From positions 1 through 37,772 of the IMG/VR virus record IMGVR_UViG_3300008997_000099: DNA of 37,772 nucleotides; one strand, 5' to 3'. The translations under genes and the position numbers were made by a program. Positions within the stretch are counted from its first letter, which is position 1; each line of letters opens with the position of its first letter. The notes beneath the pieces are model-generated. The model worked only from the letters and a program-made list of their open reading frames with translations, was not told where the DNA came from and did not search any database. This document shows, piece after piece, positions 1 to 37,772 of this stretch. Source of the DNA: a virus.

Positions 1-119
1 GGGTTAATTACTGGTGTTGGTGTTATGGAAACGCATTCTAATTTCACTAGTCCAAGCGGTAAATATTATGGTTCTGGATCTAACTTGAGTCTATTAGGTT
101 TTAGATGGAATATAGCAAT
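1..119 (+). repeat. Terminal overlap with 37654-37772 (circular contig end)
   Basis: Bases 1-119 repeat exactly at 37654-37772 and the reading frame of one gene runs through the overlap. The length equals a k-mer size used by a common metagenome assembler, so it marks a circular or circularly permuted genome rather than a demonstrated physical end. Confidence 0.9.
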
Positions 120-390
120 ATCTTCAGCTGGTGCAGCCGGCGATTTAAAAGTTGATGTTAGATATGAAAACGTTAATTCAGGGGTTCAGCATGTCGTGGG
201 TGGCGGACAGCGTATATATGAGCAGACAATTATTTCTACTAGTGTACCTGTTGCATCCTCATTTAATGAATGTGGTGAGATATTAATAACTCCAGTTCCT
301 TTAGTACAAAATAAAGTGTATTTTGTGGATATTTCAGGTATTGACTTTTGGGTTTTAAATGATTTTGAAATTGAATTATTAATAGGATAA
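1..390 (+). CDS. Tail-fibre-associated protein, 3' part (continues from 37534 across the circular junction)
   Basis: This is the end of a gene that begins at 37534; joining the ends gives 169 residues (120 nt before the junction plus 390). An internal ATG at base 25 is residue 49 and is not the start. The first 30 residues copy the N-terminus of the next gene (MNRQFDPTG..., then STNIDDAIKEA), a module typical of fibre proteins that attaches to the virion or trimerises. The remaining part is rich in beta-strand-forming residues, with a GGGQ turn and a C-terminal LIG. It lies between the 1011-residue fibre gene and the 432-residue fibre gene, one base from the latter. I infer an accessory receptor-binding or tail-tip protein; the specific ligand is not readable from sequence. 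Confidence 0.7.
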   Translation, partial: GLITGVGVMETHSNFTSPSGKYYGSGSNLSLLGFRWNIAISSAGAAGDLKVDVRYENVNSGVQHVVGGGQRIYEQTIISTSVPVASSFNECGEILITPVPLVQNKVYFVDISGIDFWVLNDFEIELLIG

Positions 391-411
391 TATGAACAGG
401 CAATTTGACCC
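382..411 (+). repeat. 30-bp direct repeat at the fibre gene junction, copy B
   Basis: Identical to 37524-37553. Similarity continues less perfectly for another 60 bases of coding sequence (ACATAGACGACGCAATAAAA region). Recombination between the copies would remove one fibre gene and leave a correct junction. Confidence 0.9.
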
Positions 412-1690
412 CACTGGAAGCGGTTTAACATCTACAAATATAGACGACGCAATAAAAGAAGCATCTACAAAAGGCACACTATTATCAAATAGAATTGTAG
501 TGAATCAGTCAAACGTTTCTTCTACTTTAGGCGGTGTAATAGACAGTAGTAAGGAGTATTTTTTAGATGGTCAGATAAATATGGGTACAATTCAGGTAAC
601 TGTTCCGACTACAGGAATAAATATAGCTGGATATAATTTCGATGTTAGTGGACTTTATTCAACAGAGGATAATTATACGATGTTTATCAGTGATGTCATG
701 GGTAGCGGTAATTTTATAGCAAAGGATTATTCTGTAAGTGTTAACGGTACAAACTCAAAAGTATATAATTTAAATGATGCAACAGGCTTTAACGCTTTTG
801 AATTTTCAAGAATAAATTACAATAACTGCAGCAGTTTAGGTGAAATTGATGGTTATCGTCAGGGTTTAGAGGATGGTACTGGTAGATTTGGAGGTTCTCC
901 TTCACTAACACTTTCAGGAACTTGGCTAGGTGGATATAGAATCGGCACATCTATCGTAAGAAATATGGATGATTTAACAATAGAGCCTTTATTTAAGGAA
1001 GGATCTAATTTTGTAATGAATAGTAGATTTATAACAGACATGAATGTTGACTTAGGAGATCTTCAGCCATTGTTAGATTTTTCTGATTCAAATTTTCCAA
1101 ACCCATCTACTTTACAACTTCAAGAAATGATAGTTACAAGAGCAGGAACTATTGACCCAACAGACACAAATATTACTCCAAATATTGAATCTACAGAATT
1201 AGCTTCATATTGGAAAAGGAATGTTGGACTTACTAATACTTATGTAGGTGGGACAATAACTGTTATCAGTGAGGAATTAACTACAATTTCATCAGGTTCA
1301 ACATGGACTGATTTAGAGGGGATTTTCACAGGCACAGGGTTACAGCATTTTACGTCTAACGCTGATGGTCAGTTAACGCATATCGGAGTATCGCCTAGAG
1401 AGTTTGAGTTTAGCGGATTATTAATAGTTGAAGGGCCGCAAAATATTTCTTTATCTTTTAGATTTAATAAATGGGATGATTCTGCAGGAGTGTTTATCCC
1501 TTTAAATTACACCATCCAAACTCGAACAATAAACGCCTTAGTTGGGGGAAGAGATGTTGCTATTTTTGATATTGATGTAGGCGGTGAATTAGATAAAAAT
1601 GATTTTTTAAAACTTCAAATTAGAAATAATTCAGGGAACCAAAATATAACATTAGAAAATTCGAGTTATTACAGAATACAGGAAAGGTAA
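392..1690 (+). CDS. Tail fibre / receptor-binding protein with shared N-terminal module
   Basis: 432 residues starting at ATG 392, one base after the previous stop. Residues 1-30 (MNRQFDPTGSGLTSTNIDDA then IKEA) nearly repeat the N-terminus of the 37534 gene; the pattern TG-L-TSTN--DAI is common near the N-terminus of tail-fibre and baseplate proteins. The middle (about 60-230) is repetitive in G, S, N and beta-prone. The last about 150 residues (from FTGTGLQHFTSN) resemble the C-terminal jelly-roll-like heads of baseplate/fibre proteins, by general character only. Probably a host-recognition protein at the tail tip. The shared module with divergent remainder suggests duplication followed by replacement of the distal part. 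Confidence 0.65.
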   Translation: MNRQFDPTGSGLTSTNIDDAIKEASTKGTLLSNRIVVNQSNVSSTLGGVIDSSKEYFLDGQINMGTIQVTVPTTGINIAGYNFDVSGLYSTEDNYTMFISDVMGSGNFIAKDYSVSVNGTNSKVYNLNDATGFNAFEFSRINYNNCSSLGEIDGYRQGLEDGTGRFGGSPSLTLSGTWLGGYRIGTSIVRNMDDLTIEPLFKEGSNFVMNSRFITDMNVDLGDLQPLLDFSDSNFPNPSTLQLQEMIVTRAGTIDPTDTNITPNIESTELASYWKRNVGLTNTYVGGTITVISEELTTISSGSTWTDLEGIFTGTGLQHFTSNADGQLTHIGVSPREFEFSGLLIVEGPQNISLSFRFNKWDDSAGVFIPLNYTIQTRTINALVGGRDVAIFDIDVGGELDKNDFLKLQIRNNSGNQNITLENSSYYRIQER

Positions 1691-1701
1691 ATTTATATAT
1701 T

Positions 1702-1935
1702 ATGAAAGCGGCAACGGTAATAAGTAAAGATGTTAAAAAGTTTGGAGTTATAAGCATTTCAAATGAATTAACTGATGTAAGTGAAATAAAGACAAAATAC
1801 ATAAACTCGCTATATAATCATGTTCTAGACGGTATAATAGAATTGTATGAAGAAATTAATGGTAAATACGAAAAGATGCCATTACAGCAGAGCTTAAGAA
1901 AATTAAGGTACTTAGAGGTATACAGGAATAAATAG
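1702..1935 (+). CDS. Small hypothetical protein at the end of the fibre operon
   Basis: 77 residues, ATG at 1702, 11 bases after the fibre gene. No recognised domain. It is soluble and mostly helical in character, with paired acidic and basic residues (ELYEEINGKYEK) and a basic C-terminus. Position after two fibre genes suggests a fibre assembly factor or a small structural protein, but nothing in the sequence proves this. A long hairpin follows before the holin genes, so it is probably the last gene of the tail transcript. Confidence 0.55.
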   Translation: MKAATVISKDVKKFGVISISNELTDVSEIKTKYINSLYNHVLDGIIELYEEINGKYEKMPLQQSLRKLRYLEVYRNK

Positions 1936-1969
1936 AACAATATTTATACTAAATAATTATTAAAAAAGC

Positions 1970-2034
1970 AAGCTAATATTACATATTTAAACCAATGAAA
2001 ATCTTGAATTGGTTTAAAATTATTAAATTAGCTT
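1970..2034 (+). promoter_or_regulatory. Long imperfect hairpin abutting the holin start codon
   Basis: The 27-base arms 1970-1996 and 2008-2034 are complementary at about 21 positions around an 11-base loop. The inner 11 bp (TTTAAACCAAT with ATTGGTTTAAA) and outer 8 bp (AAGCTAAT with ATTAGCTT) are perfect. The 3' arm ends at base 2034, directly before ATG 2035. No T-run follows, so it is not a standard intrinsic terminator. In RNA it would bury the ribosome-binding region of the first lysis gene, which suggests translational control of lysis timing. A role as replication or regulator binding site is an alternative. Confidence 0.6.
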
Positions 2035-2277
2035 ATGAGTGAATTAATGAAAAAGGTAGATTTTATAAATGATATTAAGTTTTTGCTTGGATCGGGTGCG
2101 ACTTATTTAATATCGCATAAACTGGACGGTTTAATTGGCCTTTTAGGGGCTTTGGTTGCCTTTTGTTATGGTTTATACCGTTTTTATAAACTATATATTG
2201 ATATAGAAACATCCAAAATAGAAAGAGACATTAAAAAAATAGAATTGAAAAATTTAAAAAAAACTTACATTGATTAA
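2035..2277 (+). CDS. Small membrane protein, holin-like
   Basis: 80 residues. A hydrophobic segment of about 20-25 residues (LIGLLGALVAFCYGLYRFYK, near residues 32-51) is followed by a charged, lysine-rich helical tail, consistent with one membrane segment and a cytoplasmic tail. Size and position directly before a second membrane protein with a holin-family signature support a holin or holin partner acting in the inner membrane to trigger lysis. The start codon sits at the foot of the 1970-2034 hairpin. It ends five bases before the most likely start of the next gene. No family is recognised with certainty, so the function is inferred from topology and context. Confidence 0.55.
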   Translation: MSELMKKVDFINDIKFLLGSGATYLISHKLDGLIGLLGALVAFCYGLYRFYKLYIDIETSKIERDIKKIELKNLKKTYID

Positions 2278-2281
2278 AAAT

Positions 2282-2758
2282 ATGAAAAAAAAATTTTGGG
2301 AAACGGGTTTTGGTAAGTTTATTTCAAAGGCAGGTAAATCTATACCGGAAGTTTTAACTATAGGGTCGAAAGCGTTAACAGGTAATTTTCCGGGAGCGAT
2401 TCAAGAGGTTGGGGAGTTATTGAAAAATAAAAGCTCTGAGAGCGAAGAAAATGAATATTTAATGATAGAGTTCGAAAAGTTTAAAATGGGCTTTCAGAAG
2501 GAATTATATGAGCTAGAAATAAAGGATAGAGATAGCGCAAGAAAAAGGGAAGTATCATTGTTAAATGCTGGAGGCTCTGATTGGATGATGAATGTAACAG
2601 GAATAATAGGATTACTTTCATTTATTTTAATTGTTTGTTCTGTTATATGGATTCCTAGCGTCAAAAATAATGAATTATTTATTCATTTAATGGGGATGGT
2701 TGAAGGTGTTGTTATTGGCAATATATTCGCGTATTATTATGGATCTTCAAAGACATAA
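2282..2758 (+). CDS. Holin-like protein of the GTA/3TM holin type
   Basis: 158 residues from ATG 2282; an in-frame TTG at 2270 inside the previous gene is a less likely start. The N-terminal half is a helical region, then DRDSARKRE at residues 82-90. Two hydrophobic segments (about 103-124 and 134-152) are followed by YYYGSS at 151-156. The combination of D-R-SAR-RE, membrane segments and Y-GSS near the C-terminus is the signature I associate with the phage/gene-transfer-agent holin family (PF11351 type). It would permeabilise the inner membrane for lysis. It forms a pair with the 2035 gene; the endolysin is more than 8 kb away. Confidence 0.65.
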   Translation: MKKKFWETGFGKFISKAGKSIPEVLTIGSKALTGNFPGAIQEVGELLKNKSSESEENEYLMIEFEKFKMGFQKELYELEIKDRDSARKREVSLLNAGGSDWMMNVTGIIGLLSFILIVCSVIWIPSVKNNELFIHLMGMVEGVVIGNIFAYYYGSSKT

Positions 2759-2762
2759 AAAA

Positions 2763-2817
2763 AGAGGGTTAGTAATATAAATATAGTAGTCGACTCTGTA
2801 TTAAAAACTAACCCTCT
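2763..2817 (+). promoter_or_regulatory. Hairpin between the lysis and replication blocks
   Basis: Perfect 11-bp arms AGAGGGTTAGT (2763-2773) and ACTAACCCTCT (2807-2817) flank a 33-base loop that itself contains the palindrome AGTCGACT. It starts 5 bases after the holin stop. There is no T-run, so it may be a non-canonical terminator, an RNA processing or stability structure, or a protein-binding site. Confidence 0.5.
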
Positions 2818-2844
2818 GATAGATTCAGAATACAATAATATTAA

Positions 2845-3231
2845 ATGATTTATATAATTCCAAACTGGCTAAGAAAATATTTAGGTAAAGAAGATTTATT
2901 TACCGTTCAAGCGGCTAATTATCTCCGTTCTAAGTCTCTGTTATTTCATCATACATTTAATGAGGGGAAAAGGTCTAAGACAATGCAAGCTAAATTAAAG
3001 GGTTTTGGAGTTATGACCGGAATACCTGATTTTTTAATATTTGAACCTAATAATAAGTATATTGGACTAGCAATAGAGCTTAAAGTTATTTACGACAATA
3101 ACGTTAAAAATAGGCTTAGTAAGAATCAGATAAAAGCTCAAGATGATTTAATCAACAAAGGATGGAAATGTGTAACTGTCTGGGATATAGACAGTTTTAT
3201 TAATGAAATAGAAATATTCAGAAAAGATTAA
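2845..3231 (+). CDS. VRR-NUC domain nuclease
   Basis: 128 residues. The single domain matches the VRR-NUC (PF08774) branch of PD-(D/E)xK nucleases: GIPDFLIF at residues 59-66 supplies the catalytic Asp62, AIELK at 76-80 supplies Glu78 and Lys80, and Gln95 follows in LSKNQ, then a conserved GW at 106-107. Phage members of this family are small structure-specific endonucleases or Holliday-junction-type resolvases working with the recombination machinery. Here it precedes a Rad52-like annealing protein and an SSB, which fits resolution of recombination intermediates before packaging. Length is normal for a stand-alone domain. Substrate preference is not readable. Confidence 0.85.
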   Translation: MIYIIPNWLRKYLGKEDLFTVQAANYLRSKSLLFHHTFNEGKRSKTMQAKLKGFGVMTGIPDFLIFEPNNKYIGLAIELKVIYDNNVKNRLSKNQIKAQDDLINKGWKCVTVWDIDSFINEIEIFRKD

Positions 3232-3246
3232 TATTTTTTTAACTTA

Positions 3247-3279
3247 TTTTTGGATAGTTTATAAAAAAAAGGCATATTG
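3247..3279 (+). promoter_or_regulatory. Putative promoter of the replication operon
   Basis: TTTTTGGATAGTT (3247-3259) followed at about 22 nt spacing by TATTG (3275-3279), 23 nt before ATG 3303. An almost identical arrangement lies before the second accessory block (22919-22952), directly after a terminator. The pair suggests a phage or host sigma promoter, although it does not match the TAnnTTTG Bacteroidota consensus exactly. Confidence 0.4.
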
Positions 3280-3302
3280 CATTCATAATAAAAACAAAAA
3301 GT

Positions 3303-3845
3303 ATGAATTTAGAATTATTAAATAAGCCATTGTGTTTAGATGATATTGAGTTTAGAATTCAATCGATAAACAATGGTAAGTATGCAACTATTTTGCCTTA
3401 TAAAAATGCAAGAGTAGATATGCAAAGACTTGATGAGGCTGTAGGTGCATTATTTTGGAAACGGGAACATTCCAGAGATAATAAAAATTGCACAGTTTCA
3501 ATATGGTGTAATGATATAAATGAATGGGTTTCAAAAGAGGACACTGGAACAGAAAGTAATACAGAACAAGAAAAGGGTTTAGCTTCAGATTCTTTTAAAA
3601 GAGCTTGTTTTAACTGGGGTATTGGAAGGGAGTTATATGATTATCCGGTTATTAAAATTAAATTAAAAGACGAAGAAATTCAATCTACAGGAAAAGATAA
3701 ACCAAAATATAAAGCATCTTATGATTTTGATTTAAAAAATTGGGTATGGGGTTATGAATTCGAAAATAATAAAATTATTGCACTTGGTGCAAGAGACCAA
3801 AAAGGTAATGTTAGATTTAAATGGGGAAATTTTAAAACAAAATAA
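3303..3845 (+). CDS. Rad52-like single-strand annealing protein
   Basis: 180 residues. The stretch EWVSKEDTGTES (74-85), EKGLASDSFKRACFNWGIG (90-108) and RELY is the hallmark of phage Rad52/22-type annealing proteins (PF04098 superfamily, Sak type). These bind single-stranded DNA, anneal homologous strands and drive phage recombination and recombination-dependent replication. The SSB gene follows after two bases and the VRR-NUC nuclease precedes, giving a compact recombination module. The C-terminal 60 residues are variable and lysine-rich. A promoter-like element lies 24 bases upstream. The family call is firm; the exact subfamily is not. Confidence 0.88.
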   Translation: MNLELLNKPLCLDDIEFRIQSINNGKYATILPYKNARVDMQRLDEAVGALFWKREHSRDNKNCTVSIWCNDINEWVSKEDTGTESNTEQEKGLASDSFKRACFNWGIGRELYDYPVIKIKLKDEEIQSTGKDKPKYKASYDFDLKNWVWGYEFENNKIIALGARDQKGNVRFKWGNFKTK

Positions 3846-3847
3846 AT

Positions 3848-4207
3848 ATGAGTTACAAAGTAAGAGGTAAGATTGTTAAAATAAGTGATATTCAAGAATT
3901 TGATTCTGGATCAGCAAAATTAACTTATAGAATAGACACAGGAGAAGAATGGAATAATATTCTAGAATTCGAAATGTTTAAGAATGCTGAATATAAAGAA
4001 CAATTATCTAAATTTATTGAATATAATAATGTTGGAGACAAGGTTGAGGTTGAATTTAAACTAAAGTCTAATCATTGGGTAAAAGATGATAAAGATAAGG
4101 TATTTATTGGGCTTACTTCATGGAGAGTTGAAAAATTAACTGAGACGCAATTAAGTCAAGAGAATACTTCGGTAAACAATGATGAAGATAATGATTTACC
4201 TTTTTAA
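3848..4207 (+). CDS. Single-stranded DNA-binding protein (DUF3127-like)
   Basis: 119 residues, OB-fold-like beta-rich body (residues 1-95) and a flexible acidic tail ending in DEDNDLPF (112-119). The acidic, Pro-Phe-terminated tail is the protein-docking tip of bacterial-type SSBs. The body resembles the DUF3127 family, SSB-like proteins common in Bacteroidota and their phages. It would coat single-stranded DNA during replication and work with the Rad52-like protein directly upstream. A 13-residue peptide ending in a similar tail is encoded at 14239. Confidence 0.82.
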   Translation: MSYKVRGKIVKISDIQEFDSGSAKLTYRIDTGEEWNNILEFEMFKNAEYKEQLSKFIEYNNVGDKVEVEFKLKSNHWVKDDKDKVFIGLTSWRVEKLTETQLSQENTSVNNDEDNDLPF

Positions 4208-4209
4208 TT

Positions 4210-4392
4210 ATGAAAGTTTACACAATTGTTAATTGTTATAGCGGTGAAATTATTGAAGTAACCGCTATATATTACGAAATAGATAAATTTCAACATAACT
4301 TTTATAAAGATGAAAACGGTAATATTCTGGAATCATCTTACAATACAAGAAATTGGGATATAAGAAAAGTAAAAAATAATGGAAGAAATTAA
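4210..4392 (+). CDS. Small hypothetical protein
   Basis: 60 residues, starting two bases after the SSB stop and overlapping the next gene by 14 bases. It begins MKVYTIVNCYSGEIIEV and has no membrane segment or recognised motif. The tight coupling with the SSB and the following gene shows it is part of the replication operon. Function unknown. Confidence 0.6.
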   Translation: MKVYTIVNCYSGEIIEVTAIYYEIDKFQHNFYKDENGNILESSYNTRNWDIRKVKNNGRN

Positions 4393-4717
4393 AAACTTAG
4401 AATTTGAATTTTCTGAAATAGAATACGAAATGATTCAGGAATTTGCAGAAGAAAATAATTTGGAGATTCAAAACTATAAAAGCAAATATGGAGGAAATGA
4501 AGCAATAAAGTATTTTATTAAAACATCTGAATTAGTTGAATTTGAAATTAATTCATTTGGAGACATAGAAAGCCGGTGGATAAGCGCAAAAATTAAAAGA
4601 GATAACACTAAGATCGACTCATTATATAACACAGTAGACCTAAAAAACTACTTAATTAGACTTAAAAAAACAATTAAAAATGGCTGGGCGGAAGAAGATC
4701 AAAGTAAATCAAAATAA
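4379..4717 (+). CDS. Hypothetical acidic protein of the replication operon
   Basis: 112 residues, starting inside the end of the previous gene and overlapping the next gene by 38 bases. Strongly charged: acidic N-terminal half (EFSEIEYEMIQEFAEENN) and lysine-rich C-terminus. No domain recognised. Overlaps at both ends indicate translational coupling. A structural mimic or small regulator is possible but unsupported. Confidence 0.6.
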   Translation: MEEIKNLEFEFSEIEYEMIQEFAEENNLEIQNYKSKYGGNEAIKYFIKTSELVEFEINSFGDIESRWISAKIKRDNTKIDSLYNTVDLKNYLIRLKKTIKNGWAEEDQSKSK

Positions 4718-4871
4718 TAGTATTATTTCTAAAAAGGTTCGAATGAGCTTTACGGAAGCAATGGAGGAACTAGGAGTTAGTTATCAGACTATTTTCAACA
4801 TGGTAAAAGATGGCAGACTAGAAACGGAAAAAATTGGTAAAAGAAAAAGAGTAATTGTATTAAGAAAATGA
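4680..4871 (+). CDS. Small helix-turn-helix DNA-binding protein (excisionase/MerR-like)
   Basis: 63 residues. After a basic N-terminal arm, residues 23-60 form a winged helix-turn-helix of the HTH_17/excisionase type: SFTEAMEELGVSYQTIFNMV, then KDGRLETEKIG with a basic wing KRKRV. Members of this type act as DNA-bending architectural factors or transcription regulators. As no integrase is present, a role in transcription or replication-origin binding is more likely than excision. The gene overlaps both neighbours (38 bases upstream, 4 bases downstream). A second protein of the same kind is encoded at 5610. Confidence 0.75.
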   Translation: MAGRKKIKVNQNNSIISKKVRMSFTEAMEELGVSYQTIFNMVKDGRLETEKIGKRKRVIVLRK

Positions 4872-5305
4872 AAACTATATCAGAGGCAAGGGAAATGATT
4901 TTGCAGAACAAAAACAAGGGTATCAATTGCCCTTGTTGCGGGCAGCACGTAAAAGAGTATAAAAGAAAATTAAATTCAGGAATGGCAAGAGATTTAATCA
5001 GTCTTTACAGAAAAAAACAAGAATGGAACCATAGAGAGGAGTTTTCAAAATCTCGAGGTAAAGAAATTAGTAAGTTAAAATACTGGGGATTAGTTGAGGA
5101 AAAAATAAACACTAATACATCAAAAAGAACATCCGGGATTTGGAGGATTACCAGTAAGGGAATTGCTTTTGTTGAAAATAGAATGCCTATCGAAAAATAT
5201 GTATACATTTATAACGGGTACGCAAACGGTTTTAGTGAAGAGGAAATTTCTATAACTGATGCACTAAAAGATTATTTTAACTATAACGAATTAATGAAAT
5301 GCTAA
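4868..5305 (+). CDS. Zinc-ribbon/winged-helix-like phage protein
   Basis: 145 residues. CPCCGQHVKEYKRKLNSGMA (residues 21-40) gives a cysteine cluster C21-P-C23-C24 like half of a zinc ribbon, followed by helices and a wing-like section (SKLKYWGLVEEK, RTSGIWRITSKGIAFVE) resembling a DNA-binding winged helix. I know similar small proteins from replication regions of other phages but cannot name a defined function. ATGA-type overlap with the HTH gene upstream and overlap with the micropeptide gene at 5299. Probably a nucleic-acid-binding accessory protein. Confidence 0.65.
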   Translation: MKTISEAREMILQNKNKGINCPCCGQHVKEYKRKLNSGMARDLISLYRKKQEWNHREEFSKSRGKEISKLKYWGLVEEKINTNTSKRTSGIWRITSKGIAFVENRMPIEKYVYIYNGYANGFSEEEISITDALKDYFNYNELMKC

Positions 5306-5370
5306 TATTTAAGATACTGTTGTGCGTCATTGTTAGCGCATTAATTTTAATTATAATTGATACCGAATGA
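5299..5370 (+). CDS. Transmembrane micropeptide (23 aa)
   Basis: ATG 5299 lies inside the last codons of the previous gene and the stop TGA (5368-5370) overlaps the ATG of the next gene as ATGA. The peptide is almost one membrane helix: MLIFKILLCVIVSALILIII then DTE. Chained start/stop overlaps on both sides support translation. It would insert in the inner membrane. Possible roles are superinfection exclusion, lysis regulation or host membrane modulation, none of which is shown. Confidence 0.5.
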   Translation: MLIFKILLCVIVSALILIIIDTE

Positions 5371-5588
5371 ATTGGGATATACAAGCAATAAAAAACAAAA
5401 AAATACATCGAAATAGTATTAAGATGTGTAACCATATAAGAAGGTTAAACTATTGGGAAAGACTTGAGTATGAAATTTATATATGTAAAGGTATGACTTC
5501 TGAAGCTGCTTTAAATTCAAAGCTCAAAAGATTAGGTTTTTCTGATGTTGAAATTGAATTAATTGGATTAAAAAGTTGTAAGTTTTAA
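5367..5588 (+). CDS. Small hypothetical protein
   Basis: 73 residues, start overlapping the micropeptide stop. Basic N-terminus and an amphipathic helical middle (RRLNYWERLEYEIYICKGMT, then SEAALNSKLKRLGFSDVEIE). No recognised domain, though the helix pattern would suit a small DNA-binding or adaptor protein. Part of the replication operon. Confidence 0.55.
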   Translation: MNWDIQAIKNKKIHRNSIKMCNHIRRLNYWERLEYEIYICKGMTSEAALNSKLKRLGFSDVEIELIGLKSCKF

Positions 5589-5609
5589 ATTAAAAAGTTA
5601 TAATTGTAT

Positions 5610-5762
5610 ATGGACAACTTAAAAGTAGATCAAACGAAGCTATTAACTGTTAGAAATTTTGCGTTAATGAAAGGGGTGACAGTTCAGCAAGTATATAATT
5701 GGATTAAACAGGAAAAGGTTAAAGAAATAAGAATTGATGGAGTTAAATTCATTCAGATATAA
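5610..5762 (+). CDS. Small helix-turn-helix protein (50 aa)
   Basis: ATG 5610 to TAA 5762, 50 residues. LLTVRNFALMKGVTVQQVYN then WIKQEKVKEIRIDGVKFIQI reads as a minimal MerR/HTH_17-like winged helix: two helices with the turn at KGVT, then a beta wing. It resembles the protein at 4680 and may bind phage operators or the replication origin. It ends 40 bases before the DUF6291-like initiator gene, so autoregulation or origin binding is plausible. Confidence 0.65.
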   Translation: MDNLKVDQTKLLTVRNFALMKGVTVQQVYNWIKQEKVKEIRIDGVKFIQI

Positions 5763-5802
5763 TTTTTTTACTCTTAAATTTTAATGTTTAAAATATTAAA
5801 TT

Positions 5803-6486
5803 ATGAAAAACACTAAGCGAAAAGGCTTTAACTTCTTTAGGTCATACTATGACGTTTACAATGAGCTTTCGGATAAAGACAAAGTTCAGTTTATGGATGC
5901 CCTTTTAGATAAACAGTTTTTAGGAAAAGAACCAGAAGATCTAAAAGGCATGGCAAAGTTTGCATATATATCTCAAATGAATAGTATTAATACACAAGTA
6001 AAAGGATTTGAAGATAAAACAGGTATTGTTCTTAATTCAGAGGCTACGAAAGGGGGTTGCGAAGACCCTACCGAAGGGGGTTACCAAGGGGGTTGCCAAG
6101 GGGGGTTTAGTACCCCTACCCTACAAGTAGAAGAGAAAGGGAAAGTAGAAGTAGAAGAGAAAGGGAAAAATAAAAGCACCCCTTTGGGTGTATATTCTGA
6201 ATTTTTTGAAACTGATAAATATTTAGAATTATGGAAAGAGTTTATTAGTTTGAAAAAAAGAAAGAAGGCAAGCGTAACAGATAGAGCTTTAAGAAGTCAA
6301 CTTAAAAAGCTTACTTCAATGTCTCAAGATTCAGAAGATATTTATTTGATACTTGAGAATAGTGTAAATAAAGGATGGCTTGATTTCTACCCTTTAAAAG
6401 AAAACAAAACAGCTTCAAAAGTGGATCATTTTATAAACGTAGCTCAAGAAGCCATTGAACTTCAAAGACAAAAAAGAAATGAGTAA
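5803..6486 (+). CDS. DUF6291-like replication initiator/organiser
   Basis: 227 residues. The N-terminal about 72 residues (KRKGFNFFRSYYDVYNELSD, DKVQFMDALLDKQFLGKEP, then FAYISQMNSINTQVKGFEDK) are a DUF6291-type domain found in replication regions of phages and mobile elements of Bacteroidota. A low-complexity linker (GG-C/Y/F repeats, then two VEEKGK blocks) leads to a C-terminal helical domain (LELWKEFISLKKRKKASVTD...) like those in phage replisome organisers. It would bind the origin and recruit host replication proteins, with the next gene as a possible partner. The linker is encoded by 12-bp and 18-bp tandem repeats that could be an origin within the gene. Confidence 0.7.
   Translation: MKNTKRKGFNFFRSYYDVYNELSDKDKVQFMDALLDKQFLGKEPEDLKGMAKFAYISQMNSINTQVKGFEDKTGIVLNSEATKGGCEDPTEGGYQGGCQGGFSTPTLQVEEKGKVEVEEKGKNKSTPLGVYSEFFETDKYLELWKEFISLKKRKKASVTDRALRSQLKKLTSMSQDSEDIYLILENSVNKGWLDFYPLKENKTASKVDHFINVAQEAIELQRQKRNE
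6049..6108 (+). repeat. Five 12-bp tandem units inside the initiator gene (candidate origin iterons)
   Basis: Units at 6049, 6061, 6073, 6085 and 6097 follow the pattern nAAGGGGGTTnC; four are close copies and the unit at 6061 is degenerate (GAAGACCCTACC). They are G-rich on one strand in an AT-rich genome and encode KGGC-EDPT-EGGY-QGGC-QGGF. An inverse-type C-rich stretch (TACCCCTACCC) follows directly. Iterons inside the initiator gene are known from lambda-like origins; function here is inference. Confidence 0.6.
6127..6168 (+). repeat. Two 18-bp direct repeats inside the initiator gene
   Basis: GTAGAAGAGAAAGGGAAA occurs at 6127-6144 and 6151-6168, separated by 6 bp, purine-rich throughout. 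Together with the 12-bp units directly upstream they make a 120-bp repeat-dense segment in the linker region of the initiator. Confidence 0.7.
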
Positions 6487-7306
6487 CATTGTAAAAAAGG
6501 AAAGTAAAGCTAATTTGATGGAGCGAATACAATCGCTACCAGCAAAAGATCAAGTAATCGAGCTTCACAAGGGAACAAAAAAAATGCGTTATCTTTCCGA
6601 ACAGGATTGGGAGCATATAACGGCAGAGATAGCAGGGATGGCTATGTTGTTAAACATTTCCAAGATAACGGCGCAAGAGGTTAATTTCGTTATTGATTTT
6701 TTAAAGGCAGAAGCAAAAGACATCTCTTTAAGTGAATTTAAGTACGCGCTAACCTTAAACCTTAGCGAGAAGATGGAAAAGAAGGTTGAGGCTTATGGCT
6801 CTATTATAAACTACGTAGGTGGAATACTTGCAGAATATCGAAGATATAGGCAGAAACACCTAATCCGGGATAAAGAGGATTTTGTTGAAATCAGTGAAGA
6901 GGAAAAGAAGAAAATAGAGATTGATTTGATGAAAGATATTTTTGATGAGCTTAATGAAAAATTTAAGAAAGGTCTATCGAATTTCTCTTACATAGACACG
7001 GTTAAATATTTCAATTGTTTGAAGTTTTACGAAATGATGCCAGACTATAAAAATAGAGATCCTGAAGACGCGAAAAAATTATGGCTAAAATCTAAAAAAA
7101 TATTAGAAAACAATTATGCTTCCAGTATTGACAAGGAAAGTAGAAGCATAACGTCTTATTTAAGGGGTCATACGTGCGATCTAAGAGAAGATCTAGTTAA
7201 AAAGGTGTCTAAGTCTAGGGAGAATATTTATAAGGGCTTATTGCTTAATAAATACATTAATGAATGCTTAGATTTTACAGAAGATTTAAATGAATTAAAA
7301 AAATAA
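6479..7306 (+). CDS. Hypothetical replication-block protein
   Basis: 275 residues from ATG 6479, overlapping the initiator's stop by 8 bases; an upstream in-frame TTG (6455) is rejected because it lies deeper in the initiator gene. All-helical and highly charged. No Walker motif, so it is not a typical helicase loader ATPase; no nuclease or primase motif either. The conserved-looking core MRYLSEQDWEHITAEIAGMA, then ISLSEFKYALTLNLSEKM suggests a soluble scaffold. Coupling to the initiator indicates a partner in replication, such as an atypical loader. Function unproven. Confidence 0.6.
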   Translation: MSNIVKKESKANLMERIQSLPAKDQVIELHKGTKKMRYLSEQDWEHITAEIAGMAMLLNISKITAQEVNFVIDFLKAEAKDISLSEFKYALTLNLSEKMEKKVEAYGSIINYVGGILAEYRRYRQKHLIRDKEDFVEISEEEKKKIEIDLMKDIFDELNEKFKKGLSNFSYIDTVKYFNCLKFYEMMPDYKNRDPEDAKKLWLKSKKILENNYASSIDKESRSITSYLRGHTCDLREDLVKKVSKSRENIYKGLLLNKYINECLDFTEDLNELKK

Positions 7307-7310
7307 TGCT

Positions 7311-7526
7311 ATGGACAAAAAAATGAAACAAGAAGAGAAAAGAGTTTGCAATCTATTTATTGAGAAAAAAGAAAAAATAGAAATAATAAAGGAAGAGCTA
7401 AAAAAGCAAAATAATCATGTTAGGCACCTTAATCTTACTAATCAGTTGAAAATGCTTAGGAGCGAACTATACCATATAAATGAAAGATTAATTTTAATTA
7501 AAAAATTAACAAGACATTACAAGTAA
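7311..7526 (+). CDS. Short coiled-coil protein
   Basis: 71 residues, starting 4 bases after the previous stop. Almost entirely charged helix (KEKIEIIKEELKKQNN, LKMLRSELYHINERLILIKK), which predicts a coiled coil or helical hairpin. No domain recognised; probably an adaptor or DNA-binding accessory factor at the end of the replication operon. Confidence 0.55.
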   Translation: MDKKMKQEEKRVCNLFIEKKEKIEIIKEELKKQNNHVRHLNLTNQLKMLRSELYHINERLILIKKLTRHYK

Positions 7527-7563
7527 AAAATTTATTATTTGTAAATAATACCATATTAATTGC

Positions 7564-7590
7564 TTGGTAAAATAAAGGTGGTTATATTTG
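7564..7590 (+). promoter_or_regulatory. Bacteroidota-type promoter upstream of 7595
   Basis: TTGG (7564-7567) and TATATTTG (7583-7590) match the -33 TTTG / -7 TAnnTTTG promoter form of Bacteroidota. The -7 element, with its preceding GG, recurs at 10654-10661. It lies only a few bases before ATG 7595, so the leader would be very short. Confidence 0.55.
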
Positions 7591-7594
7591 AATT

Positions 7595-7822
7595 ATGAAA
7601 AGTAAATGGAAAATAAAAGGAATAGATAATTATGTTTTTGATGAATATAATAATCTGTATAAACTAGGTTTTAAGGATGCTTCTGGTAAATACCAAAAAA
7701 CAAAAAAAGTATTAAAGCAATATCCTAACAGGTACAGAATAAAAAATGATTGGTATAGTGAAGCTGTATTGCTTAAAAAAAGATTTTTGGACCCTAAACC
7801 AATAGATTTAATAAATAATTAA
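7595..7822 (+). CDS. Small hypothetical basic protein
   Basis: 75 residues, strongly basic and aromatic: WKIKGIDNYVFDEYNNLYKL, then a lysine-rich linker and YRIKNDWYSEAVLLKKRF. The beginning resembles the short DNA-contacting modules (NUMOD-like) found in homing endonucleases, but no nuclease domain follows. It has its own promoter. A DNA-binding regulator is a reasonable guess. It is the last gene before the accessory array. Confidence 0.5.
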   Translation: MKSKWKIKGIDNYVFDEYNNLYKLGFKDASGKYQKTKKVLKQYPNRYRIKNDWYSEAVLLKKRFLDPKPIDLINN

Positions 7823-7831
7823 TAAAATTCA

Positions 7832-8200
7832 ATGAACAAGAATAAACACACACCAGAAGAATTTTTATATTCTATTGAATACTTTCTTGAGCACTATAAA
7901 CACTTAGAACATTGTGATCCAAAATATAAGCTTCCTTCTCAATGGTTAGGTAAGCTTCATAAAGTAGCTTGCGAAGAAGTTATAAAGATAAAGGAGAAAG
8001 AACCGAGTGCTGGTAATGATAATCGGTTTACTGAACTTCTAAATCATACCAAAGGTATAAGGGAAACAATACTAGAGAATCGGGACTTTAAGGATTCAGA
8101 GTTTTTGGTTACAAGCCCAGTCTATTTCGATAATTATTTTGAATACTTTAGTCATTTTGAAAAATTAGTTAAGAAATACGATTATGGTTTGAGCAACTAA
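7832..8200 (+). CDS. Hypothetical protein, first gene of the accessory region
   Basis: 122 residues, nine bases after the previous gene. Aromatic and histidine-rich helical protein (EEFLYSIEYFLEHYKHLEHC, and YFDNYFEYFSHFEKLVKKYD). No recognised domain. A cassette-type half-site (AACGTTGA, 8234-8241) follows 33 bases after its stop, so it stands at the upstream edge of the cassette array. Confidence 0.55.
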   Translation: MNKNKHTPEEFLYSIEYFLEHYKHLEHCDPKYKLPSQWLGKLHKVACEEVIKIKEKEPSAGNDNRFTELLNHTKGIRETILENRDFKDSEFLVTSPVYFDNYFEYFSHFEKLVKKYDYGLSN

Positions 8201-8233
8201 AAGGCGAGATTAAGCAGTAGCCTAATGTTTGCT

Positions 8234-8265
8234 AACGTTGAATCTATGGGTAGAAATTGCCCGAA
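8234..8265 (+). repeat. Cassette-type half-site
   Basis: AAC-GTTGA then ATCTATGGG, matching the left part of the palindromic sites (AAC, 5-nt spacer, stem). A weak partner (CCC...ATAAAT) follows, but no closing GTTR is present. I read it as a truncated or decayed site. Confidence 0.45.
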
Positions 8266-8280
8266 TAAATACATATAAAG

Positions 8281-8613
8281 ATGATTGAATATAAATACCA
8301 AAAAGTAAAAGGATTGAGTGAAAAGAAGTTCTTAGAGGATGGACACACTATGTTTGAAGAGGATGTACTACAACGCTTGAAAAGACTTGCATACCTTGAA
8401 GAACAGATAAAGCAAGGGCAATTATTACCTATAGCTAATATTAGCCAACGTATATTGTCTGATTATACTGATTGGTTAAATGAGCAAGACCTAACAGTAA
8501 ATAAAATAAAAACACACGGAGGTTTCAGAAAGTGGTTTGGGCTAGGATGGTTAAATAAAAAAGTAAGCTCAGAAGATTTAGTAAAAAAGTTTTTATCTGA
8601 ATATGGTGTCTAA
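8281..8613 (+). CDS. Hypothetical cassette protein
   Basis: 110 residues. Helical N-terminal part with KRLAYLEEQIKQGQLLP, a coiled-coil-like segment also common in small phage proteins, and a lysine-rich C-terminus. Flanked by cassette-type sites on both sides (half-site at 8234, palindrome at 8629). Function unknown. Confidence 0.55.
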   Translation: MIEYKYQKVKGLSEKKFLEDGHTMFEEDVLQRLKRLAYLEEQIKQGQLLPIANISQRILSDYTDWLNEQDLTVNKIKTHGGFRKWFGLGWLNKKVSSEDLVKKFLSEYGV

Positions 8614-8628
8614 AGCCAGTATATCCGC

Positions 8629-8680
8629 AACGAGTTACGAGTGGCGTGAAGCGATAGCGAAATGCACTATACAGTGTGTT
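8629..8680 (+). repeat. attC-like palindromic site 1 (weak)
   Basis: AAC (8629-8631), short spacer, TACGAGTG arm, a 21-base loop region, then CACTATA arm and GTTG (8678-8681). Its right arm and the following 40 bases (GTTGTGCTTAGTACGG...ATTAAC-GATAAA) are homologous to the site at 13515 and its downstream leader, although pairing inside this copy is poorer. Confidence 0.5.
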
Positions 8681-8717
8681 GTGCTTAGTACGGGATTAAC
8701 TGATAAACTTTAATAGA

Positions 8718-8969
8718 ATGACAGAATTAGAATTAAAAGCATTTATAAGGCATAACGAGCCAGAGACTAGATACACAAAAGACCATTGCTTCATATGGAT
8801 TCACGGAAGCGACTTAAAAGAGTGGTCTGATTTAATTGAAGATATGCTTGATGAAGGAGGGCATGATTGCACGCTTGTAAGTGATGGGAGTGTATGGTTT
8901 GATTTAGGTCATATTTGCGATTACCAAAACATCGACATAAGCAAAATACTAGAACTAGAAGAGTATTAA
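8718..8969 (+). CDS. Hypothetical acidic cassette protein
   Basis: 83 residues, strongly acidic (isoelectric point clearly low), with the N-terminus MTELELKAFIRHNEPETRYT and histidine/tryptophan pairs CFIWIHGSDLKEWSDL. No known domain recognised. Its leader is homologous to the leader of the gene at 13609, so both were probably captured from related cassettes. Acidic small proteins are common among phage anti-host factors, but that is only a guess here. Confidence 0.55.
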   Translation: MTELELKAFIRHNEPETRYTKDHCFIWIHGSDLKEWSDLIEDMLDEGGHDCTLVSDGSVWFDLGHICDYQNIDISKILELEEY

Positions 8970-8973
8970 GCAC

Positions 8974-9021
8974 AACGCTAAGTATATGAGCCTGTACTTG
9001 TATGGCTTATATACATTGTTA
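8974..9021 (+). repeat. attC-like palindromic site 2
   Basis: AAC (8974-8976), spacer GCTAA, stem GTATATGAGCC (8982-8992), 11-nt loop, stem GGCTTATATAC (9004-9014), spacer ATT, GTTA (9018-9021). Eleven base pairs with one G-T. The same arms recur at 11971 and 12055. It lies between the 8718 gene and the methyltransferase. Confidence 0.8.
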
Positions 9022-9042
9022 CCAACTTTTAAAAAATGAATT

Positions 9043-9717
9043 ATGTACAGAAGTAAAATAGAATTACACAACGTTGATTGTTTGCTTTTTATGAAGCAAT
9101 GCGAGGACAATCAATTTGATTTAGCAATAGTTGACCCGCCTTACGGATTAGGAATACATAAAATGAACTATACACAAAGCACAAAAGGAGGCGTTGCTAA
9201 ACGCAGAGATTACAGTAGTGTTACTGATTGGGATAGTGCCATACCAACAAAAGAGTATTTTGATGAACTGCAACGCATAAGTAAAAATCAAATTGTGTGG
9301 GGTGGCAATTATTTTACGGAAATATTACCACCAACTAAAGGGTGGATTCTTTGGGATAAAAGAACTGAAGAAAAATACAACAATGATTTTGCTGATGGTG
9401 AAATGGCGTGGACAAGTTTTGACAAACCTTTAAGGATTTACAGATACTTATGGAGTGGAATGTTGCAAGGAAATATGAAAGATAAGCAACAAAGAATCCA
9501 CCCGACTGAAAAGCCAAAACAACTTTATAAATGGATATTAGATAATTATGCAGAAAAAGGTAGTAAAATAATTGACACTTATTTGGGGAGCGGAAGCATT
9601 GCCTTAGCTTGTGATGAACTAAAATACGATTTAGTGGGTATTGAAATTAGTAAAGAATATTTTGATAAGGCAAACAAAAGACTTGACATTGCAAGGAGGC
9701 AACAAAGCCTTTTTTAA
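9043..9717 (+). CDS. Orphan DNA methyltransferase (N6-adenine/N4-cytosine, beta class order)
   Basis: 224 residues, complete N6_N4_Mtase domain (PF01555 type). The catalytic motif DPPY is at residues 31-34, HPTEKP at 153-158, and the AdoMet-binding motif TYLGSGS at 179-185 with the acidic E201 of VGIEI. The order catalytic motif, then target recognition region, then AdoMet motif is that of beta-class enzymes. It would methylate an adenine or cytosine amino group in a short DNA site. No restriction enzyme is nearby, so protection of phage DNA from host restriction is the likely role. The gene is enclosed by two attC-like sites, that is, carried as one cassette. DPPY does not by itself decide between adenine and cytosine. 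Confidence 0.9.
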   Translation: MYRSKIELHNVDCLLFMKQCEDNQFDLAIVDPPYGLGIHKMNYTQSTKGGVAKRRDYSSVTDWDSAIPTKEYFDELQRISKNQIVWGGNYFTEILPPTKGWILWDKRTEEKYNNDFADGEMAWTSFDKPLRIYRYLWSGMLQGNMKDKQQRIHPTEKPKQLYKWILDNYAEKGSKIIDTYLGSGSIALACDELKYDLVGIEISKEYFDKANKRLDIARRQQSLF

Positions 9718-9724
9718 TTGTTGG

Positions 9725-9776
9725 TAATGCTAAAGCCCAAATAACAGCCGTTTTAATGGCTTGTTATATTATGTTA
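9725..9776 (+). repeat. attC-like palindromic site 3 (divergent)
   Basis: Inner palindrome ATAACAGCC (9741-9749), loop, GGCTTGTTAT (9758-9767), closed by GTTA at 9773-9776; the outer left box reads TAATG instead of TAACG. The loop segment CGTTTTAATG (9749-9758) is shared with three other sites. Confidence 0.6.
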
Positions 9777-9799
9777 TACTCTTTTAAACAAAACAAATT

Positions 9800-9997
9800 A
9801 TGAAAGACTTATTTAAAGCATCAGTAAAAAGTAACGCAAAGATTGAACTATTAGAACCTAACTATGAAGGTATAGCTAAAGTTTTATCTGAGTTTGAAAA
9901 ATTATACAAGGTTTGTGACAACAAAGAACTACTAGATACGTGCCTAGAGAACTTTTGCATACCTAAACACTTGATTAAACACGATAATTGTGGCTAA
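9800..9997 (+). CDS. Small hypothetical cassette protein
   Basis: 65 residues with three cysteines (VCDNKEL, DTCLENFC). The stop TAA (9995-9997) is followed by C, so it forms the TAAC box of the next site. No domain recognised. Soluble, helical. Cassette cargo of unknown function. Confidence 0.55.
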   Translation: MKDLFKASVKSNAKIELLEPNYEGIAKVLSEFEKLYKVCDNKELLDTCLENFCIPKHLIKHDNCG

Positions 9998-10017
9998 CGC
10001 TGTTGTAATACTTGTTG
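9996..10017 (+). repeat. Minimal attC-like site 4
   Basis: AACGCTG...CTTGTTG: AAC at 9996-9998 overlaps the stop codon and GTTG closes at 10014-10017, with almost no stem between. Probably a deletion form of a full site. Confidence 0.4.
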
Positions 10018-10036
10018 CGACTTAAAAAATAAAGAT

Positions 10037-10276
10037 ATGATAACTAAAGAAGAGTATGAAGAGGCTCAAGAAATAGTATGGGACTATGAAGAGCAATTGA
10101 AATTACAAAATGTTAGCCAATGTGCTAATGCTACTGTAATTGATTTAATAGGCATGACACCGCAAGGGAATCAAGTACAATATAGTTTACAAAGACAGCT
10201 ACAAGAGTTAAGAATAGCGGCAACAAAGCTAGGTCTGTATGATGCAGCCGACTTTATAAAACCGCATTGTGGCTAA
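10037..10276 (+). CDS. Small hypothetical cassette protein
   Basis: 79 residues. Glutamine-rich helical protein (EEYEEAQEIVWDYEEQLKLQ, then QVQYSLQRQLQELRIAATKL). The C-terminus HCG and the stop TAA run into the next palindromic site, where TAA supplies the first bases of the AAC box. No domain recognised. Confidence 0.55.
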   Translation: MITKEEYEEAQEIVWDYEEQLKLQNVSQCANATVIDLIGMTPQGNQVQYSLQRQLQELRIAATKLGLYDAADFIKPHCG

Positions 10277-10320
10277 CGTTGAGTACATAAGGGCGTTTTA
10301 ATGCCTTATGTACAGTGTTA
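10275..10320 (+). repeat. attC-like palindromic site 5 (best-formed)
   Basis: AAC (10275-10277), spacer GTTGA, perfect 10-bp stem GTACATAAGG (10283-10292) with CCTTATGTAC (10304-10313), 11-nt loop GCGTTTTAATG, spacer AGT, GTTA (10317-10320). The 5-nt against 3-nt spacers leave an unpaired centre between the box and the stem, as in attC. Confidence 0.85.
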
Positions 10321-10342
10321 TAGCAAGTTTTAAATTAAAAAT

Positions 10343-10597
10343 ATGAAGATAAATAAAACAATACCAAAAGATAAAAGTAGTTACGTTTATTATGCAGATA
10401 AAGGGCGTGATTTAATTGCAACAAAACCGCTTTTAATTATTTACAAATTAACTGAAGATGAAGTTAGTTTTAGAAGAGGACAGTATGTACACTCACAAAG
10501 AGAGTGGTTAGATTGGGAGTCTTTTCAAATAACAGAAGATGAGTTTATAGGATGGGTAGATATAAGTAATGAATTAGATTTACCTAATTTGCTATAA
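10343..10597 (+). CDS. Small hypothetical cassette protein
   Basis: 84 residues, beta-prone N-terminus (SSYVYYADKGRDLIATKPLL) and tryptophan-rich middle (REWLDWESFQI, FIGWVDI). No recognised domain. The stop TAA overlaps the TAAC of a boundary motif. It is the last gene before the endolysin operon. Confidence 0.55.
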   Translation: MKINKTIPKDKSSYVYYADKGRDLIATKPLLIIYKLTEDEVSFRRGQYVHSQREWLDWESFQITEDEFIGWVDISNELDLPNLL

Positions 10598-10627
10598 CAT
10601 CTTGCTATACGGAATAAATTATACCAA
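10595..10627 (+). repeat. Boundary motif copy 1 (GCTATACGGAAT)
   Basis: TAACATCTT then GCTATACGGAAT (10604-10615) and an AT-rich extension ending ACCAAATCAC. Copies lie at 12241, 14075 and 24675. It starts like a cassette site but has no closing GTTR arm. Here it separates the cassette run from the promoter of the endolysin operon. Confidence 0.65.
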
Positions 10628-10630
10628 ATC

Positions 10631-10661
10631 ACTTGTTTTTGTTATTAAACATGGTTATATT
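10631..10661 (+). promoter_or_regulatory. Bacteroidota-type promoter of the endolysin operon
   Basis: TTGTTTTTG followed by TATATTTG (10654-10661), the -7 TAnnTTTG form, 25 bases before ATG 10686. The GGTTATATTTG core is identical to that before the 7595 gene. Its position decides the start of the following gene in favour of ATG 10686. Confidence 0.65.
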
Positions 10662-10685
10662 TGTTCATATAAAAATAAAAAAGCT

Positions 10686-10913
10686 ATGAAAATAAATAAA
10701 AAAGTTGATATTGTTAGAATAAAAAGCCCTGAAAAGCCGGAAGGAATAGAGTATTACGTTTGGTATTGGTACGAACATGTGATAGAAGAAGATATAAATT
10801 ATTGTGGTAAAGAATTAATATTTTTTATTGAGGATGAAAACGGGGAGGATGTAACATATGAACTTGAGGAAAATTTAAGAAATAATATTTTGGTTTCCGT
10901 TTTTGGTGAATAA
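10686..10913 (+). CDS. Hypothetical protein in the endolysin operon
   Basis: 75 residues from ATG 10686. A longer reading from 10602 would start upstream of the promoter and through the boundary motif, so it is rejected. Basic N-terminus MKINKKVDIVRIKSPEKPEG, aromatic YYVWYWYEHV, acidic C-terminal half. No domain recognised. It lies 20 bases before the endolysin gene and shares its promoter. Confidence 0.6.
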   Translation: MKINKKVDIVRIKSPEKPEGIEYYVWYWYEHVIEEDINYCGKELIFFIEDENGEDVTYELEENLRNNILVSVFGE

Positions 10914-10933
10914 TAAAATATAAAATATAAGAT

Positions 10934-11407
10934 ATGAAATTAAGTAAAAATTTAACTTGGAAAGAATTTGAATATAGCGACACAGCTATAAGATTGGGTA
11001 TATCAAATAAGGTTCCGCCAACTTTGAAAAAATCTGCTATTAATTGGGCTGAAAATATATTTCAACCAATTAGGGATCATTTTGGAGTGCCTATATATTT
11101 AAGCTCTGGATATAGAGGGGAAAGATTAAACAAAGAAATAGGAGGTAGTCCTACTAGTCAACACTATAAAGCTGAAGCTGGAGATTTAGATCAAGACTAT
11201 AGAAACACGGGTGTTTCAAATTCAGATGTATTTTATTTTATTAAAAATAATTTAGATTTTGACCAGCTTATTTGGGAATTTGGAGACAATGATAATCCTG
11301 CATGGATTCATGCTTCTTATACTTCAAAAAGAAAAAATAGGAAGCAGGTATTGATAGCTTATAAAGATGATAATGGGAGAACTAAATATAAAAAGTGGGG
11401 CAGCTAA
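10934..11407 (+). CDS. M15-family peptidase endolysin (D-Ala-D-Ala type)
   Basis: 157 residues, one peptidase M15A domain (PF08291 type). SGYRGERLNKEIGG (58-71), SQHYKAEAGDLD (75-86) and WIHASY (124-129) give the zinc ligands His77, Asp84 and His126. The enzyme cuts peptide cross-links of peptidoglycan in the periplasm to release progeny. No signal peptide is visible, so it needs a holin; the holin-like genes are at 2035-2758. It has the usual length for phage M15 endolysins. Its placement between accessory cassettes rather than next to the holins is unusual. The stop codon overlaps a TAAC half-site. Confidence 0.9.
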   Translation: MKLSKNLTWKEFEYSDTAIRLGISNKVPPTLKKSAINWAENIFQPIRDHFGVPIYLSSGYRGERLNKEIGGSPTSQHYKAEAGDLDQDYRNTGVSNSDVFYFIKNNLDFDQLIWEFGDNDNPAWIHASYTSKRKNRKQVLIAYKDDNGRTKYKKWGS

Positions 11408-11455
11408 CGGATGAGTCTATAAGTATTTGCCTAAAAAGACTACATTAACAAAACA
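11406..11455 (+). repeat. Cassette-type half-site after the endolysin
   Basis: AACGGATGAGTCT with a distant AGACT partner (11436-11440 region) and TTAAC instead of GTTR. AAC overlaps the endolysin stop codon. Only weak pairing; read as a decayed site. Confidence 0.4.
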
Positions 11456-11464
11456 GCTATACAA

Positions 11465-11680
11465 ATGAGCGAAATAGATTACAAATATGAAGCAGAGCAA
11501 GGTGCTATCTACTGTAAATTTTTGGTTGACATTGTTAAAAGTGATACATCTGGAGATGTTTTTATATGTGGGGAAGATGACTTCGAGCCACAAGAATTTA
11601 AAACAGAGGAAGAGGCTATATGTTGGATTGCAAGAAGAGAATGGGGTATATACACTATAACTAAAATTTATTGTAGATAA
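11465..11680 (+). CDS. Small acidic cassette protein
   Basis: 71 residues, acidic, beginning MSEIDYKYEAEQGAIYCKFL; a WIARREWGIYTITKIYC segment closes it. No domain recognised. The stop TAA (11678-11680) forms the TAAC box of the following site. Confidence 0.55.
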   Translation: MSEIDYKYEAEQGAIYCKFLVDIVKSDTSGDVFICGEDDFEPQEFKTEEEAICWIARREWGIYTITKIYCR

Positions 11681-11799
11681 CGCTTAGTGTATGAATCGTT
11701 GCGGGATTTTAAATAAAAAAAATAAGTATAATATGTTTGATTTTAATAAAGCAGATAAAACAGGAGACAGAAGTAGCAATGATTTATCACACATTGTTA
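11679..11799 (+). repeat. attC-like site 6 with an expanded loop containing a gene start
   Basis: AAC (11679-11681), spacer GCTTA, arm GTGTATGAATCGTTGC (11687-11702); 73-nt loop; arm GCAATGATTTATCACAC (11776-11792), spacer ATT, GTTA (11796-11799). The arms pair at about 14 of 16 positions. The start of the next gene (ATG 11733) lies in the loop and the gene reads through the right arm. Confidence 0.7.
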
Positions 11800-11963
11800 C
11801 CAAACGTTGTTCTAATTTTGAACACGTTTTAATTAATTGTGATGACCAAGTAACAGTAAGAGAATTATTAAAAGAATTAGTACCGATTAATATTCAAATA
11901 GAGATAACTGAAAGATTTAATCAAGAATATGCAAAAAGGCAGATTGCCCGTAATGGTTGGTAA
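11733..11963 (+). CDS. Small cassette protein read through a palindromic arm
   Basis: 76 residues from ATG 11733; the longer reading from ATG 11691 would begin in the left arm of the palindrome and is less likely. Residues about 15-24 (NDLSHIVTKR) are encoded by the right arm of site 6. The rest (LLKELVPINIQIEITERFNQ and a basic C-terminus) has no recognised domain. Stop TAA lies in TAAC of the next site. The start choice is moderately certain. Confidence 0.5.
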   Translation: MFDFNKADKTGDRSSNDLSHIVTKRCSNFEHVLINCDDQVTVRELLKELVPINIQIEITERFNQEYAKRQIARNGW

Positions 11964-12072
11964 CTGAAAAGTATATGAGCCGTTGAGCGATAAATTAATT
12001 GAAAGAACTTATATTATGAGTAAAAAACAAAAGCAAATAGAAAGCACTGACAATGGCTTATATACATTGTTA
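11962..12072 (+). repeat. attC-like site 7 with an expanded loop, same arms as site 2
   Basis: AAC (11962-11964), six-nt spacer, GTATATGAGCC (11971-11981); 73-nt loop; GGCTTATATAC (12055-12065), spacer ATT, GTTA (12069-12072). Both arms are identical to those at 8982 and 9004, where the loop is only 11 nt. Confidence 0.75.
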
Positions 12073-12243
12073 CCTACCGTTTATCCTTTGATTGATAATA
12101 AACGATGGTACGCTGAGAATGGAACAGTTTATAATGAAGCGGACGAAGATTTTAGAATCTTAATGGTTTGCGGAGAAAATAGTGAAATGAACCTACCTAA
12201 TGATGTAGCAGAAAAAATAGCTGAATATCTAAATGGTAGGTAA
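12016..12243 (+). CDS. Small cassette protein starting inside a palindrome loop
   Basis: 75 residues from ATG 12016 (an upstream TTG at 11983 is less likely). Residues 13-22 (NGLYTLLPTV) are translated from the right arm of site 7. The remainder, with YAENGTVYNEADEDFRILMV and an acidic C-terminal part, has no recognised domain. The stop TAA opens the boundary motif at 12241. The arm-encoded peptide suggests that the coding region grew through the site. Confidence 0.5.
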   Translation: MSKKQKQIESTDNGLYTLLPTVYPLIDNKRWYAENGTVYNEADEDFRILMVCGENSEMNLPNDVAEKIAEYLNGR

Positions 12244-12270
12244 CAACTAGCTATACGGAATATTAAATAA
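12241..12270 (+). repeat. Boundary motif copy 2
   Basis: TAACAACTA followed by GCTATACGGAAT (12250-12261) and TTAAATAATAA. First 21 bases identical to copy 3 at 14076-14096. This copy lies within the array rather than at its edge. Confidence 0.65.
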
Positions 12271-12277
12271 TAAAAAT

Positions 12278-12523
12278 ATGATAGAGATAAAAACAGGAAA
12301 AATTGACTATATAGTAAATTGTGATTTTGAAAAATTTGCAAATGAACTAAACAGTCCAGAAAAATTTATAACTATAACATTTTATCAAGTATACAATGAC
12401 AAAAAAGAAACTTTTTACTATAAGAAAGTGTGTTGTTTACATAAGGACGAAATAGAGGTGGTAGAGCCCTCTGTAATATATGAGTGGGATAAGATAAAGG
12501 ATAAGATACTTGTCTATGAATAG
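12278..12523 (+). CDS. Small hypothetical cassette protein
   Basis: 81 residues. Beta-prone with alternating charged residues (YQVYNDKKETFYYKKVCCLH) and two adjacent cysteines. No recognised domain. It follows boundary motif 2 by 8 bases and is followed 10 bases later by a half-site. Confidence 0.55.
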   Translation: MIEIKTGKIDYIVNCDFEKFANELNSPEKFITITFYQVYNDKKETFYYKKVCCLHKDEIEVVEPSVIYEWDKIKDKILVYE

Positions 12524-12533
12524 TATTCACTAC

Positions 12534-12558
12534 AACGTTTAATGTAAATTTTGAAGCG
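12534..12558 (+). repeat. Cassette-type half-site
   Basis: AAC-GTTTA-ATGTAAATTTTGAAGCG; the same left arm pattern AAC-GTT-A-ATGTAA-...AAGCG occurs at 13163. No closing arm. Confidence 0.45.
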
Positions 12559-12801
12559 ATGGAACAAGAAATAGAAAATATATTACTAAACAGTAGTTTA
12601 ACAGATGGTGAAGTATCAAGGCTTACAGGTGAGCTTTTGAATTTAGATATTGTTAGCGGTTGTTTTCCTACTCAAAAGGAACTAGAAGAAAAAAACGCCC
12701 TCGCTGATAGTTGGGGCAACACTTCACACCCTGATGAATGCTACAAACAAGGGTTGAAAGATATGTATGAAGCAATAGTCAAAGAACTCAATAACCGATA
12801 A
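12559..12801 (+). CDS. Small acidic cassette protein
   Basis: 80 residues, helical and acidic (MEQEIENILLNSSLTDGEVS; then ADSWGNTSHPDECYKQGLKD). No recognised domain. Its start directly follows a half-site and its stop TAA is part of TAAC of site 8. Cargo of unknown function. Confidence 0.55.
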   Translation: MEQEIENILLNSSLTDGEVSRLTGELLNLDIVSGCFPTQKELEEKNALADSWGNTSHPDECYKQGLKDMYEAIVKELNNR

Positions 12802-12852
12802 CATTGAGTATAAAAATCTGGTGAGGCACGAACTTGTTTTTATACAGTGTTA
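12800..12852 (+). repeat. attC-like palindromic site 8
   Basis: AAC (12800-12802), spacer ATTGA, perfect 9-bp stem GTATAAAAA (12808-12816) with TTTTTATAC (12837-12845), 20-nt loop containing GAGGCACGAA, spacer AGT, GTTA (12849-12852). The loop segment GAGGCACGAA recurs at 13540 in site 9. Confidence 0.8.
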
Positions 12853-12873
12853 CCCACCGTTAAAATTATAGAT

Positions 12874-13164
12874 ATGAATAAATTAAAAGAACTATTAAGT
12901 AAGTGTAAGGCGAGTGTATCAATAACTGTAAACCAACATAGAGATTATTACCAAAGTGTTGAAGAACATATCGAAGAACAAGCTTTGATTGATGAAGAGT
13001 TAATTGATGAAATTGGTAAGGAAGTGTATGAAGAAATGAAAAAGACTAATACCATTGTTGAAATACAAGCTTATCCAGACACGCCAATAGGAAGTTATAG
13101 GTTATTCCATTATGACATTGACAAAGCGATAGATATAATGCTAAGTTGTGTTAATGGTGGGTAA
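12874..13164 (+). CDS. Hypothetical cassette protein
   Basis: 96 residues from ATG 12874; a GTG nine codons upstream lies in the palindrome arm and is rejected. Helical acidic middle (VEEHIEEQALIDEELIDEIG) and a C-terminus with YDIDKAIDIMLSCVNGG. No recognised domain. Stop TAA overlaps a half-site (TAACGTTGA). Confidence 0.55.
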   Translation: MNKLKELLSKCKASVSITVNQHRDYYQSVEEHIEEQALIDEELIDEIGKEVYEEMKKTNTIVEIQAYPDTPIGSYRLFHYDIDKAIDIMLSCVNGG

Positions 13165-13190
13165 CGTTGAATGTAACAAGCGTAATTTTT
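13163..13190 (+). repeat. Cassette-type half-site
   Basis: AAC-GTTGA-ATGTAACAAGCG, overlapping the stop codon of the preceding gene; no closing GTTR arm within the following 50 bases. Confidence 0.45.
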
Positions 13191-13210
13191 AACAATTAAA
13201 TACGGATAAA

Positions 13211-13516
13211 ATGAGTGTAGATTTAAAGGATAAGTACAGAGAAGAAACAAACAAAGACGTATACAGTGAAGATAATGTATACGGTGGTAGCGGAGGTAGT
13301 TATAGTGACCAATACGTTAAATGGCTAGAGAAACAAGTTAAAAATAATGATTTGTTACATAGTGTTAGCGGTACAAGTAGAGTTGATTTAGTGGAAATGT
13401 GGCGAAATTATAGTAGTGACTTATTTGCAAAAAGGATGTTCAAAGGTGAAACACACCCAATTACAGAAGATGAGTCTTTTGAAATAATGATGAAGATACT
13501 AAATGATTACCGCTAA
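13211..13516 (+). CDS. Hypothetical phage protein carried as a cassette
   Basis: 101 residues. SYSDQYVKWLEKQV (44-57) is a motif I know from many small phage proteins of unknown function. A glycine-rich turn (YGGSGGS) precedes it. Stop TAA is in TAAC of site 9. No catalytic motif visible. Confidence 0.6.
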   Translation: MSVDLKDKYREETNKDVYSEDNVYGGSGGSYSDQYVKWLEKQVKNNDLLHSVSGTSRVDLVEMWRNYSSDLFAKRMFKGETHPITEDESFEIMMKILNDYR

Positions 13517-13569
13517 CGAGTTTGTGTATGGTGTCGTTTGAGGCACGAAAATGCACTATACATATGTTG
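13515..13569 (+). repeat. attC-like palindromic site 9
   Basis: AAC (13515-13517), spacer of 7 nt, TGTATGGTG (13525-13533), 20-nt loop with GAGGCACGAAA, CACTATACA (13554-13562), spacer TAT, GTTG (13566-13569). Eight of nine stem pairs are Watson-Crick. Right arm and downstream leader resemble site 1. Confidence 0.7.
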
Positions 13570-13608
13570 TGTGTAGTGCGGATTATTAACAGATAAAACT
13601 TAATTAAA

Positions 13609-13792
13609 ATGATTACAAAAGATTACAAAAGATTACAAAGAAGAACACGAATTAGTAAGAAAAGAATTGTGGATGAGAATAGCTTGTGCTTATGTAAATA
13701 GTAGTAATAGTACAAGTAAAGAGTACGCTTCTAAATGGGCTGACCAAGTGTTAAAAGATTTTGATGAAAGGTTCAAAAACCCAAACGAATAG
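13609..13792 (+). pseudogene. Cassette gene put out of frame by a third 10-bp repeat copy
   Basis: ATG 13609 opens a reading frame that stops after 30 codons, but from 13631 a different frame runs to TAG 13790-13792 and encodes DYKEEHELVRKELWMRIACA, then NSSNSTSKEYASKWADQVLK and FDERF, a small phage protein type I recognise (ELW...STSK..A..WAD..L..FDERF). The two frames are separated by three tandem copies of GATTACAAAA/G (13611-13640). With two copies the ATG would be in frame and give about 57 residues. So the gene is either switched off by repeat slippage, recently mutated, or a sequencing/assembly error. Site 10 follows. Confidence 0.7.
13611..13640 (+). repeat. Three tandem 10-bp repeats
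   Basis: GATTACAAAA, GATTACAAAA, GATTACAAAG directly after the AT of the start codon of the broken cassette gene. A period of 10 means that gain or loss of one copy shifts the reading frame. Confidence 0.9.
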
Positions 13793-13802
13793 CATTACAC
13801 AC

Positions 13803-13859
13803 AACGCTTGTGTATGCTCTGTATGGAGTGCAACGGAATATGGAGTATAAACCTTGTTA
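13803..13859 (+). repeat. attC-like palindromic site 10
   Basis: AAC (13803-13805), spacer GCTT, GTGTATGCTC (13810-13819), 23-nt loop, GAGTATAAAC (13843-13852), spacer CTT, GTTA (13856-13859). Eight of ten stem positions pair. Confidence 0.7.
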
Positions 13860-13873
13860 TAAGTATTTTAATT

Positions 13874-14068
13874 ATGAACACAGTATATTTTCAACCACCG
13901 GACATAAAGAAAGAATTTTGTGAAATTGGTATGATTTCAGAAACCGACCCAAATTACATTTGGTACTTAGATGAACCATGTAAAGTATTAATCAAAGATG
14001 TAAAAATAATAGACAAGGAAAACGTAACCTATGACAAAAAGAATAGGGTACATAGAGTAAAAACCTAA
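13874..14068 (+). CDS. Small hypothetical cassette protein
   Basis: 64 residues from ATG 13874; an earlier in-frame ATG (13814 and the 13808 reading) lies inside the palindrome and is rejected. Acidic N-terminal half (FQPPDIKKEFCEIGMISETD) and a lysine-rich C-terminus. No recognised domain. It is the last gene of the first accessory block. Confidence 0.55.
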   Translation: MNTVYFQPPDIKKEFCEIGMISETDPNYIWYLDEPCKVLIKDVKIIDKENVTYDKKNRVHRVKT

Positions 14069-14074
14069 TTACTT

Positions 14075-14113
14075 ATAACAACTAGCTATACGGAATATTA
14101 AATTTGATACCAC
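14075..14113 (+). repeat. Boundary motif copy 3 at the array/packaging junction
   Basis: ATAACAACTA then GCTATACGGAAT (14085-14096) and ATTAAATTTGATACC. The tail AAATTTGATAC is shared with copy 4 at 24675. It separates the cassettes from the packaging genes. Bases 14114-14238 hold only AT-rich, promoter-like sequence (TTTTTTTG with TATATATT downstream) and no supported gene. Confidence 0.65.
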
Positions 14114-14238
14114 AAAAAATATGGATAAATTCAAGGAAAAAAATAGTATTAATAAATAATAATAAATTTACGTTAAAACAATTAGTATAATTATTTATAC
14201 TTTTTTTGTCTAAAATTTATATATTAACGGTGTCTAAA

Positions 14239-14280
14239 ATGGCAATTAAAGGATTAAATAACGATAACTTACCATTTTAA
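14239..14280 (+). CDS. 13-residue peptide with an SSB-type C-terminal tail
   Basis: ATG 14239 to TAA 14280: MAIKGLNNDNLPF. The end NDNLPF resembles the DNDLPF docking tail of the phage SSB at 3848. It stands 5 bases before the membrane protein gene at 14286, in a region with promoter-like sequence. It could be a leader peptide, a remnant of an SSB gene, or a peptide that competes for SSB-tail partners. Translation is not certain. Confidence 0.35.
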   Translation: MAIKGLNNDNLPF

Positions 14281-14285
14281 TAATT

Positions 14286-14531
14286 ATGATAATAATAACA
14301 AAAAACGGGATTTCGAAAAAAGTTGCAACAGGGTTTAGCTGGAAAGCTTTATTATTTGGGATCTTATACACAGCATCAAGAGGAGATATAAAAGGTTTTT
14401 TTATTCAAGCAGCGTTGTCAATTTTAACATGTAACTTATACCAGTTCGTAATGCCTTTTGTAGTAAATAAAATTTACTTAAGAAGAATGATTGAAAACGG
14501 ATGGATTATAAAAGATTGGGAGGGTATATAA
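14286..14531 (+). CDS. Small two-helix membrane protein (DUF2628-like)
   Basis: 81 residues. GFSWKALLFGILYTASRGDI (17-36) and FFIQAALSILTCNLYQFVMP (39-58) form two hydrophobic segments; the F-W-A---G--Y---RGD pattern and the C-terminal RRMIENGWI resemble DUF2628-type small membrane proteins found in bacteria. Role in the phage unknown; perhaps superinfection exclusion. Followed one base later by the small terminase gene. Confidence 0.6.
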   Translation: MIIITKNGISKKVATGFSWKALLFGILYTASRGDIKGFFIQAALSILTCNLYQFVMPFVVNKIYLRRMIENGWIIKDWEGI

Positions 14532-14532
14532 T

Positions 14533-15012
14533 ATGACTACAGTAGAAATGTTAAAAAGTAAGGGAGGAAGAAAAAGAGCTTATGAAACTCCGGAACTATT
14601 AGAAGAAGCTTTTTATGAATATGTTGATTGGGAATTCTCACGAGATGAGTTTGATATTGTAAAACAAAAGTCTCAAAAGAACGCTAAAAATGATAAAGAT
14701 ATTTATGAGGAAAGAACAAAAGTTCAAAGCCCTCTTTCAATTTATATGTTTCAAACTTATATAGGAAGAAGCGAAAGCTGGCTAAAAGAATTTGAGAAAA
14801 AACTAAAAGAAAATCCTGAAGAAAATAAAAAGTTTTTGTCGGTCATCAAAGGAATAAGAGAGTTTATTAAGGATCATCAGATAAAAGGCGCTCTTTCTGG
14901 AAAGTATAAAGAGAATATTATTGCTAGACTTCACGGAATAAAAGAACAGCAAGAAACTGAAGTAAAAGTGGATGTGAAAGGCATAAAGTTTTTTGATAGT
15001 GAAGATGAGTAG
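14533..15012 (+). CDS. terS: Terminase small subunit
   Basis: 159 residues, directly upstream of the large terminase. N-terminal part with GGRKRAYETPELLEEAFYEY (a DNA-binding helix-turn-helix type start), a central section with SPLSIYMFQTYIGRSESWLK, and a C-terminal helical part FIKDHQIKGALSGKYKENII, then ARLHGIKEQQETEVK. This layout matches phage DNA-packaging proteins of the gp3/small terminase type, which bind the packaging site as a ring and feed DNA to the motor. The lysine-rich insertion near residue 50-60 is variable. Overlaps a membrane micropeptide gene at its end. Confidence 0.8.
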   Translation: MTTVEMLKSKGGRKRAYETPELLEEAFYEYVDWEFSRDEFDIVKQKSQKNAKNDKDIYEERTKVQSPLSIYMFQTYIGRSESWLKEFEKKLKENPEENKKFLSVIKGIREFIKDHQIKGALSGKYKENIIARLHGIKEQQETEVKVDVKGIKFFDSEDE

Positions 15013-15088
15013 GTTATATGATTTAATAATTTGGGTGATATTATATCCAATAGTATATACTATAATTCAAGAGTGTTTTTTTAATTAG
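15005..15088 (+). CDS. Membrane micropeptide between terminase genes (27 aa)
   Basis: ATG 15005 overlaps the end of the small terminase gene and the stop TAG (15086-15088) is 3 bases before the large terminase start. The peptide MSRLYDLIIWVILYPIVYTI then IQECFFN is mostly one hydrophobic helix. The tight fit between two core genes supports a real or translation-coupling reading frame. Function unknown. Confidence 0.45.
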   Translation: MSRLYDLIIWVILYPIVYTIIQECFFN

Positions 15089-15091
15089 AAA

Positions 15092-16435
15092 TTGATTAAC
15101 CTTTCTAGTAAATATAAACCATTACTGCAATTACCAGATGCAAGAACAATTGTTAATTCTGCCGATTATGATTTTTTGAGTGAAGAAAAGAAAAAGTATT
15201 GGTATCAATTATCAAAAGTAAAAACTGTAATAATAACTGGAGGAAGGGGATCGGGGAAGTCTTTTACCGTAGAGCTTCATGCTCAAAATTCAGCCGAAAA
15301 GTATGGACACAAAATTTACTATACTCGATTTACTAATGATAGTTTATATGATACAGTTATATCCGACTTTGAGAAAATCATAGAGATAACCGGCATGGAC
15401 TCCGGAGTGGTGCAAAAGAATAGAATAGACTTTCCTCATAATAATGGAGAAATAGTATTTAGAGGGCTTAAACGTGGATCTAAAGCACAAACAGCAGGAG
15501 GAAAGGGAATTAGTAAGTACAACCTTCAAATTGTAGAGGAAGCAGAAGAACATCCTTCGTTAGCTGAATTTGAAAAGATGCAGCTATCATTAAGAAATGA
15601 AAACTTTCAAAACTATTCAATACTCTTATTAAATCCTACTACTAAAGAGCATTGGATATATAAGGAATTCTTTGATGAAAGAGGGGTAAAGGGAGGTTTT
15701 AACGGAATCAAAGACGATGTTCTTTATGTTCACACAACTTATTTAGACGTTCCTAAAGAAAACCACACCGAAGCAAACTGGGATCTTTATATGGATTGTA
15801 AAAAGCATTATGAGATTTACAATTCAATGACAAAAGAAGAAAAAGAAAATTCACCTTCTAGAACTAAAAGACTTTACAGAAGATATAAATATGAAATACT
15901 AGGGGGGTGGCTTGAGAAGGCTGAAGGTGTAATATTTAAAGATTGGGATGTTTTGGATAAATTCCCAGATAGTATTGATTATGTGTACGGAATGGATTTT
16001 GGATTCTCTCCAGACCCTACAACTTTGGTAAAAGTAGGAATAGACAAAAAAAATAAAAAGCTTTATGTTGAGGAACTTTTTTATAAAAAAGAGTTAAGCA
16101 CAACAGAAATATATGAAAACATAATTATACACGTTAAAAACAGCGAATTAATAGTAGCAGACTATTCCGATCAAATAACAATAAACGAATTAGTTAACAA
16201 AAACTTAAACGTTGTTCCTTGTCAAAAAGGTCCTGGAAGTAGGAGAAAGGGCGTAAAAGACATGTTAGACTATGATATAATTGTTTGCGGAGAAAGTAAA
16301 AACTACAAAACAGAATTGAATAATTTTTGTTGGAGCGATAAAAAGGCTGGAATTCCAGAAGATGGATGGGATCATTGTATAGATCCAACCAGGTACGCAT
16401 TAGAGAAACTAAGTCAAACTTTCTTTGTTTGTTAA
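15092..16435 (+). CDS. terL: Terminase large subunit
   Basis: 447 residues with TTG start at 15092 (a stop codon lies 6 bases upstream in the same frame, and no ATG is near). N-terminal ATPase: Walker A GGRGSGKS (50-57) and Walker B LQIVEE (145-150). C-terminal RNase H-like nuclease with acidic residues Asp302 (YGMDFGFSPDPT), Asp357 (VADYSD) and Asp427 (DGWDHCIDPTRYA). It is of the PBSX/Terminase_3-like type: it pumps DNA into the prohead and cuts the concatemer. The last gene before a strong terminator. Packaging mode (cos or headful) cannot be told from the protein alone. Confidence 0.93.
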   Translation: MINLSSKYKPLLQLPDARTIVNSADYDFLSEEKKKYWYQLSKVKTVIITGGRGSGKSFTVELHAQNSAEKYGHKIYYTRFTNDSLYDTVISDFEKIIEITGMDSGVVQKNRIDFPHNNGEIVFRGLKRGSKAQTAGGKGISKYNLQIVEEAEEHPSLAEFEKMQLSLRNENFQNYSILLLNPTTKEHWIYKEFFDERGVKGGFNGIKDDVLYVHTTYLDVPKENHTEANWDLYMDCKKHYEIYNSMTKEEKENSPSRTKRLYRRYKYEILGGWLEKAEGVIFKDWDVLDKFPDSIDYVYGMDFGFSPDPTTLVKVGIDKKNKKLYVEELFYKKELSTTEIYENIIIHVKNSELIVADYSDQITINELVNKNLNVVPCQKGPGSRRKGVKDMLDYDIIVCGESKNYKTELNNFCWSDKKAGIPEDGWDHCIDPTRYALEKLSQTFFVC

Positions 16436-16517
16436 ATAAAAATACATAGATTTGAATTATAAATAATTATTAACGGTTTCACGGTGAACGTTTTTAATTT
16501 ATTTTCTCCATAGTTTT

Positions 16518-16544
16518 ACCACCTCTCAAAGGGGTGGTTTTTTT
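16518..16544 (+). terminator. Intrinsic terminator after the packaging genes
   Basis: Stem ACCACCTC (16518-16525) with GGGGTGGT (16531-16538), loop TCAAA, then six T. The strongest classic terminator in the genome; it isolates the packaging operon from the head operon. Confidence 0.88.
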
Positions 16545-16552
16545 ATGCTTAA

Positions 16553-16607
16553 TTTTTTTTTGCTAATTTTTTTAGTATTATTGCTAATATTATTAGTAAT
16601 TAGCAAA
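16553..16607 (+). promoter_or_regulatory. Operator-like region before the portal gene
   Basis: TTGCTAAT occurs directly at 16560-16567 and 16581-16588 and inverted (ATTAGCAA) at 16599-16606; with flanking bases TTTGCTAAT and ATTAGCAAA form an inverted repeat. A T-run ending in TTTTG and a TATTG (16579-16583) give a promoter-like arrangement. The region lies between a terminator and ATG 16610, where a late promoter is needed. Confidence 0.5.
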
Positions 16608-16609
16608 TA

Positions 16610-17887
16610 ATGAATTTTATTCAAAAAGCACTAGTTAACTTCGCTTTCAAAAGTGGGGCATTAAATTATCTTAATAATACTTATTCAAGTCAACTGTATG
16701 GTTTAGGCTCTGGGTATTCTTCTATAATAGAAAAAGACGACAATCAATTTATAGAAAAAGGTTATGCTACAAATACAGATCTTTATTCTATAATTAGACT
16801 TATAATTCAGTCGTCTAATACTATACCTTTTGAGGTTTACAAAAAAACTACAGACGGGAATATACTTGTAGATGAAGAAAATGATTTAGTACAGTTAATA
16901 CGAAAGCCTAACACTGAACAAACAGAGCAGGAATTCAGGGAAAAAGCTTTATTGTATTTGTTACTTACTGGAGATTTATTTCTATACGGTGTTTCTCCTG
17001 TTGGTTTTGCGGGTTTAATTGGAGAGATGGAAGTTTTGCCGTCTAACATTACAGAAGTAACCGTAAATAATCAAAACCAAAAGACAGGATATGAATTAAC
17101 TATTAACGGAAGAACAAAAAAGTATTCATTAGAAGAAGTATGGCATGGTACTTATATAAATCCAACCATATACGGAATAGAGAGCCATAGGGGTATGTCT
17201 CCACTTCAGGCAGCTTATAGGACCTTGTCAGCCTCAAACCAAATCATAACTTCACAAGATTCATTCTTTAAAAATAAAGGCGTTTCTGGCATTTTATCCA
17301 ATGGATCGGATAATATATCATTTCAGTCTGAACAAGCGGAGATGATACAAAAAGCAACCGACAGAAAGCTAGGAGGTGCTAATAAAACAAATCAAATAGT
17401 AGCAACTAATGCAAATGTAAAGTTTACTCAGCTAGGAATGTCTCCACAGGATTTAGAAATGATTAAATCAGGAGATATGACACTGAGGCAATTGTCTAGA
17501 GCTTACGGCATTGATAGTAAATTGTTAAATGACCCGGCAGCTTCTACTTATAGCAATCTTACAGAAGCTCAAAAGCAAATGTTTACAAACGCAGTAATCC
17601 CAAACAATGAAAGACTTTTATCCTACTATAATAGGTTTATTGTACCGGCTTATTCAAAAAGAGATAATACTGAATATTTTATAAAACAGGATTTATCTAA
17701 AATTGAAAGTCTACAAGGAGATAAAAAAATGGAAGCTGAAAAGAACAAAATTGTTTCTGAGGGTATAATGTCAGTTTTAAGTAACAATATTTCAATTGAA
17801 GCGAAGCACAAAATACTTGAGGATGTTTACGGTATTAGTGAAGACGATGCTAAAATTCTAACAAATGGAACAGGAAACGAAGAGTAA
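16610..17887 (+). CDS. Portal protein, HK97 type
   Basis: 425 residues. The order terminase - portal - protease - capsid and the sequence features (NTDLYSIIRLIIQSSNTIPF near residue 54, LIRKPNTEQTEQEFREKALL, GIESHRGMSPLQAAYRTLSA, and the DPAASTYSNLTEAQK segment typical of HK97-family portals, PF04860) identify it. Twelve copies form the ring through which DNA enters and leaves the capsid, where head and tail join. Full length. First gene after the 16518 terminator. Confidence 0.92.
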   Translation: MNFIQKALVNFAFKSGALNYLNNTYSSQLYGLGSGYSSIIEKDDNQFIEKGYATNTDLYSIIRLIIQSSNTIPFEVYKKTTDGNILVDEENDLVQLIRKPNTEQTEQEFREKALLYLLLTGDLFLYGVSPVGFAGLIGEMEVLPSNITEVTVNNQNQKTGYELTINGRTKKYSLEEVWHGTYINPTIYGIESHRGMSPLQAAYRTLSASNQIITSQDSFFKNKGVSGILSNGSDNISFQSEQAEMIQKATDRKLGGANKTNQIVATNANVKFTQLGMSPQDLEMIKSGDMTLRQLSRAYGIDSKLLNDPAASTYSNLTEAQKQMFTNAVIPNNERLLSYYNRFIVPAYSKRDNTEYFIKQDLSKIESLQGDKKMEAEKNKIVSEGIMSVLSNNISIEAKHKILEDVYGISEDDAKILTNGTGNEE

Positions 17888-17979
17888 TTATAGTAATAGT
17901 AAGTTGTTTTGTAAAGAGTTTAAAAAATCTTTGAAAGAAAAAACAAAAGAAAAAAAGACTTTAACAATAAATAAAAAGC

Positions 17980-18825
17980 ATGATTTGCAAGGAACTAAAT
18001 AAGGAGTTTACAAATAAAAGAGAGCTTTTTGATGAATTAAAGGCTAATAAAGAGCTTCTAATAAAAGAAAAGAAGTCCCAGGTTTATAAATCATATGAAA
18101 AAGGTTTAGGCGTATCTCTTAAGCCCCTTAAAATCAACACCATAAAGGGCTTAGAAATGGACTCCGAATACCATTATATTGCAGTTAATACTACAAATAT
18201 TCTTGATAGTCACGGCGACTTACATGTAAAAGGTATATGGAATAAGAGCGTAAAAGAGCAACAAGGAAGAAACTATTTAGTTACAGACCACAAAATGGAG
18301 CTTTCTAATGTAGTAGCTAGAAAAGAAGATGTTGAAATGATTATAGCCGACGTTAATTATTCTTCAATAGGAAAAAGCTATGAAGGAGAAACACAAGCTT
18401 TAATATATAAAATTAGTAAAGAAAAGGTAATCAATTCATTAGCTAAAGAATGGCTAGAAAGTGGTAACGACATTGAAGCTTCTGTAAGAATGCAGTATGT
18501 CAATGTTGACTTAGCCCTAAACTCAGACGCTAATACCGATAAAGCCGAAAAAGCTTTGTACGACCAGCATTATGATACGATTGCAAATAAGAAAGATTTT
18601 GATTCTATAGACTACTTTTGGGTTGTAAAAGAAGCTAAGAATGTCGGAGAATCAAGTCTAGTTCTTGCTGGTAGTAATGGAGTAACTGGACCAATTAACA
18701 ATTCAAATGTAAACAATATTAAAAACACTGAGCCGGAGCCAACCACTCAGGGGCAAAAACCTTTTGAGCCAGTCAATGGAGCTACTCGAGAGAACAAAAG
18801 TTTATCAATATACAATTTAATTTAA
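17980..18825 (+). CDS. Prohead maturation protease
   Basis: 281 residues, between portal and capsid. The core from about residue 48 (MDSEYHYIAVNTTNILDSHG) through YLVTDHKMEL, with a His in DHK, and the Ser region IEASVRMQYV match caudoviral prohead proteases (HK97 U35-type). The section VKEAKNVGESSLVLAGSNGV resembles the EVS-V--PAN signature. It would cleave the N-terminal delta region of the capsid protein during head maturation. The N-terminal 45 residues are charged and helical. A 92-base gap upstream holds no gene I can support. The catalytic assignment is by pattern. Confidence 0.75.
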   Translation: MICKELNKEFTNKRELFDELKANKELLIKEKKSQVYKSYEKGLGVSLKPLKINTIKGLEMDSEYHYIAVNTTNILDSHGDLHVKGIWNKSVKEQQGRNYLVTDHKMELSNVVARKEDVEMIIADVNYSSIGKSYEGETQALIYKISKEKVINSLAKEWLESGNDIEASVRMQYVNVDLALNSDANTDKAEKALYDQHYDTIANKKDFDSIDYFWVVKEAKNVGESSLVLAGSNGVTGPINNSNVNNIKNTEPEPTTQGQKPFEPVNGATRENKSLSIYNLI

Positions 18826-18827
18826 AA

Positions 18828-20114
18828 ATGAAAACGCTTAAATCTTTATTAGAAGAAAAAAGCATCTCTCTTGAACAGTTCGAGGGATTCGATGCAGAAA
18901 AAAAGGCCGAACTATTTAATGAACTAAATGCACAAAACGAAAAAGCATTCAAAGAGTTAAAAGAGGCTGAAGGTGAGAATTCAAAAAGCATTTCAAAAAT
19001 GCAAGAAGAATTATTATCTATCAAGAATGAACAATACAAAGAGCTTAAAGCAGCACTTAAAACGCAAGGATTAGAACTTGAAAAAGTTAAGAAGACAGGC
19101 GTGAGTTCAGAATCTAAATCTTTTGGATCTTTACTTAAAAGCCAATTAGAATTAAACTCTGATTCTTTGGCTAAAATGAAAAACGTTAATTCAAAAGAAG
19201 ACGTTAACATTACGGTAAAGGCTCCAATGCTAAATTCTACTAATGTTTCAGGTGGAAACGTTCCGGTTGAGGACAGGCTAGAAGGATTTAACACTATACC
19301 ATCTAGATCAATAAAATTCTTAGATGTCCTTTCAAAAAGAACAACATCTTCTAACGTGGTTTCTTGGGTATACCAAGCAAACAAAGGAGGTTCTGCTGGT
19401 CAAACAGCTGAAGGGTCTACCAAGAACGAAATTGATTACGATATTGTTGTTGCTAATGAGTCAGTTAAAAAGACTACAGCATATATCAAAGTATCAACTG
19501 AAATGTTGGACGACATAACATGGATTCAGTCAGAAATCGAAGCTGAATTGATGAGAGAATTACTGAAAGCCGTAGAAACTCAAGCTTATGGAGGAGACGG
19601 AACTGGTCAAAACTTAAACGGTATTAGAACGGTAGCTTCTGCTTTCTCTGCTGGTTCTTTTGCTAGCACCGTAGATAATGCAAATGAAGTAGACGTTCTA
19701 TCTGTTGCTATGAATCAAATTATGGTAGCGCAAGAAAGAGACAGTGCAGCTAATTATATATTTATGCACCCGTCAGATGTTACAGCGTTAAAACTTGTAA
19801 AAGTTAGCGCAACAGATAAGAGATACGTTGATAGGCTTGCTATTATTGCGGGGCAACTTTCTCTAGATGGTGTTCCAATTATTCCTACAACTTTAGTAAC
19901 TCAAGGCGAGTATTTAGTTGGTGACTTCAACCTAGCTATACTAGTTACTAGAACCGACGTATCTATCAATATTGGTCTTGATGCGGACGATTTCACTAAG
20001 AACTTAAGAACCATCTTAGCGGAATGGAGAGGTTTAACATTAGTTAAAAATAATGATAGAACTGCTTTTGTTGCTGGTGTATTTGCAACAGATGCGGCCG
20101 CTTTAGAAGTATAA
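18828..20114 (+). CDS. Major capsid protein, HK97 fold
   Basis: 428 residues, two bases after the protease. The first about 95 residues are a glutamate/lysine-rich coiled coil (EQFEGFDAEKKAELFNELNA...), the scaffold-like delta domain to be removed by the protease. The fold starts after GGNVPVEDRLEGFNTIPSRS, with VSWVYQANKGGSAGQTAEGS, the segment TTAYIKVSTEMLDDI, and YGGDGTGQNLNGI typical of HK97-family shells (PF05065). It builds the icosahedral head. A stem-loop follows the gene. Codons for this gene look enriched in common triplets, as expected for high expression. Confidence 0.93.
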   Translation: MKTLKSLLEEKSISLEQFEGFDAEKKAELFNELNAQNEKAFKELKEAEGENSKSISKMQEELLSIKNEQYKELKAALKTQGLELEKVKKTGVSSESKSFGSLLKSQLELNSDSLAKMKNVNSKEDVNITVKAPMLNSTNVSGGNVPVEDRLEGFNTIPSRSIKFLDVLSKRTTSSNVVSWVYQANKGGSAGQTAEGSTKNEIDYDIVVANESVKKTTAYIKVSTEMLDDITWIQSEIEAELMRELLKAVETQAYGGDGTGQNLNGIRTVASAFSAGSFASTVDNANEVDVLSVAMNQIMVAQERDSAANYIFMHPSDVTALKLVKVSATDKRYVDRLAIIAGQLSLDGVPIIPTTLVTQGEYLVGDFNLAILVTRTDVSINIGLDADDFTKNLRTILAEWRGLTLVKNNDRTAFVAGVFATDAAALEV

Positions 20115-20120
20115 ATTTAA

Positions 20121-20142
20121 AAAGGGGGCTAACGCTCCCTTT
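20121..20142 (+). terminator. Stem-loop after the capsid gene
   Basis: Stem AAAGGGGGC with GCTCCCTTT (one G-T), loop TAAC. Only the three T of the stem follow, so it is probably a partial terminator or an mRNA 3' protecting structure that raises capsid mRNA over downstream genes. Confidence 0.6.
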
Positions 20143-20160
20143 AATCTAAATAATATAATT

Positions 20161-20328
20161 ATGCTTAAGATTGTAGGTACAAAAAAATCAAAACACCTCG
20201 AGGAGGGTAAGGTTTATAGTGTTTCACAAGAAACTGCAAATATTCTAATTCAAAAAGGCTTTGCTACAAAAGAAGGAGATGAGCCAAAAGAGAAAAAGAA
20301 AACAACAAAAAAATCTGCTAAGAAGTAA
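20161..20328 (+). CDS. Small head-region protein (55 aa)
   Basis: ATG 20161 to TAA 20328, 55 residues, with the stop overlapping the next start as TAATG. It has a compact N-terminal fold (MLKIVGTKKSKHLEEGKVYS, then VSQETANILIQKGFA), which I recognise as a common small phage protein between capsid and connector genes. The C-terminus is very lysine-rich (KEKKKTTKKSAKK). Probably a minor capsid or connector accessory protein; exact role unknown. Confidence 0.75.
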   Translation: MLKIVGTKKSKHLEEGKVYSVSQETANILIQKGFATKEGDEPKEKKKTTKKSAKK

Positions 20329-20831
20329 TGGCTAATATTATACAAGTTTCAGACTTTACAGGAAGGTACAGCATAGCTAAAAATGTGTATACTGAAGCGA
20401 ACATTCAGGATTATATCGATTACTATGAAAAAATATATTTAACCGAATTGTTAGGGGCTGAATTGTATAATTTATTTATATCTGATTTAGTTAGCGGAGT
20501 ACCTCAAGATCCTATTTATCAAGCAATATTTAACCCATTTAGCTTAGATGAAAACAATTGTCTTATAATTAGCGATGGGATAAAAGATATGATTTTAGGG
20601 TTTTGCTTCTTCGAGATAATGAGAAAGTCCGATGCGCAACAGACAATTTCTGGTAATACTAGGAATGTAATGGATAATAGCAGCAACATTTCTCAAATAC
20701 AAGCGGGTTTATACACATCATACAATACAAGTATTAAATCTTATGATGCTATACAGTGGTTTATTTGTGATAATGAGGTGAATTACCCAACATATAACGG
20801 ACAGGAAAAAAATACTACAACATGGTTGTAA
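20328..20831 (+). CDS. Head-tail connector protein (DUF6712-like)
   Basis: 167 residues, all helical, in the position of the head-completion/adaptor proteins. MANIIQVSDFTGRYSIAKNV, then DYIDYYEKIYLTELLGAELY and the C-terminal SYDAIQWFICDNEVNYPTYN resemble the DUF6712 group of connector proteins in Bacteroidota phages. It would sit under the portal. Overlaps the next gene by 10 bases. The function follows from family and position. Confidence 0.65.
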   Translation: MANIIQVSDFTGRYSIAKNVYTEANIQDYIDYYEKIYLTELLGAELYNLFISDLVSGVPQDPIYQAIFNPFSLDENNCLIISDGIKDMILGFCFFEIMRKSDAQQTISGNTRNVMDNSSNISQIQAGLYTSYNTSIKSYDAIQWFICDNEVNYPTYNGQEKNTTTWL

Positions 20832-21550
20832 TACCGAATACGGTTCAAATTGTTAAGGATTTAGTTAGTTTAATTACTCCTACTATTAATATCTCTGATA
20901 TTATAGATAACGGTAATGATGTCTTTACTATATACACTTGCAATACATACTATCTAACGATAGAAATGGAAATAAATTTGAACGGGACAACCTATAAAGT
21001 GATTGAGGTTAATATTAATGAGAGTTTCACAATCTCTAAGATACTTTCCTCTGATCCTGACCCGGCAGGAACAACGTTAAAACTTAACGCTCCGTTTTTC
21101 TTCAATGGTACTATAATTTCTACTCGTAGAGAATTAGATAATATTGAAGATTGGAGGCTTAAGTACCCAATGGTGTTTTTATATGAGCTTTTCGAAGATA
21201 CTGGTATAGTTGATAATACTAATTCAGTTGGATATGAAACTAGAGTTAGACTATTCTTTATGAATCAAACAGACCCAATTAATTACACAAGTTTACAACA
21301 AAACGAGCTAATTATTGAGCCAATGAGGGCCTTATCTCAAGAGTTTCTTAATGTGGTTGAACAAAACAGCTCTATAGTAAACAAATTAACTTCAGACTGG
21401 AGGTTAAGAAACTGGGTTAATTTCGGGAAATTTGAAGCAGAAAAAGGGATGGTTAAAAAATTCTTTACAGATGATTTAAGCGGTTGTGAGTTAAATATAA
21501 ACCTACCAATTAAGCGCAGTTATTTAGATGAAAAGTATTGTAAATGTTAA
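20822..21550 (+). CDS. Head closure / neck protein
   Basis: 242 residues, overlapping the connector gene. Beta-rich first half (DVFTIYTCNTYYLTIEMEIN), then RELDNIEDWRLKYPMVFLYE, and a C-terminal CELNINLPIKRSYLDEKYCK. Located between the connector and the major tail protein, where head-closure, stopper or tail-completion proteins are found. I infer a neck protein; I do not recognise a family. Confidence 0.5.
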   Translation: MVVIPNTVQIVKDLVSLITPTINISDIIDNGNDVFTIYTCNTYYLTIEMEINLNGTTYKVIEVNINESFTISKILSSDPDPAGTTLKLNAPFFFNGTIISTRRELDNIEDWRLKYPMVFLYELFEDTGIVDNTNSVGYETRVRLFFMNQTDPINYTSLQQNELIIEPMRALSQEFLNVVEQNSSIVNKLTSDWRLRNWVNFGKFEAEKGMVKKFFTDDLSGCELNINLPIKRSYLDEKYCKC

Positions 21551-21568
21551 AAATTAAAATTTAAAAAA

Positions 21569-22501
21569 ATGGCTATATGCTCATGTAACACAGGATTCAG
21601 CAATACAGGCTATTCCTGTACAGTAAACGGTCAAGTAATTTCGGCCAGTATCTTTTTTAATAGATACAAAACAGATGGGACATTTAATGGTATTGATTTC
21701 GAAGCGGAAGCAGTTGATGGTGTTTTACCAGCTTCAGTAATTGAATCAAGAATAAACGATGCAAACCCAGATGACAGATGGTACCCGGTGGGCACTTTCG
21801 AGAACGTTGTTGATGAAAGAGCAGAAAATATCACTCAAACATTTAATTCTGGCAACAGTGTAAAAATTAAAGACGGTATTAGAAGCTTTTCAGCTTTATT
21901 AATTAAAAAATCTCCTGATTATGCTGGTAAATTAGAGTCTTTTGCGTGTGGAGATATTGCAGTAATGCACATTGATACAGACGGTAATCTAATAGGTGAA
22001 TCATTAGATGGTAATTTCTTGAGAGGTATTTCTATAGATAATAATACTTTCAGTGCTATCTATGCTAAAACTACAGACACGGAAGTATCTGCTATTAATT
22101 TAAGTTATGCATATTCTCAAACTGTTGACGATCAAAACCTTTCTTTAATAGGGGCAAATGAAAACGCTACAGACATGAAGAACGTAAGAGGTTTACTTGA
22201 TTCTGTTTTATCTTATCAAACAACTCCAACAATTACAACTTCAGTAGTAAAAGCAGAAGTTATTTATGGGATGAGTATTTCGGATAAAATAGTTTTAAAA
22301 TCTCTTAGTTTGGCTGATTTTTCAGTTCAAAATGTTACTCAGTCATCTTCTGTAACGATTGATTCAGTAGATACAACGCAGTCTTCTTCTGGGGTGTATA
22401 CTATTTCTTATTCAAGTGGTGTTTCATCTTCTGATGTAATAGAGGTGTCTGCAACCGCAACAGGTTATGAAATTAAGTCAGTTTTGGGTACTGTTTCCTA
22501 A
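21569..22501 (+). CDS. Major tail (tube) protein
   Basis: 310 residues, the first large gene after the neck genes and the last structural gene before the break in the tail operon. Beta-rich with many G, S, T and D residues; the C-terminal about 85 residues (VIYGMSISDKIVLKSLSLAD, then SVTIDSVDTTQSSSGVYTIS) look like an added Ig-like beta-sandwich, as on many tail tube proteins. It would polymerise into the tail tube. N-terminal cysteines (MAICSCNTGFSNTGYSC) are unusual. Ends with TAATG overlapping the next start. The call depends on position and composition. Confidence 0.65.
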   Translation: MAICSCNTGFSNTGYSCTVNGQVISASIFFNRYKTDGTFNGIDFEAEAVDGVLPASVIESRINDANPDDRWYPVGTFENVVDERAENITQTFNSGNSVKIKDGIRSFSALLIKKSPDYAGKLESFACGDIAVMHIDTDGNLIGESLDGNFLRGISIDNNTFSAIYAKTTDTEVSAINLSYAYSQTVDDQNLSLIGANENATDMKNVRGLLDSVLSYQTTPTITTSVVKAEVIYGMSISDKIVLKSLSLADFSVQNVTQSSSVTIDSVDTTQSSSGVYTISYSSGVSSSDVIEVSATATGYEIKSVLGTVS

Positions 22502-22692
22502 TGGCATTAATTAAAAAGTTTGGAGCTGTTGAGATTAATGTCTTAGCAGCTCCTTCTTCTAAAGATAAATTTGAAGAAATTTATAAAGGAAAAGTTCCTA
22601 ATTTAGAAGAAGCATGGAAAGAAATAAGTAAGCACGTTACAGTTGAAAGTAACCCAGTAAAAAAGAAGAGAAAAAGAAAAACCAATGGTTAA
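22501..22692 (+). CDS. Small basic protein after the tail tube gene
   Basis: 63 residues, start overlapping the tail protein stop (TAATG) and end overlapping the next start. The C-terminus is highly basic (VKKKRKRKTNG). No domain recognised; probably a tail assembly accessory protein. Confidence 0.6.
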   Translation: MALIKKFGAVEINVLAAPSSKDKFEEIYKGKVPNLEEAWKEISKHVTVESNPVKKKRKRKTNG

Positions 22693-22882
22693 GCTTGAGC
22701 TTCAAACTGGTGGGTCTTTTATATTGGTAAACCCGGCTTACATAATTAGAGCTGAGATTATAAACCCAGGATCAAGCCAATATATAAGGATATATATGCC
22801 TAACGGTTCAAGCTTAGATCAATTTGACTTAATATATGAATCAGAGGAGCAACTAGGGGACATTCTAAAGAATATAATATAA
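22685..22882 (+). CDS. Small hypothetical tail-region protein
   Basis: 65 residues of beta-prone sequence: LQTGGSFILVNPAYIIRAEI and IYMPNGSSLDQFDLIYES. The pattern with VNP and a later NGS--- resembles small FlbD-like or single-stranded beta proteins, by shape only. It overlaps the previous gene and ends at the following terminator's stem. Function unknown. Confidence 0.55.
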   Translation: MVKLELQTGGSFILVNPAYIIRAEIINPGSSQYIRIYMPNGSSLDQFDLIYESEEQLGDILKNII

Positions 22883-22912
22883 AGGTGGGGGTCTAATACT
22901 TCCACTTTTTTT
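22881..22912 (+). terminator. Intrinsic terminator ending the head/tail-tube operon
   Basis: AAAGGTGG (22881-22888) with CCACTTTT (22902-22909, one G-T), loop of 13 nt that can pair further, then a run of seven T (22906-22912). It cuts off transcription before the second accessory block. Confidence 0.75.
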
Positions 22913-22918
22913 AGTATA

Positions 22919-22952
22919 TTTTTTGATAGTTAGTAAAAAAATATTATTATTG
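22919..22952 (+). promoter_or_regulatory. Putative promoter of the second accessory block
   Basis: TTTTTTGATAGTT (22919-22931) followed by TATTG (22948-22952), 19 nt before ATG 22972 and directly after a terminator. Matches the 3247-3279 element in both sequence blocks and spacing (22-23 nt). Confidence 0.45.
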
Positions 22953-22971
22953 TATAAACAAAACTAAAAAA

Positions 22972-23208
22972 ATGATGGAAAAAACACCTAAAAAAACCTT
23001 AATTGAATTAAATGAAAACAGTTGGTCCTACCATGATGAAGCTATAACTTACACTTTTTCAGATCTTGGCGATTATGAAGTGGATGAAATGGGTCGCTTA
23101 AAGATATTTACTAACATTGATTTGGTTGATGTTAACGGCTTTAGCAGTAATAACGATTTTAAAGCTATATGGGGAAATGTAGAGTATATTAATGTTGAAA
23201 TTATTTAA
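22972..23208 (+). CDS. Small acidic protein, first gene of the second accessory block
   Basis: 78 residues (a second ATG follows directly at 22975). Acidic, beta-prone: ENSWSYHDEAITYTFSDLGD, then NIDLVDVNGFSSNNDFKAIW. No domain recognised. It has its own promoter-like element and is followed 8 bases later by a half-site. Confidence 0.55.
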   Translation: MMEKTPKKTLIELNENSWSYHDEAITYTFSDLGDYEVDEMGRLKIFTNIDLVDVNGFSSNNDFKAIWGNVEYINVEII

Positions 23209-23216
23209 TTACCTAC

Positions 23217-23243
23217 AACGCTCTGGGAATTGAATAAACTTTA
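23217..23243 (+). repeat. Cassette-type half-site
   Basis: ACAACGCTCTGGGAATTGAATAAA: AAC at 23217-23219 followed by a left arm. A possible closing segment TATACCGTGTTATGCG lies inside the next gene (about 23290-23305), but the arms pair poorly. Confidence 0.4.
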
Positions 23244-23257
23244 AAAACAAAATACAA

Positions 23258-23455
23258 ATGGAAAAACGAGCAAAACAAAATTCTTTTTTATACCGTGTTA
23301 TGCGTTGTAAGAGATTTATTTTTTTTAAAGAGAAGTATAAAGGTCATTGGACTATTGTACCAACAATACACATAGATAATGTCACAAATAAAGGTACTAC
23401 AATAGACTTTGATTTTTTACAATGGTGTTTTAGTATGCAGATTTATAACGCATAA
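23258..23455 (+). CDS. Small basic cassette protein
   Basis: 65 residues, basic and aromatic N-terminal half (MEKRAKQNSFLYRVMRCKRF, then IFFKEKYKGHW). The FLYRVMRC part is read from sequence resembling a cassette right arm. No domain recognised. Stop TAA forms the TAAC of the next site. Confidence 0.5.
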   Translation: MEKRAKQNSFLYRVMRCKRFIFFKEKYKGHWTIVPTIHIDNVTNKGTTIDFDFLQWCFSMQIYNA

Positions 23456-23533
23456 CGCTTGTGTAAATGCCGTGCAAGTGTTACAAATTAAATTAACGGC
23501 TACAAATTAAACATGGCATTTTACACCATGTTA
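23454..23533 (+). repeat. attC-like palindromic site 11
   Basis: AAC (23454-23456), spacer GCTT, GTGTAAATGCC (23461-23471), 43-nt loop with a repeated TACAAATTAAA, GGCATTTTACAC (23515-23526), spacer CAT, GTTA (23530-23533). The stem is complete apart from one bulged base. Confidence 0.75.
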
Positions 23534-23545
23534 TAAAGACTTATT

Positions 23546-23806
23546 ATGAAGTTTTACAAAACATATAATTTAAAGCCTATAATCTCAGTTGATGTAATTA
23601 GACAAGATGGTGATTACTACTATTACCAAGACACTTTTAATTACAAGAGGGAAAGAAGGTTTAAATTAAACGAGAATATAAACAATGTTGTTTATCATAA
23701 ATCATATGATGACGCTAAGATATACCTAATTAAAGAAATTGAATTAAAACTATCTGCATTAAATAGTAGTAAATTAAAGCTAGAGTCTTTACTTAATTCT
23801 TTATAA
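23546..23806 (+). CDS. Small cassette protein
   Basis: 86 residues. Beta-prone, tyrosine-rich N-terminal half (DVIRQDGDYYYYQDTFNYKR), then a helix ending KLSALNSSKLKLESLLNSL like a small coiled coil. No domain recognised. Stop TAA lies in TAACGTTGA, a half-site. Confidence 0.55.
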   Translation: MKFYKTYNLKPIISVDVIRQDGDYYYYQDTFNYKRERRFKLNENINNVVYHKSYDDAKIYLIKEIELKLSALNSSKLKLESLLNSL

Positions 23807-23848
23807 CGTTGATGATAAGGTGTCGTGGCTGCCTGAAAGTGCCTCAGA
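23805..23848 (+). repeat. Cassette-type half-site
   Basis: AAC-GTTGA-TGATAAGG followed by GTGTCGTGGCTGCC; overlaps the stop codon. No closing GTTR before the next gene at 23868. Confidence 0.45.
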
Positions 23849-23867
23849 AATTTAAATAACAAATTAA

Positions 23868-24149
23868 ATGAACAAAGAGAAAGAAAATATCCAAACCAAT
23901 AGCCATGCACCCTTATCTGGTGTTATCGGTCGTAATTTATCGAATGATGAGTTAGAGGAAGGTTTGATTTATTGGTGTAATCTCAGCAACAGAACCGTAT
24001 TGGTAACATCTGTATCACATGAGAAGTTTAAGAATCCATTTACAGGAAAAGTGACAGACTACAAGAAAGTTGATGCTCTAGCATTCTTCAATGGAGTGTA
24101 CGATACAATCCAAGTATGGGACTACATGTTAGCAGAGTATGACCGATAA
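23868..24149 (+). CDS. Phage cassette protein of a recurrent small family
   Basis: 93 residues. NLSNDELEEGLIYWCNLSNR (23-42) followed by TVLVTSV and a KVDALAFFNGVYDTIQVWDY section is a pattern I have seen in small phage proteins of unknown function, probably one compact beta domain. The stop TAA lies in TAAC of site 12. Function unknown. Confidence 0.6.
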   Translation: MNKEKENIQTNSHAPLSGVIGRNLSNDELEEGLIYWCNLSNRTVLVTSVSHEKFKNPFTGKVTDYKKVDALAFFNGVYDTIQVWDYMLAEYDR

Positions 24150-24194
24150 CGCTTAGGCTAAACGGTCGTTTTAATGCCGTTTTAGCCATTGTTA
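24148..24194 (+). repeat. attC-like palindromic site 12 (well-formed)
   Basis: AAC (24148-24150), spacer GCTTA, GGCTAAACGG (24156-24165), loop TCGTTTTAATG, CCGTTTTAGCC (24177-24187), spacer ATT, GTTA (24191-24194). The stem pairs fully except for one extra T. Resembles classical attC ends (TAACGCTT...TTGTTAG). Confidence 0.85.
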
Positions 24195-24231
24195 GCAACT
24201 TTAAACGGATAAATAAACTAAAATTTAAAAT

Positions 24232-24438
24232 ATGACACCAAAAGAAAAAGCAGAGGAATTGTACAACATATTTGATATGATAATATACTCTGACCAAGAC
24301 GAACACGACCAATGTAAAAGATGTGCTATAAGATGTGCAGAACAAGTGATAAATACATATGATTTGGAAGGGTATGACGAAGAAGATAGCAAGATGGAAT
24401 ATTGGCAACAAGTAAAACAAGAGATTAGCTTATTGTAG
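24232..24438 (+). CDS. Small cassette protein (MTPKEKA family)
   Basis: 68 residues. The N-terminus MTPKEKAEELYNIFDMI, a cysteine pair CKRCAIRCAEQVIN, and the C-terminal EYWQQVKQEISLL match a small protein type I know from many viruses of Bacteroidota, without known function. The stop TAG is followed by CTAAC, the left box of a long palindrome enclosing the next gene. Confidence 0.65.
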   Translation: MTPKEKAEELYNIFDMIIYSDQDEHDQCKRCAIRCAEQVINTYDLEGYDEEDSKMEYWQQVKQEISLL

Positions 24439-24440
24439 CT

Positions 24441-24655
24441 AACGGAATAGTATAAACGACTTTAAATAAATACGATATGGAAACAGTAATAACAATAAAT
24501 GTAGTAGAATGGGTTTTATACCTTGTAGTAATTTGGTTAGCACTTAGTTTAGCTGATAGCACTTTGGCTCTTTATAAGAGATACCTTGAATGGAGAATAA
24601 AAAAACTTAAAGAACGCAAAAAGTAGTATTTATTTATTGCGTTTATACCTTGTTG
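24441..24655 (+). repeat. attC-like site 13 enclosing a whole gene in its loop
   Basis: AAC (24441-24443), spacer GGAATA, perfect 9-bp arms GTATAAACG (24450-24458) and CGTTTATAC (24640-24648), spacer CTT, GTTG (24652-24655). The 181-nt loop holds the entire gene 24477-24626. A further hairpin (GTTGTGTTC, loop TCGTTTTAATG, GAATACAAC) follows at 24652-24680. Confidence 0.75.
24477..24626 (+). CDS. Single-helix membrane protein (49 aa) inside a palindrome loop
   Basis: ATG 24477 to TAG 24626, 49 residues. VVEWVLYLVVIWLALSLADS (9-28) is one membrane helix, followed by a strongly basic tail (YLEWRIKKLKERKK) that would stay in the cytoplasm. The complete gene lies between the two arms of site 13. 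Small membrane proteins of this kind can act in exclusion or lysis control, but no function is visible. Confidence 0.6.
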   Translation: METVITINVVEWVLYLVVIWLALSLADSTLALYKRYLEWRIKKLKERKK

Positions 24656-24674
24656 TGTTCTCGTTTTAATGGAA

Positions 24675-24714
24675 TACAACATCTCGCTATACGTAATATA
24701 AAATTTGATACTAA
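24675..24714 (+). repeat. Boundary motif copy 4 at the end of the second block
   Basis: TACAACATCTC then GCTATACGTAAT (24686-24697; one base different from the other copies) and ATAAAATTTGATACTA. The cassette run stops here and the following genes overlap without sites. Confidence 0.65.
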
Positions 24715-24722
24715 AATATAAA

Positions 24723-24866
24723 TTGAAAGAGAAAGAAAAACAAAACATTCATAATAAGTGTTTTACATGTTTTTTTATAAATTCTAAGCAATGTTTAGAC
24801 CCTAAAAGATGTTACAAAACTAAAGAAGAAAAGCCTAAACAATTAAATTTATTTCAAAATGATTAA
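24723..24866 (+). CDS. Small four-cysteine protein with a clamp-binding-like C-terminus (47 aa)
   Basis: TTG 24723 to TAA 24866, 47 residues. Cysteines in CFTCFF, KQC and KRC form a possible zinc knuckle (13, 16, 24, 29). The C-terminus EEKPKQLNLFQND contains QLNLF, matching the QL-LF pentapeptide by which many proteins bind the DNA polymerase sliding clamp. It overlaps the next gene by 8 bases. A small adaptor that targets or blocks the host clamp is a plausible inference. The TTG start is the only one available in frame. Confidence 0.5.
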   Translation: MKEKEKQNIHNKCFTCFFINSKQCLDPKRCYKTKEEKPKQLNLFQND

Positions 24867-25143
24867 AGTAAAAGAAGTTAATAGAATAGAAGACATTGAT
24901 TTTTATTTAACAGAAGATAAAAACTATGAAATTGAAGTTTACGACATTCAAAACAATATAGCGATATATGAAGCTTATACAAAATACAATAGTTTTGAAT
25001 TAAAAATTATTAGTGATGCATCCGAATATTATCGAGTAGAAGATTTAAAAACCTTATTAAATAAAAACAAAATTGAATTTATTTCGTTTGTAATAAGAAA
25101 GGATAATGATGTTATAGAAGCTTTTGAATATAAGAATTTATAA
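24859..25143 (+). CDS. Hypothetical acidic protein
   Basis: 94 residues, overlapping the previous gene. Acidic, alternating beta/alpha character: DIDFYLTEDKNYEIEVYDIQ and DLKTLLNKNKIEFISFVIRK. No recognised domain. Last gene before the terminator at 25171; probably co-transcribed with the four-cysteine protein. Confidence 0.6.
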   Translation: MIKVKEVNRIEDIDFYLTEDKNYEIEVYDIQNNIAIYEAYTKYNSFELKIISDASEYYRVEDLKTLLNKNKIEFISFVIRKDNDVIEAFEYKNL

Positions 25144-25170
25144 AGTAGTTTAGGTTAAACGAGGATTAAG

Positions 25171-25201
25171 GGAGTAGCTAAAATTAGTTACTCCTTTTTT
25201 T
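25171..25201 (+). terminator. Intrinsic terminator ending the second accessory block
   Basis: Ten-bp stem GGAGTAGCTA (25171-25180) with TAGTTACTCC (25185-25194, one G-T), loop AAAT, then seven T (25195-25201). The next start codon is only 13 bases further, so a promoter for the tail genes must overlap this region or transcription must read through. Confidence 0.88.
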
Positions 25202-25214
25202 GTATATTTACTTA

Positions 25215-25649
25215 ATGGATGCTATAACCGAGTATTTGAATAGGCTAATTAAATTAGAGCAGAACTCATTTAAGTTGATATTTGATGCTAGGGAAGTAAA
25301 AGATGAGATAATCCGACTGGTTACAGTAGAACAGCTTTACGAAAGAGGAGTTGACGGTAATGGGGAAAGCTTAGGAGAATATTCTGAGTTCACAAAACAA
25401 ATTAAGCAGTTAGAAGGGCAAAGATTTGACCATATTACGCTTAATGATACGGGTGAGTTTTATGAAAGCTTTGAGGTTATAGTAGATCAAGATTCTTTTA
25501 CTATTACTGCAAATGACAACAAAGGAGATAAGAGGCTTTTTGATGTTTATGGTGAAGATGTAGCTGGTTTAACAGACGAAAGTTTTGATGATTTATTTTT
25601 GACAATACGTGATATTGTTTATGATTTATTAATTAGTATTCAGGTTTGA
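25215..25649 (+). CDS. Tail completion / minor tail protein
   Basis: 144 residues from ATG 25215; a TTG at 25200 sits in the terminator T-run and is rejected. LNDTGEFYESFEVIV and DVYGEDVAGLTDESFDDLF are reminiscent of virion-morphogenesis or tail-completion proteins encoded before the tape measure. Overlaps the next start by four bases. Function by position, family not certain. Confidence 0.5.
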   Translation: MDAITEYLNRLIKLEQNSFKLIFDAREVKDEIIRLVTVEQLYERGVDGNGESLGEYSEFTKQIKQLEGQRFDHITLNDTGEFYESFEVIVDQDSFTITANDNKGDKRLFDVYGEDVAGLTDESFDDLFLTIRDIVYDLLISIQV

Positions 25650-26131
25650 AGTGGTTTAAAAAAAATATTGAAGTTGAATTTTGGGATGACATTTCCACAA
25701 TGCCTTTCTTTTATTGGAGAAAGATACATGAAACGGGAGAGGCTGATTATGTGGTGAAAAAAGGAAAAGCAGAAGAAAAGGATATTCGAAAGGCTTGGCA
25801 TGAAATACACAATCAGTACATTAAAAAGTACGGGTTAGATAATAAAACAAAATTATTTCTACAAAAAAAGAAAAGGCTTGCTACATACATAAACAAATAT
25901 CTATCCACTGGTAATAGAGTTTATGAAATGGAGGTAGATATAATGCGAAAAGAATTTGAACAGGATGCTGAAGGAAAAGATGAGGTTCAGGATTACACTA
26001 CTATAACTAGTAATATAGAAAAGTATTTTGGATTTCAAATTGATGAAATGAATACTTCTGTTGATAAGTATTATAGTTATTTATCCTTAATGAAAAAAGA
26101 AGCTCAAAAACTTAAAAGTTTAGCTAAATAG
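25646..26131 (+). CDS. Tail assembly protein upstream of the tape measure
   Basis: 161 residues with TTG start at 25646 overlapping the previous stop. Charged and helical (MKWFKKNIEVEFWDDIST, KAEEKDIRKAWHEIHNQYIK). The position directly before the tape measure gene is that of tail assembly chaperones, but no frameshift partner is seen. No recognised family. I infer an assembly role. Confidence 0.5.
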   Translation: MKWFKKNIEVEFWDDISTMPFFYWRKIHETGEADYVVKKGKAEEKDIRKAWHEIHNQYIKKYGLDNKTKLFLQKKKRLATYINKYLSTGNRVYEMEVDIMRKEFEQDAEGKDEVQDYTTITSNIEKYFGFQIDEMNTSVDKYYSYLSLMKKEAQKLKSLAK

Positions 26132-26132
26132 A

Positions 26133-29129
26133 ATGAAAAAGTACAGTTCTAAAGATTTATTTAATGGTTCTCTGTTTGGAGAAGCTATAAAAGAAGCTAA
26201 AGATTTCTTAATGGTACTCAAAGAAGTACAAAATGAATTTAGGGAATACGGAAAGACCGCTGAAAAAAGGATAATTCAAACTAATGAATTGACTTCTGAA
26301 GGCATGGAAGAAGTAAATCGTGAAGTAAAGGAGGGTAATAAAAACTTAGAAGCATACAACAAAACTGTTGAGCAACAAATAAAAGTTGAAAAGGAGTTAA
26401 CAAAGCTACAAAAGGAGGAGATAAAGCTAAAAGAAAGATTACTTGAGGGATCAAGTGAGCAGGCAAAAGTAAATGAACAGTTAAAGGTACAAATAGCAGC
26501 TCAAAACAAACAAAGGAAAGACGCGGCAAAACTTGCTACCGGTCAAATAAGTCAATACCAAAAAGAATCTAAGCGTTTAAGAGAACTAAAAAACGAATAC
26601 AGGGATCTTGCTCTAGCTAATAAAGAGACTACAGAAGAAGGTCAAGATTTGCTTAAAAACATAATAAAGCTTGATAAAGAACTAAAAGATTTAGACGCAA
26701 CTGTAGGAGATAGCTTTAGAAATGTCGGTAATTATGAGGATGCGCTTGGAGGATTAGAAAATCAGGTTAAAGGTCTTGACAAGACTTTAAAAGCTACTGG
26801 AATTGTGTTAATTCTTACTCAGGCGGTGGGAATAGCTCAGGACTTTTTTGGAAGAAGCCGGGAGGCTTCACTAGAAACCGAGAAAGCTTTTGCAAGATTT
26901 AGCGAAACAGTTAAAGTTTTTATTTCTTCTGCTATTGCTTCATTCGGGGGCGTAAAAGATGTAATTGTAGGGGTTTTTAATAATATAAGCGATAATATAT
27001 CTAATTTCGTAACAAACATTCAGATTGCAACTGCAGAGACTAAACTGTTTTTTTTAGAGCTTACTGATAATCTTCCAGGTGTTGATGTTTCAAAACAAAT
27101 CGACAACGTTAATAAAAGCATAGAGGGGTTAAACAAATCTTTTAAAGACACTAGTGAAAATTCAAATTTAATAAGCAAAGGAATTGAAGCAATTGAAGAA
27201 GCCTTTGAGGGAGATGAAAACACAATATCAAACGCTATTGATGTAAGGCTCAAATTGTTAGAGGTTACTCAAGATTTGTCAATAACAAACCTATCTTTAA
27301 CCAGAAGCTTATCGGAGTTAATAACTGAACAAGATAGGTTAAGTACTATCTTTGAAGATGACACGAGAAGCTTTGAAGATAGAAACAAAGCTCTAGAGGG
27401 TCTTTTAAATGTAAACGAAAAAGTATCTAAGCAGCAGAAAGAAATAGCTGCAAACGAGCTTGAAATTGCAAGAATAAATGTAGCTTCAGATTTAGCTATT
27501 GCCGGGATTTTAGACAAAAAAGAAGCTCTTGCTCTAACTGATTCTGATTTGTTAATGTTGTTAAATGATAGAAACACAGCATTAAAAGTAAGCGACGAAG
27601 CTGAACAAGCATATACAGATGCTTTTATAACATATTCAGAAGCTAGACAAAACGCTCAAAACACAGAATTTTCAATTGAAAAAGAAAGACGAAAACTTGC
27701 TAGCGATCAATTAGAGCGAGATTTAGACATATTAATTGATAATGTAGACAATCAAAAAACTATCAATGAAAGATTAATAGATAACGCTAAGTTAAACCTT
27801 GACGAAAGACAGCGCATATTAAATGATACTAATAAAATCTTTGACGAAAGTTTCTCGCGGCAGCAAAATGTCATATCTAAATTTGCTAAAATACAAATAG
27901 AATCAGATTCTCAAATATCGGAATCAGAAAGAAAAAGAAGACTTGAAAAATTAGAAAGTATAAACATAAACGAACTTGTAGCTGAACAAGATTCTGAGAT
28001 TGTAAGACAGAGAATAAGGGAACTCGGGTTATCTGAAATTTTTGAAGGCAGATTATTAGAGGTAATTAGAGACAGAAGAACAGGTATACAAGATCTTCAA
28101 GACGCTCAAGAATCCTTAAATGAATCAACAAAAGAATCTAACAAAATAGATCAAGATTCTATATCAAATATAGAAGAAATTATAGCGCTACAAAAAGCAA
28201 GAAATTCTAATGAAGTTGAGAAGGCAGAGGCAGAGTCTCAGAAAAAAAGAAGGGACCAAAGACTAGAATCAATTCAAGAAGAATTAGAATTAGTAAAAGA
28301 AGGTTCAGAAGAAGAAATAGAGCTTTATAACGAACAAACAGAACTATTATTAGATGCTGAAAGAGAAAGAGCAGCAGAAAGAATTTCTCTACAAGAGCAA
28401 ACAGCAGAAGAGTTACGAGAAATAGAGGATGCTGTTTATACTTTTTTAGGCAACCAATTAGATGCTTACTATGATAGAAGGCAGGCAAGAATACAAAAAG
28501 ACCTAGACTCTAGTGTAGAGGCAGAGAACAGGCTTTTAGAAGCTCAACAGGAAGGAGTTCAATTTAGTGAGGAAAGTGTTGCTGAAGAGAGAAGAAGACA
28601 AGCAGAACTGGAACAAGAGCAGTTAAGATTAGAAGAGCAACAAGCTAGGAGGGAGTTAGTACTAGCTTCATTGCAAGCTTATAGGGCTAACGATGGAAAC
28701 CTTAGTAAAACATTCACGGATATTATAGCATTAAGAGAGTTTGCAAATAATATACCATTATTTTATGATGGTACAGAGGACACAGGAGCGGGAGGAAATG
28801 TCGATAATAAAGGAGGTTTTCACGCTATACTTCACCCTCACGAAAGGGTATTAACAGCGGCGCAGAATGAAGTTATTGGAGATTTGTCAAATGATGATTT
28901 AACAAGCGTAGCACAAATGTACAACACTGGTGGATTTATAAATAATGAAATAAAGATACCTGATTATGGCGAAAAACTTGAAGATTTAAAGAATGAAATC
29001 AAAATGCTACCAAAAAGGATGCCGGTGCCAGAATTCAGATATGACCAGGTAAATAAAATGATTATTGACACCGTTAAATATCCAGGTAAAACGGTTAATA
29101 AAAAATACAAAGCTAATCGATTGTTTTAA
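26133..29129 (+). CDS. Tape measure protein
   Basis: 998 residues, the second-longest gene, one base after the assembly gene. Long coiled coils at about 60-190 and 690-880 (EVEKAEAESQKKRRDQRLES and ERRRQAELEQEQLRLEEQQA), with a hydrophobic section near 217-235 (GIVLILTQAVGIAQDFF) and a C-terminal segment (FYDGTEDTGAGGNVDNKGGF, then HAILHPHERVLTAAQNEV) typical of tape measure ends. It sets tail length and is ejected with DNA; at about 0.15 nm per residue the tail would be near 150 nm, by the usual rule. Ends as ATGG overlapping the next gene. Confidence 0.85.
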   Translation: MKKYSSKDLFNGSLFGEAIKEAKDFLMVLKEVQNEFREYGKTAEKRIIQTNELTSEGMEEVNREVKEGNKNLEAYNKTVEQQIKVEKELTKLQKEEIKLKERLLEGSSEQAKVNEQLKVQIAAQNKQRKDAAKLATGQISQYQKESKRLRELKNEYRDLALANKETTEEGQDLLKNIIKLDKELKDLDATVGDSFRNVGNYEDALGGLENQVKGLDKTLKATGIVLILTQAVGIAQDFFGRSREASLETEKAFARFSETVKVFISSAIASFGGVKDVIVGVFNNISDNISNFVTNIQIATAETKLFFLELTDNLPGVDVSKQIDNVNKSIEGLNKSFKDTSENSNLISKGIEAIEEAFEGDENTISNAIDVRLKLLEVTQDLSITNLSLTRSLSELITEQDRLSTIFEDDTRSFEDRNKALEGLLNVNEKVSKQQKEIAANELEIARINVASDLAIAGILDKKEALALTDSDLLMLLNDRNTALKVSDEAEQAYTDAFITYSEARQNAQNTEFSIEKERRKLASDQLERDLDILIDNVDNQKTINERLIDNAKLNLDERQRILNDTNKIFDESFSRQQNVISKFAKIQIESDSQISESERKRRLEKLESININELVAEQDSEIVRQRIRELGLSEIFEGRLLEVIRDRRTGIQDLQDAQESLNESTKESNKIDQDSISNIEEIIALQKARNSNEVEKAEAESQKKRRDQRLESIQEELELVKEGSEEEIELYNEQTELLLDAERERAAERISLQEQTAEELREIEDAVYTFLGNQLDAYYDRRQARIQKDLDSSVEAENRLLEAQQEGVQFSEESVAEERRRQAELEQEQLRLEEQQARRELVLASLQAYRANDGNLSKTFTDIIALREFANNIPLFYDGTEDTGAGGNVDNKGGFHAILHPHERVLTAAQNEVIGDLSNDDLTSVAQMYNTGGFINNEIKIPDYGEKLEDLKNEIKMLPKRMPVPEFRYDQVNKMIIDTVKYPGKTVNKKYKANRLF

Positions 29130-30817
29130 TGGATATACAATTTAGGGTAAACGGTAAAAAAGTAGACAATCCTGTAGAGTGGAGAGGCATACAAATACTT
29201 GCTAGTTTTGAATCTGAAAACGTCCAGGCTTCAATATCAACAGAAGACTTTGAGCTTGTTGGGGATGCTAGAAAAGAAGTATTAGACCACATACAAGCGG
29301 GTTATTACTTTGAAGGAATACCTTTTAGTATGCAAATACAAAAGGGTCCATTAAGCTATGAATCTTTTAACGGATATTTAAACCTTCAAGATAGTTTTCA
29401 ATACCTTTCAACTGATAGGGTAGTATCTAAGGCGGAGAAATTATCCGGAATTGATAGGTTTAGTAAAAAGCTTTCAGGCTTAACTTATGCAAATTTATAC
29501 ACTAATGGATTTATACAAGACACAGAGGTAGAATATGTAGTTGAAAAGAGAAAAAACACAATAGAGGTGGTTATGTGTGCGGTCATGATCTATCTAATGG
29601 TAAAAGAATTAATTAGAATAGTGGAGCGCATATCTGACACAATAGCGGAGGGAGTAGGGGAAACTTCCGGAGGTGTAAGCGGTGCCGTTGGTGCGGCTAT
29701 AATGTTAGGCTTAAAGGTTTTAGTTGACATAGCTTATGCAGCGGCTCTTGTTATTGCTCTAACAGAAATGGTTCAAGAAATGATTTTTGGCTTTGTAAGC
29801 TTAGTTAAAAAATATAAATGTACAAGCTATTACGAGCTTATGCGTTCAGCTTGCCAAGCTTTAGGTTATAATTTTAATAGTACAATTGAAGAGCTTAAAT
29901 ATTATCATTACTTGCCGTCCAAGCCGTTTAATGGCAAGATAAAAGAGGGCATACCTAGAAGTTCAGACCCCGGATATAATTGCGCTGATTTTTTTGAAAT
30001 AATGAAAAGAATGTTTTCCGCTCAAATATCTATTGAAGGGAAAACATTACACTTTGAAAACACGGATAACCCGTATTTTTTAAAAAATTCAACTTGGAAG
30101 TTACCCAGTGTATATAAAGAAAGGTGGCGCAAGAACGGCAACGAGTTAGCCGGCACTAGATTAATAAATTTTAGTACTGACGCTGTTGATGAGTGGACTG
30201 TTCAAAATGTTCAAGGAACTTTTTATGAAGTTAGGACGCTACAGAAAAAATATAGAAACGGTTTTGATTACCTTACTATTGACAGCGTAGACGATAGAGA
30301 ATTTCCGTTTGCTTTAGGCAACACAAAGGATTCTTTAAATGACCTAGAAAAAGCCTTAAAATCACTTGCGTCGGTATTTGATGACGTAATAAGCGCACTG
30401 GGTGGAAGCTCCAATTTAACTTCAAGGGTTCAAAATCGTATAGGTATGTTGAAAATGGGTACAGATTCCCACACAATACCAAGATTAATATATCTTAAAA
30501 ACGGTAAAATACCGAAGAATCACAGAGAATTACTAAGTGCCAAATTATTATATCAAAAATATATAAAAGCTGATAGTTTTGTATTTAGTATTAACGGTGG
30601 ACAGAAAAGAATATATGAAAACGTTAGAATACCTTTCGGTTTTTCAGATTTCTTACAATTAATAGAAAATTCGTATTTTACAACTGATGACGGTTATAAG
30701 GGTAAAGTAACGAAAATATCTTGGTCGATAGATTCAGATTATGCCGAACTCGATTATTGGATAAAAGATCCGGATGCAACAGATAACTTACAAGAAATTT
30801 ATATAGAGCCTTCATGA
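29129..30817 (+). CDS. Distal tail / tail-tip protein with internal membrane-like segments
   Basis: 562 residues, in the place of distal tail or baseplate hub proteins. The N-terminal 120 residues are beta-rich; two hydrophobic segments (144-164, with VVMCAVMIYLMV, and 184-212, with GAVGAAIMLGLKVLVDIAYA) interrupt the protein, and the remaining C-terminal half is again structural in character. Membrane-like segments in a tail-tip protein suggest a part that enters the host membrane during DNA delivery. No family is recognised with certainty. Confidence 0.55.
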   Translation: MDIQFRVNGKKVDNPVEWRGIQILASFESENVQASISTEDFELVGDARKEVLDHIQAGYYFEGIPFSMQIQKGPLSYESFNGYLNLQDSFQYLSTDRVVSKAEKLSGIDRFSKKLSGLTYANLYTNGFIQDTEVEYVVEKRKNTIEVVMCAVMIYLMVKELIRIVERISDTIAEGVGETSGGVSGAVGAAIMLGLKVLVDIAYAAALVIALTEMVQEMIFGFVSLVKKYKCTSYYELMRSACQALGYNFNSTIEELKYYHYLPSKPFNGKIKEGIPRSSDPGYNCADFFEIMKRMFSAQISIEGKTLHFENTDNPYFLKNSTWKLPSVYKERWRKNGNELAGTRLINFSTDAVDEWTVQNVQGTFYEVRTLQKKYRNGFDYLTIDSVDDREFPFALGNTKDSLNDLEKALKSLASVFDDVISALGGSSNLTSRVQNRIGMLKMGTDSHTIPRLIYLKNGKIPKNHRELLSAKLLYQKYIKADSFVFSINGGQKRIYENVRIPFGFSDFLQLIENSYFTTDDGYKGKVTKISWSIDSDYAELDYWIKDPDATDNLQEIYIEPS

Positions 30818-31056
30818 TGGAAAACAAATTTATATTAGAAGCGATAAAAAACGCGAAAGAAGAAGCTGAAAAAGCTAACAATAAGATAGAGCAGGGTATG
30901 AGCTTAATTGAAGAATTAAAGAATAACTTAAAAACACAAGAAGAAAAAAATAAGTTTGACAATGAGATAAACCCCATTTTGGAGATATTGCCCGATTTAA
31001 TAAAGTCTTCTTCTCTGGAAATGGTTAATAGTATTAAAAATAAAATGAAAAAGTAA
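30814..31056 (+). CDS. Small coiled-coil tail protein
   Basis: 80 residues, overlapping both neighbours by ATGA/TAATG type junctions (second ATG at 30817). Highly charged helices: KNAKEEAEKANNKIEQGMSL and IEELKNNLKTQEEKNKFDNE. Likely a short coiled-coil oligomer acting in tail-tip assembly. No domain recognised. Confidence 0.6.
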   Translation: MMENKFILEAIKNAKEEAEKANNKIEQGMSLIEELKNNLKTQEEKNKFDNEINPILEILPDLIKSSSLEMVNSIKNKMKK

Positions 31057-33566
31057 TGGCTGAATCTTTCGAAATTAGAAAGTCTTTATTTTATCCTTAT
31101 CCTATAACCAACTTAAATAATGGATCTTCAGAGGTTGGAGGTATTTCTAAATTTAGGCAGAATGTAGGTTCGCCGGGAACTTTTAGGCTCGATTTTGATA
31201 TAAACAATTTTTATATTAAAGATGAGGGGTCGCCTTTAAAGGTAACATTTATTTCTTTGTTTCCTACATTTATAGTTAGGCTAGAGCTACCAAGCGGAAT
31301 ACCAGAATTTAAGGATAAATTTGATATTAATGATACTGTAAACGTTCAGGCAAGGGGAGGGGCGTGGTCTTTTGTGGGTATTGTTCAGTTTTCCGACGAT
31401 CAATATATGGAGTTGGCACTAACTGAGGTACCTGTTGGTGTTTCTGTTTTTGAAGGCTATTATAATCAAGAAGTTTTATTTAGGAACGACACACAAATAA
31501 AATCAATTGAAATAAAATACAATTTATCTCCTTCTGATAGGGTGAATTTTTCAAACGGGTTTGATGGTGGTGAGATGATTTACCAGGTAAGTCCTGTATT
31601 AGGTCAAAATGAAATAATGACATCTAAAACTGGTAAAGTAAAAAATTGGATTTTAAACGACTATCAACCCTTTTGTAATTTTACAGGATATAAAAATGAT
31701 TATCAAGTATTAGGAAGTTATTTAAAAAGGCCAAACATACAAAACTTTATAGTTTACGGCATGCCGATAATAGTACCTTATTGGCGTGAAGACTTAGAGG
31801 ATGAGTATAACAGCAATGTATACCCAGATGATTATATAGGGGACAAGGGGCCTAAATTTATAGCTCAAATAACAGCTTGGAGGAAAGAAGACCGGAGCGA
31901 TAAGCCATTTAAGTATGAATTTGAGGTAGAATCTAGCACAGGATGGTATGATGAAAACGGAAATGGTGGAGAGTCACAAATAGAATTTACTTCTATAAGT
32001 TACCTAAATCTTAACAATGGATTAGCCTCTAGTTCGTTAGACATTGCTGATAATAACCAATTCACCATTGAATTAAATAGAAAGTCCGGATTATTTAGCA
32101 CCAATAATAATGTTGGGGTTTATATAGCTTCTAAATCTGAATATGAACGTTATTACCAGAGCGATTTAGATCATTCTCTTACTTACATATACAGCGGCGC
32201 ACAGGTTGAAGCGGACGGAGTAAGTTTGCCCACTCCAAACGCAATAGGAAAACAAGAAATTCAAACCCTTCAATCAAGTTTAAGCAATGGTGGTCAAACC
32301 ATGACAATTGTAGGGACTCATAAAAGTTCTGTTAGTAGTGAGCAATCCCTAGATATAGGAGACGAATATATATTAATTGTTACTATCTGGGATCAATTAA
32401 ACGACCAATTAGTAAACGTTTTAGCAGATGATAATACTTATACTAGATTTACTGATGAAACCGGTCTAGTGGAATATATACAGGGTAAAATATTTGATCC
32501 AGATTCAAACCCCTTAGATATAGATAATCAAGGATATACTAGTGGGGATTTTTGGAACGAAGACGGCTTAAGTATAGGCTTCAAATTTAGACAAACTCCG
32601 TCTCAATTTGGAGAAATAACTAATTTAGAGTTTAAGCTTATAGCTGTAAGAGACGGGGCAGCCGATGGAAGAAACGACTATTCGAATGAAAACGATGTTG
32701 TTTATATACAAGATTATCAAATACCTTTTTCAACGGTTGCAAAAAATCCAAACGGATTGCCTATTTATCAAGGTAACGATTTAAGACAGTTTAATCTAAA
32801 CGACGATAACCCATTTAAGCAGGTTTTTGTTAATACAGTTGATAACACAACAGAAACAGAAGTTAATATTAATTGTGCCTTCAAGGTTAATTGGCAATAT
32901 TGGAATGAACTACAAAACGTTCCGGATGTGTTCTTTAACTCAAATGATGCTTTTAATGGGTTTAATGAAAGAACATCTAATTATAGTCAAAAACCTTCTG
33001 GGGATGAATATAATGTAAAAGCCGTTCTTTTTGTTACGTGCGAAAACAGATTAACACCATTCGAAACAACATACGCTTATGAGATACCTATAAATGTATA
33101 TGATTGTAACGAAGACCAATATACTAGACAGGGTAATTTCCCAGATTGGACAGGCGAATTATTCACTGAAAAAGTAGACGGCACAGATTTAAACGGCAAA
33201 GTTTTAACTTCTGAGGTTACGGTAATAAAAATTCATTGGATAAATAACGGTAGGGTATCTGGTTTAGATGATTATTGGTTCAAAACAAGAATACAAGAAT
33301 CCTCACAACCTCAATTTGATATATGGGAAATAAGCAACTTGGAAGACCCTGCAAATAATAATTTGTTAGGTGCAGTTTTGGGAGAGACAAGACTAAAAGT
33401 ATATAGTGATGGTTTAGATGGGTTTTGGACTGAATGCCAAACAATACCTTCTAGATTATCGCAAGGATCTTCTTATATATTAAGTGGTAGAATTGGCAAA
33501 AATGATGCAGGACAAACTCAGGGGTTTGGGTTTTCTTTAGGGTTTAGTACAGGTTTTAATTCATAA
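31056..33566 (+). CDS. Large tail-tip/baseplate protein
   Basis: 836 residues, almost wholly beta-prone and rich in N, D, G, S, Y, without membrane segments. It sits between the distal tail gene and the fibre genes, so it is probably a central baseplate or tail-tip structural protein. Repeated beta-sandwich-like sections (for example NVGVYIASKSEYERYYQSDL and DEYILIVTIWDQLNDQLVNV) suggest several Ig-like or carbohydrate-binding domains. No family recognised. Confidence 0.55.
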   Translation: MAESFEIRKSLFYPYPITNLNNGSSEVGGISKFRQNVGSPGTFRLDFDINNFYIKDEGSPLKVTFISLFPTFIVRLELPSGIPEFKDKFDINDTVNVQARGGAWSFVGIVQFSDDQYMELALTEVPVGVSVFEGYYNQEVLFRNDTQIKSIEIKYNLSPSDRVNFSNGFDGGEMIYQVSPVLGQNEIMTSKTGKVKNWILNDYQPFCNFTGYKNDYQVLGSYLKRPNIQNFIVYGMPIIVPYWREDLEDEYNSNVYPDDYIGDKGPKFIAQITAWRKEDRSDKPFKYEFEVESSTGWYDENGNGGESQIEFTSISYLNLNNGLASSSLDIADNNQFTIELNRKSGLFSTNNNVGVYIASKSEYERYYQSDLDHSLTYIYSGAQVEADGVSLPTPNAIGKQEIQTLQSSLSNGGQTMTIVGTHKSSVSSEQSLDIGDEYILIVTIWDQLNDQLVNVLADDNTYTRFTDETGLVEYIQGKIFDPDSNPLDIDNQGYTSGDFWNEDGLSIGFKFRQTPSQFGEITNLEFKLIAVRDGAADGRNDYSNENDVVYIQDYQIPFSTVAKNPNGLPIYQGNDLRQFNLNDDNPFKQVFVNTVDNTTETEVNINCAFKVNWQYWNELQNVPDVFFNSNDAFNGFNERTSNYSQKPSGDEYNVKAVLFVTCENRLTPFETTYAYEIPINVYDCNEDQYTRQGNFPDWTGELFTEKVDGTDLNGKVLTSEVTVIKIHWINNGRVSGLDDYWFKTRIQESSQPQFDIWEISNLEDPANNNLLGAVLGETRLKVYSDGLDGFWTECQTIPSRLSQGSSYILSGRIGKNDAGQTQGFGFSLGFSTGFNS

Positions 33567-33591
33567 GTAAAAAAAGTATTATATTTATATT

Positions 33592-34497
33592 ATGTTTATA
33601 ATTACTGTACCTGATAATTTCCCACAAACAGAAAGCGGACAATGCATAGCTCAGGAAGTTGAATTAAAAACAATCCCAGATTCTCCTCAGTCAGATTATT
33701 GTTTATGTGATTTAGGTTTGTCTGTTTGTGATTATGAAGAGTTATCATTTTATAATGGAAGCAACAAATACGAAAATGATTACACATCTTTATTCGTTAA
33801 TAAAGTTGACACAAGCGATATAATCGAGTTTTATGCTGTAAATAAAAAAACCGGAGAAGAATTTCAATTAACAGACTTAAATAGTTCTACTTATGGTATT
33901 TACAGCGAAGACGACAATCATATAGGTATTAATATTGATACAACAACATTTAAAACAAACAATCCTACATGGACTAAATTTTATTTAAGGGTTAGCCAAA
34001 ATGTTTTCGGTGAAATATTATCATTTGAAACACATACTTATAATATGGTACAATGGGATGAAGAAAGAGCTAACGGAACGGTAAGAATGGAAGTAGTTCA
34101 GAACGGATATATTGAAAGCGGAAATAATTATGGCTCTTTAAATTGGATGAGATCCGTAAGGATTAAGGGGAAATTTGGAGACTTTAAGCCTGAATTTGAA
34201 GCTGATAATTACATGGACGGCAATAGGATTATAAAGCAAATACAGGATAAGGTTATTAAGAAGTATACTTTAGAGACTGAGCTAATACCTCAAAGTATTA
34301 TGAACATGATTGCATTGAATGATGTTTTTGCCAATGAAATAATTATAAGTGATTATAATATTAAAAATGCTAATTATAAGGGGGTTAGTGTGGTTCCGGA
34401 AAATATAGATACAACGTATTATGAGAAAAACCCGAACGGAAGTTATGAAATAGAATTCAAGGCTAAGAAAGAAAACGATATAAAACATAATGTGTAA
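33592..34497 (+). CDS. Tail/baseplate protein
   Basis: 301 residues, ATG 33592 preceded by a short AT-rich stretch (GTATTATATTTATATT) that could be a weak promoter. Beta-rich; CYS-containing section SDYCLCDLGLSVCDYEELSF near 35-54. The C-terminal part (YEKNPNGSYEIEFKAKKEND) ends in an ATG-overlap with the fibre gene. Probably connects the baseplate with the large fibre. No family recognised. Confidence 0.5.
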   Translation: MFIITVPDNFPQTESGQCIAQEVELKTIPDSPQSDYCLCDLGLSVCDYEELSFYNGSNKYENDYTSLFVNKVDTSDIIEFYAVNKKTGEEFQLTDLNSSTYGIYSEDDNHIGINIDTTTFKTNNPTWTKFYLRVSQNVFGEILSFETHTYNMVQWDEERANGTVRMEVVQNGYIESGNNYGSLNWMRSVRIKGKFGDFKPEFEADNYMDGNRIIKQIQDKVIKKYTLETELIPQSIMNMIALNDVFANEIIISDYNIKNANYKGVSVVPENIDTTYYEKNPNGSYEIEFKAKKENDIKHNV

Positions 34498-37400
34498 TGA
34501 TTAAAAATAAAGCTACACTACTACAACAAATACAAGATAATTTTCCAGATAATACCTCTAGATTAATAACGGAGGAAATAATGAGGAATGAGTCGTCGGA
34601 CTGGGTAAATAGTTTGGCTAATCTTATAGATGATAAACCAAAATTTAATCTTAGAGACTTTACAGATAGGGAGTACGATGAAGGAGAATTTTGTTTTTAT
34701 GATGATGGTACAAGTCAGGGAATTTATAGGGCAAACCAAATAGTTTCGGGATCGCCTTTTAACCCGTCTGAATGGGATTTACAGGCAGCTCTTGGGGTTG
34801 TTTCTTTTAATGGCAGGAACGGGTCAGTAATGCCTCAGCTAGGCGATTACGGGTCCAATATAATTAATAATGATAGTTCTGTTAGTGGTTCTACTGTTTC
34901 GGATGCTTTAGATTATTTAGAATCACAGCTTTCGGTATCTGCTATTAATCAATTTTATGTAAATTCAAACAACATAAACCCAGGTACAGGAACAATTGAC
35001 GACCCGTATCAAACCGAAGAAATAGCTAAATCCACCATAATAGGAACAGGAACATCTCTTGATCCTGAACTGGTTCCAATTGGTCAATCAGCCGCTATTA
35101 TTGTACAATCTGGTTCTTATACATGTTCAAGTAATTTATTAATAAACCGGTGTAACTGGGTTTACGAATTAGGTGCCGAGTCAGATTATACCGGAACTGA
35201 TGCCAGGTATGTTTTAGATTCAAATGTATTTAACCCTGCAGAATATACAGAGTCTTATATTTTGGGTGCTGGTAAGTTTACAACTTCAACGGGTTCAATC
35301 TTTAGGAATGACTTAGGGGATAGCTCTAACGGGGCAAAACTAACTATAGAGTATTTAAGGATCGACAGCAACGTTATAGACGCTAATCCTGAAGCTCATC
35401 CTGTTTTTAATATTGATAAAGTTTCTACCAACATAGCTTTTAATTCTTGTCTGGAATTAATAGGTATAAACAAATCTATAATTTTCAGTGGTACGCAGAC
35501 AATTATAAAAAGCGGAGATAAAACAAATAACAGGGGTAGAGTTCCGTTTTCTTGTTTTGATTGTTTTTTCATTATTGGATCAGTTTCCACACAGGCAACA
35601 ATGAGCGCAAACGCAAGAATTGCCGATGTTTTTAGACCTCAATTAACAACTTTTAAAAATTGCTGGTTTTCTTCTACCAAATCAGATTATATAATTACAG
35701 TGGACGGCCCGACTAGGTTGGTTCAATTTGATAATTGCAGATTTTTAACTTCTGGGTCAAGCTCTGCTATTAAGTCTTTAGGTATCTTGGAAGTAGGGGA
35801 TGAGTTTTTATTAAGTTCTGATGGAGGCGGAAGTTCTGCAGTTTTATCATTGCAAATAATAAATTCTTTATCTGATGATAAAAATTTCACTAATCCAAAT
35901 GATTTAATAGTTTTCAATGGTGCTGGTAACTTAACGCAATTATATCTTAATAATAACAATTTTCAAGGTAAGCCTAGTTCAAATATAAATATTGCTGAAT
36001 CAATAAGCTTTGAGGGGGACGGAGTGAATCCGAAACCTTTTACAGTCCTTAATTATTTTGATGGAAGTATGCGTATTGATAACATTCCAGATAGTAGCGG
36101 GAGCTTATTTGTATTAACTCAAGACCCAGACGGAAATTTAGAAAAATTAGATATTAGCTCGTTTCCTTCTTCCGCTTCAAACGGTATTGAAATAAATTCA
36201 GGAGACGTAAAACTGGGAACAAACCCACTAATACAACCGACATCTATTCCAGGAGGGGGTCAGTCTTTTAGTTTGGGAGAGGTTAGTAATAGATTAGGAT
36301 ATACTGAGCTTAACACTTCAGGGGGTGTTTTCTTTTCCAATGTATCAAACGGGAGCGCAACCGGTTTTATGGACATATCGTGTACTACGGATTCGGATGG
36401 GTTTGCATATGGTGTTTTCCAATTACTGCCAAGCGCAGTAGGAGATGTTTGTACTTATTCTTTTGCGTCTGGTTCTAATACAACAGGAGGGGACTATTTC
36501 GGTATACCTTATGAAAATGGTTATGGTGAATTTGAATTTATTTCATATAGTGGCGATACTGTTTCGAACACTGCTACAGTATTAAGAACACATGGGAATG
36601 ATTCATTTTATGGAAACTTTGGTACGTTCGGGATAATGTCTGATGTTTTTGGTACCAGAACAATGTTACAAGGGTTTACTATAACACCAACCAATTCCTT
36701 TGAGTTTACTGATACAAAATCAGGGAAAGGGTTATCATTTAATAATTGGACTGTAGACCAGGCAAACGTAAATACAACTACCGACAAAAGCGCAATACTT
36801 TCTATAGGTTTGGGAGAAACTATATTTGGAGATGTTAAAGGACCTACATCTACAGATGATTTAAACCTGGCGGCATTTGATGGAACAACCGGTAAATTAT
36901 TAAGAGATATTACAGGGGTAAAATTATTATCAGATGGATCAATAATATCTCCACAAGGGCACTTCATTCAAAGTACAAACAAAGGGATGGGTACTGACTT
37001 AAGTGATATGTTGTTTTTTAAACAATCGGGGATAAACTTTATTACTAAGGCTGCAGGTGTTTCCGGAGATTTGGTAATTGGTGGAGCGTTTAGGACTTCT
37101 ATAAATGGTGGGTCTGGTGCTGAAATTATAGTAGAAGACGCTGGTCCTGTTGGAATTGGCGTTGTTCCTTTGCAAGATTTCCACGTTAACAAAACTACTC
37201 GTTTTGATGTTGTGGCAAATGACAACACAGCGACGCAAATATTAGCCAGAGACTCAAACAATGATTTGGTTTATGTTGATAAAAGCTCTATTGTTGGTAT
37301 ATCAAAATATACGGAAACAATAAATACATCCGACTGGGTGGCAGGAGGAACTTCTGGTTATTATTTTGACATAGTACACCCTTTAGTAACAGAGGAAATA

Positions 37401-37532
37401 ATTGTTTCAGTTAGAGACTTATCTACAAAAGCCAGAAAATCTCCCAATGAAGAAATAGTTATAGACTCGACCACATTGAGAATAGAAAGCGTAAATAATA
37501 CGGATGAATACACAGTTACAATTATAGGATAA
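34497..37532 (+). CDS. Large tail fibre/tailspike with a beta-helix start
   Basis: 1011 residues, the longest gene, start overlapping the previous stop. Near residue 100 FNGRNGSVMPQLGDYGSNII and SVSGSTVSDALDYLESQLS form the attachment motif common to phage fibres. From about 155 (FYVNSNNINPGTGTIDDPYQ) the sequence is typical of the first turns of a right-handed pectate-lyase-like beta-helix, followed by repeated N/G/S-rich strands. The C-terminal region (RIDNIP, ILARDSNNDLVYVDKSSIVG, then a beta domain) looks like a trimeric fibre head. It should bind or degrade a surface polysaccharide; no enzymatic residues can be claimed. It ends IIG, then the next fibre gene begins after one base. Confidence 0.75.
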   Translation: MIKNKATLLQQIQDNFPDNTSRLITEEIMRNESSDWVNSLANLIDDKPKFNLRDFTDREYDEGEFCFYDDGTSQGIYRANQIVSGSPFNPSEWDLQAALGVVSFNGRNGSVMPQLGDYGSNIINNDSSVSGSTVSDALDYLESQLSVSAINQFYVNSNNINPGTGTIDDPYQTEEIAKSTIIGTGTSLDPELVPIGQSAAIIVQSGSYTCSSNLLINRCNWVYELGAESDYTGTDARYVLDSNVFNPAEYTESYILGAGKFTTSTGSIFRNDLGDSSNGAKLTIEYLRIDSNVIDANPEAHPVFNIDKVSTNIAFNSCLELIGINKSIIFSGTQTIIKSGDKTNNRGRVPFSCFDCFFIIGSVSTQATMSANARIADVFRPQLTTFKNCWFSSTKSDYIITVDGPTRLVQFDNCRFLTSGSSSAIKSLGILEVGDEFLLSSDGGGSSAVLSLQIINSLSDDKNFTNPNDLIVFNGAGNLTQLYLNNNNFQGKPSSNINIAESISFEGDGVNPKPFTVLNYFDGSMRIDNIPDSSGSLFVLTQDPDGNLEKLDISSFPSSASNGIEINSGDVKLGTNPLIQPTSIPGGGQSFSLGEVSNRLGYTELNTSGGVFFSNVSNGSATGFMDISCTTDSDGFAYGVFQLLPSAVGDVCTYSFASGSNTTGGDYFGIPYENGYGEFEFISYSGDTVSNTATVLRTHGNDSFYGNFGTFGIMSDVFGTRTMLQGFTITPTNSFEFTDTKSGKGLSFNNWTVDQANVNTTTDKSAILSIGLGETIFGDVKGPTSTDDLNLAAFDGTTGKLLRDITGVKLLSDGSIISPQGHFIQSTNKGMGTDLSDMLFFKQSGINFITKAAGVSGDLVIGGAFRTSINGGSGAEIIVEDAGPVGIGVVPLQDFHVNKTTRFDVVANDNTATQILARDSNNDLVYVDKSSIVGISKYTETINTSDWVAGGTSGYYFDIVHPLVTEEIIVSVRDLSTKARKSPNEEIVIDSTTLRIESVNNTDEYTVTIIG

Positions 37533-37553
37533 TATGAACAGGCAATTTGACCC
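37524..37553 (+). repeat. 30-bp direct repeat at the fibre gene junction, copy A
   Basis: Identical to 382-411 (starts ATAGGATAATATG, ends TTTGACCC). It covers the last codons of the upstream gene, its stop and the first codons of the next gene. The two copies flank the 169-residue gene exactly, 511 bp apart in the circle. Confidence 0.9.
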
Positions 37554-37772
37554 GACAGGCAGCAGTTTTATCTCCACAAACATAGACGACGCAATAAAAG
37601 AGGCAGCTACAAAAGGACCCGCTGGTATAACTCCAGTTATATACGTTAAAACGGGGTTAATTACTGGTGTTGGTGTTATGGAAACGCATTCTAATTTCAC
37701 TAGTCCAAGCGGTAAATATTATGGTTCTGGATCTAACTTGAGTCTATTAGGTTTTAGATGGAATATAGCAAT
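37534..37772 (+). CDS. Tail-fibre-associated protein, 5' part (continues at base 1)
   Basis: The gene starts at ATG 37534 and runs off the window; across the circular junction it ends at base 390 (169 residues). Bases 37654-37772 are the same as 1-119. The N-terminus MNRQFDPTGSSFISTNIDDA then IKEAATKGPAG is shared with the 392 gene, including the non-coding junction before the ATG. See the entry at 1-390. Confidence 0.75.
   Translation, partial: MNRQFDPTGSSFISTNIDDAIKEAATKGPAGITPVIYVKTGLITGVGVMETHSNFTSPSGKYYGSGSNLSLLGFRWNIA

Follow-up and report, generated by a model that had tools for sequence, protein, structure and literature searches.

Palindromic sites lie between the small genes of a tailed phage of Bacteroidota, and the question is whether they form an integron-type cassette array and, if so, which unit moves. 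The window analysed here is the whole 37,772-nt stretch of IMG/VR record IMGVR_UViG_3300008997_000099. On the gene strand, the sites follow the plan AAC, 5 nt, stem, loop, stem, 3 nt, and GTT. R and L boxes with an imperfect palindrome are present, and the structure is more conserved than the sequence. The stem sequence varies between sites, so that the shared homology is only a few bases. The array contains around 16 sites, about 12 at 8.6–13.9 kb and four at 23.4–24.7 kb, in addition to four terminal half-sites (Table 1). There is one small gene per site. Approximately half of the sites have short loops, while the loops of the remainder are roughly 50–180 nt. The sites at 8234 and 8629 are degenerate. 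An earlier note, made from the letters alone, had described this plan and its coordinates, and both the scan below and reading of the sequence agree with it. Its 10 + 3 sites are real, although the number was too low. The array is most probably an integron-type cassette array without an integrase (CALIN), with cassettes of inverted polarity. This assignment, as an attC array already proposed in that note, is backed by the box complementarity, the stems, a covariance model from another domain of life, and the exchange of units at the core box in relatives.

The scan score combines the L stem of each site with the complementarity of the two R boxes bounding each cassette, because complementary R'' and R' boxes within a cassette are expected of insertion as a circle. 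With a score of at least 40, 13 cassettes are seen on the plus strand of the window and none on the minus strand. In 60 shuffled windows the mean was 0.25 cassettes (at most 2); the rate in 13 other phage contigs was 0.44 per 38-kb strand. The R' and R'' boxes are complementary over 8–14 nt in 14 window cassettes. Their pairing score is 341, compared with a mean of 156 and a maximum of 245 in 2000 permutations.

A covariance model was built from bacterial chromosomal sites only, using eight sites of equal length with the structure given by hand. It matches the window at the E values in Table 1, the best four being 9.5e-6 or lower, and all matches to sites are on the minus strand, opposite the genes. 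Matches in other phage contigs are likewise on the strand opposite the genes; those in the bacterial loci L229 and L230 are on the gene strand. The absence of model hits, foreseen as an outcome against the proposal, did not occur. With 40 bacterial sites that varied in length, the resulting model retained only four base pairs and was discarded. An Rfam search yielded no match to any attC-like family. Since hairpins are common at gene ends and the window sites lie between small genes, terminators, attenuators or translation-control elements resembling attC can be considered. Such ordinary hairpins are an extremely improbable explanation, as the box complementarity, conserved spacers, coding loops and unit exchange would be left unexplained, and the unit-exchange data refute it for the site family.

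Table 1. Features of the two blocks of the array. For attC and half-sites, the strand listed is the canonical one of attC, which is opposite to that of the genes. R link, R'/R'' complementarity; CM, covariance model; phase, reading-frame phase at the GTT of the site.
Feature	Coordinates	Strand	Details
Degenerate attC	8629..8680	-	R' box GTT 8678 intact; R link to R'' 8974, 14 nt, 1 mismatch
Cassette gene	8718..8969	+	83 aa; PHROG 37287, function unknown
Short attC	8974..9020	-	11-bp L stem; 5' of DNA methyltransferase gene; CM E 1.8e-8
Cassette gene	9043..9717	+	N6/N4 DNA methyltransferase; PF01555 1.3e-18
attC	9726..9775	-	R'' mutated to AAT; R link 9018-9726, 9 nt, 1 mismatch; CM E 0.007
Coding attC	9996..10114	-	Next gene's start codon 10037 in loop; frame crosses GTT 10112, phase 0
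Cassette gene	10037..10276	+	N-module MITKEEYEEAQEIVWDYEEQL encoded in own attC loop
Short attC	10275..10319	-	10-bp L stem; 5' of gene 10343-10597; CM E 1.2e-12
Terminal half-site	10596..10640	-	After last R'' box (AACATCTTGCTATACGGAATA...); R link 10317-10596, 13 nt; without L partner
Coding attC	11679..11798	-	Imperfect stem; start codon 11733 in loop; phase 0 at GTT 11796; R link 11796-11962; L stem read by eye, unscored by scan
Coding attC	11962..12071	-	15-bp L stem; start codon 12016 in loop; phase 2
Terminal half-site	12242..12285	-	AACAACTAGCTATACGGAATATTAAA; R link 12069-12242, 14 nt, 1 mismatch
Coding attC	12534..12654	-	Start codon 12559 in loop; phase 0
Short attC	12800..12851	-	10-bp L stem; CM E 9.5e-6
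Long coding attC	13163..13366	-	10-bp stem; loop ~170 nt = first 51 codons of gene 13211; phase 0
Cassette gene	13211..13516	+	N-module KDKYREETN...YVKWLEKQV common to L114 and L115; bodies there unrelated
Short attC	13515..13568	-	Scan; CM E 0.0085
Short attC	13803..13858	-	Scan; CM E 0.005
Terminal half-site	14077..14122	-	AACAACTAGCTATACGGAATATTAAATTTGATACC; R link 13856-14077
attC	23454..23532	-	R links 23297-23454 and 23530-23805, 14 nt each
Coding attC	23805..23924	-	Start codon 23868 in loop; phase 0
Short attC	24148..24193	-	CM E 2.6e-9
Long attC	24441..24654	-	Entire 49-aa ORF (24477-24626) inside loop
Terminal half-site	24678..24722	-	AACATCTCGCTATACGTAATATAAAATTTGATAC; basis: sequence

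The same site family is found in Bacteroidota chromosomes, where attC comes after the gene. This canonical polarity is not that of the phage arrays: counted by the majority within each locus, inverted polarity holds for 67 phage loci and four bacterial loci, and canonical polarity for three and 52, respectively (Fisher p about 1e-26). Among the inverted bacterial loci, only L142 has more than one scored cassette, and it is located upstream of terminase, portal and capsid genes. For gene bodies common to otherwise unrelated contigs, the identity of the upstream attC was compared with that of the downstream attC. In phage exchanges, the upstream attC is, for example, 100, 98, 93, 80, 88 and 79% identical, versus 22, 43, 61, 43, 20 and 27% (random) for the downstream attC, and the upstream one is the better match in 12 of 14. 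The same box side moves in 13 of 13 bacterial pairs (mean 95% versus 49%). Units are seen to move with junctions at the core box in contigs of related phages and in bacterial arrays alike. No recent exchange was observed for a cassette of the window itself, and the evidence on boundaries is from its relatives. In related phages, the mobile unit is thus attC plus the gene downstream of it. In L026/L083 and L078/L093 the body is kept and the attC is changed, so the 5' box is not the sole place of exchange. Without filtering for attC, raw DNA breakpoints are too noisy. Terminase relatives are too distant for comparing the same array among sister phages.

If the polarity were canonical, the unit would be a gene with its downstream attC, the crossover would be at GTTR of the gene strand, and genes starting in a loop would be split and rebuilt at each recombination. 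Loop N-modules joined at GTT to unrelated bodies, as well as methyltransferase bodies with differing leaders and attC sizes, are consistent with this. The spacer asymmetry also looks like that of canonical attC when read on the gene strand. The spacers on the canonical strand are 3 nt and 5 nt, with the extra bases on the cleaved side, and the asymmetry of VCR-type attC is the reverse of that of the Bacteroidota and phage sites here. The 5-nt/3-nt asymmetry was dropped as a sign of canonical orientation, as bacterial arrays show the opposite. Canonical polarity is nevertheless very unlikely, and as a main mode it is largely refuted: recent exchanges move the upstream attC, not the downstream one, and the directional bacterial model puts the canonical strand opposite the genes. 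The earlier note, which assumed this polarity, was right that each site follows one small gene, but the mobile partner is the downstream gene. The boundaries in relatives do fall at a box, which is AAC and not the GTTR needed by canonical polarity.

In the inverted arrangement, each mobile unit consists of an attC hairpin and the gene after it, and the crossover would occur at the AAC box, at the 5' end of attC on the gene strand, which corresponds to the GTT box (between G and TT) on the canonical strand. The site family and the crossover box are shared with the Bacteroidota chromosomal arrays. Recombination at the phage sites would depend on an enzyme supplied in trans, for which the array-linked XerA/IntI-like recombinase of the host is the most likely candidate, with the folded gene-sense strand as a probable substrate. 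The inverted polarity would separate phage and host cassette pools, and would tie each site to its own translation start.

A CALIN, unlike a complete integron, does not require an integrase in cis. Consistent with the earlier statement that the genome has no integrase, no integron integrase (IntI) in cis was found in this phage. In chromosomal arrays, a co-directional tyrosine recombinase is located ~44 nt upstream and, in most loci, ends 31–93 nt before the first box; in L230, from Tenacibaculum, its gene is at 3384-4490. It is without the IntI-specific insertion, having ~43 residues fewer than IntI there, and its scores of 196–228 bits fail the curated integron-integrase cut-off of 265. Its closest solved relatives are XerA-type archaeal recombinases (5hxy and 4a8e) and VchIntIA/IntI4 (2a3v), from which it differs in length by about 90 extra N-terminal residues. 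This recombinase was not found in 25 phage records, which contain no positive control. It is unlikely that the hairpins are instead short repeats for homologous or annealing-based recombination without a site-specific integrase. Phage genomes are mosaic, no integrase was found in the phages searched, and the swapping of attC without the body would suit such a process. However, stems that differ per site offer only a few bases of homology, the R'/R'' complementarity of each cassette fits insertion of a circular cassette and not homologous recombination, and the same site family adjoins a dedicated tyrosine recombinase in chromosomes.

Roughly one phage cassette in three has its start codon inside the attC loop, and the ORF then runs through the distal stem and the R' box. 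Such coding attC sites occur naturally in many phage contigs, and their loops would also provide the start codon and the N-terminal peptide of the cassette gene. Synthetic protein-coding attC sites have reportedly been designed (Nivina et al. 2020, as cited in PMC9892861); both they and the phage sites are embedded in coding sequence, and the phage sites are natural. Loop-encoded N-terminal modules of three families are found with unrelated bodies, joined at the R' box. The module from the attC at 9996..10114 is homologous to two L054 modules with unrelated bodies. Codon-position mismatches of the loop modules are 68/50/106, and different codons are used at 56 of 136 identical residues. Bodies of methyltransferases are also found in other phage arrays with different leaders and attC sizes, and the methyltransferase of the window has homologues in Bacteroidota phages. 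Almost all cassette proteins are unknown against Pfam and PHROGs, and a tblastn search of isolated phages with protein 13211 gave no match. Chimeric genes formed by crossover at GTT in coding loops were dropped as the main mode because L061/L074, and then the recent exchanges taken together, showed the upstream attC moving with the gene. It is conceivable, though rather doubtful, that Bacteroidota phages have their own integron branch, characterized by inverted cassettes, a non-IntI host recombinase in trans and loops with exchangeable N-modules, where recombination at either box moves genes or swaps N-termini. If true, either-box recombination would be natural in-frame domain shuffling by an integron.

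The terminal half-sites sit at the expected end of arrays, and they resemble the region after the bacterial recombinase gene only loosely. The half-site at 14077..14122 is possibly an attI-like array end, for which this likeness is suggestive only. A viral scan with the terminal module gave no match in other viral contigs.

CALINs of virulent phages are already known (Qi et al. 2023, PMC9892861). The shared features are integrase-less attC arrays in lytic phages, methyltransferase cargo and a Bacteroidota host. In that report, IntI1 used five of six phage sites tested, one P12002L site (P12002L_attC2) was active with IntI1, and Polaribacter phage P12002L has a CALIN of two sites of divergent direction. 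Upon re-examination here, P12002L has about nine linked cassettes. The earlier note was unaware of such an array in a Bacteroidota phage; P12002L precedes, with two sites called compared with the nine or so linked cassettes. No mention of inverted polarity, of coding loops or of the attC + gene unit, all seen here, was found in the available text of Qi et al. (PMC9892861). The literature searched yielded no description of inverted polarity, coding attC loops or the unusual integrase.

Chromosomal integrons of Treponema (PMC3607928) resemble the Bacteroidota chromosomal arrays in that the integrase is transcribed toward the array, in the same direction as the cassettes. In contrast to these integrons, the Bacteroidota recombinase lacks the IntI-specific insertion and is below the integrase cut-off, and the phage arrays have inverted genes without an integrase. 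In class 1 integrons, ORF-11 of attI1 (PMC8876359) similarly has a frame that spans the crossover and affects translation of the next cassette. ORF-11 is a short attI peptide ending in the first cassette, whereas the phage loop modules are 14–50 residues at the N-terminus of the cassette protein, and the supported crossover is 5' of the start codon.

IntegronFinder 2.0 reported a single complete integron in Bacteroidetes (PMC9024848). Phages of this phylum, in which standard tools report almost no cassette arrays, commonly carry them. The array-linked recombinase, lacking the IntI insertion, makes it possible to test which parts of an integrase are required for recombination of folded DNA. Start codons in loops tie the recombination hairpin to translation, as a natural counterpart of engineered protein-coding attC. 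The same sites as in the host with reversed genes predict two cassette pools without useful gene exchange, and phages appear to maintain a reversed pool of exchangeable genes of their own. Since DNA methyltransferases are among the cargo, the arrays may be a fast route to change phage counter-defence genes.

The short sites of the window match exactly the plan described in the earlier note: AAC, 5 nt, stem, loop, stem, 3 nt and GTT. Sites and cassettes were scored jointly by our own script (not HattCI or IntegronFinder), combining the L stem within the site with the complementarity of the opening R' and the closing R''. Such complementarity is required of any integron cassette inserted as a circle. 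Here, the cassettes form a nearly unbroken chain with R stems of 8–14 nt. At a score of at least 40, 13 cassettes are seen on the + strand and none on the − strand, against a mean of 0.25 in shuffles and 0.44 in other phage contigs. The observed box pairing is 341, while the best of 2000 permutations of the boxes reaches 245. The attC-like array suspected in the earlier note is real.

The + strand carries every cassette gene of the window, which is one complete IMG/VR virus record of 37,772 bases, a type of record that may be a fragment. Genes for the small and large terminase, portal, major head and tape-measure proteins are present. The small terminase gene (14533) lies directly downstream of the first block of sites, and the second block is located between the head and tail genes. 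An M15 peptidase, likely a lysis enzyme, is encoded at 10934–11407 between two array segments; a hairpin resembling an array site, with no GTT box, adjoins it at 11405.

The mobile unit was examined with gene bodies common to contigs with otherwise unrelated flanks. In phages, the upstream attC is as similar as the gene (100, 98, 93, 80, 88 and 79% identity), while the downstream attC of the same pairs is unrelated (22, 43, 61, 43, 20 and 27%). Overall, the upstream attC is the better match in 12 of 14 phage comparisons. Two phage loci, L061 and L074, share 98.6% identity from the AAC of the upstream attC to just short of the next R''. Because the upstream attC matches together with the gene, these alignments indicate that the phage mobile unit is an attC plus the gene downstream, with the crossover at the gene-strand AAC box, contrary to the canonical polarity (gene, then attC) assumed previously. 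The unit boundaries are those demonstrated in relatives of the window phage.

The same sites are found by pattern scan in many Bacteroidota chromosomes, where genes run opposite to phage genes relative to the site. Classified by the majority at each locus, 67 phage loci are inverted and 3 canonical, against 4 inverted and 52 canonical loci in bacteria. Among the inverted bacterial loci, only one has more than one scored cassette; it belongs to a Winogradskyella MAG contig, has genes for terminase, portal and capsid downstream, and on this gene content is judged to be a phage or prophage. A covariance model from eight bacterial sites matches the window sites on the − strand (E 1.2e-12, 2.6e-9, 1.8e-8, 9.5e-6, 0.005, 0.007 and 0.009), and the same inversion is seen in further phage contigs, P12002L among them. 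In bacterial arrays, all 13 pairs compared have the same side of the site going with the gene (mean 95% vs 49%); some of these pairs are repeats inside one array. The same side travels in both groups, which indicates a common crossover box with opposite gene polarity.

Six window sites have long loops holding the start codon of the next gene. From there the frame runs on across the distal stem and GTT box, and five of the six do so in phase 0. The script's criterion assigns to this type 73 of the 213 cassettes from 116 phage loci plus the window, and site lengths cluster at about 41–56, 107–123 and 180–205 nt. Loop modules evolve at the protein level: mismatches per codon position are 68/50/106 and different codons are used at 56 of 136 identical residues, in seven partly non-independent pairs from three families.

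Coordinates of coding loops, terminal modules and chromosomal integrons
Feature	Location	Strand	Remark
Genes starting in an attC loop	window 10037, 11733, 12016, 12559, 13211, 23868	+	
Seventh long-loop site	window 24441–24654		loop surrounds an entire 49-aa ORF, membrane-like
Half-site module (AACAACTAGCTATACGGAATATTAAATTTGATACC)	window 10596, 12242, 14077, 24678		four conserved copies after the final R'' box, without distal arm
Flavobacterial chromosomal integrons	L230:3384–4490, L231:9044–10147, L232:4052–5182, L229, L233, L234		XerA-like recombinase without IntI insertion

Three families of loop-encoded N-modules were found: window 13211 with loci L114 and L115, window 10037 with two L054 genes, and L051 with P12002L. 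Within each family the N-modules are clearly homologous (z 9–27), while the bodies show no homology (z about −1.5 to 2), and the two parts meet at GTT. Methyltransferase bodies of 40–53% identity carry either short attC sites or 118–120-nt sites with unrelated leaders. The attC is changed and the body kept in the locus pairs L026/L083 and L078/L093. Modules shared across unrelated bodies and attC changes on kept bodies point to a second, rarer exchange type at or near R'. Slow turnover would explain these differences as well, and so would annealing recombination.

The half-site modules occupy the attI end of the array in the canonical direction, and other phages carry their own terminal modules, those of L043 and L068 resembling each other. 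Terminal half-sites are possible phage attI-like receptors. At 13609–13640, three 10-bp tandem units (GATTACAAAA) at a cassette ORF start break its reading frame; with one unit fewer, the frame is open downstream. A phase-variable switch is one possible reading, a decayed gene another. In a Tenacibaculum array (L231:6571–8813), an ORF-poor cassette of about 287 bp is present as four near-identical repeats, with its attC duplicated too. In a Tenacibaculum genome, a stretch flanked by array sites includes a type IIG restriction-modification enzyme (L232:12036–15233).

Array-bearing genomes encode tyrosine recombinases of 280–380 aa, co-directional with the array; often 31–93 nt, commonly 44, separate their stop codon from the first core box that follows. 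They score 214–238 bits with NF040815 (XerA / integron integrase; cut-off 220) and 196–228 bits with TIGR02249 (cut-off 265). The nearest solved structures are XerA proteins, followed by IntI4 (2a3v), relative to which about 43 residues are missing where the IntI insertion sits. By analogy with VchIntIA, this insertion would aid the reading of extrahelical bases. In Treponema the integrase is also co-directional with the array, like in Bacteroidota chromosomal arrays (PMC3607928). The region after the recombinase stop often contains a palindrome of about 22–26 bp followed by TTG|TT or TTG|TG (L232, L238, L246 and L252), a candidate attI.

In line with the earlier note, no integrase is found in the window by family search, and a search run without a positive control did not find the array-linked recombinase in 25 array-bearing phage records. 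Relatives at 35–37% identity, annotated as integrases, are encoded by other flavobacterial temperate phages. A host recombinase would act in trans on the phage array.

Qi et al. 2023 (PMC9892861) describe 17 phage CALINs (arrays without integrase), P12002L included, and IntI1 activity on five of six phage sites tested. IntegronFinder 2.0 reports one complete integron in Bacteroidetes (PMC9024848). Neither inverted polarity nor coding attC loops nor the present array-linked recombinase was found described in the literature searched, which included few subscription papers and no preprints.

No cassette shared between phages and bacteria with unrelated flanks was found among the loci compared, and the phage and host cassette pools would be separate. 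In phages, the gene-sense strand probably folds for recombination. It can be speculated that transcription leaves this strand single-stranded, and that this might be the reason for the inversion.
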